Assembly (NCBI GenBank): GCA_017651065.1
Contig: JAGCDP010000024.1
Coordinates: 1-64,000 of the forward strand
Length of the DNA: 64,000 nt
Direction of reading: 5' to 3'
DNA from: Treponema sp.
Lineage (GTDB): Bacteria; Spirochaetota; Spirochaetia; Treponematales; Treponemataceae
Position 1 is the first letter of the stretch; every line of letters begins with the position of its first letter. Shown here one piece after another: positions 1 to 64,000 of this stretch. The translations under genes were made by a program, and so were the position numbers. The notes below the pieces were generated by a model. The model saw only the letters and a program-made list of their open reading frames with translations. It was not told the origin of the DNA and did not search any database.

Positions 1-84
1 ACAATCAAGCAGCTGCTGGTTATATCCATTAATAAACTGTACTGAAAAATAATCTTCATTGTGAGGTTTTATGTATATGTTCAT
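1..84 (-). CDS. Partial hypothetical protein, N-terminal 28 residues
   Basis: An ATG at 84 on the minus strand opens a frame that runs off the window start (MNIYIKPHNEDYF...). An AGGAAAC stretch lies just upstream. It follows the Rpn-type gene by about 15 bases in the same direction, so the two could be co-transcribed. Too little is visible to assign a family. Confidence 0.4.
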   Translation of the reverse strand, partial: MNIYIKPHNEDYFSVQFINGYNQQLLDC

Positions 85-99
85 CTGGAGGTTTCCTGG

Positions 100-993
100 T
101 TATGCAAGAACTGTAATTTCTTTCTGAAGTTCGAGAACTTTCTCTAAAGGTAAACCTTCTGCTTGTGCGATTTGTTCAGGTGAAAGAATTCCCATTTTCA
201 GATGGTTAACAGTCGCTGTAATAGCCTGGTTATTTGCACCCTCGGAATAGCCACTATCATATCCTTCTTTGCGACGGCGATTATCATATGCTTCCTGGTC
301 AAATTCTGTCAAACACATTCCCAATACCTCCGCTTTCTGTTCTTTGAAAAAGCCTTCTAAGAATTCTTCTCTAATAGCCCAGTCTACAGCTTCTTCGAGT
401 GATTTGTCTTTATCCAGACCATTCTTAAGGTTAGTTTTAACCCTGTCTACAAATCTTACATAATCATACAACGGTTTGCATTTATTTTGAAGAGGTAAAT
501 TTGAATCTTTGTTTATATTCATCATAGTTGCTGTCCATTCGAATTCTCCCTGCTGGTCAAAGTTAATGAAGGCATCCGATAATCTGAGCTTGGAAATTTC
601 TTCAACTTTTTTGTTTCCATTGTAAAAGACTATGTATCTTGGAGAAGGAATCTTAATTAACGTCTCATCAAATATTTTTTCCTGGAACGAACTGATATAC
701 TTCTGGTACAGTTTTGCAAAGTACATGAATCCTCGGAGTGGCATATTGGGATTCCAGGTAGATTGATGTTCCCATAGTGACATTTGTGAATCGACTAAAA
801 AAGAAATGTCATTCTTCATTGTTATGTAAATAACATTTTCGATTGTTGTAATTTTCAGATCTTTTGGATTTTGATGTTCACGCCCGCTTAGTGCATTGTA
901 CAATTCAAGCCGCCATCTGGCACTACGGTCATCTTTTCCTCCAAAAATCATACGGAATAAACTGTCCTTAAATTTGGCATTATGCTTTTTCAT
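100..993 (-). CDS. Rpn-family recombination-promoting nuclease / PD-(D/E)XK putative transposase
   Basis: A 297-residue protein of the Rpn/YhgA-like group, whose members are PD-(D/E)XK DNA nucleases linked to RecA-independent recombination. The N-terminal KFKDSLFRMIFGG, the core LVDSQMSLWEHQS followed by NPNMPLRGFMYFAKLY, and PRYIVFYNG are the hallmarks seen. The C-terminal tail (IAQAEGLPLEKVLEL) looks like a small helical region typical of these genes. The start at 993 is preferred over 1020 because GGGAG lies 8 bases before it. These genes are often multicopy and mobile. Family call is from recalled motifs; the in vivo role is inferred. Confidence 0.8.
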   Translation of the reverse strand: MKKHNAKFKDSLFRMIFGGKDDRSARWRLELYNALSGREHQNPKDLKITTIENVIYITMKNDISFLVDSQMSLWEHQSTWNPNMPLRGFMYFAKLYQKYISSFQEKIFDETLIKIPSPRYIVFYNGNKKVEEISKLRLSDAFINFDQQGEFEWTATMMNINKDSNLPLQNKCKPLYDYVRFVDRVKTNLKNGLDKDKSLEEAVDWAIREEFLEGFFKEQKAEVLGMCLTEFDQEAYDNRRRKEGYDSGYSEGANNQAITATVNHLKMGILSPEQIAQAEGLPLEKVLELQKEITVLA

Positions 994-1142
994 AAAACAA
1001 CTCCCACTTTCCGCCCCCAAGGTACGAAAAGATTAATAATTTGGAATGTATGAGAAATAAAATCCTCATATATAGTATTAAAAAAAAAGTGGAGTTCTTA
1101 CAAAAATTTGAGGAAAATTCGTAAAAAAAGTGAATTTTTTAT

Positions 1143-1177
1143 GGATTGCCGCGTCACTACGTTCCTCGCAATGACGC
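1143..1177 (-). repeat. Dispersed repeat family B
   Basis: Copy of the GGATTGCC...CGCAATGAC repeat in inverted orientation, between the Rpn gene and the 3' end of the TRAP permease gene. Confidence 0.8.
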
Positions 1178-1188
1178 GTAGGAACTTT

Positions 1189-3294
1189 TTATTTTCTAAA
1201 CTTCTTCACCAGTCCCTGATAAACAAGTAGCACGGCCATAAGGGAAAGCCCGATAATGTCTGTCTTTGTTTCCGGCAGAACGCAGAAGAGGCCTGCAACT
1301 GCAAAGAGTAAGCGTTCAATAACATCAAAACTAATCACGAGCGCGCGGGCTTTGTCTGTACCTGCGAAAAGGCCTGTGTTTTTAAGACCGTATCCTTCGA
1401 GGGCAACGCTAATTCCAAACATACCTATAAGAGCAGTGATGATAATCATTATTACGCCAAGAGGCTTTGCATCGAGCATGAGCATCTGCGGGTTGTAAAC
1501 GCACATGTATGGAATGATAAAGGCACCTATTGCAAGCTTAGTGGCATTGACCGCCGTTTTCATTGGTTTGGCTTTTGCAATGGCCGCTCCCGCTATGGCT
1601 GCAAGTGCAACCGGAGGAGTAACGTCTGCAATAATACCAAAGTAGAAGGCAAACATATGTGCAACTATTGGCTGAACTCCAAGCTGGATAATGGCTCCTG
1701 CGGTGATTGTAGAAGTAATGAGGTAGTTGGCAGTTGTAGGAGCACCCATACCAAGAATAATCGAAGCAATCATTGTAAAGAACAAAGTGAGGAAGAGCTT
1801 TCCGTGGGCAAGGGAAACGAGGCCTGCTCCCATCTTAAGGCCAAGACCAGTCAAAGTTACAATACCAATAATGATTCCTGCCATACCACAGGCAATTGCA
1901 ACGCTGATGATATTGCGGGCGGCAGCACAAATAACTTCTACTATGTCTTTTCCACCAAAGGTTGGCTTGCGACCCTTAGCAAAGTCTACAATAGAAACTG
2001 TAACTCCAATTACAAGGCATGCAACAATTCCCATGAGGGCTGCAAATACAGCTGTGAATCCTGCGCACAAAAAGTAAATGATTATGATAAGCGGCAAAAT
2101 CATGTAGCCTTTTTTAAGGAAGAGCGGCAGTGCACGAGGAAGCTGATCCTTTGGAAGTCCTTTAAGTCCAAGCTTTTTTGCCTCCAGGTGAACTGTAATA
2201 AAGATTCCTGCAAAGTACAAAACTGCAGGGATGATTGCAGCTTTTACAATTGTGATGTATGGCATACCAAGGCTTTCTGCCATGAGAAAGGCAGCGGCAC
2301 CCATAATTGGAGGCATAAGCTGTCCACCGGTAGAGGCAGCGGCTTCTACGGCACCGGCAAATTCTCCTTTGTAACCAAGCTTTTTCATCATTGGAATTGT
2401 GAAGGAACCTGAACCAACTGTGTTACTAACCGATGAACCCGAAACTGTTCCAAGCAGGGCGCTGGAAAGAACGGCAACCTTTGCAGGCCCGCCGCTTGCT
2501 CCACCGGCAATTGCATTACAGATATCAATAAAGAACTGACCGATTCCAGTTTTTTCCAGGAGCGCACCAAACATGATGAAAAGGAAAATGAAAGTAGAAC
2601 AGGCGCCGATCGGGGTACCTATAATTCCTTCTGTTGTATAGAACAAATGAGAAACAACACGAGTAAGCGAGTATCCGCGGTGATTCAAGAATCCCGGAAG
2701 ATACTTACCAATAAATCCGTACAAAATGAAAACTCCCGCAATAATCATAATAGGAAGTCCTACAATTCTGCGGCAGCTTTCGAACAATATAACAATGGCA
2801 ACAATGCCTACAATAATATCAAAGGTTGTATATGCTCCGGCGCGTGTAAACAACGGCTGAAGGTTTGTCTTAAAGGTTCCGTTCAAGAAGTTAAGGAACT
2901 TTTCTGAGTAGCCACCGACAATGTAAATCCAGCAGGCAGCACCAACAAGGCCCAGTACTACGTCGTACCATGGCAGCGTATTTTTAGGACTTTTCTTTGT
3001 AGGAGGAAAAAGCAAAAAGGCCAGCAGCTGAACAAAGGCAAGGTGAGTGGCACGCAAAACCTGGGCAGTAACTAATCCCGAAATTGTTGCATACAACTGG
3101 AAAAATACAAATACAAAAGAAACAATTACTGTAATGTATTGGCGCCAGCATTTATGTTCACGGTAAGCCTGCTCGCGGTCAAGCTCCTGCATGAGCTTTT
3201 TCATTTCGTCTTCGTTTGTTGTTGGTAAAATTTCTTCAATACGTCCGCTAGAAGGCTGGATTTCTTCTTCCTGGGTCTGTTCAAACTCGTCCAT
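1189..3294 (-). CDS. TRAP transporter fused permease (4TM + 12TM, DctQM fusion)
   Basis: A 701-residue inner-membrane permease of the TRAP type, in which small and large membrane subunits are fused; it imports organic acids or amino acids using an ion gradient. About 16 hydrophobic segments follow a cytoplasmic acidic N-terminus of about 50 residues. The GASGGPAKVAVLSSALLGTV stretch (near residue 262) and GMGAPTTANYLI are typical of the large subunit. AGGAG precedes the ATG by 6 bases, and the start overlaps the end of the DUF1850 gene by 14 bases, so the two are translationally linked. It forms one operon with the DUF1850 protein and the TAXI binding protein. Substrate not predictable. Confidence 0.92.
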   Translation of the reverse strand: MDEFEQTQEEEIQPSSGRIEEILPTTNEDEMKKLMQELDREQAYREHKCWRQYITVIVSFVFVFFQLYATISGLVTAQVLRATHLAFVQLLAFLLFPPTKKSPKNTLPWYDVVLGLVGAACWIYIVGGYSEKFLNFLNGTFKTNLQPLFTRAGAYTTFDIIVGIVAIVILFESCRRIVGLPIMIIAGVFILYGFIGKYLPGFLNHRGYSLTRVVSHLFYTTEGIIGTPIGACSTFIFLFIMFGALLEKTGIGQFFIDICNAIAGGASGGPAKVAVLSSALLGTVSGSSVSNTVGSGSFTIPMMKKLGYKGEFAGAVEAAASTGGQLMPPIMGAAAFLMAESLGMPYITIVKAAIIPAVLYFAGIFITVHLEAKKLGLKGLPKDQLPRALPLFLKKGYMILPLIIIIYFLCAGFTAVFAALMGIVACLVIGVTVSIVDFAKGRKPTFGGKDIVEVICAAARNIISVAIACGMAGIIIGIVTLTGLGLKMGAGLVSLAHGKLFLTLFFTMIASIILGMGAPTTANYLITSTITAGAIIQLGVQPIVAHMFAFYFGIIADVTPPVALAAIAGAAIAKAKPMKTAVNATKLAIGAFIIPYMCVYNPQMLMLDAKPLGVIMIIITALIGMFGISVALEGYGLKNTGLFAGTDKARALVISFDVIERLLFAVAGLFCVLPETKTDIIGLSLMAVLLVYQGLVKKFRK

Positions 3295-3823
3295 TGGGTT
3301 CTCCTAATTTATGTGCCCAATAATCAACCGGGCTCACTTTTTTAATTTCAAAAATAAGACTTGTCTGAGGTTCAAAAAAATTAGAAAGAAGCATTTCGTC
3401 AGACTGTCCTGGTTTATTGACTGCAAAAGTATGATCTGCAATAACGCCAACAGCCATTACAAGCTTTGGCATTTTTCTGTTTATGTTTGAAATTGTGTAG
3501 TCGTCATCAAGTGCTGTAAATTCTGCACCTGGAATTTCTTCCGGTTCAGGAATGCCCGCACCGTAAGAAACAAAATGTGTGCTTAAAAGAACAAGCTCAC
3601 GGTTTTCAAGGTCGCATACATAGTAATCATGTACGCGGCCTTTATTTACACTATGCGTGTACGAAATTACAAATCCGCTTTGAACTGCCAAAGCAGAATA
3701 AATACGCTTTACCGGATTCTTTCTGCTGCTAATGCTAAGCACTGTTTTTGTAGGAGTAAAAAGCGCAGAAGCTGCAAGAAAAATAAAAAGCCCGGCAATT
3801 ACAAAAGCATATTTTTTATTCAA
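3281..3823 (-). CDS. DUF1850 membrane-anchored protein of a TAXI-TRAP system
   Basis: A 180-residue protein with one N-terminal hydrophobic segment (about residues 5-25) and an outer domain. The FVISYTHSVNKG and SYGAGIPEP stretches match the DUF1850 family, which is regularly encoded between a TAXI binding protein and a fused TRAP permease, exactly as here. The start appears to be TTG at 3823 with GGGAT just upstream; no in-frame ATG gives the signal segment. It lies 24 bases after the binding-protein gene and overlaps the permease gene. Its biochemical role is not established; an accessory role in uptake is inferred from position. Confidence 0.8.
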   Translation of the reverse strand: MNKKYAFVIAGLFIFLAASALFTPTKTVLSISSRKNPVKRIYSALAVQSGFVISYTHSVNKGRVHDYYVCDLENRELVLLSTHFVSYGAGIPEPEEIPGAEFTALDDDYTISNINRKMPKLVMAVGVIADHTFAVNKPGQSDEMLLSNFFEPQTSLIFEIKKVSPVDYWAHKLGEPNGRV

Positions 3824-3847
3824 AGCAGAATCCCAACTCGCACCTGA

Positions 3848-4804
3848 TTACTGCATCAAGCCGATTTCTTTGTAATATTTAATTGCACCTGGATGGAATG
3901 GAACCGAAACACCAGTAATAGCTGTTTTAGCAGAAACTTCCTTACCCTTAGCGTGACCGTTTCCAAGTTCTATAAGGTTAGAGAACAAAGCTTTAGTCAT
4001 GTCGTAAACAGTCTGTTCATCGAGTTTAGAGCTTACAGCCAATGTAGCCATGATTGCCAAAGCACCAATGTCTTCATCTGTTCCCTTGTAAGTTCCACCA
4101 GGAATTACAGTCTTTGTATAATATCCGTATTTAGCACAGATTTTGTCGGCAGCAGCACCGTCTACAGGAATAAGTGTAAGACCAGCTGTGAATGCAAGTT
4201 CCTGCAAAGCAGCGTTTGGAACACCTGCTGTAATAAAACATCCGTCCAAAGTACCGTTCTGAATACCGTCTGCAGATTCCTTGAAAGAAAGGTTGCTCTT
4301 TTTAATATCATCAAAAGTCAAACCATAACCTTCCATAATCTGTTTAGCGTTGAATTCAACACCAGAACCGGCAGCACCAACAGAAATTCTCTTTCCCTTG
4401 AAGTCTGCAACAGATTTAATTCCACTTGCTTTAGAAACAGCAATCTGAACAACTTCCGGATACATAGTTCCAATTGTCATGATGTTAGAAAGCTTTTCAC
4501 CTGCAAAAAGATCAGTTCCGTTGTAGGCATAGTCCATAACGTCGTTCTGAACAATTGCAAATTCTGCTTCACCCTTGTTAATAAGGCGAAGGTTTTCTGC
4601 AGAAGCGCCGGTTGCCTGAGCAGTTACGTTCATATTTTCAAGCTTTGTGTTCCATACATTGGCGATTGCACCACCAAATGGATAGTAAGTACCACTAGTA
4701 CCACCAGTAGCAAGAATGTAATTTTTTGTAGTTGTACCAGAACAGCCTGTCATAAGAGCCAATGCTGCAACTGCGATCACTGCGAAAGATGTGATTTTTT
4801 TCAT
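3848..4804 (-). CDS. TAXI-family TRAP solute-binding lipoprotein
   Basis: A 318-residue periplasmic binding protein. The signal peptide ends in the lipobox LMTGC (Cys20), so it is likely tethered to a membrane. The ATGGTSGTYYPFGGAIANVW stretch is the TAXI hallmark, and EFAIVQNDVMDYAY follows. It hands substrate to the fused permease encoded downstream. AGGAGG lies 9 bases before the ATG, the strongest ribosome site of the operon, fitting the usual excess of binding protein. TAXI proteins with known ligands bind glutamate or similar acids; the ligand here is unknown. Confidence 0.92.
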   Translation of the reverse strand: MKKITSFAVIAVAALALMTGCSGTTTKNYILATGGTSGTYYPFGGAIANVWNTKLENMNVTAQATGASAENLRLINKGEAEFAIVQNDVMDYAYNGTDLFAGEKLSNIMTIGTMYPEVVQIAVSKASGIKSVADFKGKRISVGAAGSGVEFNAKQIMEGYGLTFDDIKKSNLSFKESADGIQNGTLDGCFITAGVPNAALQELAFTAGLTLIPVDGAAADKICAKYGYYTKTVIPGGTYKGTDEDIGALAIMATLAVSSKLDEQTVYDMTKALFSNLIELGNGHAKGKEVSAKTAITGVSVPFHPGAIKYYKEIGLMQ

Positions 4805-4852
4805 TGAAAAATTCCTCCTGAAAATTTAGCTTCTATTTTACAATAAATTTAT

Positions 4853-6775
4853 TTATTCTGCAATTTCCATCCAGCGTTCTGTTGCTTCTTCCAGCTTTTT
4901 GCTGACTTCTTCAATTTCGCGCTGAACTGATTTTGCTTTTTCGCCGTTTGAATAAACTTCAGGGTCTGCCAGTTTATTTTCTAACTGAGTTTTCTCTTCT
5001 TCCAGCCGGGCAATTTCTTCTTCAAGCCCAGAAATAGCTTTTTCTTTTTTGCGCCGTTCTGCTTCCAGCCGTTTCTGTTCTTCCCAAGATAATGTTGTCG
5101 AAGGGCCAGATACCGCGGCCCCTGAGCCTGTCGAAGGGCCACTTGGAAAAACTTCGGGGAGACTTTCCCCTCCTGTCTTTTCTGTTTGTTCTATATAATA
5201 TTTATAATCCCCGGGATAATACTTTGCATTGCCCGGTTCCAGATGAAGAACCTGAGTAGCAAGCTGCTCTATGAATCCGCGATCGTGGCTTACAAAAACA
5301 ACAGTGCCGCCAAAGTCGTGCAGGGACTGGAGCAATACGTCCTTGGAATGAAGATCCAGGTGGTTGGTAGGTTCGTCGAGCACAAGAAGGTTTACAGGAC
5401 TAAGAAGGAGCTGCAGCAGGGCAATACGAGACTTTTCTCCACCGGAAAGGACGTCAAGGCTTTTGAAAACGTCATCGCCGCGGAAAAGGAAGGCACCTAA
5501 CATGTCGCGCAGCTTTGGAATAAATTCCAGCGGGGCAATGCCTTCAAGGTACTCAAGGATTGTCTGGCTGCCCTTGATTGTTTCTGCGTTATCCTGACTG
5601 AAGTAGCCTATTTTTACACCGGCACCCGGAGTAATTTCACCTGTAAAAGCTTTGTCCTGGTCTGCAATAATTCTAAGAAGTGTTGACTTACCGGCCCCGT
5701 TACGTCCTGCAACAACAAGGCGCTGTCCGTTTTCGAGCGTGAGGTCTAAGTTATTGAGTACATTTGTGTGACCGTCGTAGGACTTTGTAATTCCGTTTAA
5801 TCTGAGCACAAGGCGGCCTGCATGTGGAGCCGGCGGGAACGTAAAATGTATTTTCTTAAGCGACTCAGGAATTTCTATGCGAACCATTTTGTCCAGCTTT
5901 TTCTGATACTCCTGTGCCTGTGCTGCTTTTGTTGCCTTGTAGCCGAATCGGGTAATAAAGTCTTCGAGCTTTTGAATTTCCTGCTGCTGCTGTTCGTAGG
6001 CTGCCATGAGTGTTTTGAGCTCTGTTTCGCGTACCTTTTCGTAGTGGGTGTAGTTGCCCGGGTAACGTTTGAGTTCTCCGTTAAAAAGCTCGTATACTTC
6101 GTTTATTGTTACATCTAAAAAATAGCGGTCATGACTTACGAGCAGGAATCCGCCTTTGTAATTCTGAAGAAATTCTTCAAGCCAGGAGCGGGCTTCAAGG
6201 TCAAGATAGTTTGTTGGTTCGTCCAGGAGCAGAATGTCCGGGTTTTGCATGAGGGCCTTTGCAAGCGCAATACGCATCTGCCATCCGCCACTGAATTCTT
6301 CTGTGTTACGGTCAAAGTCTGAGCGAAGGAAGCCCAAACCTAAAAGAACAGATTCTGCAAGAGACTGTCTTCTGTGCCACCCTGAGTCATCAAGTTTTTG
6401 TATGAGTTCTGCCTGATCTTCTGCAAGCTGCATGTTCGAAGGATTTTCTGCAAGCTGCGAACCAAGCTGGTCTATTTTATTCTGAATATCGTAACCGTAT
6501 TGAAAGGCCTTATCTGCTTCTTCGAGCAAAGTGCATCCATGGTGTGTAAGTCCCGACTGAGGCAGGTATGCAATGCGGCATTCTTTTTGTACGGCGCGTT
6601 CGCCTGAATCTGGTGCTGTAAGACCCGCAAGAACTTTTATAAGTGTAGACTTACCAGACCCGTTTGCACCGGTGAGCGCTACCTTTGAGCCTGTCTGGAG
6701 ATTGATTGTTACATTTTTTAAGATATCCCTGTCGCCGAACGCAAGAGAAACCTGCGAAAACTGAACAAATGCCAT
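4853..6775 (-). CDS. ABC-F family ATPase (Uup/YheS-like)
   Basis: A 640-residue soluble protein with two ABC cassettes and no membrane domain. Walker A motifs are GANGSGKST and GRNGAGKST, signatures FSGGWQMRIALAKAL and LSGGEKSRIALL, Walker B LLLDEPTNYLD and LVLDEPTNHLD. A charged linker joins the cassettes, and a C-terminal coiled coil (about residues 565-640) fits the Uup/YheS side of the family. ABC-F proteins act on the ribosome. Residues about 545-560 (SGPSTGSGAAVSGPSTTLS) are encoded by family A repeat DNA, in the linker before the coiled coil. The gene starts 3 bases after the stop of the lipoprotein gene, so the two form an operon. Confidence 0.92.
   Translation of the reverse strand: MAFVQFSQVSLAFGDRDILKNVTINLQTGSKVALTGANGSGKSTLIKVLAGLTAPDSGERAVQKECRIAYLPQSGLTHHGCTLLEEADKAFQYGYDIQNKIDQLGSQLAENPSNMQLAEDQAELIQKLDDSGWHRRQSLAESVLLGLGFLRSDFDRNTEEFSGGWQMRIALAKALMQNPDILLLDEPTNYLDLEARSWLEEFLQNYKGGFLLVSHDRYFLDVTINEVYELFNGELKRYPGNYTHYEKVRETELKTLMAAYEQQQQEIQKLEDFITRFGYKATKAAQAQEYQKKLDKMVRIEIPESLKKIHFTFPPAPHAGRLVLRLNGITKSYDGHTNVLNNLDLTLENGQRLVVAGRNGAGKSTLLRIIADQDKAFTGEITPGAGVKIGYFSQDNAETIKGSQTILEYLEGIAPLEFIPKLRDMLGAFLFRGDDVFKSLDVLSGGEKSRIALLQLLLSPVNLLVLDEPTNHLDLHSKDVLLQSLHDFGGTVVFVSHDRGFIEQLATQVLHLEPGNAKYYPGDYKYYIEQTEKTGGESLPEVFPSGPSTGSGAAVSGPSTTLSWEEQKRLEAERRKKEKAISGLEEEIARLEEEKTQLENKLADPEVYSNGEKAKSVQREIEEVSKKLEEATERWMEIAE
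5095..5140 (+). repeat. Dispersed repeat family A inside the ABC-F gene
   Basis: One full copy (5117-5140, GGCCCCTGAGCCTGTCGAAG...) plus a partial copy (5095-5108, TTGTCGAAGGGCCA). Both lie in frame within the ABC-F coding region and encode two GPST peptides. Confidence 0.85.
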
Positions 6776-6778
6776 GGA

Positions 6779-8086
6779 TTACCTGAAGTACATAATAAGA
6801 GGACTTGAGCTTCTGCCTGTTACAAGAATACCGTTGTAGGTTGCGTCGTTTGCAGCTTCAAGTCTAAGACCGTCATTTTCGAGCTTGTAAAGGAAGTTTA
6901 CTTCGTCTGTTGTGCCTTCGAACTTAAAGGTAAGAACTCCGTCGTAAGAAGCAGCAAGCTCTTTACTTACAGCATATTTTACGCTGCAGGTTCCTGCAGT
7001 TTTTGCACCGGCGCTTATAACAACTGGAACAAGCAGTTTGTAGCCAGACCACTTAAAGGTTCCGTCTGTATTCAAAGAAAGTTTTCCGTAGCTTGAGCTT
7101 GAAAGTTCACCGGTAGAAGATGCAACCTTGCTGTAAGCATCTGCACGGCGCTCCTTTTCGGCTGCAACTATTGCATTTATGTCATCGTCAAGCGTTACAA
7201 GATTAAGTTCCTGAGGTTTTCCGCTTTCGCCTGTGTAGCGTACAACAATAAAGGTAGACTTTTTATAAATAATGATAATTGGAATATCGTTTAATGTGTA
7301 TTCATAATCATCTGTCTTTGTATAGCCTGTGTAATCCCAGCTTTCGTGAATGCCGCTCATATTAAGGCTAACCTTGTTGTTTACAGTATCAATTGTAAAG
7401 TTGTATGAAGGATGAAGTTTTGAAATATCAATGTTTCCGCTCGAAATCATTGTACTGAAGCTATCCGGGTACCATGCTTTATCAAGAATAGAAATATAGT
7501 AGTTATCGTCTTCTGCTTCTTCTTCAAGTATCTGGCCGCCTACCTGTTCACCGTTTTCGTCTGTTTCATAAAGGTTCAGGTTATAAGAAAAACACCAGCC
7601 CTGAGTTCCGTCTTTTGTAAGAATTCTGTACCAGTCGCCTTCAAGAGGTTGTCCGCCTGTCATTGGTGCCTGGCCGTTTCCCATATACAAAAGCTTTATA
7701 ACTTCACCTTTACGCAGACGGTAAACCTGTTTTGCTGTATTTACAGGCTCTGCACGGCAAGGAAGTCCGTCTATTTTTACAGAAGCATAAGTGTGTGCAC
7801 ATTCCTGATATTTTTTGCTGACTGAACCAACTTTTGCCTTTTTTACAGGATCTGTAAGCTGCCAGAGCGGAATTTCTACTTTTTCGCCGTCAATTCCAAC
7901 AACATAAACCTGCGAAATGTTAGAACGGATATATACCGGAAGAATATCACCGCTTTGAATTTTATATTCAGGCAAATTCCACAAGAGAACACTGTAGCCC
8001 ATTACCTTATCTTTACAAGAAATTAAAAATGTTGAACAAAAAGCCAGCAGAATAGATGCTGCTGCATAAAAAATAGTCTTCTTCAT
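6779..8086 (-). CDS. SH3-domain lipoprotein, hypothetical
   Basis: A 435-residue exported protein. The signal peptide ends in FLISC (Cys24), a permissive spirochaetal lipobox. Residues about 100-170 look like a bacterial SH3 domain (VKIDGLPCRAEPV ... GDWYRILTKDGTQGWCFSYN). The C-terminal half is rich in beta strands and has no family I recognise. Lipoproteins with this SH3 layout recur in treponemes; another is at 23712. It is transcribed divergently from clpP and leads into the ABC-F gene. No clear ribosome site precedes the ATG. Function unknown; binding to cell-wall or surface components is only inference. Confidence 0.75.
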   Translation of the reverse strand: MKKTIFYAAASILLAFCSTFLISCKDKVMGYSVLLWNLPEYKIQSGDILPVYIRSNISQVYVVGIDGEKVEIPLWQLTDPVKKAKVGSVSKKYQECAHTYASVKIDGLPCRAEPVNTAKQVYRLRKGEVIKLLYMGNGQAPMTGGQPLEGDWYRILTKDGTQGWCFSYNLNLYETDENGEQVGGQILEEEAEDDNYYISILDKAWYPDSFSTMISSGNIDISKLHPSYNFTIDTVNNKVSLNMSGIHESWDYTGYTKTDDYEYTLNDIPIIIIYKKSTFIVVRYTGESGKPQELNLVTLDDDINAIVAAEKERRADAYSKVASSTGELSSSSYGKLSLNTDGTFKWSGYKLLVPVVISAGAKTAGTCSVKYAVSKELAASYDGVLTFKFEGTTDEVNFLYKLENDGLRLEAANDATYNGILVTGRSSSPLIMYFR

Positions 8087-8118
8087 AACAAATAAATATA
8101 GCAGATTTTAGGATTTAT

Positions 8119-8167
8119 GTCATTGCAAATACGTCATTGCGAGGAGCGCAGCGACGTGGCAATCCAT
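8119..8167 (+). repeat. Dispersed repeat family B
   Basis: A partial copy followed by a full copy (GTCATTGCGAGGAGCGCAGC...GGCAATCCAT) in the divergent gap between the SH3 lipoprotein gene and clpP. Confidence 0.85.
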
Positions 8168-8225
8168 ATACAAGTACTAACTATTATACTTGCCACCAAA
8201 CATTATTTTTAATATATTTATATAT

Positions 8226-8843
8226 ATGGAAAAATTTATTAGTAAGACAACAGTTTCTCCGCGTTTTGATGATGACGAAGAGGAGAAAAAACAGAAACCC
8301 GAAGCACCTTTTGCAGACCGTTTCCTTAAAACACGCCAGATTATCCTTACAGGCGAAATCAACAAAGATCTTGCAGATTCAATTGCCAGACAGCTTTTGA
8401 TTCTTGATTCAGAAAGCAATGACCCTATTTATATGTACATCGATTCCCCAGGCGGCGATGTAGATGCAGGCTTTGCAATTTATGATGTAATCCGTTTTGT
8501 AAAGTCTCCTGTTTACCTTGTTGGAATGGGACTCATTGCCTCTGCTGCTACACTTGTTCTTCTTTCTGTTCCAAAAGAGCAGCGCGTAGGACTTCCAAAC
8601 AGCCGTTATCTTATTCATCAGCCGTTGGGTGGAATGCGTGGTGTTGCAACAGATATTGAAATTTATGCAAAAGACATGGAAAAAATCCGTGCAAAGTTGA
8701 ACAAGATTATTTCTGATGCAACCGGAGTTTCACTTGAACAGGTTACAAAAGATACAGACCGCGACTACTGGCTCGATTCAGACGAAGCAGTTAAGTACGG
8801 TTTAATCAGTAAGATAATTACAAAGCGTGAAGAATTGAAGTAA
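8226..8843 (+). CDS. clpP: ATP-dependent Clp protease proteolytic subunit
   Basis: A 205-residue serine protease that forms the double-ring chamber of Clp proteases and degrades proteins fed by ClpA/C/X. Catalytic residues visible are Ser106 (GLIASAATLV), His131 (YLIHQPLGG) and Asp180 (TDRDYW). SPGGDVDAG forms the oxyanion region. Compared with typical ClpP, residues 14-28 are unusually acidic (FDDDEEEKKQKPEAP). The ATG at 8226 is chosen because the family starts there, though no good ribosome site is visible. The stop overlaps the start of the acetyltransferase gene (TAATG), so the genes are coupled. Bacteria with two ClpP paralogues exist; which one this is cannot be told. Confidence 0.95.
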   Translation: MEKFISKTTVSPRFDDDEEEKKQKPEAPFADRFLKTRQIILTGEINKDLADSIARQLLILDSESNDPIYMYIDSPGGDVDAGFAIYDVIRFVKSPVYLVGMGLIASAATLVLLSVPKEQRVGLPNSRYLIHQPLGGMRGVATDIEIYAKDMEKIRAKLNKIISDATGVSLEQVTKDTDRDYWLDSDEAVKYGLISKIITKREELK

Positions 8844-9736
8844 TGACCTTTACCTTAACCGAAAGTCTTTTAGACGAAATTATTACTGCGCTCGAAAATC
8901 AGGAACAGCAGTTTCTTGTAGATGCAGCACAGAATAAGCTTGTCCAGAAGACTGGGGATTTTAAGGAAGATGATGAACTTTTTTATGCTTTACCCGAATG
9001 GGATTCTGCAGCTGGTTTTAAACTACGCGAGGATTTTGTAACAAAGCTTAATTCTCCTTTAGCGCACGAAGCATTGCAGGAGGTTCTTCATTCAGGAAGG
9101 GGGGTATTTAAGAATTTTAGGAATGAAATAAAAAACTATCCGGAAGTTGAAAAAAGATGGCACATTTATAAAAACAATAAAATGATGTGTTATATAAACG
9201 ACTGGTACAACAACCTGCGCGAAGTATGGGGACTTGAAAAACTTGATTATGTGCCCGATTCAGATGACAGTCTGATTCATGATGATTTTTCTTTTACAGC
9301 ATATAATCAGCAGGACAAAAAAGAACTTGTACTCTACATGAACGCAGCATTCAGAGAACGTAATGAAAATCTTAGCCCGGAATTATCGCAGGCACTTTAC
9401 AATATCTGGCTTGAACAGTTTGAATTAGCCGAATCCAAAGGCGAGCTTGGTTTTATCTGCCGCAGTTTTTCTAACGATTTTGCAGGATGCATTACGGTAT
9501 CTCAATTTTTACAAAAGCAGGAAAAGGTAATGGTATTAACCAGCCTTTTTGTTCCTGAAGCTTTCCGTGGTTTAGGAATAGGTACAGAGCTTCTTAATAT
9601 GTGCCTTTCAGAATTAAAGAAACTTGGAAAGACATGGCTTATAATGCCAAACATGACAGTACCCGATTTTCTTGAACCGTTATTATTACGTACAGGTTTT
9701 AGTAAAATTGATTTTGGGTATGCAGTAAATTTTTAA
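8843..9736 (+). CDS. GNAT family N-acetyltransferase
   Basis: A 297-residue protein with a C-terminal GNAT fold. The acetyl-CoA binding loop is PEAFRGLGIGTELLNMCL (near residue 235), after beta strand VMVLTSLFV, and the fold ends at LLLRTGFSKIDFG. The N-terminal 150 residues are acidic and helical with no family I recognise. The start shares its A with the clpP stop, and the stop is just before the RNA-binding protein gene, so the three form an operon. The substrate (small molecule or protein amine) is unknown. Confidence 0.8.
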   Translation: MTFTLTESLLDEIITALENQEQQFLVDAAQNKLVQKTGDFKEDDELFYALPEWDSAAGFKLREDFVTKLNSPLAHEALQEVLHSGRGVFKNFRNEIKNYPEVEKRWHIYKNNKMMCYINDWYNNLREVWGLEKLDYVPDSDDSLIHDDFSFTAYNQQDKKELVLYMNAAFRERNENLSPELSQALYNIWLEQFELAESKGELGFICRSFSNDFAGCITVSQFLQKQEKVMVLTSLFVPEAFRGLGIGTELLNMCLSELKKLGKTWLIMPNMTVPDFLEPLLLRTGFSKIDFGYAVNF

Positions 9737-9759
9737 TGTTTTTTACACAGGAGATTTTT

Positions 9760-10512
9760 ATGGGTTACAACAATTATAACCGTGGATTTGAAATTGACGA
9801 AGAAAAGGCAGCTGAATTCCTTGAGAATGCAGTTGAAAAAATTACAACAGAAGAGGATATTGACACTCTTGTAGAGTTGGCAAAGCTTTTTAAGAAGTAT
9901 GTTCCTCTTACACGCCGCAAGTATGTTATTGCATACATGCTCAAAGAGTCACTCAAGCATTTCCATTCATTTGGACGTGGCTCACGCAATGCCAGAAACA
10001 ACGACAGACGTTCCGGCCGCGATTTTAAAAATGATTATAAGAACTTTAAAACCGAATATAAGGCTTCTGATTCTGCAGTTACAGAAACAGAAGAAAGACC
10101 ACATCACCCACGCGTAGAAATTGATCCTGATAAGGCAACTTCTATTTTTATCAGCATTGGTAAGAACCGCCGTGTTTACCCACGCGACCTTGTAGGCCTT
10201 ATTGTTGCTGTTGGTGAAATTGACCGCGAAAGAATTGGTGATATTAAAGTATTGGCAAATTATTCTTTTGTTCAGCTTTATACAGAAGACTGTCAGAAGG
10301 TTATAGATAAACTCAACGGTTACGACTACCGCGGACGCAAACTTGCAGTAAGCTTCTCTCGCCAGAAGAGCGACGCAGATTCAGAAGAAACAACTGCTGC
10401 AACAACAGAAGAGACTCCTAGAGAAGAACCTCCTGTAATGTCTGCCGAAGACGCCGCTGCCTACGCTGCTGCAGAAAAAGCTGCTGCAGACCGCGAACCA
10501 TTCGGAAATTAG
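9760..10512 (+). CDS. DbpA-type RNA-binding domain protein
   Basis: A 250-residue protein. The N-terminal 75 residues are helical (EEKAAEFLENAVEKI ... VPLTRRKYVIAYMLKE). A basic linker rich in Arg and Asn follows (RGSRNARNNDRRSGRDF), then a domain at about 130-205 (SIFISIGKNRRVYPRDLVGL ... FVQLYTEDCQKVIDKLNG) resembling the RNA-binding domain found at the C-terminus of DEAD helicase DbpA, here without any helicase. The tail is acidic and Ala-rich. The start at 9760 is preferred to 9736 because CAGGAG lies 6 bases upstream. It ends with TAG immediately before a family B repeat. RNA binding is inferred from the fold. Confidence 0.75.
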   Translation: MGYNNYNRGFEIDEEKAAEFLENAVEKITTEEDIDTLVELAKLFKKYVPLTRRKYVIAYMLKESLKHFHSFGRGSRNARNNDRRSGRDFKNDYKNFKTEYKASDSAVTETEERPHHPRVEIDPDKATSIFISIGKNRRVYPRDLVGLIVAVGEIDRERIGDIKVLANYSFVQLYTEDCQKVIDKLNGYDYRGRKLAVSFSRQKSDADSEETTAATTEETPREEPPVMSAEDAAAYAAAEKAAADREPFGN

Positions 10513-10514
10513 TC

Positions 10515-10564
10515 CGTCATTGCGACAGAATAGACCGTCATTGCGAGCGCAGCGTGGCAATCCA
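10515..10564 (+). repeat. Dispersed repeat family B (partial plus full copy)
   Basis: GTCATTGCGACAGAATAGAC followed by a GTCATTGCGAGCGCAGC...GGCAATCCAT copy. The GTG inside the repeat at 10554 is the apparent start codon of the metallo-hydrolase gene. Confidence 0.85.
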
Positions 10565-11213
10565 TATAATCAGAACAGGCTTTTTCTCCGTAAACACACT
10601 TGTTGTGCCTCTGGAAGGAAAAGCCTGTTTTGTTGTAGACCCTGCAGCCTGTTCCGGCTCGGGTGATAAAAACAAAATCATAGACTACCTTCGCGACAAA
10701 AAGCTGGACTGCAGGGCAATAATCCTTACACATTCACATTTTGATCATATAACAGGCATTGCGCAGTTGAAGCAGGCTTTTCCTAAAGCTAAAATTGCAA
10801 TTCACAAAGCAGAAATGTCTGAGCTTACAAATCCGCCGGGACCAATGGGGGAGGCAGTAATCCGCTTTTTTGGAAGCATGGAATTAATTCAGGCAGTTTC
10901 AGAGCAGCCGCCGGCAGACGTTGCTTTATATGATGGAGCAACTCTAGACAGTGTAGTTGGCCCAGGCTTTGGCGCCGAAAACTGGAAGGTTATTTCTACA
11001 CCCGGGCATACCCCTGGTTCAATCTGCATTTACAATCAAAAAGAAAACGAGTTAATTTCCGGTGATACAATTTTTGCCTATGGTGGCTATGGTCGAACAG
11101 ATATGGCCGGTGGAGACGAAGCCCAAATCATGCACAGTTTAGCAATGCTTCGTGAAACAATTCCTTCCGGCACCCATGTTTATCCAGGTCATGACACAGA
11201 TTTCGTCCTCTAA
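10554..11213 (+). CDS. MBL-fold metallo-hydrolase (glyoxalase II-like)
   Basis: A 219-residue metallo-beta-lactamase-fold hydrolase. The metal ligands are THSHFDHITG, PGHTPGS, SGDTIF and YPGHD, the standard HxHxDH set. The length fits small glyoxalase II-like enzymes that hydrolyse thioesters such as S-acylglutathione analogues. The start is GTG at 10554, and it lies within a family B repeat so that the first residues (MAIH) are encoded by repeat DNA. No ribosome site is evident, and no later start would keep the first beta strand (TGFFSVNTLVV). The exact substrate is unknown. Confidence 0.88.
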   Translation: MAIHIIRTGFFSVNTLVVPLEGKACFVVDPAACSGSGDKNKIIDYLRDKKLDCRAIILTHSHFDHITGIAQLKQAFPKAKIAIHKAEMSELTNPPGPMGEAVIRFFGSMELIQAVSEQPPADVALYDGATLDSVVGPGFGAENWKVISTPGHTPGSICIYNQKENELISGDTIFAYGGYGRTDMAGGDEAQIMHSLAMLRETIPSGTHVYPGHDTDFVL

Positions 11214-11214
11214 C

Positions 11215-11282
11215 GTCATTGCGCAAGTTTGTGAAGCAAACTTGGTAAGCTCTGCGACAGGAGCTTAGCGACGCGGCAATCT
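11215..11282 (+). repeat. Dispersed repeat family B, expanded copy
   Basis: GTCATTGCGCAAGTTTGTG...GCTTAGCGACGCGGCAATCTA. A longer central arm (AAGTTTG...CAAACTT) extends the hairpin. It lies between two convergent genes, and its end forms the TAG stop of the phosphoesterase gene. Confidence 0.75.
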
Positions 11283-11982
11283 ATCCTATAGGATTAAAAA
11301 TCGAGTACGACCCCTCATCTCCCATACAATCATTTATCTTCAAAAACGCCGCATCTACAAAATCTTTTTCTACCGTTAAAATTGCAAAGCTTGCGGGGCT
11401 TCCCCCTCTCGGCCTGCTTATGCTTCCGGGGTTTATAAAGGTAAAGTCCCCTCGCTGTTCAAAAACCGGAACATGAGTGTGCCCGTGAACTGCATAATGA
11501 ACTCCAAGAATTTTTGAATCAAGACCAAGCTTGTTGTAGCCGTAATCTACACCTTCCATGTGACCGTGTACAAAAAGAATCTGATGTCCGTTTACAGTCA
11601 GAATAAGACGATCAGGCATTAATACAGAGCCTTTTGGCAGCGTTCTGGCATTTGAATTATTTTTTCCAATATCATACGAAACTGCAAAATAAGAAGGGTC
11701 TCCGTTTCCGCGCACAAAGCCTAAAACCGGAGGAATAACTTCATGTATGGACGGGTCTTCATTTGCAAGTTCCAGCAGTTCCGAAAGGTCCCGCCAGCAG
11801 TCGCCGGTTATTACCAGAGCATCGCAGGTTGGACCAAACTGCTTTACAATGCGCATAAGGCCTCGCCAGTCTCCGTGAGAATCAGACACAGTTAAGATTC
11901 GTGCCTGCCCCTTCATTGTAAGCGCCATAATATCGTCTGGAGAACCTATAAGATAATCTGAGTTTTGCAGAAGAGTTATCAT
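11281..11982 (-). CDS. YfcE/MJ0936-type metallophosphoesterase
   Basis: A 233-residue calcineurin-like phosphoesterase. The dinuclear metal motifs are VSDSHGD, ITGDCW, GNGD, VHGHMEG and VHGHTHVP, ending with FINPGSISRPRGG, which is the signature of the YfcE group of phosphodiesterases. A 30-residue N-terminal extension precedes the first motif. The start overlaps the stop of the upstream lipoprotein gene by one base (TGATG), so translation is coupled. The TAG stop lies at the edge of a family B repeat, and the last residues (YSIFNPIG) may be shaped by that junction. Substrate unknown. Confidence 0.88.
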   Translation of the reverse strand: MITLLQNSDYLIGSPDDIMALTMKGQARILTVSDSHGDWRGLMRIVKQFGPTCDALVITGDCWRDLSELLELANEDPSIHEVIPPVLGFVRGNGDPSYFAVSYDIGKNNSNARTLPKGSVLMPDRLILTVNGHQILFVHGHMEGVDYGYNKLGLDSKILGVHYAVHGHTHVPVFEQRGDFTFINPGSISRPRGGSPASFAILTVEKDFVDAAFLKINDCMGDEGSYSIFNPIG

Positions 11983-12752
11983 CAGTTGAGCACAAAATGA
12001 TTTATCGACTGTATTCCCGATTCAGGATCAACATAATGATGAATCTTTTTATTTTTAAGCATCTGTGTTATGTGCTTTGGAAGTGTGTTGTCTTTTACAA
12101 AAGGGCCTTCCATTTCGAGCATATAATCAATACAATCTGTAAGAACTTCCGGGGCTTCAAGAATAATTTCACTCACAGTTTCTTCGGGAGCAATGTCTGC
12201 AGTTAAGTCTGTAACCTGTTCCTTGTCTAAAACAAAATCACAGGTAGATTCAAGTCCAAGAACATCATCCTGAGGGAACAATGCATAAATAGGGTAGGGA
12301 ACACCCATCTCCCAGAAATCCTGAAGCTTTGCAAAAGCAGTATGAGTATTTTCAGGCGCACCAAGAATTATAATTCCTGCAAGGTCTTTATCTGTGCCGG
12401 TAAGAGCTGTTGCAAGTTCAGTAGCATATCCCTTAGCTCCATGCTTAAAGCTGTCAGGATAAATCATGGTATAAATAAGTCCGCCGTCACCTTCAAGCCC
12501 ATAGCGTTCACCAAGCAGCGCCGTAAATTTTTCAACAGCCTCAGGCGAATTAAAATCGTACCCAAAAATAATGCACACGCGCTTATTAGTAACATGCCAT
12601 GTCTGATTTTCCGAATCAAGCACACTCTCATTATTAATAGGCTGCACACTAATCTCAATAGAATCCGCCCCCGGCACCTGCGCCTTCGCCTTCTTGCACC
12701 CGGCCAGCAGAATAACTGATATGATAATAATAAAATAAATAATCTTTTTCAT
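11982..12752 (-). CDS. Lipoprotein, DUF3798-like
   Basis: A 256-residue exported protein with a signal peptide ending in ILLAGC (Cys19). The body resembles a periplasmic-binding fold: KRVCIIFGYDFNSPEAVEKF, then LAGIIILGAPENTH and MGVPYPIYALFPQDD. The layout is like the DUF3798 lipoproteins, but that match is from memory and uncertain. It is coupled to the metallophosphoesterase gene downstream. No transporter genes lie next to it. Function unknown. Confidence 0.6.
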   Translation of the reverse strand: MKKIIYFIIIISVILLAGCKKAKAQVPGADSIEISVQPINNESVLDSENQTWHVTNKRVCIIFGYDFNSPEAVEKFTALLGERYGLEGDGGLIYTMIYPDSFKHGAKGYATELATALTGTDKDLAGIIILGAPENTHTAFAKLQDFWEMGVPYPIYALFPQDDVLGLESTCDFVLDKEQVTDLTADIAPEETVSEIILEAPEVLTDCIDYMLEMEGPFVKDNTLPKHITQMLKNKKIHHYVDPESGIQSINHFVLN

Positions 12753-12804
12753 TGAATCTCATATTAGCACGGAAATGACTTTTTGTCATTGCACCATACC
12801 TCTG

Positions 12805-12953
12805 AAAAAAATGGCGGAAGCAGATTTGCAGAGGCAAAAACATTCTACAGTGCGGCCGCAAGGCGGCCAACGTTTATCGTTCCAAGGCACTGTAGCATGT
12901 AGCAGGCGAGCCTGCGGTTTTGACTATGCAAATCAGCTGGGAGCCATTTTTTT
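12805..12953 (+). repeat. Nested inverted-repeat element (possible structured RNA or MITE-like element)
   Basis: Four sets of paired arms are nested in 149 bases. The outer pair is AAAAAAATGGC (12805-12815) with GCCATTTTTTT (12943-12953). Next is GATTTGCA (12823-12830) with TGCAAATC (12927-12934). Inside are CTACAGTGC (12845-12853) with GCACTGTAG (12887-12895), capped by GGCCGC/GCGGCC, and a separate hairpin GCAGGC-GA-GCCTGC (12902-12915). The result is a multi-branched fold ending in a T tract. It fills the gap between a lipoprotein gene and the Na+/phosphate cotransporter gene, which diverge from it. Confidence 0.55.
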
Positions 12954-13035
12954 CTACATGAATGCATTTAATTCATTTCTATGTCTAATTTCAGAATTTA
13001 TTGAAAAAAATCATATTTTTTATTATTATCATCAT

Positions 13036-14682
13036 ATGAGTATCATAACCCCGGTTATCCAGCTTCTCGGAAGCCTTGCATTCCTCTTATACGGAATGAA
13101 GCTCATGTCCGACGGAGTTCAGAAAAGTGCCGGAGAAAAACTCCAGCGTGCTCTAAGTGTAATTACAGGCAACCGTTTTGTAGCCCTGCTTACAGGTCTT
13201 ATTGTAACCATGATCATTCAGTCATCGGGTGCAACAACAGTAATGGTTGTAACTTTTGTAAACGCCGGACTTATGACACTTACCCAGTCTGTAGGCGTTA
13301 TCTTTGGTGCCAACATTGGTACAACAATCACAGCATGGATCGTTTCCATCTTTGGTTTTAATTTTAAGATTTCTGCTTTTGCAATCCCGCTTTTTGGTCT
13401 TGGATACTTCCTTTACAGATTAATTAAAAAGAATGCCGGTAAAAACTTTGGCGAAGCTATCATGGGTTTTGGTATGCTTTTCCTTGGTCTTTCTGGTTTG
13501 ACCGACGTATTCACTCCGGAACAGCTTGGATGGCTTTTTAAGATTCAGGGCAACGGCTTTATAGCTCTTACAATCGGCTTCATCATTGGTATTCTTATTA
13601 CAGCCCTGCTTCATTCATCATCTGCTTTTTCTGCAATCGTAATTACAATGGCATATACAGGCCTCATCAACTGGGAGCTTGCTGCAGCTATGACACTTGG
13701 TAGTAACATTGGTTCTACAATAGATGCAATTCTTGCAGCAATGGGAACAACTGCCGATGCCCGCCGTTCTGCTTTGATTCACGTAATGTTCAACGTATTC
13801 GGTACAGTGCTTGCTCTCTTGTTCTTCCATCCTTTCCTGCGCCTTGTTGTTATGCTCACTCCGGGCCACGAACATTCAAATATGGCAATCCGCATCTCTA
13901 TGCTTCATACAGTTTTCAAAACTTTATCTACAGTTGTGCTTTTGCCAATGCAACCACTTCTTGTTAAGCTTGCACAAATCATGATTAAAAATGATCCTGA
14001 TCAGGAAAACAAAATATTCCGTCTGGAATTTACAGAACTTGCTACAAAAGACAGCGTTGCAACACATATCATCCAGGTAGAAAAAGCCATTGCCGATATG
14101 ACAGATGTTGTAACAGACATGTTCGACAAAATCCAGATTGGTGTTACAAAGCGTAATGAAAGCTTTAAAGAAAAGTATCAGGAGCAGATGGCCGAAACAG
14201 AAAGCTATGTAGACCAGATGCACGAGCAGATTACTCATTACCTTATCAAGTGTGAACGCCTTCAGCTTACAGATAAACAGCTTGAACATGTAAGCAACAT
14301 GATTCAGATTGTAGACGAACTCGAAAACATGAGCGACAGCTGCTACGGAACAATCATGCTTATCTGCCGTTCTATTGAAAAGAAAATGGAATTCAAATCA
14401 GAAGACTTAGAAAAGCTTCTTCCATATATAGAGCTTGTACGCCAGTTCCTGCAGTTTATCCGCATTAATATCAATAAAACAATCACACCGGAAAAGCTTG
14501 AGCTTGCACGCGAACTTGAAGACGGAATTGACGCCTTCAGAAAGTCCCTCAAGAAAGTTGCCCGCAAGCGACTCGAAGGTGGTGCCGATGTTAAGGCCGA
14601 GCTTTTGTATATTGATATTGTCCGCGCCATCGAACACATCGGCGACAATTGCTTTAATATTTCCAGTGCACTTGTTGGCTAA
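13036..14682 (+). CDS. Na+/phosphate cotransporter (NptA/YjbB type) with PhoU-like tail
   Basis: A 548-residue membrane protein. Two inverted PNaS repeats are seen, each with a Gln/His-Ser-Ser core: IIQSSGATTVMVVTF and LLHSSSAFSAIVITM, within about 8-10 membrane segments. Residues about 350-548 are a soluble helical PhoU-like domain (VEKAIADMTDVVTDMFDKI ... IEHIGDNCFNISS). It imports phosphate with sodium. The ATG at 13036 opens directly on the first membrane segment (ITPVIQLLGSLAFLLYGMK); the longer upstream frame runs through the nested inverted-repeat element and is not believed. No PhoR/PhoB genes lie nearby. Confidence 0.92.
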   Translation: MSIITPVIQLLGSLAFLLYGMKLMSDGVQKSAGEKLQRALSVITGNRFVALLTGLIVTMIIQSSGATTVMVVTFVNAGLMTLTQSVGVIFGANIGTTITAWIVSIFGFNFKISAFAIPLFGLGYFLYRLIKKNAGKNFGEAIMGFGMLFLGLSGLTDVFTPEQLGWLFKIQGNGFIALTIGFIIGILITALLHSSSAFSAIVITMAYTGLINWELAAAMTLGSNIGSTIDAILAAMGTTADARRSALIHVMFNVFGTVLALLFFHPFLRLVVMLTPGHEHSNMAIRISMLHTVFKTLSTVVLLPMQPLLVKLAQIMIKNDPDQENKIFRLEFTELATKDSVATHIIQVEKAIADMTDVVTDMFDKIQIGVTKRNESFKEKYQEQMAETESYVDQMHEQITHYLIKCERLQLTDKQLEHVSNMIQIVDELENMSDSCYGTIMLICRSIEKKMEFKSEDLEKLLPYIELVRQFLQFIRININKTITPEKLELARELEDGIDAFRKSLKKVARKRLEGGADVKAELLYIDIVRAIEHIGDNCFNISSALVG

Positions 14683-14709
14683 ATCACATAATCATTGTAT
14701 ACTATCTCT

Positions 14710-16557
14710 ATGTCATATGAAGTAACAGCTACCCGACGCCGTCCTCAGCAGTTTGATGACCTTGTTGGTCAGGAATTTGTTGCGGCTACGCTCAAAAATT
14801 CTATTAAATCGGGAAAAATTGCACACGCATATTTATTTTCGGGCCCACGTGGATGTGGAAAAACATCAACTGCACGCATTTTGGCAAAGGCCTTGAATTG
14901 TCAGAACGGACCTACAGACACTCCTTGTGGAACCTGTTCAAACTGTCAGGAAATCATAAAGGGTTCGTCTCTTGATGTAATCGAAATAGACGGAGCTTCG
15001 AATAACTCAGTAGAAAATGTCCGCCAGATTAAGGACGAAATTCAGTTCCCTCCAAGCTCAAGCAAATATAAAATCTATATCATCGACGAAGTTCATATGC
15101 TTTCAACTTCGGCCTTCAACGCATTACTCAAAACAATCGAAGAGCCGCCGGAGTATGTTGTATTTATTTTTGCTACAACAGAGCTTCAGAAAGTTCCTGC
15201 TACAATTAAGTCACGCTGTCAGCAGTATAACTTCCGCCTTGTTGCAATTGATAAAGTTAAGGAATGCCTTGCCGACGCTGCCCGCGAACTCAACATTCAG
15301 GCAGATGACGAAGCACTCTTCTGGATTGCCCGTGAGTCTACCGGTTCCATGCGCGATGCCTATACACTTTTTGATCAGGTTGTTGCCTTCAGCGACGGAC
15401 ACATTACTTACGAAAAAATCCGCGATAAGCTTGGCCTTGTTGGAGTAGACCGTTTGAACTCTGTTTTCGAAGCTTGTGCTCAGGCTCAAACAACTCAGGC
15501 ACTTGGCTTTATTGATGAGTTTTTGCAGAACGGAATTTCTATTGAGCAGCTCATTTCTAATAGTGCCGATTATCTTCGAAGTCTTCTTCTTATTAAAAAC
15601 GGAGTTACAAAAGAGTCATTGCTCGGAAACAGTGTTGAACGCTATAGTAAATCTGTGCTCGATGCCTGGAATCCGATTCAGATTGAGCGGGCACTTTCAA
15701 TTTTCCTGACCCTTTACCGCGATATCCGCTATTCACTTTCTCCACGTTATGAAATTGAACTTACCTTTAGCCGACTTTGCTGGCTTAGTGAATATGTTTC
15801 AAATGCCGAAGTTAAAAAGGCAATTGATGCTGCAAAAGGACTTTTAGCCGGAGTGGGAGGAGTTGCAGCATCAGCATCAGCACCTGTTGAAGCTCCTGCA
15901 AGTTCTGCACCTTTACCAGAAGGACTTCCCCGCTTCTCTGCACTTCAAGAACCAGAGGGCAGTCAAACAAACCCTTTTCCTAATGGCGGACCACTGCCGC
16001 CTGAACAATCAGTGGGAGCTGGGGCAGTAATGCCACCAACAGAAGTCCCTGCTGATTACGACGACGGCTGGACAAACACAGATACGCCGCCGGAAGAAGA
16101 TGCTGCTTACGAGGAGCAGCTCCAGGCAGAAGAAGCCCAGGCCTCTTATGAAGATTCCCTTGAGGCAAACGAAAATCTTCAGAAGCCACAGTTTGATGAG
16201 CATTTTACAACTGCCGACGGACGCGATCTTACAATTGCACAGCTTCGCGGAAGTATTGTAGCCGAAATTGCAGTAAACGAAGGCTTTATAGCATCGGCTC
16301 TTGACCGTACAGGATTATGGAAAGTTTCAGAAGACAAGGTTGAAACAACAATAGAATCAAGTCTAGATCTTCAGCTGCTTCAGAAAAATGCTGTTACAAT
16401 TGCAGATCATCTTTCAAAACTCTGCGGACGCCAGATGGCATTTATTGTAACAGAGAAACAGCTGGAACAAACAGAAGAATCAGAATCAAAAGAAATTCCG
16501 GCGCAGGTCCAGACCCTGGTAAATGCCTTTAAAGGAACTATCGTAACAGGGAATTAG
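14710..16557 (+). CDS. dnaX: DNA polymerase III subunit gamma/tau
   Basis: A 615-residue clamp-loader subunit. Walker A is GPRGCGKTSTA (near residue 45), the four-Cys zinc site is CQNG...CGTCSNC, Walker B is IIDEVHMLS, and sensor 1 is ATTELQKVP. Domains III and the acidic, Pro-rich linker (about 380-510) follow. The start at 14710 is chosen over 14695 because it begins the conserved MSYEVTATRRRPQQFDDLVG. It ends with TAG, and the 17 codons after that TAG are open and in frame with ebfC, so readthrough would give a DnaX-EbfC fusion. First gene of a dnaX-ebfC-recR cluster. Confidence 0.96.
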   Translation: MSYEVTATRRRPQQFDDLVGQEFVAATLKNSIKSGKIAHAYLFSGPRGCGKTSTARILAKALNCQNGPTDTPCGTCSNCQEIIKGSSLDVIEIDGASNNSVENVRQIKDEIQFPPSSSKYKIYIIDEVHMLSTSAFNALLKTIEEPPEYVVFIFATTELQKVPATIKSRCQQYNFRLVAIDKVKECLADAARELNIQADDEALFWIARESTGSMRDAYTLFDQVVAFSDGHITYEKIRDKLGLVGVDRLNSVFEACAQAQTTQALGFIDEFLQNGISIEQLISNSADYLRSLLLIKNGVTKESLLGNSVERYSKSVLDAWNPIQIERALSIFLTLYRDIRYSLSPRYEIELTFSRLCWLSEYVSNAEVKKAIDAAKGLLAGVGGVAASASAPVEAPASSAPLPEGLPRFSALQEPEGSQTNPFPNGGPLPPEQSVGAGAVMPPTEVPADYDDGWTNTDTPPEEDAAYEEQLQAEEAQASYEDSLEANENLQKPQFDEHFTTADGRDLTIAQLRGSIVAEIAVNEGFIASALDRTGLWKVSEDKVETTIESSLDLQLLQKNAVTIADHLSKLCGRQMAFIVTEKQLEQTEESESKEIPAQVQTLVNAFKGTIVTGN

Positions 16558-16561
16558 TTGC

Positions 16562-16585
16562 GGTCCCTGAGCTTGTCGAAGGGCC
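16562..16585 (+). repeat. Dispersed repeat family A
   Basis: GGTCCCTGAGCTTGTCGAAG... between the dnaX stop and the ebfC ribosome site. Confidence 0.85.
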
Positions 16586-16608
16586 ATATTAAAACACACG
16601 AGGTAAAA

Positions 16609-16920
16609 ATGAACCCATTTGATTTATTAAAAAATACACAGGCAATTAAAGAGCAGTCAGAAAAACTTCAGAAGGAACTGGAAGATATCCGCGCCGAAGG
16701 TTCCAGTGGTGGCCGCATGGTAACAGTTACCCTCAACGGAAAATTCAATATGATGGATATAAAACTGGATCCAATCTGCGTAGATAACCGCGATGTAAAA
16801 ATGCTGGAAGACCTGATTATTGCCGCCCACAAAGCAGCCGTAGACAATGTTCAGGAAAAAATAAAAGAAAAATCTTCTTCGCTGCTTGGCGGATTAGATT
16901 TAGGACAGTTTGGTTTATAA
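16609..16920 (+). CDS. ebfC: YbaB/EbfC family nucleoid-associated protein
   Basis: A 103-residue DNA-binding protein of the YbaB/EbfC family, which forms tweezer-like dimers on DNA. The sequence shows the usual N-terminal helix (MNPFDLLKNTQAIKEQSEKL), the strands VTVTLNGKFNMMDIKLDP, and the C-terminal helix ending SLLGGLDLGQFGL. The ATG at 16609 has GAGGT 6 bases upstream. It lies between dnaX and recR, its usual position in many bacteria. Family A repeats flank it on both sides. Confidence 0.93.
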   Translation: MNPFDLLKNTQAIKEQSEKLQKELEDIRAEGSSGGRMVTVTLNGKFNMMDIKLDPICVDNRDVKMLEDLIIAAHKAAVDNVQEKIKEKSSSLLGGLDLGQFGL

Positions 16921-16927
16921 CCCCTGG

Positions 16928-16953
16928 GGTCCCTGAGCCTGTCGAAGGGTCCC
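16928..16953 (+). repeat. Dispersed repeat family A
   Basis: GGGTCCCTGAGCCTGTCGAA... between ebfC and recR. Confidence 0.85.
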
Positions 16954-16974
16954 TGCTATAAGAATTGAACAAAA

Positions 16975-17574
16975 ATGAACGCATTCGATGAACTGACATC
17001 CGACTTTTCTCGACTTCCCGGTATAGGCAAAAAAAGCGCAGTCCGCATGGTAAACTGGCTTTTAACCCAGGAAGATTCCTATCTCCACCGCTTTTCCCAG
17101 AATCTTGGAGTTCTCAAAGAGCGCATAAAGCCATGTTCTGTCTGCGGCATGTGGACCGAAGCCAACCCTTGCCCAATCTGCTCAGATATCCAGCGCGACA
17201 AATCCCAGCTCTGCGTAGTAGAACAAAGCCAGGATGTAGGAACCATAGAAGCCTACGGCGAATACAAGGGCTTTTATCACGTACTCGGCGGCTTAATCAA
17301 ACCCCTGGAAGGAATTGGACCAGCCCAGCTTTCAATTCCACAGCTGCTTGAAAGAATCAAAAAAGACACCCCAACCGAAGTTATCATAGCCACAAACCCA
17401 ACAGTAGAAGGCGACACCACAGCCCTTTATATAAATAAGGTAATCACAGAACTGAACCTACCAACCCCAGTAAAAGTAACAAGACTAGCCACAGGCATCC
17501 CAGTAGGCGGCGACCTCGAATACATAGACAAGCGCACCCTCTCCCTAAGCTTCCGCGGCCGCTCACAGATATAG
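16975..17574 (+). CDS. recR: Recombination mediator RecR
   Basis: A 199-residue protein, standard family length, acting with RecO/RecF to load RecA in gap repair. A helix-hairpin-helix is at LPGIGKKSAVRM, the four-Cys zinc finger is CSVCGMW...CPICSD, and the TOPRIM domain includes VVEQSQDV and EVIIATNPTVEGDTTALYI. The C-terminus (TRLATGIPVGGDLEYID) is conserved. It ends with TAG. Third gene of the dnaX cluster. Confidence 0.96.
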   Translation: MNAFDELTSDFSRLPGIGKKSAVRMVNWLLTQEDSYLHRFSQNLGVLKERIKPCSVCGMWTEANPCPICSDIQRDKSQLCVVEQSQDVGTIEAYGEYKGFYHVLGGLIKPLEGIGPAQLSIPQLLERIKKDTPTEVIIATNPTVEGDTTALYINKVITELNLPTPVKVTRLATGIPVGGDLEYIDKRTLSLSFRGRSQI

Positions 17575-17584
17575 CAACGACCAT

Positions 17585-17677
17585 GTCATTGCGAGGAACG
17601 AAGCGACGTGGCCATCCACTCCTTTTATCCTTGTCGATCCACCCATCGTGTCATTGTCGGGCTTGACCCGACAATCT
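17585..17677 (+). repeat. Dispersed repeats: family B (17585-17619) and family C (17650-17677)
   Basis: A B copy (GTCATTGCGAGGAACGAAGC...) and an intact C copy (GTCATTGTCGGGCTTGACCC...GACAATC) lie in the gap after recR. The C copy is a perfect inverted repeat of GTCGGGCTTGACCCGAC type. Confidence 0.85.
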
Positions 17678-17779
17678 TTTTCTTGTAATAACTCCTTTAA
17701 TGGTTTATAATTTACTATCTACAATAAAAAAGTCTTTTAATTGCAAAAATCGTCCAATTTTTTTTATACGAGGTTCAAT

Positions 17780-19615
17780 ATGAAAAAACTCTTTGGGTTT
17801 CTGACTTTATTCCTGTGTTTACTGCTCACAGCATGTAACATGAATCTTCTTTCCGACCGCAGCGGCAGCATCGATTTTTCAATTCCAACAAAAGATATTA
17901 TAGATGCCGCAAATAATTATGCAGCAAGGAATGGAGGAGACCCCGATACCAGCGAATATGTTTTCCTTGTTCAGATAAGGGGAAACAGAAGATATTATGA
18001 TTCGATAATACAGAAAGTAAATGTTTCTATACCAAATCCTGATGAAACTTTGATAATGTCAGAAAACTATTTAAAAGATAACAATAAAATTTTTTCATTT
18101 GACAGAGTTCCAGCCGGACAAACCTATAAGGTAATGTTCAATATGTTTATAACAGATAATAATGGGACACATCTTGTTTTTGCCGGTCATACAGACAAAG
18201 TAAAAGTCAGCGCAGGGAAAACAGCAGAAGCTGGAATAACAGCAAAGAGTTTTAATTCAAGTATAATCACATTTAAAATTATTTATGAAGATGGAAATAG
18301 TGAATCTTTTGAACCTTGGACCTATTGGCAAATACAGGAAGATCAAAATACTGGTGGGCAGATGATAATGTATCCACCTATGACAATGGAATTAAGGAAG
18401 GATTATGGAAAGCTTGTCTATATGGATAAAACCATTAAAGATATTTATTATATCCTTAATCCAGATTCTAATTTTACTGATCCATCATTTGAATTTTCAA
18501 TTCCATATGCCGATCCAAAAATTGAAAATGCAACAAAGTATTATAAGTTAACATTTAATAATAATATTTGTTCAATAAAGAATTTTCTTTCCAGAATATT
18601 AAAAATGCCTGCAGGATCTATACCAAGTGGTTCTGATGGATTAAATACTTTTGGTACCATTAAAATTTCAAATAATAAAATGGCATATAATGAACCTTCG
18701 TCACAATTTATTATTTCATCTTCAGATGAAGTGTTAAATGGAACAATAAATAATCAAACCTGGACTTTCGAATCAAAAACTTGTGGTGATGACACTGTGC
18801 TTATTCACTTAGAGAATATAAGAGATATCCTAAATGATTTACAAAAAAGTTGGACAGGAGCTCTTGTTTTGAAAATGAAAGGTGACAGTGTAATTACAAG
18901 TCAGACAGATTTATATTATAATTTCATATCTGCTGCTTCTCTTTCGGCAATTTCAACTCCAAGTGATCTTTTTGATAGATGCGGAAGCATTAGCCATAAA
19001 GAAGGAGAAAAAAGATATCTTATACCAATAAATGGCGTTGGTGATAATAATTCAAATCTTGCTGTATTTGTAAAATCAACAGCTCCTGATGTTTCTATTT
19101 CTTTTGATATTGAATATGTTCTTTTCCCACCAACATTTAGTACTTATGTATTTGGTATTGGCCGTGAATATTCAGATGGCAGGGAATATCGTTATGAAGT
19201 TATTGAGTCGTTAGGAGTTCCTCCACAGGATAATGGTAATTATGGTGCTACCTTACATGGTGTTTTCTGTAAGTATAATATATCTGGTGGATATTTTAGC
19301 CGCGAACCTATAGAATTAAAAACAGAATTATATGATGCTGCATATTGTGATAATCATGATGATAGTCCGTGGTTTCACCCCTTAAGTAATAATGCTTATG
19401 ATAATCAGATTGAAGGAAATATAAAAGTATTAACGACAGAGGATTCAACTAGCCCAAGATACTATGAATTCAAATATATGCATATTACAAATATTCCAGA
19501 AGTATCAGAAAATTCGCATGATATGAAATTTATGTGTACTGCAGAATGTGATGATCCAAATACTTTGTTAGTTGCAAGGTATTGGGAAACTATTGATTAT
19601 GATTTACCGAACTAA
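17780..19615 (+). CDS. Large hypothetical lipoprotein
   Basis: A 611-residue exported protein with a signal peptide and lipobox LLTAC (Cys19). Most of the chain is polar and beta-rich with many Asn, Asp and Tyr. No domain is recognised. Early strands (YVFLVQIRGNRRYYDSIIQ, IFSFDRVPAGQTYKVMFNM) suggest an Ig-like or prealbumin-like N-terminal domain. The base composition is visibly more AT-rich than its neighbours, so recent acquisition is possible. The start at 17780 has GAGG 8 bases upstream. A surface role is inferred from the lipid anchor only. Confidence 0.65.
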   Translation: MKKLFGFLTLFLCLLLTACNMNLLSDRSGSIDFSIPTKDIIDAANNYAARNGGDPDTSEYVFLVQIRGNRRYYDSIIQKVNVSIPNPDETLIMSENYLKDNNKIFSFDRVPAGQTYKVMFNMFITDNNGTHLVFAGHTDKVKVSAGKTAEAGITAKSFNSSIITFKIIYEDGNSESFEPWTYWQIQEDQNTGGQMIMYPPMTMELRKDYGKLVYMDKTIKDIYYILNPDSNFTDPSFEFSIPYADPKIENATKYYKLTFNNNICSIKNFLSRILKMPAGSIPSGSDGLNTFGTIKISNNKMAYNEPSSQFIISSSDEVLNGTINNQTWTFESKTCGDDTVLIHLENIRDILNDLQKSWTGALVLKMKGDSVITSQTDLYYNFISAASLSAISTPSDLFDRCGSISHKEGEKRYLIPINGVGDNNSNLAVFVKSTAPDVSISFDIEYVLFPPTFSTYVFGIGREYSDGREYRYEVIESLGVPPQDNGNYGATLHGVFCKYNISGGYFSREPIELKTELYDAAYCDNHDDSPWFHPLSNNAYDNQIEGNIKVLTTEDSTSPRYYEFKYMHITNIPEVSENSHDMKFMCTAECDDPNTLLVARYWETIDYDLPN

Positions 19616-19621
19616 TCCCTT

Positions 19622-19810
19622 TTATTCTTTCCCGTCCTGCTTTTCCATAAGCATTTCGGCATCGGCCTTGCCCTGGCGCAGCTCCAGACTTTTATAAGAT
19701 GGCGCGTCCTTTGCGGCAGGGCCTTTTTTTTGCGGTTGCGTCTTGAGAGCCTGCTTCACTGTCCACGAAGAACTTCTGTTCATCATCGAATAGTATTCTT
19801 TGTCGTCCAT
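19622..19810 (-). CDS. Small hypothetical protein
   Basis: A 62-residue hydrophilic frame (MDDKEYYSMMNRSSSWTVKQ...) convergent with the lipoprotein gene. It has a CGGG stretch just before the ATG and TAA at the end. Composition is protein-like (Lys/Gln/Ala-rich helix), and the region is more GC-rich than its surroundings. No family recognised; it could be spurious. Confidence 0.45.
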   Translation of the reverse strand: MDDKEYYSMMNRSSSWTVKQALKTQPQKKGPAAKDAPSYKSLELRQGKADAEMLMEKQDGKE

Positions 19811-19977
19811 ACCCGTATTTTAGCACATATATTTCTCTTTGTTTATATACAAAATAAAATTAGAAAATTGAAAATTATAAGCTTCAACAAAAAAATACCA
19901 AACCCCAGATCCAATTACACAATTTTATTTTTCTGTGCTATAATAAATATTATTTTGATTTTTTTTAGGAGAAATAT

Positions 19978-21501
19978 ATGGACTTAATGAAGCTTCAGAA
20001 CGGAAGTGACGTACGCGGTGTTGCCGTAGCAGGTGTGGAAGGAGAAAACGTAAACCTCACTCCCGAAATTGCATCAAAAATAGGCTGTGCCTTTGTAAGC
20101 TGGCTTAGCAAAAAAACAAAAAAATCAGCTGGAGAATTGACAATTGGTGTAGGCCGCGATTCCCGTGTTTCAGGGCCTGCTCTTGCAGATGGACTCATCG
20201 CAGGAATCCTTAGCACAGGTGCAAAAGTTGTAAACTGTAACATGGCAACAACTCCTGCAATGTTCATGTCTATTGTTTTTGAACAGTCTAAATACGACGG
20301 CTCTGCAATGATTACTGCAAGCCATCTTCCATATAACCGAAACGGAATTAAATTCTTCGATGCCGACGGAGGCCTTGAACACGAAGATATTACCGATATT
20401 CTGGAAATTGCAACTCAGCTTCCTGAAGATTATGTTGAAAACACAGTAAACAATGCCGCAGTAAAAATGGTTCCTTCTTTTGATCTGCTTGGAGTTTACG
20501 GCGCTTATCTTAAAGATAAAATTGCTGCTGCCCTTGCAGGTCTTGGTAAAGGTGACAAGCCTTTGAGCGGTCTTCACATTGTAGTAGACAGCGGTAACGG
20601 TGCAAGCGGATTTTTTGTAGACAAAATCCTTCAGCCACTTGGTGCCGACACAACAGGAAGCCAGTTCCTTGAGCCGGACGGAATGTTCCCTAACCATATT
20701 CCAAACCCTGAAAACAAACAGGCCATGGAAGCAATCCGTTCTGCAGTTCTTGCAAACAAAGCCGACCTTGGTTTGATTTTTGATACAGACGTTGACCGTA
20801 TGAGTGCCGTTTTGAGTGATGGCAGCGAAGTAAACCGCGATTCAATTATTGCCATGATTGCTGCAATCCTTGCTCCTGAATATCCGGGTTCAACAATCAT
20901 TACAGACAGTGTTACAAGTGACCGCCTTACATACTTTTTGCAGGATGTTCTTGGTCTTAAGCATTTGTGCTACATGCGCGGTTATAAAAATGTTATCAAC
21001 AAGCAGAAGGAATTGAACGCCGCAGGAACTGTTGCTCCTCTTGCAATGGAAACTTCCGGTCACGGTGCCCTTAAAGATAATTACTTTCTTGATGACGGTG
21101 CCTTCCTTGCAGTAAAGCTTGTTATTGCTTTAGCACAGGCAGCCGCTACAGGCAAAAAACTCGACAGCTTGATTGAAAAGCTTCCTCCTCTTGTAGAAGA
21201 AGGTGAGTACCGCTTTAAGATTGCCGGAGATGATTTTAAGGAATACGGTAAGGGCGTGCTTGAAGAGTTCAAAAAACGCGCCGCTGCAGCCGGTTACGAA
21301 ATGCCACAGTCTTACGAAGGTGTGCGCCTTTCATTCAAGGGTGAAGATATTCAGGGCTGGATGTTACTTCGTCTGAGCCTCCACGATCCTGTTATGCCGC
21401 TTAATATTGAAGGTGGCCGCAAAGGCGATTTACCAAAGCTCGTAGAAATTGCCAAAAAACTGACAGACGGATTTGACAGATTAGACAGGTCTTGCTTATG
21501 A
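19978..21501 (+). CDS. Phosphoglucomutase/phosphomannomutase family protein
   Basis: A 507-residue alpha-D-phosphohexomutase that moves phosphate between C1 and C6 of a hexose. The phosphoserine loop is MITASHLPYNRNG (Ser115), the metal loop FDTDVDRM (near 265), a sugar-binding loop ETSGHGA (near 360), and the C-terminal phosphate-binding loop falls in LSLHDPVMPLNIEGG. AGGAGAAATAT precedes the ATG. The first residues (QNGSDVRGVAVAG) match the family. The stop overlaps the sirtuin gene start (ATGA). Whether glucose or mannose phosphate is preferred cannot be told. Confidence 0.9.
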   Translation: MDLMKLQNGSDVRGVAVAGVEGENVNLTPEIASKIGCAFVSWLSKKTKKSAGELTIGVGRDSRVSGPALADGLIAGILSTGAKVVNCNMATTPAMFMSIVFEQSKYDGSAMITASHLPYNRNGIKFFDADGGLEHEDITDILEIATQLPEDYVENTVNNAAVKMVPSFDLLGVYGAYLKDKIAAALAGLGKGDKPLSGLHIVVDSGNGASGFFVDKILQPLGADTTGSQFLEPDGMFPNHIPNPENKQAMEAIRSAVLANKADLGLIFDTDVDRMSAVLSDGSEVNRDSIIAMIAAILAPEYPGSTIITDSVTSDRLTYFLQDVLGLKHLCYMRGYKNVINKQKELNAAGTVAPLAMETSGHGALKDNYFLDDGAFLAVKLVIALAQAAATGKKLDSLIEKLPPLVEEGEYRFKIAGDDFKEYGKGVLEEFKKRAAAAGYEMPQSYEGVRLSFKGEDIQGWMLLRLSLHDPVMPLNIEGGRKGDLPKLVEIAKKLTDGFDRLDRSCL

Positions 21502-22235
21502 ACGAAAAAATCTCCCAGCTCCAGAAAATAATCGACGAGTCAAAAAACATCGTCTTCTTTGGCGGTGCGGGCGTTTCAACAGAATCAGGAATCCCGGACT
21601 TCCGCAGCGTAGACGGTCTTTACAACCAGCAGTGGAAATATCCTCCGGAAACAATCATAAGTCATTCATTTTATGTGCACGACCCAGTAGAGTTCTACCG
21701 TTTTTACAGAGCCAAACTGCTCCCGACAGGTTTTGAACCAAATGCAGCTCACTACAAGCTTGCAGAACTGGAAGCTGCCGGTAAGCTCAAAGCAGTTGTT
21801 ACTCAGAATATAGACGGTCTGCACCAGAAAGCAGGCAGCAAGGTAGTCTACGAACTCCACGGCAGCACCCTGCGCAATTACTGTACAGGCTGTGGCAAAT
21901 TCTACGACGACAAATTTATTGCTGATAGTGAAAACGCTCCGGACAAACTTCCTCGTTGTACAGAATGCGGCGGCCTTGTAAAACCGGACGTTGTTTTATA
22001 TGAAGAAGGCCTCGACGACAACGTAATCCGTGGTGCTGTTAATGCAATTTCTGCTGCAGACACCCTTATTATTGGAGGAACTTCTCTGGTAGTTTATCCT
22101 GCTGCATCTTTTGTAGATTATTTTCATGGGAAGAATCTTGTACTGCTTAATAAGTCTGCAACTTCTAAGGATAATTATGCTACCCTGGTAATTCACGAGC
22201 CTATTGGCCAGGTTCTGAGTCAGATAAAAGTGTAA
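21498..22235 (+). CDS. cobB: NAD-dependent protein deacylase, Sir2 family
   Basis: A 245-residue sirtuin that removes acyl groups from lysines using NAD. The motifs are GAGVSTESGIPDFRS, TQNIDGLHQKAGS, and the catalytic His in ELHGS. The zinc site is CTGC...CTEC. The C-terminal GTSLVVYPAAS completes the NAD pocket. Its ATG overlaps the mutase stop, so expression is coupled. It ends by overlapping 35 bases of the convergent UPF0489-like gene. The Ala/Tyr/Arg pattern that would decide deacetylase against desuccinylase was not assigned. Confidence 0.93.
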   Translation: MNEKISQLQKIIDESKNIVFFGGAGVSTESGIPDFRSVDGLYNQQWKYPPETIISHSFYVHDPVEFYRFYRAKLLPTGFEPNAAHYKLAELEAAGKLKAVVTQNIDGLHQKAGSKVVYELHGSTLRNYCTGCGKFYDDKFIADSENAPDKLPRCTECGGLVKPDVVLYEEGLDDNVIRGAVNAISAADTLIIGGTSLVVYPAASFVDYFHGKNLVLLNKSATSKDNYATLVIHEPIGQVLSQIKV

Positions 22236-23658
22236 AGGTTATAGTCCTGGCTCGGAAATATTTGTTGTCAGGATTCTTCCAGCCTTCCAGTCCCAGGCCT
22301 GCCTTATTAGAAAGTCTTTGTAAAAATTCCTCTTTTGAATATTCCCTTTCAAGTGCAATTGCAGCCTGAAGAAGTGTTATTTCTCCGTCCGGGGTCTGCA
22401 GTAAAAGACTGTGCAAGCCCGGTTCAAAATCAAGACTCAAAGACATTTCTTCCCATTCATCAAAAATCGAAAGATTTATAAAAAGCTCGTCTTTCTCTTC
22501 TTCAACAATATCCGGGTAACGCGGGTCAGTAATTGCTTCCTTTGTGCAATATTGAACTGCTGCAGGGATATCATCAAATACAACACCCCTGTATAAAGCA
22601 AGGCAGCCCCTGTCTACATCTTTGTTTCTAAAGCGTACTGCCAGTCCATAAGTTTTTTCTTGTTTCTGTAGAACCTGCTTTGGTGTCGCAAAATCTGTTC
22701 CATTAAAATACTGCTGCATGCTTGTTTTTGAAAGCCGGCATAAATCGTCAAGCAATTCGTAAGAAAACTTATTCTTTAGCTTAGCAAGCCCCTCGTCATT
22801 CCAGCTCTTTATAATTGTTTCTGCCAGAGAATTTCCCGCTTTGATTTTTTTCTGCTTTAAAGCAGTAACTACAGAGTCTGGAGCATTCTGCCACAGGTAG
22901 GCACCCTTATAAAAAGCAGCCTGTGATTTTTTGAATTCAAAAGGAAGCTTTTGCCAAAGTTCATGGGCGGCCTGTTCTTCCTTGCTTTCTTCGGCTTCTC
23001 CAAAACTTCCGCTTTCTAAAAACCACACAGCCCTATTCTTATAGCCTTTGATAAATTGTTCAAACCAGGTCCAGGCTTCTTGAGGTTTGGGCTGGTAGGC
23101 TGCAGAAAAAGCCAGTGTTAAAAGTTCTGGCTTCTGCTTTTGTATCCATTTGCTCAGTTCATCAACAAAAAGCTTGGGGTCATCACCCGGGTCTTTTGTA
23201 AAAACATCAAAATCAAGAGTAATGACAAAGGGACTATTTATTTTGCGTTTTTGTAAATCATACCAGTCAACAAGTTCAACAGCCTGCTTTATTTTTTCTA
23301 CTGTTTGTGGATAGGAATTCTGCAGACTGCGATCCAGCCAATCCATACGGGAATTTCTGTTAGGCAGTAAAAGCTTTTTTCCCGAAAGCCAGATAACCTT
23401 TTCAAGATAATTTTCTTCAATCAGTTTTCCAACCCAATTATAGCTTGTAAGTTCATTTGTGTCGGAGTTAATATCATGATGATAATCAAGCAGCACTAAA
23501 GTTATAGGGCCCTGAGCCTGTGCAAAAGCCTTTACATAATCATAAGAAAGCCCGTGTCTGTCGTGTACATGTATTTGTGTTTGTCTCTTGCCGCAGGAAG
23601 AAAAACATATCGGACTTAGCAAAAGAACAAAAAATGTAAGGACAATTTTCTTTTTCAT
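22201..23658 (-). CDS. Lipoprotein with UPF0489-like domain
   Basis: A 485-residue exported protein with lipobox FSSC (Cys22). The N-terminal half has an arginase-like UPF0489 pattern: HDRHGLSYDYVKAF, VLLDYHHDINSD and FVITLDFDVF, with His and Asp residues placed like metal ligands. The remainder is helical and unassigned. Residues 46-51 (AQAQGP) are encoded by a sequence resembling family A (CCCTGAGCCTGTGCAAAAG), possibly a decayed copy. The gene overlaps the sirtuin gene tail to tail and ends in TAG. Enzymatic activity is inference. Confidence 0.65.
   Translation of the reverse strand: MKKKIVLTFFVLLLSPICFSSCGKRQTQIHVHDRHGLSYDYVKAFAQAQGPITLVLLDYHHDINSDTNELTSYNWVGKLIEENYLEKVIWLSGKKLLLPNRNSRMDWLDRSLQNSYPQTVEKIKQAVELVDWYDLQKRKINSPFVITLDFDVFTKDPGDDPKLFVDELSKWIQKQKPELLTLAFSAAYQPKPQEAWTWFEQFIKGYKNRAVWFLESGSFGEAEESKEEQAAHELWQKLPFEFKKSQAAFYKGAYLWQNAPDSVVTALKQKKIKAGNSLAETIIKSWNDEGLAKLKNKFSYELLDDLCRLSKTSMQQYFNGTDFATPKQVLQKQEKTYGLAVRFRNKDVDRGCLALYRGVVFDDIPAAVQYCTKEAITDPRYPDIVEEEKDELFINLSIFDEWEEMSLSLDFEPGLHSLLLQTPDGEITLLQAAIALEREYSKEEFLQRLSNKAGLGLEGWKNPDNKYFRARTITFTLLSDSEPGQ
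23507..23530 (+). repeat. Possible decayed family A repeat within the UPF0489-like gene
   Basis: GGGCCCTGAGCCTGTGCAAA... shares its first 16 bases with family A copies, then diverges (GCAAAAG in place of CGAAGGG). Confidence 0.4.
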
Positions 23659-23711
23659 CGGCTTAATTATCGCATATAGACAGTCAATTTGAAAAGTATC
23701 ATACTACAATT

Positions 23712-26411
23712 ATGAAAAAGAATTTTTATTTTTTAATGTTTACATTTATTTTGGTTTCTTTGTTTTCCTGTAAAAAGCAGAAGGAACAGGAAGTCGTTGA
23801 AGAACCTCAGACAAGTATTGTTCAGGAGGAAGTTCCTCCACAGCCCCTTGAGCCGGAGCCTGCTAAGCCAAGACATGTCAGTTTTGATGCTGCTTATAAT
23901 TTTGTAGATCAGGAGCTTTCATTAACTGCTTTTCATACAGATGCTCACAGCGAATTTCTTGATGACCCTATGGTCTTTATGGAAATTCCTAATCAGGGAA
24001 TTGAGGAAGGCAAGACAGCGGTTGTAGCCAGTTATGTGTGTATGCTTTATCCGGATGAGGCTTTTACCTTTAAGGGAGGAGGTGAGGCTTTAATAAATCC
24101 GAATATAGATTCTCTGGGAGTTCCGGTTCCTTTTGGCACAATCGTTCAAATAGAAAAAAAACTTGATAATTACGAAGAAATAAATGCTTATGCACAGCGC
24201 ATGTTCAATTTTCAGGATAACTGGAATTGGTTTTACTATGTAAAATATGGTGATACCCAAGGTTGGGTTTATGGTGCCGATTTGTATGGAATTAACGATA
24301 CAATAGAAAACAACAGGGTTTCTGCAATGCTTTATCAGACCAAGGGAAAGTTTGAAGAATTCTATCCGGTTACAGGTTATATAGCACTTGAAGAAAATGT
24401 CATGACAAGTCTTGAAAATAATAAACTTGCCATTCAGCAGGTAACTCCTGAGTCTTATGTTTCCATAGATGATATGGTGGATTTATACAGAAATTTGCAG
24501 CGTAAAAAGAATCTTCCTGTTTTTATAACAACAGATTTTGCAGCTCATTGTCAGCATTTGATTTTTGACCGCATGCTTCAGTATACAGAAGAAGAATACT
24601 TCCTTCCTGCAATGAGTGAGCTTACAGATGCTTTTATTACTGCCTTGGAAAAACGTATCGATGCCCCTGCTGATGTTCGTGAAAAAGCCATTCAATATTT
24701 TCAGGTGCCACAGCTTATTATGAAGACTGCCCCTTCAGTAGAAGGAGACGGTTCTTATTATAGTCCTATTGTATATGTTGATCAGTCTACTGATGCCATA
24801 AATGAAATTCTTTCACAGTATCCTGCTGCTGTTCAGACCGATTACAAAAGCATAATGAGTGCAGCGCCTGGCACAGAAGAAATCTTTCAGGAAGACGAGG
24901 ATTTTTCACAATATAAGCCACGCGGGCATTATACAAAAAACGGTTTGCTTGAAACTTATTTCCGTGCTCAGATGTGGTATGGTCATCTTCATTTTTCAAT
25001 TGCAAAGCCAAAGAGTGGACAGACTCTTCCTCAGGCAATTCTGGACAAGGAAGCTGCAATGATGCTTATTGTTGATACGGTTCAGAAAGATGATACTTTG
25101 TATTATATGTGGTCGGAACTTTTTGAGCCTATAACAGCCCTTATAGGTATGTCTGATGATTTGAGTTTTTATGATATCTGTCCTCTTTGGAAAGACCAGA
25201 ATGTTACAGATTTTTCACAATGGGCTTCGGATCAGAATAATCTTCATTCATTTATGAGTCTTTGTGCCGCCACTCTGCGTCCTCCTGCAATAAGCGGACA
25301 GTCAGTATTCAATATGTATTCCGAGCAGGATGAAGAAACAGGTATGCCAAGTGTTCCTATGGGCTGGAGACTTTTTGGGCAGCGTTTTACTTATGATTCT
25401 TTTGTTCATGAAAAAGTTTCTCCTCCTCGGCTTCTGTCCCGGGATTTTGTAAGAGGACTTGATATAATGAAGGCCTTTGGTTCTAAAACAGCAGAAGCCC
25501 TGCTTGCTAAAACAGACTATCAGACTATGCCGGGGTTAAAAGAAGTCCTCGATTCCTTTGAAACAGAAATTGCTGCTTATGACTCTTCCTTCTGGAATCA
25601 AAGCTATTATAATCAGGTTTTGTATCAGGTAAAAACTCAGGCAACCTTTGAACAGGGGGCAGGTTTTTATTTTACAGAAACTCCTGCCTGGAATATAAAA
25701 TCTCAGCTTGCAGCACATGGAACCTGGGCCGAGCTCAGGCATGATACAATCCTTTATGTAAAGCAGACTGCCGCAGAACGTGCCGGTGACGGAGATTTTG
25801 ATCCAACCTTCAGAACAGAGCCGCTTCCAAAGCCTGTTCATTATGTAGAGCCAAATGTTCCTTTCTGGGAAGGTTCAGTTAATTCTGTTGCTAATTTAAT
25901 AAAGATTTATAATTTCTATGGACTTCTTGATTCTGATTCCGAAAGAACTCTCAATAGTCTTATGGAAATGTATCAGCGTCTGCTTGCTATTTCTAAACAG
26001 GAGGCACAGAACCTTCCGATTTCCCAAAGTGATAATGACTGGCTGCCTACAGTTGCTTCTTCTTTTGGAAATTTAGTTATGGTTCATAACAGAAACGGTT
26101 ATATTTCTGATAACGATTTGCTCAAGATGGCCTGTATTGCAGATGTTTTTACCAATAATGATTATGGCGCTTGTCTTGAGGTGGGAGTTGCTGTTCCATT
26201 TAGATTGTATATTCCGCTTAACGATTCTCAGGGTGGAAAAAGAATTGCAATCGGCTATGGCTTTAGTTATGTTGAATTCTTACAGTCCGCTGAGGATCGT
26301 ATGACAGATGAACAATGGAAGACAATTGTATATAAAACTCATAAGGATAACTTAGATGAATATATGCCTTTCTGGGAAAAAGAATGTATATTAGACGCAA
26401 CAAAATTCTAA
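23712..26411 (+). CDS. DUF3160-domain lipoprotein with SH3-like region
   Basis: An 899-residue exported protein with lipobox LFSC (Cys20) and a Pro/Glu-rich linker (PPQPLEPEPAKP). Residues about 100-200 hold an SH3-like segment (VPVPFGTIVQIEKKL ... TQGWVYGADLYG). The large remainder matches DUF3160 in features such as LPVFITTDFAAHCQHLIFDR and ETYFRAQMWYGHLHFS. Its 3' end overlaps the Memo-type gene by 28 bases, so the two are coupled. DUF3160 has no established function. Located at the cell envelope by its signal. Confidence 0.75.
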   Translation: MKKNFYFLMFTFILVSLFSCKKQKEQEVVEEPQTSIVQEEVPPQPLEPEPAKPRHVSFDAAYNFVDQELSLTAFHTDAHSEFLDDPMVFMEIPNQGIEEGKTAVVASYVCMLYPDEAFTFKGGGEALINPNIDSLGVPVPFGTIVQIEKKLDNYEEINAYAQRMFNFQDNWNWFYYVKYGDTQGWVYGADLYGINDTIENNRVSAMLYQTKGKFEEFYPVTGYIALEENVMTSLENNKLAIQQVTPESYVSIDDMVDLYRNLQRKKNLPVFITTDFAAHCQHLIFDRMLQYTEEEYFLPAMSELTDAFITALEKRIDAPADVREKAIQYFQVPQLIMKTAPSVEGDGSYYSPIVYVDQSTDAINEILSQYPAAVQTDYKSIMSAAPGTEEIFQEDEDFSQYKPRGHYTKNGLLETYFRAQMWYGHLHFSIAKPKSGQTLPQAILDKEAAMMLIVDTVQKDDTLYYMWSELFEPITALIGMSDDLSFYDICPLWKDQNVTDFSQWASDQNNLHSFMSLCAATLRPPAISGQSVFNMYSEQDEETGMPSVPMGWRLFGQRFTYDSFVHEKVSPPRLLSRDFVRGLDIMKAFGSKTAEALLAKTDYQTMPGLKEVLDSFETEIAAYDSSFWNQSYYNQVLYQVKTQATFEQGAGFYFTETPAWNIKSQLAAHGTWAELRHDTILYVKQTAAERAGDGDFDPTFRTEPLPKPVHYVEPNVPFWEGSVNSVANLIKIYNFYGLLDSDSERTLNSLMEMYQRLLAISKQEAQNLPISQSDNDWLPTVASSFGNLVMVHNRNGYISDNDLLKMACIADVFTNNDYGACLEVGVAVPFRLYIPLNDSQGGKRIAIGYGFSYVEFLQSAEDRMTDEQWKTIVYKTHKDNLDEYMPFWEKECILDATKF

Positions 26412-27265
26412 TATTTCCCTTAGCTTTAATTGTCCTTTTTGTTGACTCCGGTATTTGCGGCTGCAAAAAGCAAGAGGGGCAGCTTATAAAGACCTGGGAT
26501 TATCTTGGAGAGCCTGTTCCCATACAAGTGTCTTGGCCAGATATAGAGGCATTACCGCCAAAGAAGGCACTGGTTTGGGGAGGAACGGTGAGTCATCATC
26601 TTCTTGCAGATAAACAGATAGACCGCTGGTTTTATGAAATAGCGCAAAACCGGAAGGTAGAAACTTTTTTTATTATTTCTCCTTCGCATTACGGACTTTC
26701 AACTCAGGAATGGTCGCTTGATGATTGTATCTGGCAGACAAAAAGCGGAATGGTTTATACGAATCAGAAGGAAGAAAAGGCCCTGGCAGAAAAGCTTGGC
26801 GTACAATATGACAGTCAGGTTTTTCCGGATGAACATGGAATTAATACCCTTATTCCATATATTTCGCGGTATTTTCCAAAGGCCAGGGTTTGTGTAATTA
26901 CAGTTTATGGGGAGCCTCCTCTGAACCAGAAAAATGCACAAAAGCTTGCCGATGCCCTGCAGCCCTATTTTACTCAGAAGGAAAAGAAGAAAAATTTTCT
27001 TTTGATTTCTACAGACTTTGCACATCATGGAAATCTTGAGGGAACTGAGTTTAAGGACAAGCGCAGTCGTGAGTTTTTTAATAATCCGTCTGATTCAAGC
27101 TGGGTTTTCTGTGGCTGCGATAACCGTCCCGGAGTTTATGTGCTTTCTCGTTTTCTTACAAAACAGACAAAATCAGCAGTGCTTTTTCATACAAACTCTT
27201 ATGAGCTTTCCGGCTTTGATGAAGATGATATAACAAGTTATTTTTTCAGTTTTTTTTACGATTAG
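26384..27265 (+). CDS. Exported Memo-family (AmmeMemoRadiSam system protein B-like) lipoprotein
   Basis: A 293-residue protein with a Memo domain behind a signal peptide ending in GICGC (Cys26-27). Memo landmarks are present in altered form: GTVSHHLLA, SPSHYG, DEHGIN, STDFAHHG and FCGCDNRPG. Memo proteins are metal or redox-linked and are normally cytosolic, so the lipid anchor is unusual. The start overlaps the DUF3160 gene. No AMMECR1 or radical-SAM partner lies nearby. It ends with TAG. Function unknown. Confidence 0.75.
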   Translation: MYIRRNKILIFPLALIVLFVDSGICGCKKQEGQLIKTWDYLGEPVPIQVSWPDIEALPPKKALVWGGTVSHHLLADKQIDRWFYEIAQNRKVETFFIISPSHYGLSTQEWSLDDCIWQTKSGMVYTNQKEEKALAEKLGVQYDSQVFPDEHGINTLIPYISRYFPKARVCVITVYGEPPLNQKNAQKLADALQPYFTQKEKKKNFLLISTDFAHHGNLEGTEFKDKRSREFFNNPSDSSWVFCGCDNRPGVYVLSRFLTKQTKSAVLFHTNSYELSGFDEDDITSYFFSFFYD

Positions 27266-27341
27266 GTTTATACAAAAAAAATCTATATTTATACAAAAAT
27301 TTCTCTCGCATTTTTTCTATAATCTGATATAATATATTTTA

Positions 27342-27356
27342 GTAAATCGTTTAACC
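27342..27356 (+). promoter_or_regulatory. Candidate LacI-type operator upstream of GH51 gene
   Basis: GTAAATCGTTTAACC is a near-palindrome with a central CG. It follows a TATAAT at 27328-27333 by 8 bases, so it would sit at the transcription start. Closely related sites precede the GH43 gene (36104-36118) and the esterase gene at 40296 (40261-40275). Confidence 0.45.
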
Positions 27357-27394
27357 TATTGGAGCAGAAATCCGTGGGTTTGGAGGACTTTTTT

Positions 27395-28870
27395 ATGGAT
27401 TATGTTGTTGTAAACTGTAACCGCGACGGAGAAAAAATCAATCGCGATATTTACGGACACTTTAGCGAGCATCTTGGCCGCTGTATATATGGTGGTTTCT
27501 GGGTTGGAAAGGATTCTAAGATTCCTAATATCAACGGTTACCGTAAGGATGTTGTAGAGGCCTTTAAGGAAATTGAAATCCCTAACCTGCGCTGGCCGGG
27601 CGGATGTTTTGCCGATGAGTATCACTGGCGCGATGGTATTGGTCCTTACGAGACCCGCAAACGCATGATCAATACTCACTGGGGCGGTGTTGTAGAAGAT
27701 AACAGCTTTGGTACTCACGAATTTTTTGGGCTTTGTGAGGCTCTTGGCTGTAAGCCTTATGTAAATGGAAACGTTGGTTCCGGTACTGTTCAGGAAATGT
27801 CTGAATGGGTTGAATATATTACTTTTGGCGGCGAGTCTCCTATGAGTAAGCTGCGCGAGGCTAATGGTCACAAGGCTCCCTGGAAGCTTCCGCTGTTCTG
27901 TGTTGGTAATGAAAACTGGGGCTGTGGTGGTAATATGAAGCCTGAATATTATGCAGATTTGTATCGCCGCTACCAGACTTATGTGCGACAGTATGGGCCT
28001 GATAAGATTTTTAAAATTGCCTGTGGTCCTAATGCCGGCGACTTTAACTGGACTGATGTTGTTATGAAAAATGCGGCTCAGTATATGGACGGGCTTTCGC
28101 TTCACTATTACACTGTTGAGCCAGATTGGGGTAGCCGTACTCCTGCTGCTGAGTTTGATGATAAGAGATGGTACCTTTGTTTGAGTAAGGCCAGCTGGAT
28201 GAAGTATCTTGTAGAAACTCACAGTAAGATTATGGACAAGTACGATCCTGAAAAGCGCGTTGCCCTTGTTGTTGACGAATGGGGAACCTGGCATGCTGTA
28301 GAAAAGGGAACTAACCCTGGATTCCTGTACCAGCAGAATACTGTTCGCGATGCATTGGCTGCCGGTATTACTTAGAATATCTTTAATAATCACTGCGATC
28401 GTGTTCGCATTGCAAATATTGCTCAGGCTGTAAACGTTCTTCAGTCTCCTGTTTTGACTGAAGGCGCCAAGATGATTAAAACTCCAACCTGGTATGTATT
28501 CCACATGTACAAAGATCACATGGATGCAACTCATCTTGAAAGCTTTGTTTCTACCGAAACTATTGGAATTGCCGATGCCAAGGTTGACGCTGTTACTGTT
28601 TCTGCTTCTCACAAGAAGGGCGACTACACTGTAACTCTCACAAATGCCGATTTGAACAAGGCCAGAACTGTTACTGTTAGACTTGATGGTCTTAAGAGTA
28701 TTAGTGGTGCAGAGGGTCGCGTGCTTGCCGGTAAGCTTAAGAACAGCATGAACACCTTCGACAAACCAAACGAAGTTGTAGAAAAGAAATGCAAGGTTGA
28801 AATTGCAGAAAACACTGTTACTGTAAAGATGCCTGCAAGAAGCGTTGTTTCTTTGAAAATTAAGAAATAA
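27395..28870 (+). CDS. GH51 alpha-L-arabinofuranosidase, interrupted by one in-frame TAG
   Basis: Reading from 27395 (GGAGGAC upstream) to the TAA at 28870 gives 491 residues, a normal GH51 length, if the TAG at 28373-28375 (codon 327) is read through. The acid/base Glu is in [10 protein letters not shown] (near 171) and the nucleophile Glu in VVDEWGTWH (near 293). After the TAG the frame continues at once with [17 protein letters not shown], a conserved GH51 stretch; the family has a hydrophobic residue at the TAG site, so TTG to TAG is the simplest change. There is no frameshift. The enzyme removes arabinose side chains from arabinoxylan or arabinan; no signal peptide, so it acts in the cytoplasm. 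It is either inactivated, suppressed, or a sequence error. Confidence 0.85.
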
Positions 28871-28908
28871 ATTATCAGATTGCCATGCCACTGCGACTAA
28901 AGGCATTC

Positions 28909-28988
28909 GTCATTGCGAGCCCGCAGGGCGTGGCAATCCAGTGTCATTGTCGCGGTCCCTGAGCCTGTCGAAGGGTGACCCGACAATC
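28909..28988 (+). repeat. Repeats: family B (28909-28940), then family C split by a family A copy
   Basis: The C element is present as its left part (GTCATTGTCG, 28943-28952) and right part (TGACCCGACAATC, 28976-28988), separated by a family A copy (28954-28975, GGTCCCTGAGCCTGTCGAAG...). This is a nested arrangement. Confidence 0.85.
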
Positions 28989-29004
28989 TAATTTCTGAAT
29001 TATT

Positions 29005-29259
29005 ATGTCTGATCCCTGTCCAGTTTGCGAATCAAAAAAAGAATTAGCCTCAATGGAAATGACTCCCGAACTCGTGGAAGAAATGGCTGCTGCCGAGCCG
29101 GTCGCCGACTTTTGTGGGGAGCAGGAATTAGCGAGGCGGCTGGATATTTGTGGTGGGTGCCCACGTCTTGTAAATCAAATGACCTGTGCCGAGTGCGGAT
29201 GCTTTGTGCAATTTCGTGCCAGACATGCCACTGCGCATTGTGCATTAGCGAAGTGGTAA
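29005..29259 (+). CDS. Small Cys-rich protein, DUF6171-like
   Basis: An 84-residue protein with eight Cys. An N-terminal CPVC is followed after an acidic stretch by RRLDICGGCPRLV, CAECGCFVQFRARH and a final Cys before KW. The CxxC pairs suggest a zinc ribbon, and the C-terminal pattern resembles DUF6171 proteins common in gut bacteria. It lies just before the array, with no obvious ribosome site. Function unknown. Confidence 0.65.
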   Translation: MSDPCPVCESKKELASMEMTPELVEEMAAAEPVADFCGEQELARRLDICGGCPRLVNQMTCAECGCFVQFRARHATAHCALAKW

Positions 29260-29486
29260 TTTTGGGTCCCTAAGACAAAACTCGGGGTCCCTGGGCTTGT
29301 CGAAGGGCGTTGCCATTATAATCCACGCGAATTCCTAAAAAAAATCAATATAGTCACTATTTCTCCTCTTTTTTCTCAGAATTCCTCTAAAAAAACAAAA
29401 ATTTTTCATCTTTTTTAAACTTTTTTTCCAAATTTTTGTAATAAGTCGATTTTTTTGGACATATTATATATAGAAAAATTTTATTT
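29260..29486. other. Gap before the array: family A copies and AT-rich leader
   Basis: One family A copy lies at 29286-29307 (GGTCCCTGGGCTTGTCGAAG...), after a partial one near 29264-29276. From 29311 the sequence is strongly AT-rich, with two direct copies of GAATTCCT followed by A-runs (29330 and 29381). Several TATTAT/TATATA stretches at 29462-29472 could serve as a -10 box for the array and the nuclease gene. No coding frame is supported. Confidence 0.5.
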
Positions 29487-30028
29487 ACACGCGATTTACC
29501 TGTCCCCAGTATTTGCGCGTGTAAACAGGTATTCCCAAGAGTGTCCAAGACACGCGGAACCGGGGTGGTGAAGTAATTCGCGTGTAAGAGTATCGTGGCG
29601 GTAGCTGGCAGATACACGCGAAACGAGAAGTGAGTGGTAAATCGCGTGTAAAGGTTCCTGCCTATTGAGCAACAAGACACGCGGTACAGGCGTAATGGAG
29701 TGAATCGCGTGTAAATGTCACAGCATGCGAGGAGCCCGTACACGCGAAACCCAGGTGTATATGGAATACGCGTGTAGGAGTATCGTGGCGGGAGCTGCAA
29801 GATACACGCGAAACATAAGTGGGAATGCAAATCGCGTGTAAAGATTCCTAACTGTTGAGTATCAAGACACGCGATTCAGACGTTTTGGTGTGTCTCGCGT
29901 GTAAGTGCCGCAACATACGAGACAGTCGTACACGCGAAAGTCTTGTGGAAGGGCATTCCGCGTGTATTGTGGAACATATAGGATAATTACATACACGCGA
30001 AAAAGCTCAAATAAGGCAAACCGCGTGT
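29487..30028 (+). repeat. Array of nine inverted ACACGCG/CGCGTGT pairs, 63-64 bp period
   Basis: ACACGCG starts at 29487, 29550, 29614, 29677, 29740, 29804, 29867, 29930 and 29993. Its reverse complement CGCGTGT starts at 29516, 29579, 29643, 29706, 29769, 29833, 29896, 29959 and 30022. Every pair encloses exactly 22 nt of variable sequence, and consecutive pairs are separated by 27 or 28 nt. Flanking T/A bases lengthen some arms to 10 bp (TTTACACGCG with CGCGTGTAAA in unit 1). Many 22-nt loops carry GT at positions 9-10. The linkers fall into classes that recur every three units. The last arm ends 15 bases before the nuclease start codon. The repeat is too short for a CRISPR and no cas gene is seen. 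It could be a chain of RNA stem-loops or a set of phased DNA-binding sites. Confidence 0.93.
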
Positions 30029-30043
30029 AAAAGGAGGATTTTT

Positions 30044-30814
30044 ATGGAACAACTTAAACAGAAACAGACAGAGTTCTTGAATCTGGCAAAAAGGCTTCAG
30101 GATTATATAAAAACTGCACCAAAAGAAAAACTCAGAAGCAGGAAAAAAGGTTCACACTATCAATATTATCTGGAGAAAAACAAGAAGCGTACTTACATCG
30201 CCAAAAAGAATATTGAAACTGCCAGAAAAATTGCTCAGCGGGATTATTATCAAAAGCTGCTTCCTGGACTGTTAAAAAATCTCAAAGCTATGCAACATTT
30301 TTCAAAAGAATACAACACTACCAGTTTGGAACAAAGCTATACCAATCTCTCTGCAGCCCGTAAACAACTGGTGGAGCCCATATTCATAGACAACGTAACC
30401 TATGCATCTCAGTGGCAGGCAAAAAACTATGAACGCAAAAAAGATGCCCCAGATGGAAGCTTCCTTACCTTAAAAAATGAAGCTGTCCGTTCAAAATCAG
30501 AAATCATTATTGCAAATCTTTTGCACAATAAAAAAGTTCCATATCATTATGAATATCCACTCAAGCTATCTAATGGAGTGACAATTCACCCAGACTTTTT
30601 CTGCCTGAACAAACGAACCCGCCAGGAGTTTTACTGGGAACATTGTGGCAAAATGGATGATTTAGAATATACTGTGAGCCTGACCCAAAGACTATCAGAA
30701 TACTCCAAATGTGGAATTTTCCCAGGCAAAAATCTTATCATAACAATGGAAACTGGCAAAATCCCTTTGGAAACAAAAAATGTGGAACGCATAATAGAAA
30801 CATTTTTGAAATAA
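30044..30814 (+). CDS. PD-(D/E)XK-like nuclease encoded directly downstream of the array
   Basis: A 256-residue protein with a perfect GGAGG ribosome site that follows the last array arm. The C-terminal half has nuclease-like motifs: Glu153 in VRSKSEIIIANLL, Asp184 in IHPDFF, and Glu199-His200 in FYWEHCG, which stands in place of the usual (D/E)xK; GIFPGKNLIITMET follows. The N-terminal half is basic and helical: a coiled coil (1-30), LRSRKKGSHYQYYL (30-43), YIAKKN and AQRDYYQKLL, which could bind nucleic acid. Similar proteins with YWEH motifs occur in gut Firmicutes as uncharacterised genes, by memory. No signal peptide. Function is unknown; the array directly in its leader makes a shared function or autoregulation likely. 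Confidence 0.8.
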   Translation: MEQLKQKQTEFLNLAKRLQDYIKTAPKEKLRSRKKGSHYQYYLEKNKKRTYIAKKNIETARKIAQRDYYQKLLPGLLKNLKAMQHFSKEYNTTSLEQSYTNLSAARKQLVEPIFIDNVTYASQWQAKNYERKKDAPDGSFLTLKNEAVRSKSEIIIANLLHNKKVPYHYEYPLKLSNGVTIHPDFFCLNKRTRQEFYWEHCGKMDDLEYTVSLTQRLSEYSKCGIFPGKNLIITMETGKIPLETKNVERIIETFLK

Positions 30815-30921
30815 TACAAAAAACATAGATTTTCTGTTATTTATTTTTTTAGTTTATTTTTATAGAAACTGTTATATAATAAGAACAAAGGAATTCTTTT
30901 TCAAAAATGGAGATGTAAAAA

Positions 30922-32031
30922 ATGGTAAAAATAAAGTGGCTTGGATTATTAACGGCTATGACTTTATTGGCAGCTTCCTGTAAGGTTAGTGTAACACCGT
31001 CTGGAGGTGGAGAAAATGCCGCGTACAAAGCCGGTGACACAGCTCTGGCAAAAATCAAAATAGGCAATACGGAATATGACAATACTGCAGAAGTTTATGT
31101 AACAGGTCCAGATGGTGCGACAATTGTTGGAAAAGGGAACTCAGGTGTTTTTATAGAAGGTCGTACAGTTATTTTAAGTCCTTATGTAATGGGTAAATAT
31201 GAAGTAACTCAGGAACTGTATACTGCTGTAATGACAGAACAGTCAGTTGTAATAAATGAAGAAGTCAAGATATTGAATGCAGCTCCATTTCAGAATATGT
31301 TCGGTAAAGATTATGTAATGGCAGATGGCGAAATCCAAGAGTATCGCCCCGTAGAATTTATAACTTGGTATGATGCAGTTTATTTTTGTAATGCATTGAG
31401 CGAAAAAATGGGACTCGAAAAAGCTTACAAAATTACTGCAATTGAATTAGCAGGTAAAGGAAAGATTTATGATGCAACAGTTGAATTAATCCCTGAGGCA
31501 AACGGTTATCGTCTGCCAACAGAGGCAGAATGGGAATTTGCAGCAAGAGGTGGCAATCCTTCAAAGCCTGATTGGGATTATGCTTTTAGTGGGTCACCAA
31601 CAGGAAAAGATTCTTATAACCAAGATGCAACTATTGGAAGCAGGTTTAATACAGGTTTAGATGCAGTTGGTTGGTATTTGTATAATCTCTTACATGGTAA
31701 ATCAATGAAAGAAGAGACTTTAAAAGGTAGACCTGGATATGGACCGCATCAAGTTGGAATGAAAGAATGTAATGTACTTGGTATCTTCGACATGAGCGGA
31801 AATGTTATTGAATGGTGTTATGACAGATATAATTCTAGCGTTATTGCAGGGGATAATGATAATGAAACAGTGATAAATCCTGTAGGAGATCCCTCGAACA
31901 AAAATCGTATTGAACGTGGTGGGGCTTGGGATTATGAAGCTGGTGTCGCTTGCATATTTTGGAGAGGTTACACAAGTGCAAATAACTTTGGTGATTCTAT
32001 TGGCTTCCGCGTGGTTCGCTCTGCACCATAA
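30922..32031 (+). CDS. FGE/SUMF1-like C-type-lectin-fold lipoprotein, possible variable protein
   Basis: A 369-residue exported protein with lipobox AASC (Cys20). From residue 80 it follows the formylglycine-generating-enzyme fold: YVMGKYEVTQELYTAVM, PVEFITWYDAVYFCNALSEK, YRLPTEAEWEFAARGG, DMSGNVIEWCYD. The C-terminus runs RIERGGAWDYEAGVACIFWR through NNFGDSIGFRVVRS. In treponemes this fold is used by targets of diversity-generating retroelements, whose variable region lies exactly here. No reverse transcriptase or template repeat is in the window. True sulfatase-activating function is unlikely for an exported lipoprotein without a sulfatase neighbour. An AT-rich promoter region precedes it. 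Confidence 0.8.
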   Translation: MVKIKWLGLLTAMTLLAASCKVSVTPSGGGENAAYKAGDTALAKIKIGNTEYDNTAEVYVTGPDGATIVGKGNSGVFIEGRTVILSPYVMGKYEVTQELYTAVMTEQSVVINEEVKILNAAPFQNMFGKDYVMADGEIQEYRPVEFITWYDAVYFCNALSEKMGLEKAYKITAIELAGKGKIYDATVELIPEANGYRLPTEAEWEFAARGGNPSKPDWDYAFSGSPTGKDSYNQDATIGSRFNTGLDAVGWYLYNLLHGKSMKEETLKGRPGYGPHQVGMKECNVLGIFDMSGNVIEWCYDRYNSSVIAGDNDNETVINPVGDPSNKNRIERGGAWDYEAGVACIFWRGYTSANNFGDSIGFRVVRSAP

Positions 32032-32068
32032 GAATAGATACAGAAACAAGTTCAGCATGACAAATTAA

Positions 32069-32182
32069 GTCATTGCGAGCGCAGCGTGGCAATCCAGTTA
32101 TTAGAATGCATTCTTATATGTGGATTGCCACGTCGCTATCGCTCCTCGCAATGACGAGGGCTTTTTGTCCTCGCAATGACGA
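32069..32182 (+). repeat. Dispersed repeat family B, inverted pair plus partial copy
   Basis: A direct copy (32069-32096), an inverted copy (32121-32156) and a further CTCGCAATGACG fragment (32170-32181) lie between two convergent genes. As RNA the pair would form a long hairpin and may serve as a two-way terminator. Confidence 0.8.
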
Positions 32183-32186
32183 ATTG

Positions 32187-33980
32187 TTATTTCTCCCACT
32201 CAACCTGAACGCTTCTTTCATCCTTGTTAGGAATGCGCTGGTAGATGATACAATCTGCCTTATGAATTGAAACTCCCTTGCTTCTTGTTACATAGCCCAT
32301 GATTAAATCCGGGTAGTGCGGATGGCAGCACTGGGCCAGGTTGTAGAGGACATTTTTTTCGCCTTGAACGAGGACTTTTTTATCCGGATATGAAATAACC
32401 TGTGGCTGGATGCCTCTTTTTGGGCGGCGTTTTTTCTGTGGTTCCTGGGCGGCTTCTGAGGCGGCGGCACTTGTTGTAGTTACTGTTGTTGCAGCAGCAT
32501 TCACCCTTTCGCTAAATGTCGGGTCGTTAGTCATGAGCCAGCTGTGGATTTTCTGGTGGGCCTTAGTTGTCTTTACAATCTTGAGCTGGGCCTCTGTCGG
32601 ATGAGCCTGAGGATTTGTGATAATCTCAATAATCTGTGTATTCTGAAGCGGGCGGTTCAACGGAATGATTTTTCCGTCTGCCTTGGCACCTACTATTTTT
32701 TCACCAATGTCTGAGTGAATTGCATATGCAAAGTCTATGGCTGTGGCACCGGCGCGAAGTCTCTTTACATCGCCTTTTGGGGTGAATACATAAATCTCAT
32801 CACCGAGAAGTTCGTCTTTAAGTTCCGAGAATGATTTGTCATCAGAAAGCGAGGCCTGCTTAAGTGCCTGGAGCCTGTTCATAATATCAAGCTTGTCTTC
32901 TTCGACCAGGTCTTTGTTTGAGCCCTTCTTATATAACCAGTGAGAAGCAATACCGTGCTCGGCCATGTTGTGCATGTCTACTGTGCGAATCTGGATTTCC
33001 AGAGGCTTTCCTTCACACATTACAGTTGTATGCAGCGACTGATAACCGTTTGATTTTGGCATTGCGATGTAGTCTTTAAATCGTCCGTCGAGCGGTTTCC
33101 AAAGGCTGTGAACAATTCCTATAAGCGCATAACATTCAGCCGGTGCCTGACACAAAATACGAAGGGCCAGCAAATCATAAAGCTCACTTGCTTCCTTGTT
33201 GCGCTTTCTCATCTTCTGATAAATCGAATAATAATGTTTTGCGCGGCTTTGAATTGTAACTGTGAGTCCAACCTTTTGAGTTGCCTTTAAAATTGCCTGA
33301 GTTGCCTTTCCCAGATATTCAGCCTATTCTTCCGAAGACTGGCTTACAATATTTTTTATCTGAAGGTATGCATCGGGGTTTGTATATTTAAGGCTCAAAT
33401 CTTCAAACTCATTTTTTTCCTTTTGCATTCCCATGCGTTCTGCGAGCGGGGCCCATACTGCAATTGCTGCTTCGGCAATCACCTTCTGATATTCACGGCG
33501 GATATGATTGATATTTCGCATTCTATCCAGACGGTCTGCAAGAGAAATAAAAATGATTCGTACATCATCAGACATTGCAAAAAACATTTTTCTGATTGCG
33601 TCTGACTGATGAAGAGTTTTTGTATTAATAGGAATATTGAGAATCTTGTTTGTTGTATCTGTAATATTTGCAACTGTGTCGCCAAAAAGCTCGCGGACCT
33701 GCTCTGTCGTAACTCCATATTGATTAATAGAATGAAGCAGTGCCGAAATGATAGTAGGGCAGTCAAGTTTATTCTGAGACAGGATTTCTGCAACTCTGAG
33801 CGGATGAACATAATAAGGCTCGCCGCTTGAACGGGTTGTGTCTTTTGTGTTTTCTACAAGCAGCTCCCACGCCTTTGTGATTTCTGATTTTTCTTCCGGG
33901 GCAAGATAATCATGTGCTGCAAAATAGCTTTGCAGTAAGGTTTGAGGATCTGTGGATGTAAAAATAATTTCATTGTTCAT
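32187..33980 (-). CDS. RelA/SpoT family (p)ppGpp synthetase, interrupted by one in-frame TAG
   Basis: The frame from 33980 to 32187 encodes 597 residues if the TAG at 33324-33326 (codon 219) is read. The sequence on both sides belongs to one protein (IKNIVSQSSEE then AEYLGKATQAILKATQKVGL). An N-terminal HD domain is degenerate: ALLHSINQYG stands where active hydrolases have HDxxED. The synthetase domain is intact (KDYIAMPKSNGYQSLHTT, EIQIRTVDMHNMAEHGIASH). A TGS domain follows (DEIYVFTPKGDVKRLRAGAT), then a short Cys/His tail, and no ACT domain. It makes the stringent alarmone; hydrolysis is unlikely. It starts 11 bases inside prmC, so prfA-prmC-relA is one operon. Confidence 0.85.
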
Positions 33981-34920
33981 GTGTCATTTCTACAACGCGA
34001 AGCTGCCCTTCCAAATCGGTGTGAAGCTGTGTTGTAAAACCAAGTCCGCCGGCAAAATCTGCGGTGGCCTGCGCGTTGTATTCACCGGTCTCCATTAGAA
34101 TTGTACCGTTATTTGCAAGATGTTCGCAAGACTGTTGGAGGAGTTTTTTTATTAGGTGAGTGCCATCATGTGGTCCCTGAGCCTGTCGAAGGGCCATATC
34201 GCCATCCAGTGCAAGACGAGGCTCATTTCTACCATCCTTCAAAAGTTCATCAACCATTTTACTTGGAATATACGGCGGGTTAGTCAAAATAAAATCAAAC
34301 TTACCCTCAACTTTTTCAAACAAATCAGACTGAATAAATGTAATTTTCTGCAGAATCTCGCTATCCGGCAAAAGATGTGCTGCATTCTTTTTTGCAATCG
34401 CCAGTGCCGGTTCACTGATGTCTACCATAGTCAACAAAGGCAGTTTTTCTACAGGCACTTTTCCAACGGCATACAAAGTTTTCATCACAGCAATTCCAAT
34501 GCATCCGCTGCCGGTACACATATCGCAAATTGCAAGCGGGTGGGCGGCGGCATCAGATCCAGCTTCATCACCAGATCCAATTCTCTCCATAGTCAACTCA
34601 ACCGCATGCTCAACAAGAATCTCTGTATCAGGCTTAGGAATCAGAACATCAGGCGTAACAAAAAAATCATAGCCGTAAAACTCTTTCACGCCAGTAATGT
34701 AAGCCACGGGCAGCCCTGTCTTCCTTTTACCGATTGCTTCGTTGAGCCATGTCAATTTGTCATCAGGAATATGATTCTCTGCAAAAAGCAGCAGCTGAGT
34801 TTTATCGTATTTGAGGGCGTGAGACAAAAGAACCTCTACATCAAGCGCGGGGCTCGGAGAGGTTCCCTGTAATTCTTTAATCGCGAGATTTTTAAAATCA
34901 CGTATTGTTGCACTATGCAT
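33970..34920 (-). CDS. prmC: Release factor glutamine methyltransferase
   Basis: A 316-residue enzyme that methylates the Gln of the GGQ motif in release factors. The N-terminal helical domain is followed by the SAM site (ICDMCTGSGCIGIAVM) and the catalytic NPPY at 214-217. After EPRLALDG the family usually continues with a short Gly/Asp turn into LI; here about a dozen residues (DMALRQAQGPHDG) are encoded largely by a family A repeat at 34172-34194. It overlaps the end of prfA by 8 bases, giving an operon in which enzyme and substrate are made together. Confidence 0.93.
   Translation of the reverse strand: MHSATIRDFKNLAIKELQGTSPSPALDVEVLLSHALKYDKTQLLLFAENHIPDDKLTWLNEAIGKRKTGLPVAYITGVKEFYGYDFFVTPDVLIPKPDTEILVEHAVELTMERIGSGDEAGSDAAAHPLAICDMCTGSGCIGIAVMKTLYAVGKVPVEKLPLLTMVDISEPALAIAKKNAAHLLPDSEILQKITFIQSDLFEKVEGKFDFILTNPPYIPSKMVDELLKDGRNEPRLALDGDMALRQAQGPHDGTHLIKKLLQQSCEHLANNGTILMETGEYNAQATADFAGGLGFTTQLHTDLEGQLRVVEMTHEQ
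34172..34194 (+). repeat. Dispersed repeat family A inside prmC
   Basis: GGTCCCTGAGCCTGTCGAAG... lies in the coding strand complement and adds the peptide RQAQGP after the conserved LALDG of PrmC. Confidence 0.85.
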
Positions 34921-36007
34921 TACTTTCTAGTGTCGTAACATCCGCAGCAAGCTGCTCTTCCTTGGCATAAACGTTAAGTGCATCAAGCATATCATCCATT
35001 TCGCCCATCATGAACGAAGGCAGGTTGTGAGCCGAATAATTTATGCGGTGGTCTGTAACACGGTCCTATGGGAAGTTGTAGGTGCGGATTTTTTCGGAAC
35101 GGGCACCAGATCCAACCATACTCGAACGTGCGGCAGCTCTCTCTTCTTGCTTTTTGCTTTCTTCCAAGTCAAACAATCTTGCACGCAAAACGCGGAATGC
35201 CTTTTCCTTATTCTTAATCTGGCTCTTTTCATCCTGCTGAATAACAACAAGTCCAGTTGGAATATGAGTAAGACGAACTGCAGAGTCTGTAGTATTTACA
35301 CACTGACCACCAGGTCCACCTGCACGCATTACATCAATACGAACATCGCCCGGTTTAATTTCAATTTCTGTTTCTTCTGCTTCCGGCAAAACGGCAACTG
35401 TAGCTGTAGAAGTCTGCAAGCGGCCCTGCGATTCAGTCTGAGGAACACGCTGTACACGATGAACTCCAGATTCCCAGCGCAAGGTTCCGTAAACAAACTT
35501 GCCCGAAATTGAAGTTACAATTTTGTTGAATCCGCCAACTTCTGTTTCCTGAGCTTCCATTGTTTCTGTTTTCCAGCCTTTGCGGTCTGCAAGGTGAGTG
35601 TACATTTCCCAAAGGTCACGCACAAACAACGAGGCCTCATCACCACCGGCAGCAGAACGAATCTCAAGAATAATATTTTTTTCATCAAGCGGATCAGGCG
35701 GAACAAGCTTAAGCTTTATTTCTTCTTCAAGCTGAGGCTGGCGTTCTTCCAGTTCCTTAAGCTCTTCGCGTGCCATCTCGCGCATTTCGGCATCATCTTC
35801 GTTGGTAATAATTTCTTTTGCATCCTGAATGCCGCTAAGCACCTTCTTATATTCATCATAAAGCGCACAAACTTCAGTCAAATATCCATGTTCGCGCATA
35901 GTGTCCTTGTACTTCTTAGGGTCCTTTACAAGATTGGGATCCATAACCAGATCCGACACTTCCTTAAAACGAGCTTCGCATTCATCAAGTTTCTTAATCA
36001 AATCCAT
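34913..36007 (-). CDS. prfA: Peptide chain release factor 1, with an in-frame TAG
   Basis: The frame from 36007 to the TAG at 34913-34915 encodes 364 residues, normal for RF1, if an internal TAG at 35066-35068 (codon 314) is read. The family has Gln there (YNFPQxRVTDHR), so CAG to TAG explains it, and [16 protein letters not shown] continues in frame. Release motif GGQ is at 233-235 ([18 protein letters not shown]). The codon-recognition loop is PQT (189-191), as in RF1 (PxT). The conserved His of GR-H-TS, which contacts the stop codon in RF1 structures, is Gln198 here ([10 protein letters not shown]). RF1 terminates at UAG and UAA, so readthrough of its own UAG would be self-controlling. Overlaps prmC. 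Confidence 0.88.
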
Positions 36008-36063
36008 AATGTTCTATATTATCAGATTTTATAAGGTTAGAAAATAGGGGTGAGTTATTCATG

Positions 36064-36081
36064 AGCGTGGCAATCCATATA
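36064..36081 (+). repeat. Partial family B repeat
   Basis: AGCGTGGCAATCCATATA, the right end of a family B element, between prfA and the GH43 gene. Confidence 0.6.
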
Positions 36082-36103
36082 CAAGGAGCAATTTTCATGT
36101 TAA

Positions 36104-36118
36104 GATTAAACGATTAAC
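36104..36118 (+). promoter_or_regulatory. Candidate LacI-type operator upstream of GH43 gene
   Basis: GATTAAACGATTAAC; its reverse complement GTTAATCGTTTAATC aligns with the site before the GH51 gene, differing at 2 of 15 positions. It lies 68 bases before the GH43 start codon. Confidence 0.45.
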
Positions 36119-36140
36119 TAAAATTGGTGCCCTTCGCCGC

Positions 36141-36170
36141 GGTTACTGAGCTTGTCGAAGTGCAGGGACC
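36141..36170 (+). repeat. Family A repeat, variant
   Basis: GGTTACTGAGCTTGTCGAAG followed by TGCAGGGACC, just before the GH43 ribosome site (AGGAGA). Confidence 0.7.
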
Positions 36171-36185
36171 CCATAGGAGAACATT

Positions 36186-37640
36186 ATGAAAAAACAAGTA
36201 TTCAATCCATATATGCCGTCATGGGAATATGTACCTGATGGTGAACCACATGTATTTGGTGACCGTGTTTATGTTTACGGGTCGCACGATGAATTCAATG
36301 GCGCCGTTTTCTGCTTGGGTGACTACATCTGCTATTCAGCCCCGGTGACTGACCTTAGCGACTGGCGTTATGAAGGTGTTATCTATAAAAAAGACCAGGA
36401 TCCTGCACAGGATGGCCGCATGGTTTTGTATGCACCTGATGTTGTTCAGGGAAAAGACGGACGCTACTACCTCTTTTATGTATTCGACAAAGTAGGCTTT
36501 GTTTCTGTAGCAGTATGCGACACCCCGGCCGGCAAGTACGAATTCTACGGACACGTTCACTACAAGGATGGCATACGCTTGGGCGACCGCGAAGGTGATA
36601 TGCCTCAGTTTGACCCTGGTGTTATCCGCGAAGGAGATAAAACCTTCCTTTATACAGGCTTCAGCGGACGACACATGAAAGACCGCATCGGCTGTATGGC
36701 AACAACTCTTGGACCAGACATGCTTACAATAGAAGAAGAACCTGTTGTTGTAATTCCTGGCGACATGTATGTAGACCTCAAGTCTCCGGACGAAGTTACA
36801 ACAGGCTGCCCGTACCCGCTCAAGTCAATTGAAAACTGGAAGGGCTTCCAGGGCCACGCTTTCTTTGAAGCTCCATCAATCCGAAAAATCGGCGACACTT
36901 ATTACCTTGTATATTCTTCAGAAGTTATGCACGAACTTTGTTATGCAACAAGTAAGAACCCTCGCGACAACTTTGTATACGGCGGCGTAATTGTAAGTAA
37001 CTGCGACATGCACATAGACACCTACAAGCCTGCAGACATGCCTGCTGCTTACGGGGCAAACAATCACGGAAGCTTTGAAATTATCAACGGTGAATATTAC
37101 ATGTTCTACCACCGCCACACAAACGGAAACTGGTACAGCCGCCAGGGTTGCGCCGAAAAAATCAAAGTACTTCCGGATGGAAAAATCCCACAGGTAGAAA
37201 TCACTTCCTGCGGACTCAACGGAGGCCCGCTCAAGGCAGAAGGTGAATATGCTGCATACATTGCCTGCCACATTTTCAATACAGGAAAACCAAGTATGTA
37301 TGTTGGCCCTGCTCAGGCAAAAATCACTCAGGACGGCCGCGACGGAGACGAAGAACTTGGCTACATTGTAGACATAACAGACAAGACAACAATCGGTTTT
37401 AAATATTTTGATTTTAAGAATGTAAAGAAGCTTACCCTGGTTGTACGCGGTTATATGTACGGAGGCTTTGAAATCCGTAACAAATGGGACGGCCCTGTGC
37501 TTGGTACTCTCAAATGTGAATCTGCAAACTTCTGGGAACCGGATAGTATAGACATAGACTTCCCGGATGGAACACACGCACTTTACCTCACATGGGTAGG
37601 CGGCGGAAGTGCACAATTGAAGTCGATAAGATTTGAATAG
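36186..37640 (+). CDS. GH43 family glycoside hydrolase with C-terminal CBM6-like domain
   Basis: A 484-residue enzyme. The five-bladed propeller of GH43 spans about 1-330: the base Asp is in YVPDGEPHVF, the pKa-setting Asp in PQFDPGVI, and the acid Glu in FFEAPSIRKIGDTYYLVYS. Residues about 350-484 look like a beta-sandwich carbohydrate-binding domain (LTLVVRGYMYGGFEIR). Members act on beta-xylosides or alpha-arabinosides; which one cannot be told. No signal peptide, so it acts on imported oligosaccharides. AGGAGA precedes the ATG, and it ends in TAG before a family B repeat. It fits the arabinoxylan locus. Confidence 0.9.
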   Translation: MKKQVFNPYMPSWEYVPDGEPHVFGDRVYVYGSHDEFNGAVFCLGDYICYSAPVTDLSDWRYEGVIYKKDQDPAQDGRMVLYAPDVVQGKDGRYYLFYVFDKVGFVSVAVCDTPAGKYEFYGHVHYKDGIRLGDREGDMPQFDPGVIREGDKTFLYTGFSGRHMKDRIGCMATTLGPDMLTIEEEPVVVIPGDMYVDLKSPDEVTTGCPYPLKSIENWKGFQGHAFFEAPSIRKIGDTYYLVYSSEVMHELCYATSKNPRDNFVYGGVIVSNCDMHIDTYKPADMPAAYGANNHGSFEIINGEYYMFYHRHTNGNWYSRQGCAEKIKVLPDGKIPQVEITSCGLNGGPLKAEGEYAAYIACHIFNTGKPSMYVGPAQAKITQDGRDGDEELGYIVDITDKTTIGFKYFDFKNVKKLTLVVRGYMYGGFEIRNKWDGPVLGTLKCESANFWEPDSIDIDFPDGTHALYLTWVGGGSAQLKSIRFE

Positions 37641-37645
37641 TATCT

Positions 37646-37728
37646 GTCATTGCGAGCCCGCAGGGCGTGGCAATCCATATATACCAATGCCTTTATCTAA
37701 TGGATTGCCGCGCTGCGCTCGCAATGAC
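37646..37728 (+). repeat. Dispersed repeat family B, inverted pair
   Basis: A direct copy (GTCATTGCGAGCCCGCAGGG...) and an inverted copy (TGGATTGCCGCGCTGCGCTC...) between the convergent GH43 and AraC genes; likely a hairpin in RNA from either strand. Confidence 0.85.
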
Positions 37729-37737
37729 GTGGTTCTA

Positions 37738-38568
37738 CTAATTCCCCGAAGTAATAATTACATTCTTACCATTGCGCTGATACTGCTTTGGGGTGCACTT
37801 CATATAGTTCTTGAACATCTTTGAAAAATACTGAACTGTGTTGAAGCCGTTTTCTGTTGCAATTTCGGTGATGTTTTTGGAAGTATAGATTAAATCGAGG
37901 CATGCCTTTTCTATTCTATATTTATTTATATAGTCTGTAAGGTTCATGCCCATATTTTTTTTAAACAGACGGATAAAGTGGCTTTTGCTGTAGGAAGTAA
38001 TTTTTAAGATATCATCAAGCGTAATGTTTTCGCGGTAATGCTCACGGATATAGTTCAAAGTATCTTCTATTGCATTTACTGTATGACGTTGTTCGGCCCG
38101 GCGGTTATCTGTAATTTCTACATACTGATTTGTAAGAAGCACGCAGGAAATAATATCAAACAAAACCGATTTTACAAAAAGCTCATGACCAAAAGCTTTT
38201 TCATTTACAAATTGTGTTGCATCACGAATCTTCATTAAAACTGCATCAGGGAGTTTTATAAACCGCGATACTCTTATACTGTCCAGTGTATTGCGGACCG
38301 GCTCCCCCTGATTCCCCAGAACGGAACTGTCAAAAACCATTACATAACAATGATAGTCAATTCCTTCAATTTTCTTTACGTAATGATTTGTCCCGGGGTG
38401 CATAAAAATAACATCGCCGGCTTTTGCAGTTGTAACGGAATCTTCCAGGCCAAACTCTACGGAACCGGTATCTATATAGAAGATTTCGTACTCAACCTGA
38501 TGGTGCGCCTTTTCCAGATAGGTGGTTTGAGAAAACATACCGATTGGAATTTCATTGTTATATGACAT
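37738..38568 (-). CDS. AraC family transcriptional regulator
   Basis: A 276-residue regulator. The N-terminal cupin-type sensing domain (residues about 20-90: HHQVEYEIFYIDTGSVEFGL ... GDVIFMHPGTNHYV) would bind a sugar. The C-terminal pair of helix-turn-helix motifs is at about 180-270 (ITLDDILKITSYSKSHFIRL ... ITEIATENGFNTVQYFSKMF). It is divergent from the esterase gene and sits among xylan genes, so it probably controls them; the ligand is unknown. It ends in TAG. Confidence 0.92.
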   Translation of the reverse strand: MSYNNEIPIGMFSQTTYLEKAHHQVEYEIFYIDTGSVEFGLEDSVTTAKAGDVIFMHPGTNHYVKKIEGIDYHCYVMVFDSSVLGNQGEPVRNTLDSIRVSRFIKLPDAVLMKIRDATQFVNEKAFGHELFVKSVLFDIISCVLLTNQYVEITDNRRAEQRHTVNAIEDTLNYIREHYRENITLDDILKITSYSKSHFIRLFKKNMGMNLTDYINKYRIEKACLDLIYTSKNITEIATENGFNTVQYFSKMFKNYMKCTPKQYQRNGKNVIITSGN

Positions 38569-38715
38569 AATTTAATTATATCATGCTTTTTAAAAAATGA
38601 GAATAAAGTGTAAAAAATGTGGTGATTTCCTTGTATTTTTTAGAAAAGTGTGGGACAATAATTTAACCAATGACAAAAGGTAGAATCTGACAATGACACA
38701 TTCTGGAGAAACAAT

Positions 38716-40101
38716 ATGCTTAGAATAGTAGAAACAAAACTTGGAAAAATCGAAGGGCTTCCTGCCGCAGATCCTAGAATTACTTCTTTTAAAGGCATTC
38801 CTTTTGCAAAGCAGCCTGTAGGCAATCTTCGCTGGCATGCACCTGTTCCTCTGGATGAATCAGATAAATGGGAAGGGCTTATGCAGGCCTACAAGTTTTC
38901 GCCAATTCCTGTTCAGCCAACTCCTTATTATGATCCTAATGATATTTACTGCCGCGAATGGTCTGTAGATAAAGATATCCCTATGGGCGAAGACTGCCTT
39001 ACCGTAAACGTATGGACTCCTGCAAATGCTGCAGACGAAAAGCTTCCTGTTTATTTCTGGATTTACGGTGGCGGATGGCAGACCGGTTTTACTGCCGAAA
39101 TGGAATTTGACGGAGAACGAATTGCTCGTCGTGGAATTGTTGTTGTTACTGTAAACTATCGTCTTAATATGTTCGGCTTCCTTTGTCATCCAGAAATTAC
39201 TGCAGAAAATCCTGGACAGCCTGCTAACTTTGGATTACTTGATCAGCGATGTGCCATGCAGTGGGTAAAAGATAACATCAGTGCTTTTGGCGGCGACCCT
39301 GATAATATTACAATCGGCGGTCAGTCTGCCGGCGGTGGAAGCGTTCTTAATCAGATTGCTTTTGGTACACAGGGAATCTATAAGCGTGCCGTAGTTCACA
39401 GCGGTATGTTCTATTCTCCTGATAACAGCTTCTTCCGTCAGAAGGACCTTAAGGAAGCAGAGCAGTGCGGTGTTGATTTCTTCAATTTTATAGGTGCAAA
39501 AAATCTTGCCGAAGCACGCGCTATTGATACACAGACACTCCGCAAAAAGTGGGATGAATATGGAGGTCATGCAAAATCTATTGCAACCTGGACTCCTGTC
39601 CGCGATGATATTTTTGTAAAGGGCGATTTCTTTGCTTTGCTTGAAAAGGGTGAAATTGAGCCTGTTCCACTTATTCTTGGACACACAACTGATGAGTTCC
39701 TGTTCCCTGCTGATCCTGCAAATCCTGAAGGTCCAAAGATTCAGCCGCTTGCTATTGCCGTTCAGAAGTATCAGGAGTTCCAGGAAAAAATTGGTAAAGC
39801 TGCACCAAGCTACTATTATATATTTGATGTTCCAATCCCTGGCTGGGATAATCCGGGAACCTTCCATTCTGTAGATCTTTGGTTCTGGTTCGAAACTCTT
39901 GCCAAATGCTGGAGACCTTTCAAGGGAATGCAGTATGATGTTTCGCGCAAGATGTGTAACTATCTGTGCAACTTTGTTAAAACCGGTAATCCTAATGGGA
40001 AAGATTGCGATGACAGTCTTCTTCCGGAGTGGAAACCATACACACAAGCCGACGGAAACAAGATGTTGTTCAATACTGACGCCCAGCCTGTAAAACTTTA
40101 A
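38716..40101 (+). CDS. Type B carboxylesterase family protein
   Basis: A 461-residue alpha/beta hydrolase of the carboxylesterase/pNB-esterase family. The nucleophile elbow is IGGQSAGGGSVLNQ (Ser near 202), the oxyanion hole WIYGGGWQTG, the acid residue is in GHTTDEFLF, and the His in GTFHSVDLWFWF. A typical signature EDCLTVNVWTP is present. It is somewhat short for the family (usually about 500). GGAG precedes the ATG. There is no signal peptide. In this locus it probably removes acetyl or feruloyl esters from xylo-oligosaccharides; that is inference from neighbours. Confidence 0.88.
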   Translation: MLRIVETKLGKIEGLPAADPRITSFKGIPFAKQPVGNLRWHAPVPLDESDKWEGLMQAYKFSPIPVQPTPYYDPNDIYCREWSVDKDIPMGEDCLTVNVWTPANAADEKLPVYFWIYGGGWQTGFTAEMEFDGERIARRGIVVVTVNYRLNMFGFLCHPEITAENPGQPANFGLLDQRCAMQWVKDNISAFGGDPDNITIGGQSAGGGSVLNQIAFGTQGIYKRAVVHSGMFYSPDNSFFRQKDLKEAEQCGVDFFNFIGAKNLAEARAIDTQTLRKKWDEYGGHAKSIATWTPVRDDIFVKGDFFALLEKGEIEPVPLILGHTTDEFLFPADPANPEGPKIQPLAIAVQKYQEFQEKIGKAAPSYYYIFDVPIPGWDNPGTFHSVDLWFWFETLAKCWRPFKGMQYDVSRKMCNYLCNFVKTGNPNGKDCDDSLLPEWKPYTQADGNKMLFNTDAQPVKL

Positions 40102-40130
40102 GTCATTGCTTCGCTGCGCTCGCAATGACA
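40102..40130 (+). repeat. Short family B repeat
   Basis: GTCATTGCTTCGCTGCGCTC...GCAATGAC, an abbreviated palindromic copy just after the carboxylesterase stop. Confidence 0.75.
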
Positions 40131-40132
40131 TG

Positions 40133-40178
40133 AATTTCTAGGAAAATTCCCCTAGAAATTCTAAGAAAATTCTTAGAA
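40133..40178 (+). promoter_or_regulatory. Two adjacent palindromes upstream of the esterase-transporter operon
   Basis: AATTTCTAGG (40133-40142) pairs with CCTAGAAATT (40151-40160), and TTCTAAGAA (40159-40167) pairs with TTCTTAGAA (40170-40178). A TATAAT follows at 40186-40191. They may be regulator-binding sites; the first could also form a hairpin after the upstream gene. Confidence 0.45.
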
Positions 40179-40190
40179 ATGAGACTATAA

Positions 40191-41105
<915 letters not shown>

Positions 41106-41144
41106 AAAATAAAAACTTAAAAAAAGTCAATAAGGAGGACTTTT

Positions 41145-42872
41145 ATGAAAAAAATCGTTGCAATGTTGTTGGTTGCATGTGCACTTACAACATCAATGTT
41201 TGCAGCAAAGAAAGCTAAAGTAGAAACACTTAAGATTTCTGTCTTTACTATTCAGAACCGCAAACAGCCATCTAAGAGCAACAAAGCTTACAAGTGGCTC
41301 AAGGACGAATTTGGCGTTCAGTTCACTTGGGATATCTTGGTTGGTGACAAGGATCAGAAGATCGGTATGCTCATTGCTTCTGGAGATCTCCCAGATGTAG
41401 TTGAAGTAGACTCAGAAAAATTCCAGGGTGCTGGATGTCTTCGCGACCTTAAGCCTTTACTCGAAAAATACTGTCCAAACCTCATGAAGCACTATGCTGG
41501 TGTTTGGAAGCAGATGATCGACGTTGACTCAGAAAAAGATGCTAACGGAAAGATCACAAAAGAACACATCTACTCACTCCCTAACTATGGTGTAATCGAT
41601 GGAAAAGCTTCTGGTACATACTACAACCAGAATGGTTGGTGGATTCAGAAAGCTGTTCTTAAGGAATTCGGATACCCAACACTCGTAACTGTAGATGACT
41701 ATTTCGATCTTCTCGAAAAATACTACAAGAAGTATCCAACAATCGATGGAATGCCAACAATTCCATTCTCAATCCTTACATATGACTGGGAAGCATTCAA
41801 CCTCTGGAACCCACCTAACTTCTTGGATGGTAATCCAAACGATGGTAACGGTCACGTAGAAGTAATCAATGGTAAGTATGTTTACAAAGATAACTTCACA
41901 TCTGACGCTGCTAAGAGATGGTTCAAGCTTGCTAACGGTTACTACAAGAGAGGCTTGATCGATCCAGCTTCTTTCACAGACAACAAAGACCAGTACTGGG
42001 CTAAAGTTACTCAGGGTCGTGTACTCGGATTCTTCATCCAGGGATGGGAATTCATGGGTAACTACGATAACGCTCTTATCGTAGACGGAAAAGGTGAAAG
42101 AACATATTGTCCTCTTCCATTGACATTCGATAAGTCAATCGTTGGACACTACGTAGACGATGATCTTCCAAACCTCCAGAGAGGTTATGGTATCACAACA
42201 AAGTGTTCTGAAGAAAAAGCTATCAAGATCCTTAAATTCATGGATGTAATGCTCGAAGAAGAAAACCAGAAGAAACTCTACTGGGGATTCGAAGGCGAAG
42301 ATTACCTCATCGATAAGGACGGATCTGTAACTGGTGTTAAGGGTCAGCCATACCGCACAGCAAAGATGCGCAAGGAACAGAAAGATCCAAAATGGCAGGA
42401 TAAGAACAAGGCTCTTCTTTGGAATGATGAAGCTCCAAAACTTGAAGGAACTATGCCAAGCGGATACAACCGCTCACTCGACGAATATCCATATGAACAG
42501 GCAGCTCTCAACGCTGAAAGTCCATGGGATACAGAACTTTGGGCAGCTTACGGTGTAGGTTCTTACAAGGAACTCATGGGTAAGGCTCAGACTTCTACAA
42601 AGAACGCTGGATGGTACCCACTCTGGCAGTTGAACCCTAACGCTGAAAACGGTGGTGCTGAAGCTGATGCTAAGGCAGCACAGGTACAGTTCGAAGACAC
42701 TTGGGCTCGCAAGTACCTCCCACAGATGATCATGTGTCAGACAGACGCTGAATTCGAAAAACTCTGGGCAGAATATGTTGCAGGTATTAAACCTTACTTC
42801 GTAACATGGAACAAGTACTTCCAGGATTGTCTCGATGATCGCGTTTCTAAGTACGGTGGTCTTCCTGAGTAA
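41145..42872 (+). CDS. Extracellular solute-binding protein of an oligosaccharide ABC importer (LplA-like)
   Basis: A 575-residue periplasmic binding protein. The signal peptide ends near SMFAA (about residue 20) without a lipobox. The family 1 pattern is seen in VFTIQNRKQPSKSNKAYKWL, MLIASGDLPDVVEVD and LRDLKPLLEKYCPN. Codon choice (many CTC, ATC, AAG) differs from its neighbours, and AAGGAGGA is a strong ribosome site, both fitting high expression. It feeds the two permeases downstream. A hairpin terminator lies after it, which would leave the permeases less expressed. The ligand is probably a xylo- or arabino-oligosaccharide, by context. Confidence 0.92.
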   Translation: MKKIVAMLLVACALTTSMFAAKKAKVETLKISVFTIQNRKQPSKSNKAYKWLKDEFGVQFTWDILVGDKDQKIGMLIASGDLPDVVEVDSEKFQGAGCLRDLKPLLEKYCPNLMKHYAGVWKQMIDVDSEKDANGKITKEHIYSLPNYGVIDGKASGTYYNQNGWWIQKAVLKEFGYPTLVTVDDYFDLLEKYYKKYPTIDGMPTIPFSILTYDWEAFNLWNPPNFLDGNPNDGNGHVEVINGKYVYKDNFTSDAAKRWFKLANGYYKRGLIDPASFTDNKDQYWAKVTQGRVLGFFIQGWEFMGNYDNALIVDGKGERTYCPLPLTFDKSIVGHYVDDDLPNLQRGYGITTKCSEEKAIKILKFMDVMLEEENQKKLYWGFEGEDYLIDKDGSVTGVKGQPYRTAKMRKEQKDPKWQDKNKALLWNDEAPKLEGTMPSGYNRSLDEYPYEQAALNAESPWDTELWAAYGVGSYKELMGKAQTSTKNAGWYPLWQLNPNAENGGAEADAKAAQVQFEDTWARKYLPQMIMCQTDAEFEKLWAEYVAGIKPYFVTWNKYFQDCLDDRVSKYGGLPE

Positions 42873-42909
42873 TTAAAAGATAACTTTAATTAGTTATTCT
42901 TGAATTACT

Positions 42910-42978
42910 GATGTAAGGGTTCTTATGGGCCCTTACATCTACAAAAGGTCCACAGACCATTTCTGTGGACTTTTTTTT
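42910..42978 (+). terminator. Two tandem hairpins, the second a rho-independent terminator
   Basis: Hairpin one is GATGTAAGGG (42910-42919) with CCCTTACATC (42930-42939). Hairpin two is GTCCACAG (42948-42955) with CTGTGGAC (42963-42970), followed by eight T. They separate the binding-protein gene from the permease genes and probably reduce permease transcription. Confidence 0.85.
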
Positions 42979-43021
42979 CAATGTAAAAAGTAAAAACTTC
43001 TTTTTTTAGTTGGTGTTTTTT

Positions 43022-44023
43022 ATGAAAAATAAAAAAACTGAAGCTGCTCCTGCAACAACAGAAACAGCTCTTACAAATAAAGTGAGCAAATGGCATAAAC
43101 TAGGTAAGCAGAAAATGCTTATTTTAATGTCTGTTCCATTTGTTCTTTATGTTATCCTGTTCAGATATGTCCCTCTTTGGGGTTGGACAATGGCTTTCCA
43201 GTCATACAGACCAGGTGTAAAGTTCTCTGAACAGAGTTGGGTTGGTATTAAATGGTTTAAAGAACTGTTTAAAACATATAATGCTTCAACAAACGAGTAT
43301 ATCTGGAACTTCGAATTCCTTCGTTCTTTAAGAAATACAGTCGGAATGAGTCTTATCAGTACTGCTTTGGGTTACATCACAGCAATCTTAATTGCAGTAT
43401 TCTTGAATGAAGTTCGTGTTATTGGGATTAAACGATTTGTTCAGACAGTATCATATCTCCCGCACTTCCTTTCTTGGGTAATTGTTACGGGTTTGGTTGC
43501 GAATGTTCTTTCCGTAGAAGGCGGAACTTTAAATAACATATTACAGGCACTTCATCTTATTAAAAAGCCTATACAGTGGCTTTCAACTCCAAAGTATTTC
43601 TGGCACATCATTGGTTGGACTTACGTATGGAAGGAAGTAGGATGGAATACTATTGTATACCTTGGTGCAATGACTGCCATTGACCCATGTCTGTACGAAG
43701 CAGCACAGATTGACGGTTGTGGACGTTTGCGCAAGATCTGGCATATCACATTGCCTGGAATTAAACCTACAATCATCATTATGTTGATTATGTCTGCCGG
43801 ACATATCCTTGATGCTAACTTCGAAATGCCGTTCTTCTTAAAGAATGGTCTTATTCAGGATGTTGCAAATACAATCGATATTTATGTATTGAAGTTTGGT
43901 TTCAACCTGTTTAACTTCTCGCTTGCAACAGCTGCAGGTATGTTTAAGAATGCCGTTAATATTATTCTCTTGCTTTTTGCTAACTGGCTTGCCAAGAGAT
44001 CTGGTGAAGAGAGGTTGATATAA
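43022..44023 (+). CDS. Sugar ABC transporter permease, LplB type
   Basis: A 333-residue inner-membrane permease with six or so membrane segments. The EAA loop that docks the ATPase is YEAAQIDGCGRLRKIWHITL. Tracts such as MSVPFVLYVILFRYVPLWGW near the N-terminus are typical of the LplB/CUT1 group. The start at 43022 is chosen because it precedes the charged N-terminal tail; the ribosome site is weak. Its stop overlaps the next permease start by one base (TAATG). No ATPase gene is nearby, so a shared MsmX-type ATPase elsewhere is expected. Confidence 0.92.
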   Translation: MKNKKTEAAPATTETALTNKVSKWHKLGKQKMLILMSVPFVLYVILFRYVPLWGWTMAFQSYRPGVKFSEQSWVGIKWFKELFKTYNASTNEYIWNFEFLRSLRNTVGMSLISTALGYITAILIAVFLNEVRVIGIKRFVQTVSYLPHFLSWVIVTGLVANVLSVEGGTLNNILQALHLIKKPIQWLSTPKYFWHIIGWTYVWKEVGWNTIVYLGAMTAIDPCLYEAAQIDGCGRLRKIWHITLPGIKPTIIIMLIMSAGHILDANFEMPFFLKNGLIQDVANTIDIYVLKFGFNLFNFSLATAAGMFKNAVNIILLLFANWLAKRSGEERLI

Positions 44024-44970
44024 TGGACGAGAAAAAACTGAATTCATATTATGCTGCTAAAAGACAGACACAGATAAGCAACATCATTTTTGATGCAATT
44101 ATCTTCATTGTTCTTGCCTTTGTTGTAGTAGCTACTGTATATCCTTTCTGGAATACAATTGCAATTTCGTTCAACGATGGTTTCGACTCTCTTAAGGGCG
44201 GAATTAAGTTGTGGCCAAGAAAGTTTACATGGCAGAACTATGCCGACTTGTTTACAACAGACGAGATTTTCCATGCAGGACTTATTTCTGTTTCTCGTAC
44301 TGTATTGCAGACAGTTTTGTGTGTATATTGTACAGCCATGCTTGCTTATGCTTTGAGCCGTAAAGAATTTGTAATCAGAAAACCACTTACTTCTATTGTT
44401 GTAATTTCTATGTACATCAATGCCGGTTTGATTCCTGGTTACATGCTCATGAAGAACCTTCACCTTATTGGTAAGTTTGCAGTTTATATTGTTCCTTGTC
44501 TTGTAGATGTATTCAACTTCATCCTTGTAAGAACATATATAAACGGACTTCCAGACAGCTTCGTTGAATCTGCTCGTATTGATGGTGCCAACGAATTTAA
44601 GATCTTCATGCAGATTATCATGCCTCTTATTGTTCCTTCTATTGCTATGATTTCTTTGTTCGTAGCTGTAGGTGCATGGAACAGCTGGTTTGATACATAC
44701 CTCTTCTGTTCAAATAAGACAAACCTTCATTCTTTGCAGTACGTATTGATGTCTTACTTGCAGGCTAGTCAGAACCAGTCTTCTTCTGCTTCTGATGCTG
44801 GTGCTATGGCCGTTGCCGCTGCAGCCGGTTCAACATCATCTGGTAGAACAACTCCAATTAGTATTCGTTCTTCTATTACAGTAGTTGCAACATTACCAAT
44901 TCTTGTTGTTTACCCATTCGTACAGAAGTACTTCGTAGTTGGTATGACAATTGGTGGTGTAAAAGAGTAA
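44023..44970 (+). CDS. Sugar ABC transporter permease, LplC/CUT1 type
   Basis: A 315-residue partner permease with about six membrane segments. Its EAA loop is VESARIDGANEFKIFMQIIM. The N-terminal ISFNDGFDSLKGGIKLWPRK and the C-terminal PFVQKYFVVGMTIGGVKE are typical endings of the family. An Ala/Ser-rich loop (about 245-275) is longer than usual. It forms a heterodimer with the upstream permease, coupled by start-stop overlap. Confidence 0.92.
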   Translation: MDEKKLNSYYAAKRQTQISNIIFDAIIFIVLAFVVVATVYPFWNTIAISFNDGFDSLKGGIKLWPRKFTWQNYADLFTTDEIFHAGLISVSRTVLQTVLCVYCTAMLAYALSRKEFVIRKPLTSIVVISMYINAGLIPGYMLMKNLHLIGKFAVYIVPCLVDVFNFILVRTYINGLPDSFVESARIDGANEFKIFMQIIMPLIVPSIAMISLFVAVGAWNSWFDTYLFCSNKTNLHSLQYVLMSYLQASQNQSSSASDAGAMAVAAAAGSTSSGRTTPISIRSSITVVATLPILVVYPFVQKYFVVGMTIGGVKE

Positions 44971-44972
44971 AG

Positions 44973-45076
44973 TGTCATTATCGGGCTTGCCCCGATAATC
45001 TCTTAGACAGAACGTCATTGCGAGCCAAGGCGAAACAATCCATGGATTGCCACGTCGCTTCGCTCCTCGCAATGAC
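44973..45076 (+). repeat. Dispersed repeats: family C (44973-45000) and family B inverted pair (45013-45076)
   Basis: The C copy reads GTCATTATCGGGCTTGCCCC...GATAATC, with compensating changes in both arms, so the hairpin is kept. The B pair (GTCATTGCGAGCC... and TGGATTGCCACGTCGCTTCG...) follows directly. Confidence 0.85.
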
Positions 45077-45118
45077 TTTTTTTTGCATTCAGATCTTTTT
45101 AATGATATAATTAATAAT

Positions 45119-46828
45119 ATGTTACCTGGGCTTTATTTATCTGCATTTTTTGTTTCTCTTATAGAGCTTGTAATGTTCTATGAAAAGCGGCTTGGAAAAA
45201 ACAGCCAGAACAGATTGATTTTGTTCATCGCTTGTTTTATTGCAAACTACGGCTGTGCTTTTCAATCTTTTGCCATAATTGTAAACGAAGCAATATGCGG
45301 AATGCAGATTTATTTTATTGGTAACACCCTTACCTTTGTTTTCCTTTTCTTTGTAATTGCAGATATTTGTACAGTAAAGCTTCATCGTTATGTTGAACGC
45401 TGTCTTTTTGGCGTTGCATTTATAATAATGGCTTTGGTAGCAGTTTGCGCCCATTATGATCTTTTCTTTAAAAAGGTAGAAATTGGTCATTTTGCCGGGG
45501 CGGCCTATGTAATTAAGGAATATGGAGTTTTATATTTCCTTTATCCTTTGTTTATTCTTGCTAACACAATTGCCAGCATTTTTGTTATTCTTATTACCCG
45601 AAAAAAGGGCAAGAAGGTTTCTAAAAAAACAGTACTTTACCTTCTTGGAATACTTTTAATTACAGACATCACAACAATTATTTCTCTTATTACAAATTAT
45701 CCGTTTGAAATTTATCCTTTTATTAATATTCTTCTTCTTGCAGCGCTTCTTGTAATTTTTAAGCATGCAGGAATGTATGATATGACCGAAAATCTTGTTA
45801 ATGTTTTTTCGCAGCGACTTGAATACGGTTATATTACCTTTGACAGAAAAAAACGTTTTCTTGGCTGTAACAGGTTTGCACAAAAGGTGCTTCCTCAATT
45901 AAAAGAAGCCGAAATTGATGAATATTTAAATACAAAAGACTGCCAGTATTATTCAGTTATTCTTGACTGGATTGATGACTGGGTTGATGGCGACGAAAAA
46001 GAGCTTAAAATTACAAATGGCGATATTACAGCTATGTCCACAATCCGTTATATTCGAAACGATAACCGAAATATTGGATATCTTGTAGAAATGCGCGATG
46101 TTACTTCACATCAGAAATATCTGGAAAATCTGGAAGGTAACCGCCATTATCTTGAACTTGAAGTAGAAGAAAAATCAAATAAAATTGTTCATATTCAGGA
46201 TTCGATTATTACCGGTATTGCAAGTATGGTCGAAAGCCGCGACAACTCTACCGGGGACCATATTCGCCGTACAAGTGAAGGGGTTCGCATCTTTATAGAA
46301 CAGATTAAAAAACATAAGGATTATGATTATCTTGGTGAATCTTTTTGTATTAATGTTACAAAAGCAGCTCCTATGCACGACCTTGGAAAAATTGCCGTTC
46401 ATGATGCTGTTTTGCAAAAGCCGGGAAAGTTTATTCCGGAAGAATATGAAGCAATGAAGATTCACACCACAAAGGGTGCTGAAATAGTTGCCAATGTTCT
46501 TAGAGAAGTTGAAGACAAGCAGTTTAAGCAGATTTCTATAAACGTTGCTCATTATCATCATGAAAAATGGGATGGCAGCGGTTATCCTAAAGGGTTAAAG
46601 GGTGAAGAAATTCCTATTGAAGCCCGTATAATGGCTTTTGCAGATGTTTTTGACGCACTTGTGACTAAGCGTTGCTACAAGGAGGCTTACGACTATGATA
46701 CAGCCTTCGAGATTATGCAGGAAGAATTCGGCTCACACTTTGATCCTGATTTGGGAAGAATATTCTTAGAGTGTAAAGATGCGCTTGTAGAAATGTACAA
46801 GCTTGATTCGCTGTTGAATAAGAACTAA
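45119..46828 (+). CDS. HD-GYP domain cyclic-di-GMP phosphodiesterase with 7TM sensor
   Basis: A 569-residue membrane protein. The first 220 residues hold about seven hydrophobic segments like the 7TM N-terminal sensor of some histidine kinases. A PAS-like domain (about 230-345, LEYGYITFDRKKRFLGCNRF) and a short coiled coil follow. The HD-GYP domain has MHDLGKIAVHDAVLQKPGK (HD near 420) and HHEKWDGSGYPKGLKGEEIP (near 480), both complete, so c-di-GMP hydrolysis is likely. The start at 45119 excludes an upstream frame that only translates a family B repeat. Ligand unknown. Confidence 0.92.
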   Translation: MLPGLYLSAFFVSLIELVMFYEKRLGKNSQNRLILFIACFIANYGCAFQSFAIIVNEAICGMQIYFIGNTLTFVFLFFVIADICTVKLHRYVERCLFGVAFIIMALVAVCAHYDLFFKKVEIGHFAGAAYVIKEYGVLYFLYPLFILANTIASIFVILITRKKGKKVSKKTVLYLLGILLITDITTIISLITNYPFEIYPFINILLLAALLVIFKHAGMYDMTENLVNVFSQRLEYGYITFDRKKRFLGCNRFAQKVLPQLKEAEIDEYLNTKDCQYYSVILDWIDDWVDGDEKELKITNGDITAMSTIRYIRNDNRNIGYLVEMRDVTSHQKYLENLEGNRHYLELEVEEKSNKIVHIQDSIITGIASMVESRDNSTGDHIRRTSEGVRIFIEQIKKHKDYDYLGESFCINVTKAAPMHDLGKIAVHDAVLQKPGKFIPEEYEAMKIHTTKGAEIVANVLREVEDKQFKQISINVAHYHHEKWDGSGYPKGLKGEEIPIEARIMAFADVFDALVTKRCYKEAYDYDTAFEIMQEEFGSHFDPDLGRIFLECKDALVEMYKLDSLLNKN

Positions 46829-48561
46829 CGGCTAAGTTTTCTGTAAACTGTTCTTTTTGGAACGCCTGCATCCTCGCCGAATTCCTTCATCTTCCATTCA
46901 GCGTATTCACTCCAGTTTCCTTCAAAGAAGCGTACTTCAGAGTTATTTTCAAATGCAAGAATATGTGTACAGATTCGGTCTAAGAACCAACGGTCGTGGC
47001 TTACTACAAGGGCGCAGCCTGCAAAGTCTTCAAGAGCTTCTTCAAGTGCGCGTACTGTTTCTACATCAAGGTCGTTTGTTGGTTCGTCGAATAAGAGCAC
47101 GTTACCGCTCTCTTTGAGCATAAGTCCAAGATTAAGACGGTTGCGTTCACCACCGGAAAGTACGCTTACCTTTTTATTCTGATCCGGTCCTGCAAAGTTG
47201 AACCAGCCGCAGTAAGCATGTGCATTTACTTCGCGTACACCACCTTCAAGGGCGCGTCCCTTTTCGTCAACGGCACCAAGCTTTACAAGGTCTCCGCCGC
47301 CGCCAAGAGTTTCATATACAGTTTTGTTCATGTCGAGTGTAGAACGCATCTGGTCTACATATACAAGCTTTACAGTTGAGCCAATTTTAATGCTTCCGCT
47401 GTCAGGCTTTTCTCCGCCTTCAAGGCCTGCTGCATCTACAATCATCTTAAAGAGGGTTGTTTTACCGGCACCGTTTGGCCCTACAATTCCAATAATTGCA
47501 CCGGCAGGGATGTGAACATTAAGGTTTTCGAATAAAAGCTTGTCATCAAAGGATTTTGTAAGATTTTCAATATCAATTACCTGACCACCAAGGCGAGGAC
47601 CTGCAGGAATAGAAATCTGGGCATCTTTAAGCTGTTTTTTGCTTTCCTGAGCCATGAGTTCGTTGTAGCGGGTAATATGTTCCTTGTGCTTTGCCTGCCT
47701 TCCTTTTGCACCCATGTGAATCCATTCCAATTCGCGCTGGATTTCTTTCTGGCGTTCAGACTCATGTTTGCTTTCCATGGCCAGGCGCTGGTTTTTCTGT
47801 TCTAGCCAGCTAGAGTAGTTACCTTTGAACGGATATCCTTCTCCGCGGTCAAGCTCAAGAATCCAGCCGGCAACATCATCAAGGAAGTAGCGGTCGTGGG
47901 TAATGGCAATAACAGTACCAGGGTAATCGTGAAGATGCTTTTCTAGCCAGGCAACAGTTTCTGCGTCCAAATGGTTTGTAGGTTCGTCGAGCAACAAAAT
48001 ATCTGGCTGCTGAAGAAGAAGACGGCACAAAGCAACACGGCGGCGTTCACCTCCTGAAAGTACATCAACTACCTGTTCCGGAGGAGGGCAGCGCAAAGCT
48101 TCCATAGCAAGTTCAAGGTTATTATCAAGGTTCCAGGCATCGCAGGCATCAAGTTTTTCCTGAACTTCGGCCTGGCGGGCACATAATTTGTCAAAATCTG
48201 CATCCGGATCGCCGAAGGCTTCATTAATCTTGTCAAATTCTTCAAGAAGGTCTGTAATTGGTTTTACACCTTCTTTTACAATTTCCATAACAGTTTTGCC
48301 TGGTTCAAGATATGGTTCCTGTTCAAGGTATCCTATGGTGTATCCAGGGGCAAGAGATGTTTCTCCTGTGTAATCCTTATCTATTCCGGCAAGAATCTTA
48401 AAAAGAGAAGATTTACCCGAGCCGTTTGGACCAATTACACCAATTTTAGCTCCGTAAAAGTAAGAAATGCTTATATCTTTAAGCACAACTTTTGTTCCGT
48501 AAGCACGGCCTACGCGATCCATTGTGTAGATAATTTTCTTGTCGTCAAATGTTTTTGCCAT
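46825..48561 (-). CDS. ettA: Energy-dependent translational throttle protein EttA
   Basis: A 578-residue ABC-F protein. Walker A motifs are GPNGSGKSS and GPNGAGKTT, signatures LSGGERRRVALCRLLL and LSGGERNRLNLGLML, Walker B LLLDEPTNHLD and LLFDEPTNDLD. The EttA-specific arm and linker (WIHMGAKGRQAKHKEHITRY) and the natural C-terminus YRKLSR are present. It gates the ribosome's entry into elongation according to energy state. Its TAG stop falls at the normal family end, and overlaps the convergent HD-GYP gene by 3 bases. This is the clearest case of TAG acting as a true stop in the window. Confidence 0.95.
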   Translation of the reverse strand: MAKTFDDKKIIYTMDRVGRAYGTKVVLKDISISYFYGAKIGVIGPNGSGKSSLFKILAGIDKDYTGETSLAPGYTIGYLEQEPYLEPGKTVMEIVKEGVKPITDLLEEFDKINEAFGDPDADFDKLCARQAEVQEKLDACDAWNLDNNLELAMEALRCPPPEQVVDVLSGGERRRVALCRLLLQQPDILLLDEPTNHLDAETVAWLEKHLHDYPGTVIAITHDRYFLDDVAGWILELDRGEGYPFKGNYSSWLEQKNQRLAMESKHESERQKEIQRELEWIHMGAKGRQAKHKEHITRYNELMAQESKKQLKDAQISIPAGPRLGGQVIDIENLTKSFDDKLLFENLNVHIPAGAIIGIVGPNGAGKTTLFKMIVDAAGLEGGEKPDSGSIKIGSTVKLVYVDQMRSTLDMNKTVYETLGGGGDLVKLGAVDEKGRALEGGVREVNAHAYCGWFNFAGPDQNKKVSVLSGGERNRLNLGLMLKESGNVLLFDEPTNDLDVETVRALEEALEDFAGCALVVSHDRWFLDRICTHILAFENNSEVRFFEGNWSEYAEWKMKEFGEDAGVPKRTVYRKLSR

Positions 48562-48570
48562 AGTTTTTCC

Positions 48571-50436
48571 TTATTCTGTTATTGTTTCAGCGGTCCCTGA
48601 GCTTGTCGAAGGGGCTTCTGTTTGTGGTACTTCGACAGGCTCAGTAACCACAAGGGCTTCAGTTGCTGCAGGTTCAGTCTCTGCCGGTTTTGGTGCAGGC
48701 GCTGGCTTTGGAACCGGTGTATAAGACATGCGGATATTTTCGTTTTCTGACTTGTGTCGTGACTTGAGCAGCAAAGTTTCGGAATCTGACTTATATACAT
48801 AACCCGAAGAATTGTATGTTTCAAAGCGTGGGTCTGTACGGAATGCCATATCATAAATGAAGATTTGTTCAAATGCCGGAATGCCTTTAAGTATTACATA
48901 ATGTGTGTATTCCAGAGGGAAGTTGATTGTAAGAACAAGAGCTCCGTCATCAGCCTTAGCATATTTTATGTCGCCAGAACAAGTCCATGCCCACATAACA
49001 TCCTTTCCGGAGCCGTGTATAAGCTGAATATGTGGATAGAAGGTGTTGTCGTATGCCAGAAGCGGATAAAGTGTTGTGAGTGTGCGTAAGTCGAATGATG
49101 TACTTTCGCCAAGGTATGAATTAACAATTACACGACCTGCTCTTGTATATGTATCATTATTAACAGCAAGACCGAATCTCATAAGTGAAATACCGGCTTC
49201 GGCTGCCTGGACTACAGAAAGGAAGGTGTCGTTTTCGGAAATTGTAAGAACTTCGTTTTCAAATGTGCACGAATCGGTAATATGCTGTACACAATCACCC
49301 ATAACAGGTTCAAGAATAGAAGCATATTCAGCGTTGAGTTTTCTAAGCTCTACATAAGTTCGCATGATTCCCGAAACCTGAGCAATTGTTGCCCTTGAAA
49401 TGTCAGAGGTAGCGGCGTTTCTAAGAACTGCAACAGCTTCTGTTTTTTCAGGGTAGATACACAAGCGTGCTGCAAGATTATTTACAGTAAATATATCGAG
49501 TGTACCTGAAGAAGCTGCCTTTCTGATTGAATCTGACGACTCTTTTACTGCTGCTTCAAGCAAAGTGTTCATGTTTGCAAGGTTATTAAGGAACGGTGCG
49601 GAAAGATATGTTCTTGAATTACTCTTTTTGTAATCCTGTGGAATATCATCTATTGCAGTTTTGTAGTTTCCGTTTATAGCCATTGCAGAAATATATGCAA
49701 CTACAGCCTGTTCTGTATAGCTGTTATCATTTAATGAAGTCTTAAAGCTGCTTATTAAATTAGCTGTAATAGAAGAAACTGTATTGTCGTAGGCTTGTTT
49801 TTCTGCGCTTGCAAGAGAAGTAAGTACATCAAGAGAGAATTTCTTTGTTTCATCATAAACTGTGTAGTGTGCAATGTTGTCTGCATAAGTTAAATGAAGG
49901 TAATTTTCTGCAATTTCAGATGCGCTTATGCTCCAGTTCTGCTTTTTGCCTTCAAGTACAATTCTGTTTGAATCTTCCTTAAGAATTTTGAAGTTATAAC
50001 CAATATTGAATGGTATATACAAATCTGATATATTCTTAGGAACATCGGCGTAAATGGTAAGCGGTGAATCTGCTTCATTTTGAGCAAGCATAATTACAAT
50101 ACTTACATTTTCTGTAAAATGGAATGTATACTGAAGGTCGTTTTCTTCATAAGAAATGAGCTGAAGATTTTTTGCAACCTGTTCGTCTTTCTGAATTATC
50201 TTAATGCTGTCCTGATCATTTGTGTGGAGTGTTATTCCGTTGTATGAAATTTCCAGCTTGTTCTGCAGAGCTTCTGTATTTTCTGCTTCTTCGGTCCTTG
50301 CCATGCTAACCTGAAGGTTTCCGATTTTTTTGAGAATGGAAGAATCTGTTCTAAATTGAAGAATAAAAATGCCGATGATAATAACGATATCGACAATCAG
50401 AAGTCCTATGGCTTTTCTTATAACACGCATATTCAT
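48571..50436 (-). CDS. Membrane-anchored hypothetical protein
   Basis: A 621-residue protein with one N-terminal membrane anchor (about residues 10-27, AIGLLIVDIVIIIGIFIL) and a large outer domain rich in strands, then helices at about 250-430. The Pro/Ala/Glu-rich tail (PKPAPAPKPAETEPAATEAL) is followed by residues encoded by two opposite family A repeats (TEPVEVPQ and APSTSSGTAE). No domain recognised. It is divergent from the TPR lipoprotein gene. Function unknown. Confidence 0.65.
   Translation of the reverse strand: MNMRVIRKAIGLLIVDIVIIIGIFILQFRTDSSILKKIGNLQVSMARTEEAENTEALQNKLEISYNGITLHTNDQDSIKIIQKDEQVAKNLQLISYEENDLQYTFHFTENVSIVIMLAQNEADSPLTIYADVPKNISDLYIPFNIGYNFKILKEDSNRIVLEGKKQNWSISASEIAENYLHLTYADNIAHYTVYDETKKFSLDVLTSLASAEKQAYDNTVSSITANLISSFKTSLNDNSYTEQAVVAYISAMAINGNYKTAIDDIPQDYKKSNSRTYLSAPFLNNLANMNTLLEAAVKESSDSIRKAASSGTLDIFTVNNLAARLCIYPEKTEAVAVLRNAATSDISRATIAQVSGIMRTYVELRKLNAEYASILEPVMGDCVQHITDSCTFENEVLTISENDTFLSVVQAAEAGISLMRFGLAVNNDTYTRAGRVIVNSYLGESTSFDLRTLTTLYPLLAYDNTFYPHIQLIHGSGKDVMWAWTCSGDIKYAKADDGALVLTINFPLEYTHYVILKGIPAFEQIFIYDMAFRTDPRFETYNSSGYVYKSDSETLLLKSRHKSENENIRMSYTPVPKPAPAPKPAETEPAATEALVVTEPVEVPQTEAPSTSSGTAETITE
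48592..48649 (+). repeat. Two family A repeats in opposite orientation, within a coding region
   Basis: A direct copy (48592-48614, GGTCCCTGAGCTTGTCGAAG...) and an inverted copy (48626-48649, GGTACTTCGACAGGCTCAGT...) are 11 bases apart, in frame in the C-terminal tail of the membrane-anchored protein. Confidence 0.85.
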
Positions 50437-50493
50437 GGTGCTTATAGTTTAACCAAAAAATAAGGGACTTTCAACTATATATATAAGGAATAA

Positions 50494-51960
50494 ATGATGA
50501 AGAAATGTAAAATACTGATGATTTTTTTGATTGGTTTTGTTGCAGCATTTACATTCTGGAGCTGTGGAACAACACCAGCACCTGAGCAGACAGAAGTTAC
50601 TGAGCCAACAGAGGTCCCTGAGCCAACAGAGGTCCCTGAGCTTGTCGAAGGGCAAACAGAAGAGGTGGCCATTCAGGAACCACAGGATCCACCGAATATT
50701 GCATTTGCAAAGCAGCTTAAGGAATTGCTCGATAAGGGGGATGTAAAGGCTGCAATTGCTCTTTTTGACTCTATTCCTCCTGAGCTTAAGGATGATATTG
50801 AACTTAAGATTGTTCTTGCTTCACTTTATGTTTCTGATGCTGATTATGGTATGGCTATAAAGGTTGCCGATGAAGTTCTTGCAATTGACCCTGAAAATCT
50901 TGATGCACTTGAAATAAAAACACTTTGTGCAAAGGCAAAGGGCGATAGTACAACCTATAAAGCTGCTGCAAAGGCAATTCTTGCTACAGATCCTTATAAT
51001 GCGCAGATAAATATCATGGAAGGCGACGAGCAGGCACTTAATCATAAATGGAAGCTTGCACGCGATGCCTACAGTAAAGCACTTAAATCTGAACCAGATA
51101 ACACAGATGCCCTTTACGGCTATGCAAAAATGACATATTACATGGATGACCTTAAGCTTGCAAAAGAAACATGTCAGACTATTCTTGATAAGGATCCGGA
51201 AAATGCACAGGCTCTTGCCCTTATGGGAAAGCTTGCTGCCGAAGATTTTAACTATGTTCGTGCAATAAAACTTACACAGGATGCCCTTGTATACGACCCT
51301 GATAATTATGATTTTTATCTTGATATGGGAACATATTACCGCTATCAGGGAAAATACAGTGAATCTATAAAATGCTGGACTAAAGCAACAGAAATCATTC
51401 CTGATTATTTCCTGGCCTATGCTTATCTTGCAGGTATTTATGATGAACAGAATCAGTTTGAGTTAGCTTTGCAGAATTACCGCATGGTTATTAAAACAAA
51501 TCCTGATTATTATTATGCTTATGAATCTACTGCGATTCTTGAATATCATTATGGAAACTATAAGTATGCGCGCACCTTGTTTGATCAGGCTTATTCCTAT
51601 AGCGAAAGCTGGGCTTACAAGCTCATGAATATTGCAATGTATTTAAAAGAAGGTGACAAGAATACCGCAAAACAGGAAGCACAGGCATTGATGAAAAAGC
51701 TTGATCGTGAATCAACAGAATACAATCTTGTTCGTTTTTATGTTGACACATATAGCAAAAATGCGGAAACTTCACTTGTAAATAAAATCAACAAAGAAGA
51801 TAATAACAATAAAAAAGGAAAAATGTTGTTCTACATGGGTCTTTTCTATGAAATTAATGGTTCTATAGAAGCTGCCCAGGAATATTATTCCAAAGTAACA
51901 GCCATGCAGGCACCAATGTTCTTTGAATATAGAATAGCAGAATGGGGACTTGGTTTATGA
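50494..51960 (+). CDS. TPR-repeat lipoprotein
   Basis: A 488-residue exported protein with lipobox FWSC (Cys24). Residues 30-57 are a Thr/Glu/Pro linker (TEVTEPTEVPEPTEVPELVE) formed by an 18-bp tandem duplication next to a family A repeat. From 65 onward there are about ten tetratricopeptide repeats (for example ALYGYAKMTYYMDDLKLAKE and AYAYLAGIYDEQNQFELALQ). It probably scaffolds an envelope complex. The stop overlaps the TraB gene start (ATGA). Confidence 0.85.
   Translation: MMKKCKILMIFLIGFVAAFTFWSCGTTPAPEQTEVTEPTEVPEPTEVPELVEGQTEEVAIQEPQDPPNIAFAKQLKELLDKGDVKAAIALFDSIPPELKDDIELKIVLASLYVSDADYGMAIKVADEVLAIDPENLDALEIKTLCAKAKGDSTTYKAAAKAILATDPYNAQINIMEGDEQALNHKWKLARDAYSKALKSEPDNTDALYGYAKMTYYMDDLKLAKETCQTILDKDPENAQALALMGKLAAEDFNYVRAIKLTQDALVYDPDNYDFYLDMGTYYRYQGKYSESIKCWTKATEIIPDYFLAYAYLAGIYDEQNQFELALQNYRMVIKTNPDYYYAYESTAILEYHYGNYKYARTLFDQAYSYSESWAYKLMNIAMYLKEGDKNTAKQEAQALMKKLDRESTEYNLVRFYVDTYSKNAETSLVNKINKEDNNNKKGKMLFYMGLFYEINGSIEAAQEYYSKVTAMQAPMFFEYRIAEWGLGL
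50602..50652 (+). repeat. 18-bp tandem duplication plus family A repeat in the TPR gene
   Basis: GAGCCAACAGAGGTCCCT occurs at 50602-50619 and again at 50620-50637. The second copy runs into GAGCTTGTCGAAGGG, completing a family A element at 50631-50652. All are in frame. Confidence 0.9.
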
Positions 51961-53132
51961 GTCAGTTGCAGAGGGTTCTTTCGCTTGGTGGTAGGACAAT
52001 TACTTTAATTGGTACAGCACATGTTTCGGCAGAAAGTGTTGCAGAAGTAGAAAATGCTATAAGAGAGCTTAAGCCGGATAGTGTTGCAATAGAACTTGAT
52101 GAAAAACGTGCGGATTCAATCCGTAATAAAGATAAATACCGTGAGCTTGATATTGTAAAGGTTTTGCGTCGTGGTGAAGGATTCCTTCTTCTTGCAAACC
52201 TTGTACTTGCTTCTTTTCAGCGCAGAATGGGCCAGAATGTTGGCGTAAATCCTGGTGATGAAATGCTTGCAGCAATGCGTGTAGCCGATGAATTAAATAT
52301 TCCTACCGTTATGGCAGACCGCGCTATTCAAATTACACTTAAGCGTGCCTGGGCTAAAAATTCCTTCTGGGGAAAATGTAAGCTTTTGGCAACACTTCTT
52401 TCAAGTGCTTTTTCTAAAGAAGATATGAGCGCTCAGGACATTGAAAACATCAAGGAAAAGAATGAGATGGATTCAATGATGAACGAGCTTTCGGAATACA
52501 TGCCTGTTGTAAAAGAAGTTCTTATTGACGAGCGAAACACTTATCTTGCCGATAAAATCTGGAACAGTCCTGGAAATAAAGTTGTAGCAGTTTTGGGAGC
52601 AGGTCACCTTGACGGTGTAGTAGAAAATCTTGAAAAAATAGCAGGCGGACAGACTGTAGACATTGCTTCAATTGATGAAGTGCCTCCAAAAAAAGGCTTT
52701 GCAAAGTTTGCCGGCTGGATTATTCCTATTTTGATTGTTGGACTTATAATTTCGGGCTTTATTTACGGCGGAACTCAGCTTGGTACAAAAATGATTAAAT
52801 CATGGATTTTATGGAACGGCGCCTGTGCAGCAGGACTGACATTGCTGGCAGCCGGCCACCCGATCACAATCCTTGTAGCATTTATAAGCGCTCCAATCAC
52901 ATCTCTTTGCCCATTCATAGGCTGCGGTTTTGTTACTGCAATTGTTCAGGCATTTGTATGTAAACCAAAAGTAAAAGATATGGAAACTTTGCAGGATGAT
53001 GTAAACTTCGTAGGCTTCTATAAGAACCGAATCTTACGCATTCTGCTGATTTTTATACTGTCATCGTTAGGAAGTTCTGTTGCAACCTTTATAAGCGGGG
53101 CAGACATTATTGGAATGGCGGCGGGCGCTTAA
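51957..53132 (+). CDS. TraB/PrgY family membrane protein
   Basis: A 391-residue protein of the TraB/PrgY family. The N-terminal domain begins LIGTAHVSAESVAEVENAI and has ELDEKR, then VAVLGAGHLDGV near residue 205; these His/Glu positions are the conserved metal-like site. The C-terminal third has about four membrane segments. The start at 51957 overlaps the TPR gene stop, and is preferred over 51942. Bacterial members are linked to pheromone shutdown or unknown processes; a role here is not predictable. Confidence 0.85.
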   Translation: MSQLQRVLSLGGRTITLIGTAHVSAESVAEVENAIRELKPDSVAIELDEKRADSIRNKDKYRELDIVKVLRRGEGFLLLANLVLASFQRRMGQNVGVNPGDEMLAAMRVADELNIPTVMADRAIQITLKRAWAKNSFWGKCKLLATLLSSAFSKEDMSAQDIENIKEKNEMDSMMNELSEYMPVVKEVLIDERNTYLADKIWNSPGNKVVAVLGAGHLDGVVENLEKIAGGQTVDIASIDEVPPKKGFAKFAGWIIPILIVGLIISGFIYGGTQLGTKMIKSWILWNGACAAGLTLLAAGHPITILVAFISAPITSLCPFIGCGFVTAIVQAFVCKPKVKDMETLQDDVNFVGFYKNRILRILLIFILSSLGSSVATFISGADIIGMAAGA

Positions 53133-53138
53133 GAATAG

Positions 53139-53233
53139 ATTCCCGTGTCAAGCACGGGAATGACAGAGATGTGGTCCCTGAGCCTGTCGAAGGGCCCCTT
53201 ATTTATTGTCATTGTCGGGCTTGACCCGACAAT
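53139..53233 (+). repeat. Repeat cluster: hairpin, family A (53173-53197), family C (53208-53233)
   Basis: ATTCCCGTGTCAAGCACGGG (53139-53158) is a perfect hairpin that may be a further family. A family A and an intact family C copy follow in the gap between traB-like and tolC-like genes. Confidence 0.8.
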
Positions 53234-53275
53234 CTTTTCTTAGAAAACTCTTATCATAACAAGTCGTTATATAAC

Positions 53276-53333
53276 AATCCTTATATGGAAATTTTCAAAA
53301 AAACTTGCGAAAATATGCATATAAGGATTTTTT
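53276..53333 (+). promoter_or_regulatory. Hairpin sequestering the ribosome site of the efflux operon
   Basis: AATCCTTATATG (53276-53287) is a perfect complement of CATATAAGGATT (53318-53329), with an inner pair ATTTTC/GAAAAT (53291-53296 and 53309-53314). The arm contains AAGGA, the apparent ribosome site, and six T lead into the ATG at 53334. It could hide the ribosome site or act as a terminator. ATAAC-AAGTC-GTTAT lies just upstream (about 53257). Confidence 0.55.
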
Positions 53334-54740
53334 ATGAAGAAAAAAATATTTGTTGTTCTTGCAACACTTTTATCTTTTAATTATCTTGCTGCTCTGGAGC
53401 TCGTTCCAACCCGGGACTTGCTTGCTTCATATCTTGAGCAGGATGCAGACCTTAAAAATCTAACTCTGGAAGTACAAAAGGCTAGACTCAACCAAAAGTC
53501 AAATCTCATAGACAAGGGATTTTCCATTAAACTTCAGACAGGAGACATGACTTTTACTTTTGGGGAAAATAATTCTTTTAGTGTAAAGCCCGGAGTAAGT
53601 GCAACAATTCCACAGGCAAATAATCTTGGTATTAATTTAAACAGTCAGTTTAATGTGAACAAGGGAAAAACTACTTTTGATTCTGCAAGCGCAAGTTTTT
53701 CGGTAGATATTATTTCTGAAAATAAGGCTAACCGCGACATTAATTTATTGCAGCAGGAACGAAAGGTTTTAGAAGCAGAACGCAGCCTTACTTCAAAAGC
53801 CCTTGATAAAGAAAAAAGCTTTTACAAAAGTCTTAGTTCTCTTTTAAACAGTATCACTTCTGTGCTTTCTAAAAAAGCCACTGTTTTTGATGACAATGTT
53901 GCCTTTGAAAAAATAAAGCTTCAGGGTTATGATTCTTCTTCGGCTTCTTATGTAAGGGCAGAGCTCAAGTATTTTTCTTCACAGAGAGATTACGAGGCAG
54001 CAGTTCATTCCCTTATACATGATTATAAATCTTTTTATTTAGATTGTGGAAAAGAAATTGAAATTCCAGAAGACTTTGATTTTACCCTTCTTATTCCTTC
54101 TGACATAGAAGAGGTTAGTCCCTTAGACATAACAAGCTTTGATAAAAACAGCTACAAAGAAATTGAAAGTACCCAGTGGTCGCAGAAAATTAATCAGATG
54201 AACAGGGATGCGGCCACAAAATTGAGTCTTTCTGCAAACGGCGGCTACACTTACAGAAATAATAATGGTAAAGGCAGTAACAGCCTTAGTGCAGGTATGA
54301 ACGCCACTTATGAAGGCCTTGGACTTAATGCAAATGTAAACGTGCCGCTATCTTCAGGGGATCCTTCTCTTACTCTTGGAATTACTCTTACTCCAAATAA
54401 CTTTAGAAAAAATAATATAAACGACCAGCTGGAGCAAATTTCTATTGAGCAGGAAGTTATGAAGCTTGATGCAGCTTATTCTTCTTATGAAACTTCTCTA
54501 AGGGAAAGGCAGCTAAAGCTGGAAGATATTCTCTGGAATGTTAAAAGTAATCAGACAAATTATGAAATGTACGTAAAGGTAGAAGAAAGCATGAAGGACT
54601 ATTATAAAAAGGGGCTGGTTTCAGAAAAGGAATATTCTTCGGCCCAGAATAATACTATTCAGGCAAAGGTAAAACAAATCAGCGGTTATATAGATTTGAT
54701 AATTTATAATAACGAAGTTACAGCTATGTTTGTGGAGTAA
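53334..54740 (+). CDS. TolC-like outer-membrane efflux protein
   Basis: A 468-residue exported protein with a signal peptide ending near YLAALEL. The chain is mainly long helices and alternating strands with TolC-like rhythm: LKNLTLEVQKARLNQKS, a strand pair near 70-130, RQLKLEDILWNVKSNQTNY and a final helix with LVSEKEYSSAQNNTIQAKVK. Sequence similarity to TolC is weak, so the call also rests on the MacA-MacB genes directly downstream. It would form the outer-membrane exit of the pump. Confidence 0.75.
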   Translation: MKKKIFVVLATLLSFNYLAALELVPTRDLLASYLEQDADLKNLTLEVQKARLNQKSNLIDKGFSIKLQTGDMTFTFGENNSFSVKPGVSATIPQANNLGINLNSQFNVNKGKTTFDSASASFSVDIISENKANRDINLLQQERKVLEAERSLTSKALDKEKSFYKSLSSLLNSITSVLSKKATVFDDNVAFEKIKLQGYDSSSASYVRAELKYFSSQRDYEAAVHSLIHDYKSFYLDCGKEIEIPEDFDFTLLIPSDIEEVSPLDITSFDKNSYKEIESTQWSQKINQMNRDAATKLSLSANGGYTYRNNNGKGSNSLSAGMNATYEGLGLNANVNVPLSSGDPSLTLGITLTPNNFRKNNINDQLEQISIEQEVMKLDAAYSSYETSLRERQLKLEDILWNVKSNQTNYEMYVKVEESMKDYYKKGLVSEKEYSSAQNNTIQAKVKQISGYIDLIIYNNEVTAMFVE

Positions 54741-54744
54741 TAAA

Positions 54745-55848
54745 ATGAAAAAAAGAGTTAAGATAATAATAATTGTTCTTAGTGTAATTGTGGTTATTGG
54801 AGGTGGTCTTGTAGGCCTCAGGACTTTTCTTCACAAGGACAAAACTGTAGTTCAGAATTACACAGTAAACAAAGAAATCTACGAAAATGTAATAGAAATT
54901 TCCGGAACTGTAAGTGCGGCCCAGCAGCAGACTCTTAATGCACTTGGTGCTGGTACTGTAATGAAGATTTATGTAAAGGCCGGCGACAAGGTAAAAAAGG
55001 GAGACCTGCTTGTTCAGCTTGATGATTCTGATGAAGTATACAATCTTGAAAAGCATGATTATAACATGGCAACAACCAGACTCAATGGTTCTCCCCGCGA
55101 TGTAAGTCTTATGGAAACTCAGAGGGTGGCCCTGGTTCAAAAGATTGCAGACCGTAAAGTAGTAGCAGCTTTTGACGGAGTAATTGTCGAAATTAATGCA
55201 GCAGAAGGAAACTCTGTAAAAGCAGGAGATAAAATTGGAACTTTAGTAAATCTTGATTATCTTACTGCCGAAGTAGAAATTCCCGAAACAGATGTTGCCA
55301 AACTGCAGGTGGGTCTTCCTGTAATTCTAAACTTTTCAGCCTCGAGCAAAGAAGGCAATGGTTATGTAGAAAGCTGGCCTGCAATCGGGGAACTTACAAA
55401 CCGTGGTGCTTCTATTGTAAGGGCAAAAATCAGGATTGATGATTATCCAAAAGAGATTTTGCCAAATTATTCTTTTACCGGAAAAATTCAGATAGAAGAA
55501 CCTGTAGAAAATATCACTGTAGAACGCTATGCAATTGGTTACGAAGACGGCAAGGCCTATGTAATTTTAGCCCGGGGCAACGAAAAGCGTTATGTAGAAG
55601 TTGAACAGTATGGCCGCAATTATGTAAAGATTCTGAGTGGACTTAAAGGCGGCGAAGTACTTTTGCAGGCAGGAGAAATTCCTAAGTCTGGTTCTGCAAC
55701 TACAAGAAATCAGGGTGGAAATAATAACCGGGGCAATGGAAATAATGGTAATAACAGAAGTGGCGGCAATAATAACAATAACAGGGCTGGAGCTTCTGGA
55801 GGAATGCCTGCAATGCCTTCTGGTGGAGCAGCGCCTTCTGGCAGGTAA
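54745..55848 (+). CDS. Periplasmic adaptor protein (MacA/HlyD type)
   Basis: A 367-residue membrane-fusion protein. An N-terminal anchor (VKIIIIVLSVIVVIGGGLVG) is followed by the biotinyl-lipoyl-like halves (MKIYVKAGDKVKKGDLLVQL and VVAAFDGVIVEINAAEGNSV) and beta-barrel segments. The helical hairpin is very short. The last 45 residues are Asn/Gly-rich low complexity (GGNNNRGNGNNGNNRSGGNN). It connects the MacB-like ABC exporter to the outer-membrane channel. The start at 54745 begins the charged MKKRVK. Confidence 0.9.
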   Translation: MKKRVKIIIIVLSVIVVIGGGLVGLRTFLHKDKTVVQNYTVNKEIYENVIEISGTVSAAQQQTLNALGAGTVMKIYVKAGDKVKKGDLLVQLDDSDEVYNLEKHDYNMATTRLNGSPRDVSLMETQRVALVQKIADRKVVAAFDGVIVEINAAEGNSVKAGDKIGTLVNLDYLTAEVEIPETDVAKLQVGLPVILNFSASSKEGNGYVESWPAIGELTNRGASIVRAKIRIDDYPKEILPNYSFTGKIQIEEPVENITVERYAIGYEDGKAYVILARGNEKRYVEVEQYGRNYVKILSGLKGGEVLLQAGEIPKSGSATTRNQGGNNNRGNGNNGNNRSGGNNNNNRAGASGGMPAMPSGGAAPSGR

Positions 55849-55850
55849 TT

Positions 55851-56525
55851 ATGGCAGAAACAGTAGTAAGACTTGAAAATGTAGTAAAAACTTACTCAAT
55901 GGGCGAAAGCGAAGTTCATGCTCTGCAGGGCATTTCTTTTAAAATAGAGCAGGGGGAATTTCTTTCTATAATGGGACCTTCGGGTTCCGGGAAATCTACC
56001 TGCATGAATATGATTGGCTGTCTTGACCGTCCAACTTCTGGTCTTGTAGAAATTAACGGAAAAGAAACTGCAAAGATGACAGAAAAGGAACTGGCGGTTT
56101 TGCGAAATCAGACTGTAGGTTTTGTTTTTCAGCAGTACCATCTTATTGCTTCTATGAATGTGCTTGAAAATGTTATGCTGCCCCTTAAGTATGCCCATGT
56201 AGAAAAAGCCCAAAGGGTAGAGAGGGCAAAAGAAGCGCTTGCAGCAGTAGGCCTTGGCGACCGAATGAAGCACCGTCCTCATGAACTTTCGGGAGGACAA
56301 AAGCAGCGTGTTGCAATTGCAAGAGCCATGGTAACAAGACCAAGAATTCTTCTTGCAGATGAACCAACCGGTGCTTTGGACTCGGCAACCGGAAAACAGG
56401 TAATGGAGCTTTTTACAAAAATCAATAAAGAACAGGGAACAACAGTTATTATTGTTACCCACGACCCGCGTATTGGTGAGTCGACAAAAAGGTGCATAAA
56501 GATTCTGGATGGACAACTTGTATAA
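55851..56525 (+). CDS. ABC exporter ATPase (MacB/LolD type)
   Basis: A 224-residue ATPase with Walker A GPSGSGKST, Q-loop FQQYHLIASMNVLENV, signature LSGGQKQRVAIARAM, Walker B ILLADEPTGALD and switch His in VTHDPRIG. It powers the permease encoded next. Start two bases after the adaptor stop. Belongs to the tripartite efflux operon; whether the cargo is a drug, peptide or lipoprotein cannot be told. Confidence 0.95.
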   Translation: MAETVVRLENVVKTYSMGESEVHALQGISFKIEQGEFLSIMGPSGSGKSTCMNMIGCLDRPTSGLVEINGKETAKMTEKELAVLRNQTVGFVFQQYHLIASMNVLENVMLPLKYAHVEKAQRVERAKEALAAVGLGDRMKHRPHELSGGQKQRVAIARAMVTRPRILLADEPTGALDSATGKQVMELFTKINKEQGTTVIIVTHDPRIGESTKRCIKILDGQLV

Positions 56526-56527
56526 CT

Positions 56528-56588
56528 GTCATTGCGAGCGAAGCGAAGCAATCCACATTCTAGATTGCCGCGCTGCGCTCGCAATGAC
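56528..56588 (+). repeat. Dispersed repeat family B inverted pair within the efflux operon
   Basis: GTCATTGCGAGCGAAGCGAA...ATCCACA then TAGATTGCCGCGCTGCGCTC...GCAATGAC between the ATPase and permease genes. As RNA it forms a near-complete hairpin. Confidence 0.9.
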
Positions 56589-56602
56589 ACAGGAGTTTTT
56601 TT

Positions 56603-57793
56603 ATGTGGGAAGATTTTATAAACGCGCTCAATAACTTCAGGCGCAATAAGACAAGGACATTTCTTTCTCTGCTTGGTGTAATTATTGGCGTTGCTTCGGT
56701 AATTGTAATTACAAGTATTGGTTCCAGTTCTACAAAGCAGGTTTCCGATTCCTTTGGCTCAACCGGGCTTGATATGGTAAGCCTTTCTTCGGGTGGAATG
56801 TTCCGGGGCCGAAATGCAGTTAGTCTGACCTTTAATGAGACCTTCCGTAATAATCTTTTTGAAAATGTAGAAAACATAAAAGAAATCTGGTACAAAAATT
56901 CCCTTAGTGCAACAATGACTTATGGAGAAGTTTCGGGCTCGGTAAACTGCTCTGCTATAGAAACCGGCTACTTAGAGGCCTACAATATGGAGCTGGAAGA
57001 AGGGGGCCGCTTTTTTAATGTAACCGACAACGAAGAAGGAACCCAAAAAATTATTTTGAATCATGATACAGCTTTAAATTATTTTCCGGCAGGAGATGCT
57101 CTTGGCAAAAAAATCCTTATTGTTGTAAACAGGGTTTCTTTTAGTTTTGAAATTATTGGAATTCTAAAAGAACAGACCATGGGCATGGAAAACGGCGCTG
57201 CCTTTATTCCAAAGGGTTTTTATACAAAAAAAATTGTTCCAAATGCTCAGGCAGCCCAGGTTATTGTACAGGTTACCTCCGAAGACAAGGCTTCTTCTGT
57301 TGTAACAAAAATCAAAGAATATTGCACCAGTCTTACCGGGACAGATACTTCTGTAAACGTTACCAGCATGCAGACTATGCTGGAACAGATAAGCAAAATT
57401 ACTTCTACTCTGGCAGCCATGCTCAGTGCCATTGCGGCAATTTCTCTGCTCGTTGGTGGCATTGGAATTATGAATATAATGATTGTTACCGTAACCGAAC
57501 GCAAACAGGAAATTGGAATAAGAAAAGCTCTTGGAGCAAGCCCCGGGGCTATAAAGCAGCAGTTCCTGGTAGAGTCTGCCAGCATAACTTTAATTGGCGG
57601 ATTTTTTGGAATAATAGTTGGAATTCTTTTGAGTTTTGCGGTGGAATATGTACAAAAGATTGCCTATGTAATAAATACCAATGCCTGTATTATTGCCTTT
57701 GTGTTCAGTGTGTTTGTAGGTATTTTCTTTGGATTGAACCCTGCAAGCAGGGCGGCTAAGCTGGATCCTGTTATTGCACTTAGTGGTGAGTAA
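56603..57793 (+). CDS. MacB-type ABC exporter permease (FtsX fold)
   Basis: A 396-residue membrane protein. The N-terminal segment (TFLSLLGVIIGVASVIVITS) leads into a periplasmic MacB-core domain (about 45-260). Three membrane segments follow with the FtsX signature around GGIGIMNIMIVTVTERKQEI and RKALGASPGAIKQQF. Unlike E. coli MacB, the ATPase is a separate gene. Works with the upstream ATPase, adaptor and TolC-like protein. Confidence 0.93.
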   Translation: MWEDFINALNNFRRNKTRTFLSLLGVIIGVASVIVITSIGSSSTKQVSDSFGSTGLDMVSLSSGGMFRGRNAVSLTFNETFRNNLFENVENIKEIWYKNSLSATMTYGEVSGSVNCSAIETGYLEAYNMELEEGGRFFNVTDNEEGTQKIILNHDTALNYFPAGDALGKKILIVVNRVSFSFEIIGILKEQTMGMENGAAFIPKGFYTKKIVPNAQAAQVIVQVTSEDKASSVVTKIKEYCTSLTGTDTSVNVTSMQTMLEQISKITSTLAAMLSAIAAISLLVGGIGIMNIMIVTVTERKQEIGIRKALGASPGAIKQQFLVESASITLIGGFFGIIVGILLSFAVEYVQKIAYVINTNACIIAFVFSVFVGIFFGLNPASRAAKLDPVIALSGE

Positions 57794-57860
57794 TGGATTG
57801 CTTCGCCCTTCGGGCTCGCAATGACCGTCATTGCGAGGAGCGTAGCGACGTGGCAATCCA
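57794..57860 (+). repeat. Dispersed repeat family B, two copies
   Basis: An inverted copy (TGGATTGCTTCGCCCTTCGG...) and a direct copy (GTCATTGCGAGGAGCGTAGC...) between two convergent genes. Confidence 0.85.
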
Positions 57861-57864
57861 CGTA

Positions 57865-59565
57865 TTAATATCCGTCGCTCATCTCGCGGTTGGCATCTTT
57901 CTTACAAAGCTCATCATAAACAAGTGAACGTCTGCGCAGGTCTTCCTTAAGCTCTTTAGGGAATGGCATATTGCGCCAGAAGATACCGCGAACGTCCTTT
58001 TCAAGACGCTGTACACCGGTAGATTCCTTTGTCATCCACAGGATGTAATCTTCAATAAAGAATTCCTTTACGTCGCCTTTAAGCTTAGCCTGGTCAAAGT
58101 GCTGGTAGTATTGACCGGTAAGACCTTCTTCCATCCAGTAGTAAGAAGCCTTTTCCTTTGCAACCTGCCAGCGTAAATCTGCAACAGCTGTAAGAACTGC
58201 AATGCGGAGGTCTTTTGGATACATTGGAACTACAATACGTCCACGGCTTGTTACACGGTTGTAGCGGTCAAATGGTTCCCAGCAGAAGCCTCTGTCGCCG
58301 TAAGTTGGAACAAGACAAACATAAGGAACAATTCTGTTCGGGATATTTTTATGAACACGGCAGAATACACCGGGATCAATTGATTCAATCCAGCGCATTA
58401 CTTCAATTACGTTTTCGCGGGTTCCTGTTCCGTTTTCGGTACAGTGATAGAATTCGCGTGTGAAAATAGGGAACTGGTTACCACGACGACCAATTGTCAT
58501 TTTTGCCATCTGGCGGATTGTTTCAAATTCAACATTGATTGCACTTGTATCTACCTGAACAACCGGACCAGAATCCTGAATCTTATTCTGAACGCTGTCG
58601 TAAACACCTTTTGCTTCCTGGAATTCTGCAAGGGCCTTTGAAAGTTCCTTATCATTACGTGAAAGGCGGTGAAGCAAATCTGTAATTTCAGAGAAAAGCT
58701 TGCGCTGAGATTCTGAAAGGCCCTGTGTATGTGGTTCCATACCAATAATAGGGCTGTGCTGACACAAAGAATCAACTCGGTTTCTAAGCTCAACTTCAAT
58801 CATTGAGCGTTCATTTTCTTTTATATGAAGAATATTTTCAGAGCTCTGAAGCTTTCCGGAGTTTTTAGATTGCAGCTGCATAAGGCGAGCCTGTTCTGCA
58901 CTGGCGGCCTGTTCCGGTGAAAGGTTTCTCTGTGGAGTTTTCTTTTCATCGGTCATTGAGTTCTTCATACGGCCCGAAGCAATTTCCTTAAACCATTCAT
59001 CTACATAAAGAACAGGTTCCTGAGGCTTGTTTTCAAAAATTATACGTGAAAAGAAATCCTTTTGTTCTGCCTTAAAAAGTGAAGGAAGAAGAACACCGAA
59101 TCTCATGAGCATGCGTTTTGGCATTGGCAGGTTGATGTCTGCCATTTTTGGTGCCATTCCGCGAAGAAGTTCCCAATAACAGGTAACTATCTGCTGACGG
59201 TAAACTGCACGGTCTTTTGGATCCTGACAGGTAAGATATTTAGAAAGCACCTGATGAACACGCTGGGCCGACTGATTTTCGTTTGTAAGAACTGTTTTAT
59301 AATATTTTGGATCTTCGTAGACATTTGAAGGACTGTCATTTTTAAGCTTTTCAAGAGGAGCAAATTCCTTGAGGCTTAAGTTTACTTCATGAATGCCACC
59401 GCTTCCTGTAGTGTGAGTATGTGATTCTGAAGAATTTTTAGAAAGTAAATTAGGATTAAAGGAATCCGATGCACTTGGCATGTTATCAATATCTTCGATA
59501 GATACTGATGATTCTGTATTTGCTAACAATGCAGCAATTTCCGGATCCAATTCTGCTTCTGCCAT
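57865..59565 (-). CDS. Hypothetical cytoplasmic protein, probably spirochaete-specific
   Basis: A 566-residue soluble protein without signal or membrane segments. The N-terminal 75 residues are Ser/Asn-rich and acidic; the middle has a coiled coil (about 255-330, ENERSMIEVELRNRVDSL ... LSKALAEFQEAKG); the C-terminal part is aromatic (FCWEPFDRYNRVTSRGRIVV, ASYYWMEEGLTGQYYQHF). No family recognised. The ATG at 59565 (MAEAELDPEIAALL) is preferred over the in-frame ATG at 59589. Function unknown. Confidence 0.65.
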   Translation of the reverse strand: MAEAELDPEIAALLANTESSVSIEDIDNMPSASDSFNPNLLSKNSSESHTHTTGSGGIHEVNLSLKEFAPLEKLKNDSPSNVYEDPKYYKTVLTNENQSAQRVHQVLSKYLTCQDPKDRAVYRQQIVTCYWELLRGMAPKMADINLPMPKRMLMRFGVLLPSLFKAEQKDFFSRIIFENKPQEPVLYVDEWFKEIASGRMKNSMTDEKKTPQRNLSPEQAASAEQARLMQLQSKNSGKLQSSENILHIKENERSMIEVELRNRVDSLCQHSPIIGMEPHTQGLSESQRKLFSEITDLLHRLSRNDKELSKALAEFQEAKGVYDSVQNKIQDSGPVVQVDTSAINVEFETIRQMAKMTIGRRGNQFPIFTREFYHCTENGTGTRENVIEVMRWIESIDPGVFCRVHKNIPNRIVPYVCLVPTYGDRGFCWEPFDRYNRVTSRGRIVVPMYPKDLRIAVLTAVADLRWQVAKEKASYYWMEEGLTGQYYQHFDQAKLKGDVKEFFIEDYILWMTKESTGVQRLEKDVRGIFWRNMPFPKELKEDLRRRSLVYDELCKKDANREMSDGY

Positions 59566-59680
59566 TATTCTGTTGCTCCCATAAAACAATTATCTCTATA
59601 TTATAGTATTTCATTATATCATATAATTATTGAATTTCCACTAAAAAAGTGCCATAATCGCAGAAAGCGAGGAATAAAAT

Positions 59681-60856
59681 ATGGAAAAAAAGATTCTGAA
59701 CAACTACCGGTCGTTTGATGTCGTTTTCACTAAAGGAAAAGGCTCAACAATGTGGGATGTAAATGGTAAAAAGTACATCGATTTCCTTTCAGGCATTGGC
59801 GTAAACTGCCTTGGACACAATTATAAACCACTTGTAAAGGCAATTTCAGATCAGGCTAAACGGCAGCTCCATATTTCCAACTATTTTCTCAGCGATATTG
59901 GTCTTGTTTTTGCAGACGAACTTTTAGCAATTACAGGCTTTGAAAAAGGATATTTTGGTAACTCAGGCGCAGAAGCTAACGAAGCTGCAATTAAGCTTGC
60001 AAGAAAGTATGGTCAGCTCAACGGTGGTTCTAAGCGCAAGACAATCATAACTTTGGAAAACTCCTTCCACGGAAGAACTCTTGCAACACTTACAGCAACT
60101 GGTCAGGAAAAATTCCATGCAGAATGCTTTGCACCTTATCCGGAAGGCTTTAAGACAATTAAGGCAAATGATTACGAAGCAATCAAAACTGCTTTTGACG
60201 ATACAACAGCCGCACTTTTTATTGAATGTATTCAGGGAGAAGGCGGTGTAAACCTTATAGATGCCGAATGGGCTAAGGCTGCTGCAGACGCTGCACGCAA
60301 AGCTGGTGCAATTGTTATGGCAGATGAAGTTCAGACTGGTATTGGACGTACAGGTACTTTCCTTGCAAGCGACTTCCTTGGATTTAAACCTGAAGTTGTT
60401 ACTCTTGCAAAAGGAATTGCAGGTGGCATTCCAATGGGAGCATGCCTCTTCCGCGGTAAGGCTGCAGATGTTTTTGTAGCAGGAGACCATCAGTCTACAT
60501 TTGCAGGAAACCCTCTTGCATGTGCTGCAGGCTGTGTTGTTGCCGAAACTGTAAGCGATTTGAACTTCCTTGATAAGGTAAATAAAAAGGGTGAATATAT
60601 CAGAAAGACTATTGCCAGTTGGAATATTCCTTTTATAAAAGAAGTTCGCGGACGTGGTCTTATGATTGGCTCACAGATTGACAGTTCAATTAATCCGGGC
60701 GACATAAAGGTGCGTTGTCTTGAAGAAGGCCTTTGCGTAACAACAGCCGGTTCTGACGTTGTACGATTCCTTCCGCCGTTGAATATCAGCGACAAAGAAA
60801 TTGAAGAAGGACTTACAATCTTCCGCAGGGTTCTTGGAGAATTTGCTGCAAAATAA
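59681..60856 (+). CDS. argD: Acetylornithine/succinyldiaminopimelate aminotransferase family protein
   Basis: A 391-residue class III PLP aminotransferase. The PLP phosphate-binding FGNSGAEANEAAIKLARKYG, the Asp in MADEVQTGIGRTG, and the Schiff-base Lys in TLAKGIAGGIPMGA (near residue 247) are all seen, with HQSTFAGNPLACAAG. It would transfer the amino group of N-acetylornithine in arginine synthesis or of succinyl-DAP in lysine and wall synthesis. No other arg genes are adjacent. GCGAGGAAT precedes the ATG. Confidence 0.9.
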   Translation: MEKKILNNYRSFDVVFTKGKGSTMWDVNGKKYIDFLSGIGVNCLGHNYKPLVKAISDQAKRQLHISNYFLSDIGLVFADELLAITGFEKGYFGNSGAEANEAAIKLARKYGQLNGGSKRKTIITLENSFHGRTLATLTATGQEKFHAECFAPYPEGFKTIKANDYEAIKTAFDDTTAALFIECIQGEGGVNLIDAEWAKAAADAARKAGAIVMADEVQTGIGRTGTFLASDFLGFKPEVVTLAKGIAGGIPMGACLFRGKAADVFVAGDHQSTFAGNPLACAAGCVVAETVSDLNFLDKVNKKGEYIRKTIASWNIPFIKEVRGRGLMIGSQIDSSINPGDIKVRCLEEGLCVTTAGSDVVRFLPPLNISDKEIEEGLTIFRRVLGEFAAK

Positions 60857-60859
60857 AAA

Positions 60860-63800
60860 ATGCACCATCGCGCCGTAAAAAACAGATTTTTGTTTTTAAC
60901 TATTGTTCTCTTTTGCGCAAAGCTTTTTTGCGGCGAGATGGCAATTCCCCGTTCTGTTTATGTAATTTCTACAAAATATTTTGATTTTCTTTTTCCGCTC
61001 GAAAAGGAACAGACTGTAAGGTTTCTTGCCGAACAGGCAGATGATATTTATCTTAATGCAAAACAAACCTTCAACTGCGATTATGATATCAGGACTATAG
61101 TAGTTGTTTCTCCGGATTCAGATACACTTTCGGTAAAATATACTGCTTCTCCGTATAACCGCATTGTAATTTTTGATGCCGTTGGGCGACTTGAAGCAAG
61201 CTCGTATGCAAGCGGATTACTTGATTTATTTGCACATGAAGTTGGAAGGGCAGTAAGTCAGTCAATCCGTTCTAAACCAATGGCGTTTCTTTCAAAGTAT
61301 TTTTTAGGTGACTCTTTCCAGCCGGCAGGCCTTCTTAATGTACCGTACTCTTTCCTTGAAGGAGCAGTTTATGCAGAAGACGAAAAAAGCATGTCTGGCA
61401 TTTTGTATGACAACTGGAATCTTGAACTTTTAATGCAGGCTAAGCTTGAAAATAAATTTCCATCACTTTTGCAGGTGTCCGGCGCCTATGATATTTATCC
61501 GGTAAATAGAATTGACTATATTGCCGCCGCTGCTTTTTATGCATATATTCAGCAGCTGTGGGGAATAGAAAAATTCGGAGAATACTGGCAGGAATGCGGA
61601 AAGCTGAATTTCTTTAAGTTAGATAAAGGAATTTTTCGCAAGGTTTATGGAGAAGAAGTTACAAAGGTCTGGCAGGATTTTATAGAAGCAATACCTGTTC
61701 CGGAAGTTTCGGCACAGGAAGAAGAAAAGACAAAACAGTTTTTTAAAACAGATTACGATTCAAATTACAAATATATTGTAAGTACAAATTATGGTCTTGT
61801 CTGGTACGATGAATTAAAGGAAGAGGTTGATATTTCCGGCTTTTATGATTATCAGAGTATTAAGCAGCTTCTTTTTCTTGCAAATAATATTACAAATCTT
61901 ACAGTTTCTCCCGACGGACGCTTTCTTGTAGTTTCGCATGTTCAGGGTGGTATCCGCGAAAAATTTGAACATGACCTTGTGCGTATTTATGATTTAAAAG
62001 AACGAAAATTCCTTTCTGAAAAATACGAAATGCGTGACGGTTCAATTGTGCGGCTAGAAGACGGAAGATTTGCTGTTGCCGGAAACTATGTTGATGACGG
62101 TTATTCCTGCCTGCAGATTTATGAATCGCCTGTGCTTGATTCTTTGCTTGGGTTTGAATGCGATGTTTATAAAGGTCTTGTTTATTCAAGGAAGTTTGAA
62201 AGCAATGTAATTCCTTATAGTCCTGTTGCTCTTGGAAAAAATCATTTTGCGTGTCTTTTGAACAGCAGCAACGAATGGTACATAATGCTTTCTGATATTA
62301 CACCAGAACTTTCTGCAGGCGGACAGAATGATGAAGATTTTTATACAATCTCTGTGGGCGGGAACAATGAAAGCTTTGCCGAAGTATTGAAAATCCGTAA
62401 TTTGCGTTATGCCGATTATGTTGAAGTTTCAGGTAAAAAAAGCGACAGAGATAAAAACTTCTGCCTGTTATATGATTATGTTCTTCAAAATGAAACTTCG
62501 TTTGTTCGTACCGGCTGGCTTTTCTTTGATAAAAATTCAATTCCGTTAAGGTCTCTTGTTTCCGGCTGCGACTATTATGGCGGTATGAATTGCGGGGCAA
62601 TGTTTGACTGTAAGCTTTATTATTCTTCGCAGCGATTTGATTATTCTGAATTAAAATATGTTTCGCTTAATGATATTCCGCTGGAAGAAGCAAAGATTTC
62701 GTATTCTGCAGGCCCTATGCCAACAACTGCGGTTCCTGAGCCAACAACTGCGGTTCCTGAGCCTGTCGAAGGAACATATCAAGAATCCCTTGAACTAAAA
62801 AAATACTCTCCATTCAAATATATGTACAAAGGTTCATTTTCTTTCTTCATGCCTGTGCGCGATATAACGCTTGATGAAGGAATAAAACGGGAACCTGGTC
62901 TTGGTGCAATCTTTGAAACACAGTCAGATCCTTTTTCGAATAACGAGCTTCTTATTTCTGCAGCAAAAGGTTTTGTACCGCTTGATTTTGAACAGATTTT
63001 TAATGCAGATAAAAAGAAACTGGATGAGCTTAATGCGCAGAAAATTGAATTAAGCAAGGATGCAGCTTTTGCAATTTATTTTAAAAACACATCTACTCCT
63101 GCAGACATTGTTGCTTCCGGTGTGTTTAAGTTTAATGAATCGGGTGAATATACTCTTTCTGCCTTCAGCGATATTGTGTTCAGTCTTCCGCTTGCCATGA
63201 CATTCAGACGGCTTACTTTTGACGTATCGCTTGCATTTAATGCTTCTACAACTTATTGGGATGTTACACAGACAGAGCGTTTCCCGAATCTTACAGACTG
63301 GCCTTCGCTTTCAAAATCATACAGACAATGGCAGAGCACTGCAGGCCTGCTGTATTCAAATATTCATCAGTATGGAATCTCTCCGTTGAAAAAGGTTGGA
63401 ATTGCAGCCGGAGTAAAATTAATTTCTTCGTGGGAATGGGGTAATTGGAATCCTTATCAGATAAACGCTGGAATATATGGCACAGGTGAAATTCCATTTT
63501 TAATGCCGGTACAGAATTATAAAAATATCATTTTATGTCTGCCAACTACAGTTCACGCAGAATTGTTTTATACAAACGGAAAAGCCGTAGATGCTTATGC
63601 ACAGCTTATGCTTTCGGGAATGGAAATTCAAAACGGTTTCTGGCGATTGTATTTTCCGCGAGCAGGCCTTTATTTAGGTTACGATATAGCCCTTGAATAC
63701 GACACTGCAACAGTACGTCTGCCGGATCTTCGCCACCTGGAACGCTTTTATGATGTATTTGCCCACTGCACTTTAAATGACAGCGTTTATGTAAAATTAG

Positions 63801-63925
63801 ATTTTGGGTTGACCCCGGTAATAGGAAAGTTTTCGAAGGTTCAGTTCCAGTCCTCACTGCGGTTAGAAAAATATCTGCGCAGCGAAGAATGGAAACTGAA
63901 GTTTGATATTGATATTAAGTATTAA
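60860..63925 (+). CDS. Large exported hypothetical protein with degenerate metalloprotease-like and propeller-like regions
   Basis: A 1021-residue exported protein, signal peptide about 1-25 (FLFLTIVLFCAKLFCG). Residues 120-135 read LLDLFAHEVGRAVS, which resembles the HExxH helix of gluzincin peptidases but has Arg for the second His. Residues about 290-570 have repeated strands of propeller type (ITNLTVSPDGRFLVVSHVQG). Residues 622-640 (PTTAVPEPTTAVPEPVEG) come from a 21-bp tandem duplication and a family A repeat. The C-terminal third is strand-rich and ends KFDIDIKY, with an aromatic last residue as in outer-membrane barrels. Three bases after argD. Function unknown. Confidence 0.65.
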   Translation: MHHRAVKNRFLFLTIVLFCAKLFCGEMAIPRSVYVISTKYFDFLFPLEKEQTVRFLAEQADDIYLNAKQTFNCDYDIRTIVVVSPDSDTLSVKYTASPYNRIVIFDAVGRLEASSYASGLLDLFAHEVGRAVSQSIRSKPMAFLSKYFLGDSFQPAGLLNVPYSFLEGAVYAEDEKSMSGILYDNWNLELLMQAKLENKFPSLLQVSGAYDIYPVNRIDYIAAAAFYAYIQQLWGIEKFGEYWQECGKLNFFKLDKGIFRKVYGEEVTKVWQDFIEAIPVPEVSAQEEEKTKQFFKTDYDSNYKYIVSTNYGLVWYDELKEEVDISGFYDYQSIKQLLFLANNITNLTVSPDGRFLVVSHVQGGIREKFEHDLVRIYDLKERKFLSEKYEMRDGSIVRLEDGRFAVAGNYVDDGYSCLQIYESPVLDSLLGFECDVYKGLVYSRKFESNVIPYSPVALGKNHFACLLNSSNEWYIMLSDITPELSAGGQNDEDFYTISVGGNNESFAEVLKIRNLRYADYVEVSGKKSDRDKNFCLLYDYVLQNETSFVRTGWLFFDKNSIPLRSLVSGCDYYGGMNCGAMFDCKLYYSSQRFDYSELKYVSLNDIPLEEAKISYSAGPMPTTAVPEPTTAVPEPVEGTYQESLELKKYSPFKYMYKGSFSFFMPVRDITLDEGIKREPGLGAIFETQSDPFSNNELLISAAKGFVPLDFEQIFNADKKKLDELNAQKIELSKDAAFAIYFKNTSTPADIVASGVFKFNESGEYTLSAFSDIVFSLPLAMTFRRLTFDVSLAFNASTTYWDVTQTERFPNLTDWPSLSKSYRQWQSTAGLLYSNIHQYGISPLKKVGIAAGVKLISSWEWGNWNPYQINAGIYGTGEIPFLMPVQNYKNIILCLPTTVHAELFYTNGKAVDAYAQLMLSGMEIQNGFWRLYFPRAGLYLGYDIALEYDTATVRLPDLRHLERFYDVFAHCTLNDSVYVKLDFGLTPVIGKFSKVQFQSSLRLEKYLRSEEWKLKFDIDIKY
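62720..62774 (+). repeat. 21-bp tandem duplication plus family A repeat in the 1021-residue gene
   Basis: The 21-base unit starting CCAACAACTGCGGTTCCTGA occurs at 62720-62740 and 62741-62761. The second copy merges into a family A element (62752-62774) whose ends, GGTTCC and GGAAC, remain complementary. Confidence 0.9.
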
Positions 63926-63928
63926 TTA

Positions 63929-63998
63929 TAGATTGCTTCGCTGCGCTCGCAATGACAAAAGTCCGTCATTGCGAGGAGCGCAGCGACGAAGCAATCTA
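63929..63998 (+). repeat. Dispersed repeat family B inverted pair at window end
   Basis: AGATTGCTTCGCTGCGCTCG... followed by GTCATTGCGAGGAGCGCAGC...GCAATCTA after the last gene; a near-perfect large hairpin. Confidence 0.85.
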
Positions 63999-64000
63999 TT

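Follow-up and report, generated by a model that had tools for sequence, protein, structure and literature searches.

A predicted PD-(D/E)XK nuclease gene of Treponema sp. preceded by a helically phased array of inverted heptamers, a candidate site of autoregulation

Within a 64,000-nucleotide stretch of DNA from Treponema sp. (hereafter the window), a predicted nuclease gene is preceded by nine inverted pairs of a 7-nt arm. The array lies between a promoter-like block and a ribosome-binding site, and arrays with other arms recur before homologues of the gene in three phyla. Their units are spaced at whole turns of the DNA helix, and arm sequence is statistically linked to a β tip in the encoded protein. 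On balance, we consider it likely, if not strongly so, that the predicted nuclease binds its own phased array, through which it would hold down its own expression, a form of autoregulation.

The features of the locus are collected in Table 1. All nine units are exact, with a length of 36 and start-to-start distances of 63 or 64. A single arm is used in two orientations, the intervals being 22 nt within units and 27–28 nt between them, and a 190-bp step relates units 2–4 to units 5–7. On recounting, the description given in an earlier note on this DNA (nine inverted heptamer pairs, an inner distance of 22 nt, a period of 63–64, and an end 15 bases before the ATG) proved correct in every particular. 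The 22-nt inserts do vary, as that note had pointed out, but they are not special, since over arrays in general the linkers are equally variable (mean identity 0.49 for loops and 0.51 for linkers over 43 arrays; Wilcoxon p 0.56). The promoter-like block ends right before unit 1, which would place the entire array within the presumed transcribed leader. This block is missing from the output of a consensus promoter scan, and its hexamers are 20 bases apart. Similar blocks precede unit 1 in several Treponema arrays and are also found elsewhere without arrays, as would be the behavior of a promoter class. Separately, a promoter-like block of the form TTTTTGTAAGAAGTC...AATATTATATATG (L169–L187) repeats in these genomes at array-free places and is possibly a lineage-specific promoter class.

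Table 1. Coordinates of the array, the nuclease gene, and associated features in the window
Feature	Position	Strand	Remarks
Promoter-like block	29431–29475	+	Predicted; TTGTAA at 29436–29441, TATTATATATA at 29462–29472; adjoins unit 1 upstream
Phased array, nine inverted units	29487–30028	+	ACACGCG-N22-CGCGTGT; center spacing 63–64 bp
Unit 1	29487–29522	+	
Unit 2	29550–29585	+	
Unit 3	29614–29649	+	
Unit 4	29677–29712	+	
Unit 5	29740–29775	+	
Unit 6	29804–29839	+	
Unit 7	29867–29902	+	
Unit 8	29930–29965	+	
Unit 9	29993–30028	+	
Ribosome-binding site AAGGAGG	30031–30037	+	By eye
Predicted PD-(D/E)XK nuclease gene	30044–30814	+	256 aa
N-terminal coiled-coil hairpin (helices 2–24 and 54–89) with three-stranded β tip	30044–30397	+	Mean pLDDT 93 and 95
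β tip, residues 28–51	30125–30196	+	Likely arm reader; arm similarity tracks tip identity
C-terminal PD-(D/E)XK domain, residues 139–256	30458–30811	+	E153, D184, E199

The nuclease fold proposed earlier is supported by structure matches. The C-terminal domain resembles PD-(D/E)XK structures (TnsA, Bax1, VRR-NUC, DrdV, and others) in fold and acidic triad, and a test of the core fold agrees. The triad of E153, D184, and E199 is invariant across 91 aligned sequences, and H200 occupies what we take to be the position that is usually lysine in PD-(D/E)XK proteins. Where the window protein departs from TnsA and the other matches is in its coiled coil and β tip, for which structure matches were sought and none was convincing. 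Neither Pfam nor NCBIfam places the protein in a family at cut-off. Transposases found no Pfam match in 91 family sequences (the window protein included) or in ten neighboring ORFs, the Nop domain none in the 91 family members at E 0.01, and Cas none for the window protein or, by Pfam, in the ten neighbors. The earlier statement that all three are absent stands for the protein and its ten Pfam-scanned neighbors (21492–34920).

Those ten ORFs, and eight examined with PADLOC, gave housekeeping-type matches and nothing that explains the array; the same Pfam scan served as the search for Tn7 partner genes. Several features of the surroundings are recorded here in their own right. Just upstream of the array is an 84-aa DUF6171 protein (29005–29259); its upstream neighbor here also adjoins similar DNA in genomes G008, G014, and G015. 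In G014 and G015 this neighbor gene (27267–28870) forms a single ORF of 493 aa, arabinofuranosidase-like by eye, and is represented here by two plus-strand ORFs (27359–28375 and 28454–28870); a long minus-strand ORF at 27267–28870 has no Pfam family match. On the 3′ side of the nuclease gene is a lipoprotein-like ORF with an FGE-sulfatase domain (30922–32031), which was not found in G008 in the stretch that separates the nuclease gene from the next shared DNA. At 32190–33980, two adjacent minus-strand ORFs contain RelA_SpoT plus TGS domains and an HD_4 domain, resembling a Rel protein split in two. Dispersed repeats of the CATTGCGAGCGCAGCGTGGCAATCC and GGTCCCTGGGCTTGTCGAAGGG types occur at 28909–28980, 29282–29308, and 32069–32160, with copies in the window's own genome (G000), G008, G015, and G019.

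The family is large. Thirteen of the 59 genomes searched (the window's own included) contain relatives, all of one genus by label, with six matches in the window's own genome; 22 named genomes have 2–9 family matches each, fragments included. A scan of public genomes gave at least 558 relatives among the 589 pattern matches listed, and a protein search at least 4,575 among 7,996 candidates scored. The public loci analyzed, the best 80 of the at least 558 relatives, come from Treponema (including T. bryantii B25, NK4A124, and XBD1002), Fibrobacter, and Lachnospiraceae and other Clostridia. One of these 80 is on a contig labeled Elusimicrobiaceae and has an arm identical to that of Treponema loci. 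This locus, L066, is very similar to Treponema locus L065 in gene, arm, and a downstream small-heat-shock-like ORF (by eye), which reflects either mis-binning or recent transfer. At another locus, tandem 37-bp repeats lie immediately 3′ of a family nuclease gene (L127:3763–3873). Among 72,556 plasmid records there was no place covering 80% of the window protein, and among 50,697 phage records a single one had such a place. Plasmid matches of the nuclease domain alone include AAA ATPases and a RecD-like helicase, from Bartonella, Vibrio, Rhizobium, Hymenobacter, Embleya, and others.

The earlier note had taken array and nuclease gene to belong together, and a comparison of homologues with unrelated genes agrees with it. 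An array was scored where the 900 bp upstream contained three or more exact units of an inverted 6–9-mer, of whatever sequence, with constant span; these thresholds were set once the first arrays were known and before later loci were fetched. By this definition, arrays precede 57 of 107 non-redundant homologues (from the 59-genome set and public contigs) and none of 108 control genes (from the 80 public contigs only); with mismatches allowed, the figures are 72 of 107 and 2 of 108. Strict arrays are distributed over Treponema-type sources (39/67), Lachnospiraceae (11/27), other Clostridia (2/2), Fibrobacter (4/8), the Elusimicrobiaceae label (1/1), and others (0/2). Shuffling the best 80 of the at least 558 public loci (20 shuffles per locus) produced a maximum of 1–2 units. 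A later check of 40 further loci, 37 of them testable, found at least three units at 22, strict in 19 of these, and no array at 15. With mismatches allowed, the detector likewise found none at 35 of the 107 homologues, some of which have degenerate arrays (as at G000:C29) or little upstream DNA. MAGs make up many of the genomes, and contigs break at arrays, as in G019, where the window-type locus is divided at its array between contigs C90 and C41; absences are therefore uncertain. Arms differ between homologue families and are common to close relatives; those found before relatives include TTACGTGAG, TACGTGCA, TCCGACTTAAC, CCTACAG, TACGGATAA, CCATAAA, GTACATATA, and TGGGTACC, among others.

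The spacing of the units follows the helix. Unit centers lie about 42, 53, 63, 74, 84, 95, 106, 116, 127, 137, or 148 bp apart, with hardly any distances between these values. The 225 spacings of the strict arrays, 57 in number, fit best to a period of 10.54 bp (bootstrap 10.48–10.62; R 0.88, phase 0.06 bp); when repeats of a spacing class within an array are left out (n = 96), the best fit is at 10.62, with R 0.87. By comparison, 300 random spacing sets gave a 99th percentile R of 0.29 for the best period within 6–20 bp. The later loci gave R 0.87 at 10.54 bp for 79 spacings and R 0.83 for the 29 distinct ones. Spacing by whole turns of B-DNA points to sites on double-stranded DNA bound on one face, an arrangement expected of protein sites and not of a chain of RNA units.

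Which part of the protein would read the arm is suggested by covariation. Across 1,876 pairs from 72 arrays, arm similarity correlates with tip identity when nuclease-domain identity is taken into account (partial rank correlation 0.22, reached by 0 of 999 permutations), and the converse, arm similarity against nuclease-domain identity given the tip, is −0.013. Taken singly, positions 33 and 40, both in the tip, rank highest, followed by 168 and 248 in the nuclease domain. In 19 later arrays, the arm was better predicted from the nearest tip than from a partner drawn at random (0 of 5,000 draws; mean percentile 0.29); prediction from the nearest nuclease domain was also above chance (P 0.005). 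Arm sequence thus appears to track the β tip more than the nuclease domain, with a correlation that is modest.

These observations can be accommodated in a model of autoregulation. The β tip that caps the coiled coil would read the 7-bp half-site, two protomers would occupy one unit, and the resulting dimers would line up along a single face of the DNA duplex, an alignment that would allow neighboring units to be filled cooperatively. An occupied leader would block transcription, and paralogues within a genome would escape cross-talk because their arms differ. The leader position, the upstream bias, and the paralogue-specific arms fit a self-limiting operator array of this kind. A partial precedent is provided by the homing endonuclease I-TevI, which, in the portion of PMC2988022 drawn on here, represses its own gene from a binding site before it. 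In both cases, a nuclease has a site ahead of its own gene, binding being predicted in ours. Endonucleases of this autorepressing type bind the operator before their gene and cut it poorly; for ours, the point of comparison is the position of the array. I-TevI differs in having a GIY-YIG fold, a single operator that overlaps the promoter, and a homing site. The present nuclease is not known to have a homing site, and its operator would consist of as many as nine arrayed units. Simple autoregulation would not require arrays that lie downstream only (L083 and L124) or on both sides (L065, with two units in a short upstream stretch, and L066), each arrangement occurring in two of the best 80 public loci. 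A mere repressor, moreover, would have no need of invariant catalytic residues. Those residues and the gene-free arrays described below indicate that autoregulation is not the whole story; less certainly, the protein would also cut DNA somewhere, and the gene-free arrays would be extra landing sites for it.

Arrays of the same arms do exist away from the gene. Exact ACACGCG units among the 59 genomes number 20 in G000, 34 in G019, and 5 in G008, the three genomes with homologues at least 72% identical to the window protein, plus strays in G013 (1) and G041 (2); arm patterns read backward, as a control, give 0–2 per genome. Window-arm arrays are found elsewhere in G000 on contigs C6, C54, and C55 and at eight further places in G019. 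Similarly, TTACGTG units are confined to G000, G008, G019, and G026, each of which has a gene with that leader arm. The TTACGTGC form is represented by three arrays in G000, and its closest cognate gene was found in G019 only (G000 is 75% complete). Units of CCGACTTA occur in leaders only, none being gene-free by exact pattern in the three genomes having that arm. This pairing of arm and cognate gene across genomes, seen for three arms, counts in favor of a protein that reads its array. The 18 gene-free arrays examined, with orthologous pairs included and genes called as simple ORFs, are all intergenic: 12 lie between tandem genes, four between convergent genes, and none between divergent genes, two being unclassified. 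Never lying between divergent genes makes them unlike operators. Their spacings give R 0.965 at 10.5 bp (n = 72), a set dominated by 63-bp steps that other periods fit nearly equally.

Such arrays bring us to the main rival to autoregulation, or an addition to it: dispersal like that of REPINs by RAYTs, in which the nuclease would act at arrays, copies would spread between genes, and the leader array would be the home copy. We regard this as unlikely, though a reading to be taken seriously. The window-arm arrays scattered over G019 and G000 favor it, as do two G019 arrays about 4 kb apart with 72% identity over 397 bp, loops and linkers included, which are old copies of each other. A TTACGTGCA array of G019 is missing at the equivalent intergenic place in G026, G008, and G000, and the both-sided arrays of two loci, the several families per genome, and the near absence of full-length genes from plasmid and phage records point in the same direction. 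Against it, copy numbers are low, the CCGACTTA arm has no gene-free units in its three genomes, and target duplications or clean array ends were looked for and none was seen. Three gene-free arrays are kept in place between G000 and G019, their arms, which were selected by match, changed at 2 of 182 bases and their loops and linkers at 37 of 561; the smaller change in the arms, with that selection borne in mind, also speaks for the reading of the arms by the protein. Transposition, furthermore, would not need helical phasing.

The best parallel for what autoregulation leaves over is the REP–RAYT system. The part of PMC2817692 used here describes co-evolution between RAYTs and REPs, with abundant REPs in the presence of the cognate RAYT. 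REP/BIME (REPIN)–RAYT systems and the present one share a gene with its cognate short repeat, regular copies in alternating orientation as in BIMEs, repeat–protein co-evolution, and a repeat that is abundant only with the cognate gene (here for three arms in 59 genomes, apart from the strays in G013 and G041). The parts are different. RAYTs are HUH/Y1 tyrosine transposases, whereas the fold here is PD-(D/E)XK, and the inverted REPs on both sides of RAYT genes compare with both-sided arrays in two of the best 80 public loci. The arms are 7–9 nt in length instead of palindromic REPs, the units are helix-locked and mostly upstream, and copies are few.

An improbable alternative is that phased arrays act as decoys that keep a harmful nuclease inactive or off other DNA, as a store or a switch in defense. 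The invariant active-site residues and the presence of several phased sites near the gene would suit such sequestration. So would the relationship of the nuclease domain to the C-terminal part of PDC-S68, a PADLOC defense candidate (E 8e-27). By sequence, through its plasmid matches, the domain is related to helicase-fused nucleases as well. PDC-S68 models are, in contrast, about 1,200 aa in length, and the match begins at about residue 141 of the window protein, which leaves the N-terminal reader outside PDC-S68. The eight window neighbors gave only weak PADLOC matches, to RelA/SpoT- and methyltransferase-type housekeeping genes, and no defense system; no evidence speaks for toxicity, and arrays were not found at a third of homologues.

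It is more improbable still that the leader acts as RNA, folding into nine stem-loops with a role in transcriptional or translational control or in binding the protein. A 7-bp stem is possible in every unit, but 34 one-sided arm changes include 22 transitions of which 11 keep a G-U pair, the chance level and no sign of wobble bias. In 57 arrays, within-unit pairing of the bases that flank the arms is no better than their pairing across units, and both helical phasing and gene-free arrays outside leaders are at odds with this reading. The guide array contemplated in the earlier note, a TIGR-like transcript cut to 36-nt units whose inserts direct the nuclease, is the least credible of all: regular units, variable inserts, a likely transcribed leader, and a 36-nt length that is also that of tigRNAs (in the portion of PMC12045711 consulted) speak for it; against it stand B-DNA phasing, linkers as variable as inserts, the lack of wobble bias or excess intra-unit pairing, and the lack of a Nop domain by Pfam. 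That source describes TIGR-Tas as an array beside an effector, with repeats that stay the same throughout a locus and change from one locus to the next, a likeness that ends with the absence here of edge and loop repeats, the DNA phasing, and another nuclease fold. Two distinct repeats of 8–12 nt with spacers of about 9 nt have no counterpart in one arm in two orientations at intervals of 22 and 27–28 nt; TIGR arrays of a stem-loop kind are also described there, the comparison here being with the two-repeat kind. CRISPR, with longer direct repeats and Cas, is likewise unlike 7-nt inverted arms with no Cas match for the protein or its ten Pfam-scanned neighbors.

Returning to autoregulation, a family of nucleases that match nothing in Pfam or NCBIfam, with at least 4,575 relatives, is often accompanied by helix-locked DNA arrays. 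If the protein reads them, a compact domain for reading DNA comes with a ready training set of natural arm–protein pairs, and helical phasing can be put to the test. These may be self-addressed nucleases, of a kind previously undescribed, in at least three phyla of gut and rumen bacteria. We go further only tentatively, to a proposal that falls short of probable: a new and widespread class of chromosomal nucleases in Spirochaetota, Fibrobacterota, and Bacillota, in which each paralogue would have its own phased array, read by the tip, would control itself through it, and would seed intergenic arrays, in the manner of REPIN–RAYT with unrelated parts. It would be a second, independently built case of a gene living with its own dispersed repeats, and, if the class is real, the residue-to-base code of its β tip would be learnable from natural pairs.
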